Assembly (NCBI GenBank): GCA_024225895.1
Contig: JAAEMC010000566.1
Coordinates: 1 to 10,259 of the forward strand
DNA length: 10,259 nucleotides
Direction: 5' to 3'
DNA from: Desulfobacteraceae bacterium
GTDB taxonomy: Bacteria; Desulfobacterota; Desulfobacteria; Desulfobacterales; Desulfobacteraceae
The translations under genes were made by a program, and so were the position numbers. The notes beneath the pieces were generated by a model that was not told the origin of the DNA, ran no database searches, and saw only the letters and a list, made by a program, of their open reading frames with translations. This document shows, piece after piece, positions 1 through 10,259 of the stretch (position 1 is its first letter; each line of letters begins with the position of its first letter).

Positions 1-262
1 AGCCTCTTTTTATTGTTGCAGCGTTAAATAGAGGTATCTTCAAAAGATGGTAAACTTTTTTTACATTCTCAGTTCAATTAAATAACAATAAACTCAATAG
101 AATATTTGAGTATATTCAAAATTATTAATTGTCAAGTTGTTTATTGGCAAAAACCATATCTATCAAGCGTTTCCACTAAGTTCCAACAACAAATCATATT
201 ATAATTTCAATGGTTTAACCATTTTAACTAAATATTTATTATTTTTCTTGTAAGCAAATATT
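1..262. other. AT-rich intergenic stretch at left edge
   Basis: This stretch is very AT-rich and I see no convincing gene, RNA or terminator in it. Its only clear structure is the palindromic operator-like site listed separately at 205-224. It probably belongs to the upstream control region of putP, or separates it from a gene beyond the left edge. Confidence 0.5.
205..224. promoter_or_regulatory. Palindromic operator-like site O1 (GntR/FadR type)
   Basis: The core AATGGTTTAACCATT (209-223) is a perfect inverted repeat around one central base. The surrounding 20 bases recur at 549-568 with only that central base changed. The pattern TGGT-N3-ACCA fits the TNGT-N3-ACNA operator consensus of the FadR subfamily of GntR regulators (PdhR and LldR sites, for example). 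No such regulator gene is in the window, so the binding protein is inferred. It lies about 490 bp upstream of putP and could act as a distal operator together with O2. Confidence 0.5.
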
Positions 263-514
263 TTACAACACTCTATGATTTTTTCTAAAAAAAGAGAAGC
301 TGTGTCTCCTTCCCGGGCATCTGAGGCTGATTAGCGGTACTGAGACCCGGGAGACCCGCAGGAAAGGTATCTGGTTTTCATCAAGTCCGAAAGGAGACAG
401 AATTTCAACGCTATCGTCAGGGTACACACAAAAAAGGCCTTCCAGGAATTCGGCCGACCAGACCTGGCACATCGGCCCTATCTGGCCGCCCGGCGCTGAA
501 AAATTTGTGATCAT
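263..514 (-). CDS. Doubtful small hypothetical protein, 83 aa
   Basis: This is an open frame of 83 codons reading away from putP, located in a patch that is much GC-richer than its flanks. I do not recognise the product. Residues 1-55 have a protein-like composition and GC-leaning third positions, while the C-terminal part is Arg/Ser/Phe-rich and looks like read-through. The start has AAGGA only 2 bases upstream, too close for a good ribosome-binding site. A second ATG six bases upstream in another frame (minus-strand start near 520) opens only about 35 codons. The patch could be a true small gene, the remnant of a gene divergent to putP, or a non-coding structured region. A CCCGGG-based inverted repeat (311-317 with 346-352) lies inside its 3' half, which favours structure over coding there. 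Confidence 0.25.
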   Translation of the reverse strand: MITNFSAPGGQIGPMCQVWSAEFLEGLFCVYPDDSVEILSPFGLDENQIPFLRVSRVSVPLISLRCPGRRHSFSFFRKNHRVL

Positions 515-535
515 CGTCCTTCATTAAAAAATCTG

Positions 536-604
536 TTGACAAAGCTCTTTTCAATGGTTAAACCATTTCATTTTCAATTCAAAATACTTTAACCATTGAA
601 AAGA
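536..604 (+). promoter_or_regulatory. putP promoter with operator O2 and a 17-bp inverted repeat
   Basis: TTGACA at 536-541 is a perfect -35. The best -10 candidates (TTAAAC 558-563 or TAAACC 559-564) are weak and lie inside the palindrome AATGGTTAAACCATT (553-567), the second copy of the O1 site. A bound repressor there would block RNA polymerase. In addition, 546-562 and 588-604 form a perfect 17-bp inverted repeat with a 25-base spacer, so the O2 half-site is repeated in mirror image. This could be a further operator half-site or, if transcribed, a leader hairpin. The expected regulator is a GntR/FadR-type protein, which is an inference from the operator pattern alone. Confidence 0.5.
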
Positions 605-696
605 AAGGAGAAAACCGCACACCGCATTTGTGTACAGACAAACGGCTCGAACCGGCCGGAAACCGTTAAAATTTAATCAACAAAGGATGGGATGAG

Positions 697-2181
697 ATGA
701 CGTTACTCTATTTGCAATTTGCCCTGTACCTGGCCCTGATGCTGGGTATCGGCTACTACTCCATGGTCATGACAAAAAACAACAAGGACTTTATTATCGG
801 CGGCCGCTCTCTGGGGCCGTTCACCACCGCCATCAGCGCCGGCGCATCCGATATGAGCAGCTGGCTGCTGCTGGGACTGCCCGGGGCTGTTTTTGCCGGC
901 GGCCTGGTGGAAGGGGTCTGGATCTCCCTCGGGTTGATCATGGGGGCCTATATTAACTGGCTGGTGGTTGCGGAACGACTCAGAAGACTGAGCGAGAAAT
1001 TTGACGCCGTGACTCTGCCGACGTTTTTAGCCAACCGGTTCGGCGACGACACAGGCATGCTGAAAATCGTCTCAACAATGGTCATACTCCTCTTTTTCAC
1101 CCTTTATGTCGCATCCGGCCTCAAGGGCGGTACCCTGTTGTTCGCATACACCTTCAACGCATCGGAAAATACGGCTCTTCTCATCACCACCTTTGTAGTG
1201 GTCTCCTACACATTCCTGGGGGGATACATGGCGGTGTGCTGGACCGATCTTGTCCAGGGGCTTCTTATGCTGGGCGCCCTGATTTTCTGTACGATCCTGG
1301 GATATAATGCGATTTCAGGGTCCGGCATTGATATCGCAGCGGTCAATCCCAAGGCGTTCAACTTCTCAACCACCTGGATCACCGGCGCGTCACTTATGGC
1401 CTGGGGGTTCGGCTATTTTGGCCAGCCCCACATCCTGGCCCGGTTCATCGGTATTAAGAGCGCGTCAGACGTTCCCAGTGCCCGGCGTATCGGCATCACC
1501 TGGATGACCATCTGTCTTTTACTGTCCACGGCAATCGGTCTCATCGGCATCGGTTACAACGAGGTTCATGCCCTTGCCGGGGTGGCAGGCGAAGGCGGGA
1601 ACCAGGAACGGATCTTCATGGCTCTGACCAGCACCCTGTTTAACCCCCTGTTTTCCGGCTTTGTCCTGGCTGCCGTGCTGGCCGCGGTTATGTCCACCGC
1701 TGATTCCCAGCTCCTGGTACTCACCTCATCCCTTACCGAAGACCTGCCTTTTTTTGCCGGTATGACCGATAGGCAGAAGGCCTGGGGCAGTAGATTCGGC
1801 GTCGTCGGTTTTGCACTGCTGGCCCTGGTCATTGCCTACAACGATTCCGGTTCCATCCTGGCCATGGTCGGGTATGCCTGGGGCGGGTTCGGTGCAGCCT
1901 TCGGCCCGTTGATGATTTTGTCCCTGTGCTGGCGGGGAACCACCAAAACCGGTGCATTGGCAGGAATGATCGCTGGTGCGGTTTCCATTTATGTAATCAA
2001 AAACTTCATCAGTATCGAGGGAGAATATTTTTACGAGCTTCTGCCCAGCTTCTTTGTTGCCTTTGTCACCATTGTGGCGGTGAGCCTGGCAACGGAAAAA
2101 CCCCCGGAGGCAGTGCTGGAAAAATTTGACGATGCCAACGAAATTAACGAAAAGAAGCACGAAGTGGTTTACCAGGATTGA
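697..2181 (+). CDS. putP: Sodium/proline symporter PutP
   Basis: The product is an inner-membrane solute:sodium symporter (SSS family) that couples L-proline uptake to Na+ entry. The 494 residues are close to the E. coli length of about 500 and are strongly hydrophobic, consistent with about 13 membrane helices. Recognisable PutP signatures are GGRSLGPF (35-42), SAGASDMSSWLL (47-58) with Asp52 and Ser54 equivalent to the Na+-site Asp55 and Ser57 of E. coli, WGFGYFGQPHILARF (236-250), MSTADSQLLV (332-341) with Ser333/Thr334 equivalent to the Na+-ligand Ser340/Thr341, and YAWGGFGAAFGP (393-404). The start is supported by AAAGGA at 682-687, 9 bases upstream. It stands alone on the plus strand, with its own promoter/operator region before it and a hairpin after it. 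No proline dehydrogenase gene (putA) is nearby, so uptake may serve nutrition or osmoprotection. The gene is visibly richer in GC than the genes to its right, hinting at a different history. A related SSS substrate cannot be fully excluded, but the match to PutP is close along the whole length. Confidence 0.93.
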   Translation: MTLLYLQFALYLALMLGIGYYSMVMTKNNKDFIIGGRSLGPFTTAISAGASDMSSWLLLGLPGAVFAGGLVEGVWISLGLIMGAYINWLVVAERLRRLSEKFDAVTLPTFLANRFGDDTGMLKIVSTMVILLFFTLYVASGLKGGTLLFAYTFNASENTALLITTFVVVSYTFLGGYMAVCWTDLVQGLLMLGALIFCTILGYNAISGSGIDIAAVNPKAFNFSTTWITGASLMAWGFGYFGQPHILARFIGIKSASDVPSARRIGITWMTICLLLSTAIGLIGIGYNEVHALAGVAGEGGNQERIFMALTSTLFNPLFSGFVLAAVLAAVMSTADSQLLVLTSSLTEDLPFFAGMTDRQKAWGSRFGVVGFALLALVIAYNDSGSILAMVGYAWGGFGAAFGPLMILSLCWRGTTKTGALAGMIAGAVSIYVIKNFISIEGEYFYELLPSFFVAFVTIVAVSLATEKPPEAVLEKFDDANEINEKKHEVVYQD

Positions 2182-2208
2182 TCGGGTAGACTTTTTCATT
2201 GAAACGAC

Positions 2209-2240
2209 GGGGAGGATCTGCCTGGGATCCTCCCTTATAT
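2209..2240 (+). terminator. Likely terminator after putP
   Basis: A perfect 9-bp GC-rich stem (GGGAGGATC at 2210-2218 with GATCCTCCC at 2226-2234) encloses a 7-base loop and starts 28 bases after the putP stop codon. The following TTATAT is only a poor U-tract, so termination may be partial or rely on the stem alone. Confidence 0.6.
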
Positions 2241-2281
2241 AAAAATACAAGATAATTAAAACAAAGCAAACAAAGGGGTCA

Positions 2282-2327
2282 CAAAAAAACAAAGGGCCTC
2301 ATTTCCAGACAATGAAAGAAAAATGAG
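2282..2327 (-). terminator. Weak terminator candidate downstream of the phzF-like gene
   Basis: On the minus strand a 7-bp AT-rich stem (CTCATTT/AAATGAG, 2321-2327 with 2298-2304) with a 16-base loop is followed, after 8 bases, by a run of seven T (2283-2289). The stem is weak and the gap to the T-run is too long for a textbook terminator, so this is tentative. It lies about 46 bases beyond the stop of the 2374-3168 gene. Confidence 0.28.
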
Positions 2328-2373
2328 ATTCTGAGCTTTGGTGTGAGCCGTTGCATGAAAATAATGTTAGCTT

Positions 2374-3168
2374 TTATACATATATATTTCCAGTGAGGTA
2401 TTTTACGGCATTCCCCCTGATGAGGACGCGGTCTCCCTGGTATTTACAAAACAGATCCCCTCCTCTTGGAGAAGCTTGATGCGCATGAATTTCTTCTTTT
2501 TTAAGCCGATTCGCCCAATACGGCACCAATGCACTGTGAATGGATCCTGTTACAGGATCTTCAGGAATACCATAGCTTGGCGCAAAACACCTGGAAACGC
2601 AGTCAGACTGAATACCTGGTGCAGTAACGATAACGCCATATGGATGGAGTTGTTCCAATAAATAAAGGTCAGGTTCAATCGCTCTAACTTCATCTTCAGT
2701 TGCCAGGATCGCGTAATAATTAGGGTCTGCTTCAACAACAAACACCTCTTGTGGCTGCACTTTCAACCCATTTAACAAGTTCTCCGGCTGTTGTTGACAA
2801 GGCATCATCAGAAAGCTTGGAAAATTCATTTCAAACATGGAGCCTTTTTGCGTTACCTTTAAAGGTCCGCTTTTTGATTCAAATTGAACAGACTGACGTT
2901 CCGGTTCAAGTTCAGTAAAGATGACAAAAGCACAGGCAAGCGTGGCATGTCCGCACAAGGGCACTTCCTGGGTAGGAGTGAACCAGCGGATATGAAATCC
3001 ATCATCTGCTGGTATAAAAAATGCCGTTTCAGCCAGATTATTTTCCTGGGCAATGGCTTGTAACGTTACATCATCAAGCCAGTGTTCAAGAGGACACACT
3101 GCTGCAGGATTTCCATGAAAGATTTTATTTGCAAATGTATCAATTTGATAAATATTTATTTTGTTCAT
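2374..3168 (-). CDS. PhzF-family isomerase/epimerase-like protein
   Basis: The 264-residue product belongs to the PhzF/YddE family (diaminopimelate-epimerase-like fold, cytosolic). Visible family signatures are the N-terminal YQIDTFANKIFHGNPAAV (7-24), ENNLAETAFF (42-51), in which Glu47 matches the catalytic glutamate of PhzF, FTPTQEVPLCGHATLA (63-78) and PSYGIPEDPVTGSIHSA (197-213). Length is normal for the family (about 260-300). PhzF itself isomerises trans-2,3-dihydro-3-hydroxyanthranilate in phenazine synthesis, but no other phenazine genes are present, and most family members have no known substrate, so I do not call it phzF. AAAGG lies 6 bases before the ATG. It is separated from the upstream SDR gene by 181 bp that include a terminator-like hairpin, so it is probably a separate transcription unit. 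Confidence 0.85.
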   Translation of the reverse strand: MNKINIYQIDTFANKIFHGNPAAVCPLEHWLDDVTLQAIAQENNLAETAFFIPADDGFHIRWFTPTQEVPLCGHATLACAFVIFTELEPERQSVQFESKSGPLKVTQKGSMFEMNFPSFLMMPCQQQPENLLNGLKVQPQEVFVVEADPNYYAILATEDEVRAIEPDLYLLEQLHPYGVIVTAPGIQSDCVSRCFAPSYGIPEDPVTGSIHSALVPYWANRLKKEEIHAHQASPRGGDLFCKYQGDRVLIRGNAVKYLTGNIYV

Positions 3169-3250
3169 TTTATGCCTTTGATTTTGTTGTGAAATGACAA
3201 AGCAAAATTTCTTTTAAATCAGCACAACTCGTATTTTTGTGTCCAACATA

Positions 3251-3264
3251 ACAAATTAATTTGT
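3251..3264. promoter_or_regulatory. 14-bp AT-rich palindrome upstream of the PhzF-like gene
   Basis: ACAAATTAATTTGT is a perfect palindrome about 83 bases upstream of the PhzF-like start codon. On the minus strand a TTGACA hexamer (3261-3266) overlaps it, but I find no good -10 at 16-18 bases from it. It may be an operator over a weak promoter. Being AT-only in its core, it could also be chance. Confidence 0.3.
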
Positions 3265-3284
3265 CAAAAAACACATAAATACCG

Positions 3285-3314
3285 TCAAAATAAATAAGGC
3301 TGGTGAATCCAGCA
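3285..3314 (-). terminator. Likely terminator of the five-gene operon
   Basis: On the minus strand GCTGG (3309-3313) pairs with CCAGC (3299-3303) around a 5-base loop and is followed by the T-rich tract CTTATTTATTTT. It sits about 36 bases after the SDR1 stop codon, the expected place for an intrinsic terminator. The stem is short at 5 bp. Confidence 0.5.
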
Positions 3315-3349
3315 TTTGCACGATTTTTTGATGACAAAAAAGAATAAAC

Positions 3350-4159
3350 CTAGGATAATTCTTTTTTAAACCGGTTGGTCATCATTTTTTCATAGAGAAT
3401 GGGTGACAACCGGTGAATATAATATCCGAGCCGGCCCATGAATGTCAGGATCAGGTTGGATTTTTCTTTTTGAAGTCCTTTAACAATCATCTTGGCTGCA
3501 TTTTGAGGTGTATCCTGCTTCCCAATCCGTGTTTGTTCATGGGTGGCAATCTTGCCGTCGGTTCCCAAAGCCCTGGTTTGAAGATTGGTTTTAATAAATC
3601 CCGGTGCGACAATCATCACATGAACGCCTTTGGACCGAAGTTCACACCGAAGGGAGGTAAAAAGGCCGTGCAATGCGTGTTTGCTTGCACTGTATCCTGT
3701 TCTTCCCACCAAAGGTGCGACCCCGGCAATGGATTCATTGACAATGATCACGCCTTTATTTTCGATCAACGAGTCCAAAGCCGCCTTGGTGCAATATAGG
3801 GAACCAAAAAAATTAACATCCATCACTTTTTGGATTACTTCGATTTTGGTTTGGGAAAAAAGTCCTCTCTGGGTAATCCCTGCATTGTTAAAAAGGATAT
3901 CTATCCTGCCAAAATGAGAGAGAACACGATCAATGGCTTTGAAACATTCTGCTTGCCTTGTCACATCGCATTTTACCGCCAGGATCTCAAATTCCTTATC
4001 CTCAAATTCATTTTGGGCAAGCGCCAGGGTCTCGTTATCCATATCCAGCATGGCGACAGCCGCACCATGTTCTGCTAATTCACGGCATACGGCAAGTCCG
4101 ATGCCGCTTGCTCCGCCTGTTACAACAGCAACCTTGCCTTTAAAATTTCTCCTATCCAC
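3350..4159 (-). CDS. Short-chain dehydrogenase/reductase (SDR1), GTG start
   Basis: This is a classical SDR oxidoreductase of 269 residues: an NAD(P)(H)-dependent alcohol/ketone dehydrogenase of unknown substrate. It shows the nucleotide-binding TGGASGIG (14-21), the acid DMDN end of beta-2 (39-42), NNAG (91-94), and the tetrad Asn116, Ser143, Tyr156 and Lys160 (YSASK 156-160), then PG (186-187). Asp39 at the end of beta-2 suggests NAD(H) preference. The C-terminal 35 residues form a hydrophobic/basic tail (LILTFMGRLGYYIHRL) not needed for the SDR core and resembling the tails of DHRS7B-like SDRs; membrane association is possible. The start codon is GTG at 4157-4159, overlapping the last 8 bases of the transporter gene. 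AGGAG at 4169-4173 is 9 bases upstream and lies inside the transporter gene, so the two are probably translationally coupled. It is the last gene of the unit. Confidence 0.88.
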   Translation of the reverse strand: MDRRNFKGKVAVVTGGASGIGLAVCRELAEHGAAVAMLDMDNETLALAQNEFEDKEFEILAVKCDVTRQAECFKAIDRVLSHFGRIDILFNNAGITQRGLFSQTKIEVIQKVMDVNFFGSLYCTKAALDSLIENKGVIIVNESIAGVAPLVGRTGYSASKHALHGLFTSLRCELRSKGVHVMIVAPGFIKTNLQTRALGTDGKIATHEQTRIGKQDTPQNAAKMIVKGLQKEKSNLILTFMGRLGYYIHRLSPILYEKMMTNRFKKELS

Positions 4160-5078
4160 TGATTAATTCTCCTGCAGGAAGCTGCCTTCGAGTAAAAATA
4201 AAAGCCGTGATCAAACCGCCGATAATATGCCAGATTCCCCACCAGGCAACCAGTACAGCCATGCCGCCCAACCCGTCAAAAAAATTAAAGACAAGCACCA
4301 GTCCCAAAGCAGAGTTTTGAATACCCACCTCAATGCTGACCGCACGGCAATCTCTTTCCGGTAATTTTGCCATTTTCCCGGACCAGTATCCAATATTCAG
4401 TGCAAGGGCATTGTGGATTAAAACCCCAAAGACCACCAGGCCCACATAGGTTAAAAAATTCTGCCAATTGGCTGCTAAAGCCCCTGCCACTATCACTATA
4501 AAAAAGATCAAAGAAAAAATTTTAAAAGGTTTTCGAATCTTATCAGCTAAAGCAGGCAAGAAATGGCCAATGGCCATGCCCACGGTTAACGGAATACCCA
4601 GGATGATAAAAACCGTGATAAATACGTCCATGGGATTTAAGCTGACCTGCTTTAATATTTGGGCCGTGTCCGGATGTAAGCTGCCCCAAAATGAAATATT
4701 GAAGGGAGTCATAAAAATTGCTGCCAGAGTGGATACAGCCGTCATGCTTATGGATACGGCACAATTTCCCTTGGCAAGATAGGTCATAATATTGGAAAGG
4801 TTTCCTCCCGGGCAGGCTGCCACCAGCATCATGCCCAGGGCAATGGAGGGATAGGGTTTTAAAATCAAAATTAAAAGAAAGGTAAAGGCCGGCAGGAGAA
4901 TAAATTGAGCTAAAAGCCCTATTAAAGGTGCTTTGGGGCTGGCAATAATCCGCTTGAAATCCTCAATTTTCAGTTCAAGAGCCACACCGAGCATCATCAG
5001 GCCGATGGCACCGTTGATAATGGCGATTCCGGTCCGGTTAAAATTCAGGTTGACCTGGTCAATCATTACAGCATCCAT
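4152..5078 (-). CDS. Bile acid:Na+ symporter (BASS)-family transporter
   Basis: This is an integral inner-membrane protein of 308 residues with about 9-10 hydrophobic helices, of the BASS family (TC 2.A.28; ASBT/NTCP fold). Family hallmarks are CPGGNLSNIMTYLAKGN (89-105) in the core-domain crossover helix and SIEVGIQNSALG (248-259), in which Glu250 and Gln254 match the Na+-site Glu260 and Gln264 of the Neisseria ASBT homologue. Bacterial BASS proteins move organic anions such as bile acids, pantoate/2-oxopantoate (PanS), pyruvate and other 2-oxo acids (plant BASS2 and BASS5). Its place directly after a ThDP enzyme makes a 2-oxo or hydroxy acid an attractive cargo, but this is inference. The ATG at 5076-5078 has AGGAG 8 bases upstream. 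It lies 24 bases behind the ThDP gene and overlaps SDR1 by 8 bases, so it is within one operon. Confidence 0.88.
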   Translation of the reverse strand: MDAVMIDQVNLNFNRTGIAIINGAIGLMMLGVALELKIEDFKRIIASPKAPLIGLLAQFILLPAFTFLLILILKPYPSIALGMMLVAACPGGNLSNIMTYLAKGNCAVSISMTAVSTLAAIFMTPFNISFWGSLHPDTAQILKQVSLNPMDVFITVFIILGIPLTVGMAIGHFLPALADKIRKPFKIFSLIFFIVIVAGALAANWQNFLTYVGLVVFGVLIHNALALNIGYWSGKMAKLPERDCRAVSIEVGIQNSALGLVLVFNFFDGLGGMAVLVAWWGIWHIIGGLITAFIFTRRQLPAGELISG

Positions 5079-5102
5079 AATCTATTCTCCTGTTGGAAAG
5101 TT

Positions 5103-6797
5103 TTAAGCCTTGTATGCTCCGATGTTTGCCAGAGCCGTACTGCCCGGGCTGATGGTTGTCGGATCGGTCATTACATTGATACAGCAGACCTTGTTTGAAG
5201 CAAAAGCAGCTTCAAGGGCAGGTTTCACATCCTTGGCCTCTTCCACAAAAAATCCTTTCCCGCCAATGGCTTCCACCATTTTATGATAATCCACCCGGCC
5301 GATATAGGTCCCGTCCTCAATGGCATGTCCGATGCGAAGTTCCTGGCTGTGGCGGATCATGCCCCAGCCCAGATCATTGGAAATCACCACTACAATTGGC
5401 AATCCTTTTCTGATAGCAGTTTCAAACTCCATGAAATTAAAGCCCACTGATCCATCACCTGTTACCAGCACAACCCGGCTTTGAGGATTTAATAATTTAG
5501 CTGTATTGGCATAGGGGATTCCAACAGCAAGAGAACCGAATATCCCGTAATCCAGGTATCGTCCCGGTGTAACCACTGTCCGGGTCATGCCCATCCAGGT
5601 GGTTGTATCCCCTCCGTCCGCAACCACAATATCATTTTCTTTGTCCATGAACTGGTCGACTTCCCTGGTCAGACGCATTGGATGAATAGGGACGTTGTCT
5701 GTTGTCCAGTCATTTTCAGATAATGCTTTTCCATCTGTATGAGCCTGCTTGATCTTATCCATCCATGGGGTAAATTTTTGATTTAACGTCTCTTTTAAAT
5801 TATAGTCTGCCAGCTGTTGGTTACATGCTTTTAAAAATCCTTTGATATCACTAAGCACGGGTAAGTCTACGCTGCGGTTACGGCCGATTTCCTCGGGTGC
5901 AATATCAACCTGGACCAGTTTGGCAGAAGGATTAAAAATATCTCCGAAAAGATAATACAAGGACAAACGGGTTCCTAAAATGATGATCAAATCTGTTTCA
6001 AGATAGGCGGCAAAACTACCGCCGGGCCTGATGGCAATTGCTCCTTCAAAGCATTGGGGATGATTATCTGATACAACACCCCGGCCTGAAAGAGAAGTGA
6101 ACAAAGGAATATTTGTTTCTTCGATAAAGGTTTGCAGTTCAGCCTCGGCATTGGATTGCCATGCACCTGTTCCGGCAATGACAATCGGATTTTGGGCATC
6201 TTGGATCATCTTGATCAGGGCCGCAGCCTTGTCCGGATCTCCCGGGTGGGATATGACTCGGGTATTTGTGGTTCTGACATCATCCTGATTGACTGGTGCA
6301 TTTAAAATATCAATGGGAAATTCCAGGTATACCGGACTGGGACGACCGGATTCAGCAATCCTGAAGGCCATATCCACATATTCTTTGGCCCGCTCGGCCT
6401 TGGAACAGACCAGGGCCTTTTTCACCATGGGTTTGATCACATCAGCCTGGGGCATGTCCTGAAGATCCAGTCTTTCTTTATTGTCAAACCCCACACATCC
6501 TGCGATTAAAACCAGTGGAGTATTGGAAAAGTGGGCACTGGCAACACCGGTCAGGGCATTGGTAAACCCGGGACCTGCCGTAACCATGGCCACCCCTGCC
6601 GTTCTTGTCATTTTCCCGTAAGCCTCCGCCATAAAGACAGCTGACTGCTCATGGCGGGTATCAAAAATTTTAACCCCTGTGTTTTCAAGGTGCTGGTAGA
6701 TGGGCGTAATATGCCCGCCGCTCAATGAAAAAATAGTTTCAACCTTTTGATCTATTAAGGCCTGGGCTGCCAGTTGCGCACCGGTAATCGTTTCCAT
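5103..6797 (-). CDS. ThDP-dependent enzyme, acetolactate synthase/2-hydroxyacyl-CoA lyase superfamily
   Basis: This is a cytosolic thiamine-diphosphate enzyme of 564 residues with the standard three domains: N-terminal PYR (about 1-170), central (about 190-330) and C-terminal PP (about 370-540). The activating glutamate is Glu50 in the RHEQSAVFMAEAYG motif (48-61). The ThDP/Mg2+ motif begins GDGS (447-450) and ends SNDLGWG (473-479), the usual GDG...ND spacing. SGGHITPIY (26-34) takes the place of the GGA/GIP loop of relatives. Such enzymes decarboxylate 2-oxo acids or make and cleave acyloins and 2-hydroxyacyl-CoAs. The sequence looks closest to the uncharacterised ALS/HACL-like branch. I see no reason to call it a biosynthetic acetolactate synthase: no regulatory subunit (ilvN/ilvH) or ilvC is nearby. 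Xsc (sulfoacetaldehyde acetyltransferase) motifs are absent. AAAGGAG is 5 bases before the ATG and the gene starts 18 bases after the SDR2 stop, so it is co-transcribed. The substrate is unknown. Confidence 0.87.
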   Translation of the reverse strand: METITGAQLAAQALIDQKVETIFSLSGGHITPIYQHLENTGVKIFDTRHEQSAVFMAEAYGKMTRTAGVAMVTAGPGFTNALTGVASAHFSNTPLVLIAGCVGFDNKERLDLQDMPQADVIKPMVKKALVCSKAERAKEYVDMAFRIAESGRPSPVYLEFPIDILNAPVNQDDVRTTNTRVISHPGDPDKAAALIKMIQDAQNPIVIAGTGAWQSNAEAELQTFIEETNIPLFTSLSGRGVVSDNHPQCFEGAIAIRPGGSFAAYLETDLIIILGTRLSLYYLFGDIFNPSAKLVQVDIAPEEIGRNRSVDLPVLSDIKGFLKACNQQLADYNLKETLNQKFTPWMDKIKQAHTDGKALSENDWTTDNVPIHPMRLTREVDQFMDKENDIVVADGGDTTTWMGMTRTVVTPGRYLDYGIFGSLAVGIPYANTAKLLNPQSRVVLVTGDGSVGFNFMEFETAIRKGLPIVVVISNDLGWGMIRHSQELRIGHAIEDGTYIGRVDYHKMVEAIGGKGFFVEEAKDVKPALEAAFASNKVCCINVMTDPTTISPGSTALANIGAYKA

Positions 6798-6815
6798 ATC
6801 TACTCCTTTAAAAAA

Positions 6816-7652
6816 TTATAATTCCATTAATTGTCCGCCGCAGATGTTTAAAGCCTGGCCCGTTATGTATGAGGAAGCGTCTGACGCCAGGAAGGCTGCA
6901 AGATCCGCAACTTCTTTGGGCGAGCCAATTCTTCCCATGGGAATGGATTCACACATCTTTTTTTCCTGCTCTTCCACGCTTGTATTTAAAAACTGGGCTT
7001 CCAGGCCGAACCGCCATTTTTCAAGATCGGTCATAATCTGTCCGGGGCAGATGGCATTTACCTTAATCTTTAAACCGGCAAGCTCCTTTGCCATGACTTT
7101 GGTCATCATAATCACCCCGGCTTTTGATACAGCATAGGCTCCATTGAAAAGAGGCGGTACCTTGCCGGCCCTTGACGCCGTATTAATAATACTGCCGCCT
7201 TTTTCGACCATCAAAGGAACAATGGCTTTGGATACACGGAAAACACCATGAAGGTTGACATCAATGGTTTTCATCCACGCATCATCATCATAGGTGTGAA
7301 TACCGTTGGGAACGCCAAAGCTGGCGCCGGCATTGTTGCAGAGGATATCAATGCGCTCAAACGTATCCTTTACGGTTTCTGTCATCTTTTGAACTATAGT
7401 ATTATCTGTAACATCCAGATTTACGGCCAGGGTTTTAACATTGTACGTTTGCGCAAGTTCATTTTGGATCTGTTCCATTTCGTCAGTTGTACTGACAGCT
7501 ACATCCGTCTTTAAATCTTTGGCATTTCCAAAGTCGGCAATAATAATATTGCAAGCGCAGGAAGCAAATTTTTCAGCAATGGCATAGCCAATGCCTGATT
7601 TTTTCCCCGATCCTGTGATCAGGGCGGTTTTTCCTTTTAAATCAGCATTCAT
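6816..7652 (-). CDS. Short-chain dehydrogenase/reductase (SDR2)
   Basis: This is a classical SDR of 278 residues, an NAD(P)(H)-dependent oxidoreductase of unknown substrate. The glycine motif is TGSGKKSGIG (13-22), two residues longer than the common TGxxxGIG. NNAG is at 106-109, and the catalytic tetrad is Asn133, Ser160, Tyr173 and Lys177 (YAVSK 173-177), with PG at 203-204. The C-terminal SSYITGQALNICGGQLM (260-276) is the standard SDR ending, so the protein is complete. A roughly 20-residue insert after beta-2 (about 42-60) is unusual. It differs clearly from SDR1, which points to a distinct reaction and not a recent duplication. AAAGGAAA is centred about 8-10 bases before the ATG. It follows tetR by 29 bases and precedes the ThDP gene by 18, so it is the first enzyme gene of the operon. 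Confidence 0.9.
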   Translation of the reverse strand: MNADLKGKTALITGSGKKSGIGYAIAEKFASCACNIIIADFGNAKDLKTDVAVSTTDEMEQIQNELAQTYNVKTLAVNLDVTDNTIVQKMTETVKDTFERIDILCNNAGASFGVPNGIHTYDDDAWMKTIDVNLHGVFRVSKAIVPLMVEKGGSIINTASRAGKVPPLFNGAYAVSKAGVIMMTKVMAKELAGLKIKVNAICPGQIMTDLEKWRFGLEAQFLNTSVEEQEKKMCESIPMGRIGSPKEVADLAAFLASDASSYITGQALNICGGQLMEL

Positions 7653-7681
7653 TTTCTTTTCCTTTACCTGATGTTTTCAGT

Positions 7682-8299
7682 TTATTTTAAACTTTTAATT
7701 AATTTTTCAATACTGTATTCATAAATGTCTTTATGCGTCTGGGAAGCAAGGATGGTATTTTCAAACTTTTTAAATTGCATGAGGCCATAAAGAGAACCAA
7801 AAAAGAGAATTGCAAATTTTCCGGCATCCTCTTTTTCAAAAATATTTTCTTTAATTCCCTGGCAAACAACCTCTTCGATCAGAGCCGTTATCTTTTTACC
7901 GGACATATCGACTTTGGTTTTCAATTCCGGTTCAAAAAATATTTTAGGCGAGGATAAAAAGTAATTAATAATATCGTAATAGTCGTTATGATCTTCGCAG
8001 AATTGATAAAAAGACCGGCCAATCAATCTGAGTTTTTCATCGCTTCTTATCTTTTTCTTATGAATGGTTTCCAGCCGTGAATACAAGAGCGCTACACCTT
8101 CCATCTGCAAGGCAATAAAAATTTCATGTTTGCTTTTGAAATAAAAATAGATGGTGCCGATGCCAAGTTCCGCATGTTTGGCAATTTTGTTCATGGAGAT
8201 ATTGTCGATGCCGGATGAGAACAGAAGATTGCGGGCAGCATCCAGGATTTGATTTTGCCGGAGTTGCTTTTCCATGGCACGTCTTTCCCTGGTTCCCAT
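7682..8299 (-). CDS. TetR-family transcriptional regulator
   Basis: This is a 205-residue DNA-binding repressor of the TetR type. The N-terminal helix-turn-helix covers about residues 33-60 (NISMNKIAKHAELGIGTIYFYFKSK), with the recognition helix around GIGTIYFYF (46-54), the most conserved TetR signature. The remaining 140 residues are helical and variable, as expected for the ligand-binding/dimerisation domain; its effector cannot be read from sequence. AAAGGAGG (8303-8310) is only 3 bases before this ATG, a short spacing. Met9 (8273-8275) is an alternative start that would still leave the HTH whole. The gene leads the operon and has operator-like palindromes immediately upstream, so it probably represses itself and the four genes behind it, relieved by a pathway metabolite. 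Confidence 0.9.
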   Translation of the reverse strand: MGTRERRAMEKQLRQNQILDAARNLLFSSGIDNISMNKIAKHAELGIGTIYFYFKSKHEIFIALQMEGVALLYSRLETIHKKKIRSDEKLRLIGRSFYQFCEDHNDYYDIINYFLSSPKIFFEPELKTKVDMSGKKITALIEEVVCQGIKENIFEKEDAGKFAILFFGSLYGLMQFKKFENTILASQTHKDIYEYSIEKLIKSLK

Positions 8300-8366
8300 A
8301 TGCCTCCTTTTTATTCGTTCTGTTTTCTTAAGCCGGGTTTCAAGCGGCTGAAGAAAAAATGAATAC

Positions 8367-8385
8367 GATGATGATTATCATTCAT
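8367..8385 (-). promoter_or_regulatory. Fur-box-like site upstream of tetR
   Basis: The minus-strand 19-mer ATGAATGATAATCATCATC matches the classical 19-bp Fur box at 15 positions, including 12 in a row (AATGATAATCAT). It contains the palindrome ATGAT-T-ATCAT (8371-8381 on plus). It lies between the predicted promoter and the tetR start. The larger repeat AAATGAAT (8357-8364)/ATTCATTT (8380-8387) overlaps it, so a TetR-type operator is the alternative reading. Confidence 0.45.
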
Positions 8386-8390
8386 TTGTC

Positions 8391-8438
8391 GAACATCGTT
8401 CTATTTTTGATATATATTCTACAAAACACTGAAGTCAA
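8391..8438 (-). promoter_or_regulatory. Promoter and putative TetR operator of the operon
   Basis: On the minus strand TTGACT (8433-8438) is followed after 16 bases by TATATA (8411-8416), or after 18 bases by TATATC (8409-8414), giving a good sigma-70 promoter with transcription starting near 8403. Directly downstream, at 8391-8401, is the palindrome GAAC-N3-GTTC, well placed for a repressor to block initiation. Part of it recurs upstream and downstream in the motif AAAYAGAAC (see findings). The TetR protein encoded by the next gene is the natural candidate ligand. Confidence 0.5.
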
Positions 8439-8439
8439 G

Positions 8440-8716
8440 GATTAATATTTTTTCTTTTCATGTATTGTTCTATTTATATTGATTCGCAAAATTGCATTCC
8501 AATTCAAATCCATTCAATTGTGACAATGATGGTTGGAGTATGAATCAATCTGGATAAAACCCAATGTCTGATGCAAGGATACCTCTGTGTGCCCTCCCTT
8601 CTCAGAGCGGCATAAATATTAAGTTGGGCGCACACAGGCATGCTCCAAATTTTAAGATTTAATTCAGAGCGCACCTGTACAAAATTAAAAAAAGAAGAGT
8701 GCTTTATAATGAATGG
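8440..8716. other. Intergenic region with imperfect repeats, no gene seen
   Basis: No convincing reading frame lies here. The left part is AT-rich. At 8585-8594 and 8628-8637 the arms CTGTGTGCCC and GCGCACACAG can pair imperfectly (7 bp plus extensions) around a loop of roughly 35 bases, and CAGAGCG occurs twice (8603-8609 and 8665-8671), each time close to a GC-rich block. A T-rich tract on the minus strand (8681-8696) follows the sulfurylase/kinase stop codon but lacks a clear stem directly before it. This could be a structured 3' region of that mRNA or a decayed element. Confidence 0.35.
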
Positions 8717-10259
8717 CTAAATAAACCCTTGTTGGCCGATGAGCAGTAGTATTTGCTGGGCAGCTTCATCAGGGGTTATGGCAGTGGTGTCAATTCGCAG
8801 TTCAGGTTTTGCAGGATCTTCATATGGATCATCCACACCGGTAAATCCTTTTAAAAGCCCTGCCCTGGCTTTGGCATACATACCTTTTCTGTCCCGCTGC
8901 TCACATTCTTTGATAGGGGTGGAGACATGAATTTCAAAAAAACCGCCATAGGTTTCTATGGCATTTCTTATTTCCGACCTGGTTTTGGTATACGGCGCAA
9001 TAGGGGCACAGATTGCTATACCTCGGTTTTTTGTAATTTCAGCCGCAACATACCCGATTCGCCGGACATTGATATCCCTGTGTTCTTTTGAAAAATTAAG
9101 TTCACTGGATAAATTCCGCCTGACAATATCGCCGTCAAGTAATGAGACCGGTCTTTTACCGATTTCCATAAACCTTGAATACAAAACTTTTGCAATGGTG
9201 GATTTGCCTGCCCCTGAAAGGCCGGTTAAAAAAATGGTAAATCCTTTGGCACTGGGAGGTGGATATGAATTTTGCAATTCCTGAATTACTTCAGGAAAAG
9301 AAGCCCACTGGGGTACGTTTTTTCCTTTTAATATGCGGTCCTGTATATGGGAGCCTGAAAAAGATATGGTTTCAGCCTCTTTGGGAACCTTGGCTGCTGT
9401 CCTGTATTCATCTTCAAAGGGCAGGTAAACCATCTCCTCAAATGAAACCACACCCACACCCAATTGCTTTTGAAGCGATTTGGTGACCCGTGTGGACTCG
9501 TCATAAGGATAAAAAGGTTTATTATTGTTATTATTATTTCCCGGGCTTGCATGATCGTGGCCAATTATAAAATGAGTACACCCAAAGTTTTTACCTATAA
9601 TCATGTGCAAAACAGCATCCCTTGGTCCTGCCATGCGCATGGCAAGGGGCAGCAGATTAAATAAAAAAGTATTGGGTGGATAATAGGATTCCACTTTTTT
9701 ATAGCAGCGCATCCGTGTGTAATGGTCAAAATCCCCGGGTCTTGTCACACCTGCAATGGGCAAAAGCAAAAGATTGGCCTTGGCTTTTCGCATGGCTTCA
9801 ATGGTCATCTCAAACTGGGGCCGGTGCAAAGGATGCCTTGTCTGGAATCCGACAATTTTTTTCCAGCCAAATTTTTGAAATGTTTGTCTGATTTCCAGGG
9901 GCGTCTTTCTTATCTGAATAAAATCTGAGTGAATAGGCAGATTTAAGGCTTGAATTTCGCCTCCGATATAATACGAACCAGATTTATTAAAAAGATAATC
10001 AACTCCCGGATGGTGTTGATCTGTGGTGCCATAGACTTGAAGGGCTTCTTTTTCCATATCAACGGGCCAGATATCTTCTACATTCAGAACACCTAATAAA
10101 AATCCCTCCTGATCCCTCAATGAAACAGACTGCCCTGTTTCAAGAGAAGCGGCAAAATTTTCACTTACATCCAGGCACACGGGAGAAGGCCAGAGAACAC
10201 CCAATTCCAATACCATCCGGTCCAGGCAGGACTCATAGTCAATCTGCTTCATAAACCCT
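8717..10259 (-). CDS. Bifunctional ATP sulfurylase/APS kinase, 5' end outside the window
   Basis: The protein activates sulfate: ATP sulfurylase makes APS, then APS kinase makes PAPS. Numbering from the internal Met at 10250-10252, the sulfurylase part spans about 1-325, with WPSPVCLDVSE (21-31), QTRHPLHRPQFE (137-148) and GHDHASPG (231-238). The kinase part spans 337-511, with P-loop GLSGAGKST (344-352), LLDGD (371-375), NVRRIGYVA (395-403), CAPIAPYTKTR (415-425) and FTGVDDPYEDP (470-480). The frame stays open to the edge: the two codons before that Met read Gly-Phe, completing the GFM motif that sulfurylases have about 60 residues after their start, so the true start lies outside. Oddities are Gln146 in place of the second His of the HxxH motif, His232 in place of Arg in GRDHA, a six-Asn run, and Ala419 at the usual phospho-Ser of APS kinase (as I recall, not rare in fused forms). 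It is far from tetR (417 bp), so separately transcribed. The job is probably PAPS for assimilation or sulfation. Confidence 0.9.
   Translation of the reverse strand, partial: GFMKQIDYESCLDRMVLELGVLWPSPVCLDVSENFAASLETGQSVSLRDQEGFLLGVLNVEDIWPVDMEKEALQVYGTTDQHHPGVDYLFNKSGSYYIGGEIQALNLPIHSDFIQIRKTPLEIRQTFQKFGWKKIVGFQTRHPLHRPQFEMTIEAMRKAKANLLLLPIAGVTRPGDFDHYTRMRCYKKVESYYPPNTFLFNLLPLAMRMAGPRDAVLHMIIGKNFGCTHFIIGHDHASPGNNNNNNKPFYPYDESTRVTKSLQKQLGVGVVSFEEMVYLPFEDEYRTAAKVPKEAETISFSGSHIQDRILKGKNVPQWASFPEVIQELQNSYPPPSAKGFTIFLTGLSGAGKSTIAKVLYSRFMEIGKRPVSLLDGDIVRRNLSSELNFSKEHRDINVRRIGYVAAEITKNRGIAICAPIAPYTKTRSEIRNAIETYGGFFEIHVSTPIKECEQRDRKGMYAKARAGLLKGFTGVDDPYEDPAKPELRIDTTAITPDEAAQQILLLIGQQGFI
9521..9538 (-). 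repeat. AAT trinucleotide tract encoding six Asn
   Basis: Six AAT/AAC codons in a row (five AAT, one AAC) encode Asn239-Asn244 directly after the GHDHASPG motif of the ATP sulfurylase domain. The tract is a small microsatellite that could change length in steps of one residue without breaking the frame. Confidence 0.8.

Follow-up and report, generated by a model that had tools for sequence, protein, structure and literature searches.

A conserved operon around a benzaldehyde-lyase-like ThDP enzyme in Desulfobacteraceae and its probable role in organosulfonate catabolism

The genes tetR-SDR1-ThDP1-BASS-SDR2 of a Desulfobacteraceae bacterium, which lie in the 10,259-nucleotide stretch of DNA analyzed here (the window), are a real operon, and its link to sulfonate genes makes it likely that the operon serves the catabolism of an organosulfonate. 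In this uncultured relative of sulfate reducers, the switchable unit seems to represent an anaerobic route, not described before, from a natural three-carbon sulfonate to sulfoacetaldehyde, from which the sulfur could then be released as sulfite. The best explanation we can offer, to which we give nearly an even chance, is oxidation of a vicinal-diol sulfonate, probably 2,3-dihydroxypropane-1-sulfonate (DHPS), C-C cleavage of the product to sulfoacetaldehyde by the benzaldehyde lyase (BAL)-like ThDP1, and subsequent conversion by sulfoacetaldehyde acetyltransferase (Xsc).

All five genes are on the minus strand: tetR (7682-8299; TetR family, PF00440, E = 7.3e-14), SDR1 (6816-7652; short-chain dehydrogenase, PF13561, E = 2.2e-56), ThDP1 (5103-6797; a three-domain, benzaldehyde-lyase-like ThDP enzyme), BASS (4152-5078; sodium-coupled anion transporter family, PF01758, E = 2.8e-38) and SDR2 (3350-4159, with a GTG start; a second short-chain dehydrogenase, PF00106, E = 1.1e-56). 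In a Pfam search of the window's ORFs all five protein families exceeded the gathering cut-off, and nothing in the window exceeded an Rfam gathering score. The ORF coordinates agree exactly with the order, the common strand, the gaps of 29, 18 and 24 bases and the single 8-base overlap given in the initial annotation. Conservation of gene order in relatives was examined as a refutation check, using the 80 best homologous loci, to which all locus counts refer. In 30 of them SDR1, ThDP1, BASS and SDR2 follow one another on one strand, and nine have the full five-gene order; this recurrence excludes chance.

Upstream of tetR, a -35-like hexamer TTGACT (8433-8438, minus strand), conserved in related loci, is followed by a -10-like hexamer TATATA (8411-8416, minus strand), assigned by eye from its sequence and 16-base spacing, and by the palindrome TAGAACGATGTTCGA (8389-8403), which overlaps the promoter region and is presumably the operator of the TetR protein. 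Although a simple promoter scan listed no minus-strand site upstream of tetR, the promoter claimed before the first gene is supported by conservation, because counterparts of both hexamers and the palindrome stand before tetR in the 13 related loci used for comparison. All 14 TetR-first regions and 16 contexts have TTGAC ahead of the operator (at a shorter distance in two of the contexts). The operator matrix, with the consensus TCGAACGACGTTCGA, gave 37 matches in 1.12 Mb, each of them in front of tetR, SDR1 or ThDP1, and the operator was the sole exact pattern match in the organism's own 4.6 Mb assembly. It was present in 33 of the 80 loci, there before operon genes only, and gave no match in 47 at the matrix threshold used. 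Two loci (L060 and L063) carry this operator in front of two units, SDR1-tetR-xsc and ThDP1-BASS-SDR2-ackA; the matrix scan found no match on the xsc contig of the own genome. The palindromic operator predicted at the promoter is dedicated to the operon, and the TetR-family protein, with a homologue of at least 36% identity in 49 of the 80 loci, is the putative local regulator. At the other end, the hairpin noted after the last gene (3313-3299, minus strand) is terminator-like and runs into a T-rich tail; its assignment rests on its position after SDR2, because the hairpins of the window (17 found, 12.8 ± 4.1 expected from shuffling) are not above expectation.

ThDP1 formed its own clade in the tree, with BAL nearest (support 87/91); the BAL branch is very long (3.17) and flagged unsure, and the placement of BAL rests on that branch. 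The tree, also run as a refutation check, put ThDP1 outside the acetolactate synthases. ThDP1 keeps His29, the cofactor-activating Glu50 and Gln113; Glu50 and Gln113 are present in all 42 aligned relatives including that of the window, and His29 in 36/36 sequences at 60% identity or more, with Ser in two 49% paralogues. His29 is common to ThDP1 and BAL, where we take it to lie next to the substrate hydroxyl, and occurs in none of the 16 other reference rows (the acetolactate synthase group, Xsc, GCL, PoxB, OXC and TbHACS). L022, a 39-41% relative outside the 42-sequence alignment, has neither His29 nor Gln113 and carries His at position 113. In the fold search BAL, OXC, HACS, GCL and AHAS were near ties in Z, giving no choice among them. 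We propose that ThDP1 is an acyloin lyase releasing sulfoacetaldehyde. Several known activities were considered and rejected for ThDP1: acetolactate synthase (TIGR00118, 313.7 bits against a cut-off of 538; separate clade), 2-hydroxyacyl-CoA lyase (NF058623, 346 against 600), oxalyl-CoA decarboxylase (TIGR03254, 274 against 739), Xsc (Ile481 at the Glu510-equivalent position; the four Xsc rows form a separate clade, 100/100) and ComDE (cut-offs, residues and tree). The 2-hydroxyacyl-CoA substrates once offered as an option are disfavored because the BAL-type His29 is present and the NCBIfam cut-offs for both CoA-dependent families were missed. The PDB pair 8y7r/8y7s was discarded as a deposit of the pathway, 8y7s being a Herbiconiux benzaldehyde lyase mutant, and a literature search for the two codes gave unrelated papers only.

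The link to sulfonate metabolism comes from xsc, which 23 of the 80 loci carry on the same strand at a distance of at most 4 kb, in several arrangements; five of these 23 neighbors were tested and all five exceeded the equivalog cut-off of TIGR03457. The own genome encodes an Xsc that also exceeds it (contig C298, 889.6 bits), and there an xsc-aminotransferase-ald-gntR-ackA module lies on a contig other than that of the window. In G027, a relative with a single-contig genome, the five genes of the unit stand tail to tail with xsc-aminotransferase-ald. Among 98 related genomes, 14 had both ThDP1 and Xsc, five ThDP1 only, eight Xsc only and 71 neither, a significant co-occurrence (Fisher P = 7e-8; by genus, P = 9e-4). 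No xsc was seen in the flanking DNA examined of 57 of the 80 loci, and of the 28 loci flanked by 5 kb or more on each side only 10 had it; an Xsc over the cut-off was absent from 5 of the 19 genomes with ThDP1. In one locus (L104), DsrK and DsrP over their cut-offs lie beside xsc-SDR1-ThDP1; the own assembly, 81% complete, contained no DsrA over the cut-off. A biosynthetic role, left open in the initial annotation, is unlikely because Xsc, acetate kinase and the Dsr genes point to catabolism. Among the 82 unlabelled neighbor ORFs, searched for a recurrent C1 or sugar family, no family occurred in more than three (E <= 1e-10) and no formaldehyde-handling family was recurrent, with SHMT in two. 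A nitrite/sulphite reductase domain was likewise seen in two of the 82, and ten hand-picked neighbor ORFs (aldolase II, AAA, CoxE-like VWA, HGD-D, HpaB and others) showed no pattern. The neighbor g356 is YchF and unrelated.

SDR1 is probably a diol (or 2-hydroxy acid) dehydrogenase and the steady partner of ThDP1. It was found at 45% identity or more on the strand of ThDP1 in 74 of the 80 loci, directly upstream of ThDP1 in 68; 36% matches on the opposite strand in L077 and L098 fall outside this count. Its Tyr173 and Lys177 are invariant in 15 sequences, and most of its best solved relatives are reductases of the FabG type, from which little can be learned about the substrate. SDR2 (NF004825, 297 bits against a cut-off of 215) was present in 43 loci and a Zn-alcohol dehydrogenase (Zn-ADH), which holds the operon position of SDR2 in other lineages, in 15; none of the 80 had both. 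Because the solved chains nearest to the Zn-ADH, after one uncharacterised, include threonine, butanediol, ketose and sorbitol dehydrogenases, this replacement suggests a diol substrate. The characterised HpsO (8WWF) was not among the best 60 of 535 solved chains for SDR1, nor among the best 60 for SDR2 or the SDR1 profile, and HpsP (8WWD) ranked 17 of 129 for the Zn-ADH profile. These ranks thus give no support to SDR1 as an HpsO orthologue or to the Zn-ADH as an HpsP orthologue, and the assignment of DHPS therefore rests on pathway logic. Among the matches listed by tblastn of SDR1 and ThDP1 against plasmids, there were only generic homologues of at most 39.7% identity. BASS scored 132 bits against the Pfam SBF model (gathering 24.3) and 202.9 against TIGR00841, under its cut-off of 326.3; it resembles the pantoate/ketopantoate carrier PanS, again under the cut-off, and is proposed to be an importer. 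It was present in 52 loci, with MFS or DASS carriers in others; DASS replaces or joins BASS or MFS in six. Two modules of the operon, the transporter and the second dehydrogenase, are exchangeable.

In the pathway we propose, BASS would import a small sulfonate, most likely DHPS. SDR1 would oxidise one hydroxyl, giving either the acyloin 3-hydroxy-2-oxopropanesulfonate or the isomeric hydroxyaldehyde 3-sulfolactaldehyde, and SDR2 or the Zn-ADH would act on the other enantiomer or in a partner redox step. The ylide of ThDP1 would add to the carbonyl, with His29 as base, and the C-C bond would be broken as in benzaldehyde lyase, yielding sulfoacetaldehyde and a one-carbon unit at the formaldehyde level. 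Xsc, encoded on the C298 contig, would convert sulfoacetaldehyde to acetyl phosphate and sulfite; acetate kinase could then form ATP, and sulfite may serve as an electron acceptor. That this is an undescribed DHPS (C3-sulfonate) pathway of anaerobic Desulfobacterota, in which a BAL-like ThDP enzyme removes the terminal carbon as formaldehyde and sulfoacetaldehyde passes to Xsc, is a tentative proposal to which we give somewhat less than an even chance, and we hold with the same reserve that the BAL-like enzyme stands in place of a radical enzyme or sulfolyase, with Xsc as the other ThDP enzyme of the route. Where a lineage has no Xsc, sulfite could in principle be lost from the same Breslow intermediate within ThDP1. 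The logic put forward at the outset, in which an anion is imported, oxidised, cut by ThDP chemistry and subjected to further redox steps, fits these findings; that interpretation foresaw neither the link to xsc and sulfite nor the dedicated operator nor the exchangeable modules.

The main rival is sulfopyruvate decarboxylation, in which sulfopyruvate would be formed from (R)- and (S)-sulfolactate by SDR1 and SDR2 and would be the substrate of ThDP1 as a new single-chain sulfopyruvate decarboxylase acting before Xsc; we consider it possible but rather unlikely. It shares its end product and the Xsc link with the DHPS reading. The ComDE beta family (TIGR03846) exceeded its cut-off in 2 of the 98 genomes and in none of the 19 with ThDP1, and the best match of the own genome (contig C691, 64 bits) was under it; a sulfolactate route therefore needs a replacement for ComDE, as ThDP1 would be. 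The use of DASS, a dianion-carrying family, and the resemblance of BASS to PanS also speak for sulfolactate, whereas the likeness of the Zn-ADH to polyol rather than 2-hydroxyacid dehydrogenases and the BAL-type His29 speak against it. So does Gln113, since His occupies this position in the decarboxylases of pyruvate, indolepyruvate and phenylpyruvate; the residue is not decisive, however, as AHAS, POX and GCL decarboxylate with Gln as well.

Since the Xsc link leaves the chain length unfixed, ThDP1 might act on another sulfonated acyloin, such as a larger sulfo-ketose, or ligate sulfoacetaldehyde with another aldehyde, the product then being the substrate of the dehydrogenases; ThDP acyloin lyases such as BAL and formolase are reversible and promiscuous. 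The absence of any sugar-metabolism family from more than three of the 82 neighbor ORFs, and importers, Xsc, AckA and Dsr genes that point to degradation, make this improbable. About equally improbable is catabolism of a sulfur-free acyloin or 2-oxo acid with xsc nearby through incidental clustering of catabolic genes. The loci and ThDP1 genomes without detected Xsc and the generic dehydrogenase homologues would accord with it, but same-strand linkage to xsc across different arrangements and lineages, the operator common to both units in L060 and L063 and the genome-level co-occurrence argue against it. Some sources label ThDP1 homologues 'acetolactate synthase large subunit'; an ordinary acetolactate synthase or 2-hydroxyacyl-CoA lyase with unrelated neighbors is nevertheless highly improbable and already contradicted by scores far under the cut-offs (also that of oxalyl-CoA decarboxylase), the separate clade and the conserved operon and operator.

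The abstract of PMC11382572 calls DHPS and sulfolactate organosulfur compounds of environmental importance, and Desulfobacteraceae are named a key family of marine sediments in PMC11887813, the main text of which contains none of the six sulfonate terms looked for. No account of DHPS or sulfolactate use by Desulfobacteraceae was found in the literature searched, as far as its available parts extend. If the DHPS reading is true, the operon adds to sulfoacetaldehyde metabolism an entry by C-C cleavage that yields formaldehyde, and it offers a gene that can mark the use of sulfonates in sulfate reducers and syntrophs. The operon is conserved and has an operator of its own, its ThDP enzyme is an orphan and the downstream enzyme is clear, which together make the proposed pathway accessible to a few assays.

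Compared with benzaldehyde lyase and formolase, ThDP1 is alike in length, domains, fold, Glu50, His29 and Gln113, and differs in its identity of about 30%, in Ile at the Thr481 position of BAL and in its link to sulfonate genes. The Roseovarius-type route, which leads from sulfolactate or DHPS through sulfopyruvate decarboxylase (ComDE) to Xsc according to the available parts of PMC11382572 and PMC6278857, likewise oxidises a C3 sulfonate, forms sulfoacetaldehyde and yields acetyl phosphate and sulfite through Xsc. In contrast to that route, the 19 ThDP1 genomes are without ComDE beta over the cut-off, the window operon is without a histidinol-dehydrogenase-like (HpsN-type) gene, the ThDP enzyme consists of one BAL-like chain with three domains, and its carriers are mostly Desulfobacterota. 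The hpsNOPU cluster for DHPS (Cupriavidus, Roseobacteraceae) resembles loci of the L104 type in combining a PF13561 SDR, a PF08240/PF00107 Zn-ADH and MFS, whereas the window has two SDRs and BASS, the ThDP enzyme follows instead of HpsN, and SDR1 has no close match to HpsO among its best 60 of 535 solved chains. Anaerobic C3-sulfonate use is shared with the DHPS routes through DhpA-SlaB-SuyAB (Desulfovibrio DF1) and the glycyl-radical enzymes HpsG and HpfG, of which the first two use sulfite as acceptor; as far as the available parts of their descriptions go, those routes act on the C3 skeleton by C-S cleavage (or dehydration), whereas here C-C cleavage is proposed to come first and Xsc to break C-S. 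The taurine module xsc-aminotransferase-ald-ackA would meet the proposed pathway at sulfoacetaldehyde, and its xsc-aminotransferase-ald part adjoins the five genes in G027, while in the own genome the module lies elsewhere; unlike this module, the window operon represents a different entry branch, with its own regulator and operator.

The five genes at 3350-8299 constitute a real, conserved and specific operon, which carries a dedicated putative operator and is linked to xsc, the gene of sulfoacetaldehyde acetyltransferase (Xsc). The initial annotation had described five genes on one strand with gaps of 29, 18 and 24 bases and one 8-base overlap; five ORFs on the minus strand bear this out, and the spacing was matched exactly. 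All five products scored above the Pfam cut-offs, as TetR (tetR, 7682-8299), adh_short_C2 (SDR1, 6816-7652), a three-domain ThDP enzyme (ThDP1, 5103-6797), SBF/BASS (BASS, 4152-5078) and adh_short (SDR2, 3350-4159).

The assembly behind the window, which is its contig C566 (1-10259), comprises 4.6 Mb in 1184 contigs and is 81% complete. Neighbours of the operon are putP (697-2181, passing TIGR02121), a PhzF-family gene (2374-3168) and, adjoining it, a bifunctional sulfate adenylyltransferase/APS kinase (Sat, 8717-10252, passing NF004040). The latter contains a run of six Asn (GNNNNNNK), and such a gene also adjoins the operon in three Desulfotignum loci (L035, L037 and L049). Upstream of putP, two near-identical palindromes spotted by eye, AATGGTTTAACCATT (209-223) and AATGGTTAAACCATT (553-567), look like a candidate operator pair, and a GC-rich inverted repeat (TCCCGGG...CCCGGGA) with AT-rich flanks occupies 300-480. 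No Rfam family reached its gathering score within the window, including this repeat.

A search with the ThDP1 protein gave 2322 homologues at E ≤ 1e-60 out of 7999 candidates scored. The 120 best homologues listed, the protein itself apart, showed 71-80% identity at a length coverage of 99-100%, and those listed with an organism name were mostly Desulfobacterales or Deltaproteobacteria. By a genome scan with one genome per species, 432 relatives were confirmed, and the best 80 loci (L033-L112, 60-79% identity) were analysed; the locus counts are out of these best 80 of 432, and many of the loci end early at contig ends. SDR1 was found on the ThDP1 strand with at least 45% identity in 74 of the 80, a count that leaves out two loci with 36% matches on the opposite strand, and it lies immediately 5′ of ThDP1 in 68, with a median gap of 68 bases; the available locus DNA of L056, L057, L065 and L093 held no SDR1. 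The same-strand order SDR1-ThDP1-BASS-SDR2 was kept in 30 loci, and the order TetR-SDR1-ThDP1-BASS-SDR2 in nine. In the 28 loci that extend for 5 kb or more in both directions, SDR1 was present in 27 (L077 was not counted), a carrier in 25, a second dehydrogenase in 23, TetR in 20 and Xsc in 10.

According to tblastn, the 80 loci include BASS in 52, TetR in 49, Xsc in 23, MFS in 15, acetate kinase (AckA) nearby in 12 (the L060 copy passes TIGR00016), DASS in six and aldehyde:ferredoxin oxidoreductase (AFOR) in five. SDR2 (43 loci) and Zn-ADH (15 loci) occupy the same operon slot and occur together in none, and they therefore look like mutual replacements, that is, interchangeable. As for the carrier, 48 loci have BASS alone, 14 MFS alone, one DASS alone and five DASS together with BASS or MFS, and 12 have no carrier. 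Some genes are broken: ThDP1 contains an internal TAG in L046/L010 (genome G044) and is split in two in L120 (G066), and xsc is split in two in L111, representing either pseudogenes or assembly errors. CoA-transferase subunits and SufB/SufC-like genes lie upstream of the operon in L078, L081 and L086.

In 23 of the 80 loci another ThDP gene is present, and it encodes Xsc. All five copies scored with the TIGR03457 model (L048, L055, L082, L104 and L106) reached 736-845 bits against an equivalog cut-off of 676, and the remaining 18 loci were assigned by tblastn at 70% identity or more to the query Xsc proteins. In all 23, Xsc is on the ThDP1 strand and at most 3.8 kb away, and its placement varies, being 3′ of SDR2 in some lineages, 5′ of SDR1 in L104-type loci (Smithella and Syntrophaceae) and after SDR1-tetR in further loci; a PLP decarboxylase and one other conserved gene separate xsc from ThDP1 in L063. 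The locus of a cultured organism, Desulfatibacillum alkenivorans DSM 16219 (L090), combines SDR1-ThDP1-BASS-SDR2 with an xsc homologue. Upstream of xsc-SDR1-ThDP1-MFS-ZnADH-tetR in L104 are DsrK and DsrP, both above the NCBIfam cut-offs, which were applied to the L104 copies; their homologues adjoin the operon in L064 (opposite strand), L105 and L111, and companion genes accompany them in all four loci. L104 also has a pyridine nucleotide-disulphide oxidoreductase with a rhodanese domain, and class II aldolase-like, AAA and CoxE-like VWA genes lie 5′ of SDR1-tetR-xsc in L055 (2897-6353).

The genome of the window itself encodes Xsc (889.6 bits) on another contig, C298, together with an aminotransferase, whose best model (NF005812, 473.5 bits) is slightly below its cut-off of 488, and with alanine dehydrogenase, a GntR-type regulator and acetate kinase, which were recognised from their translations. 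An arrangement of the xsc-aminotransferase-ald-gntR-ackA type is known for taurine dissimilation. In G027, a related genome in a single contig (97% complete), the window's five genes keep their order and lie tail to tail, 83 bases from xsc-aminotransferase-ald with 84-89% identity to the copies on C298. Among 98 related genomes, ThDP1 (at least 60% identity) was found in 19, in three of them as partial or split matches, and 22 have Xsc above the cut-off; 14 have both, five ThDP1 only, eight Xsc only and 71 neither (Fisher p = 7e-8). The corresponding numbers by genus are 7, 3, 6 and 37 (p = 9e-4), this collapse being the only correction for shared ancestry.

The 5′ regions of the window and of 13 loci beginning with tetR have TTGAC(A/T), an AT-rich -10 region and a palindrome in common. 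A matrix built from these 14 sites (consensus TCGAACGACGTTCGA) was run at a threshold of 12 bits over 1,121,164 bases, comprising the window, C298 and the 80 loci, and gave 37 matches, 23 of them beyond the training set, in the window and 33 loci, compared with 14 when this DNA was mononucleotide-shuffled once; 47 loci had no match at this threshold. Judged relative to the labelled genes, all 37 lie within 223 bases 5′ of tetR, SDR1 or ThDP1, and none within a labelled gene. The pattern TMGAAYRNYRTTCKA matched once in the window's own genome (8389-8403; reversed control, 0), exactly once in five of ten relatives and not at all in the other five. Four of these five single matches adjoin ThDP1 and one (G044) is on a different contig; the reversed control gave a single match in each of three relatives. 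Both SDR1-tetR-xsc and ThDP1-BASS-SDR2-ackA are preceded by the putative operator in L060 and L063, which suggests a common regulator for xsc and ThDP1 in these two loci. No match was found on C298, and the five-gene unit and the xsc module are therefore probably regulated separately in the window's genome.

These arrangements strongly suggest that sulfoacetaldehyde is the product of ThDP1, because the adjoining taurine-type branch in G027 also ends at this compound. From the protein sequences we infer that ThDP1 is an acyloin lyase, since its active-site residues resemble those of benzaldehyde lyase (BAL) and SDR2 is replaced by Zn-ADH, which counts polyol and butanediol dehydrogenases among its named solved relatives; for SDR1, most solved relatives are reductases of the FabG type, which carry little information on its substrate. 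The simplest vicinal-diol sulfonate is 2,3-dihydroxypropane-1-sulfonate (DHPS). The substrate would most likely be DHPS, and its oxidation product, whether the 2-oxo or the aldehyde isomer, would be cut by retro-benzoin cleavage into sulfoacetaldehyde and a C1 unit. The same genes might instead act on sulfolactate, with ThDP1 decarboxylating sulfopyruvate. The ComDE (sulfopyruvate decarboxylase) beta subunit was above the cut-off in none of the 19 ThDP1 genomes, which fits either reaction equally well. The active-site residues of ThDP1 lean against the decarboxylation, but Gln can also serve such a reaction, as AHAS, POX and GCL show. The five ThDP1 genomes without Xsc above the cut-off (G017, G039, G061, G077 and G083), of which G039 and G077 are less than 90% complete, count against the link between ThDP1 and Xsc. 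A sulfur-free substrate for the operon is improbable in our judgement. With DHPS as putative substrate and a predicted lyase step, the sulfonate link opens an orphan ThDP family to direct testing.

AFOR is encoded near the operon in L085, L086, L099, L101 and L110, none of which has xsc. It could oxidise formaldehyde or sulfoacetaldehyde, and may offer the aldehyde product another outlet. A 32% relative of it lies beside ackA and xsc in L131, from a genome (G074) with no ThDP1 orthologue. Among distant relatives, the ThDP1 paralogues of L115 and L116 (49% identity) have Ser in place of His29 and Thr in place of Ile481, with no SDR1 or xsc match in 14-18 kb of locus DNA, and probably catalyse a different reaction. 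The 38% relatives in L023/L133 and L024/L134 keep His29, and upstream of them lies a Zn-ADH gene of weak similarity; a wider family of dehydrogenase and BAL-like pairs may exist.

Among the matches listed from open PMC full text, judged by title and the start of the abstract, we found no description of this gene set, and among those listed from the same open collection no report of a sulfoacetaldehyde-forming ThDP lyase; none of six sulfonate terms occurs in the main text of PMC11887813. The anaerobic DHPS routes described in passages of PMC11382572, PMC11131964, PMC13327070, PMC12890257, PMC11905757 and PMC6278857 are DhpA-SlaB-SuyAB, HpsG and HpfG. Roseobacter HpsO and HpsP act on opposite enantiomers, yielding sulfolactaldehyde by oxidation at the C3 hydroxyl, according to excerpts of PMC11131964. 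No close sequence match to either was seen among the best solved chains listed for SDR1 and Zn-ADH. At the level of families, the known DHPS clusters resemble the present operon, as HpsO, HpsP and the MFS carrier HpsU belong, according to passages of PMC11382572, to the same families as SDR1, Zn-ADH and MFS here.
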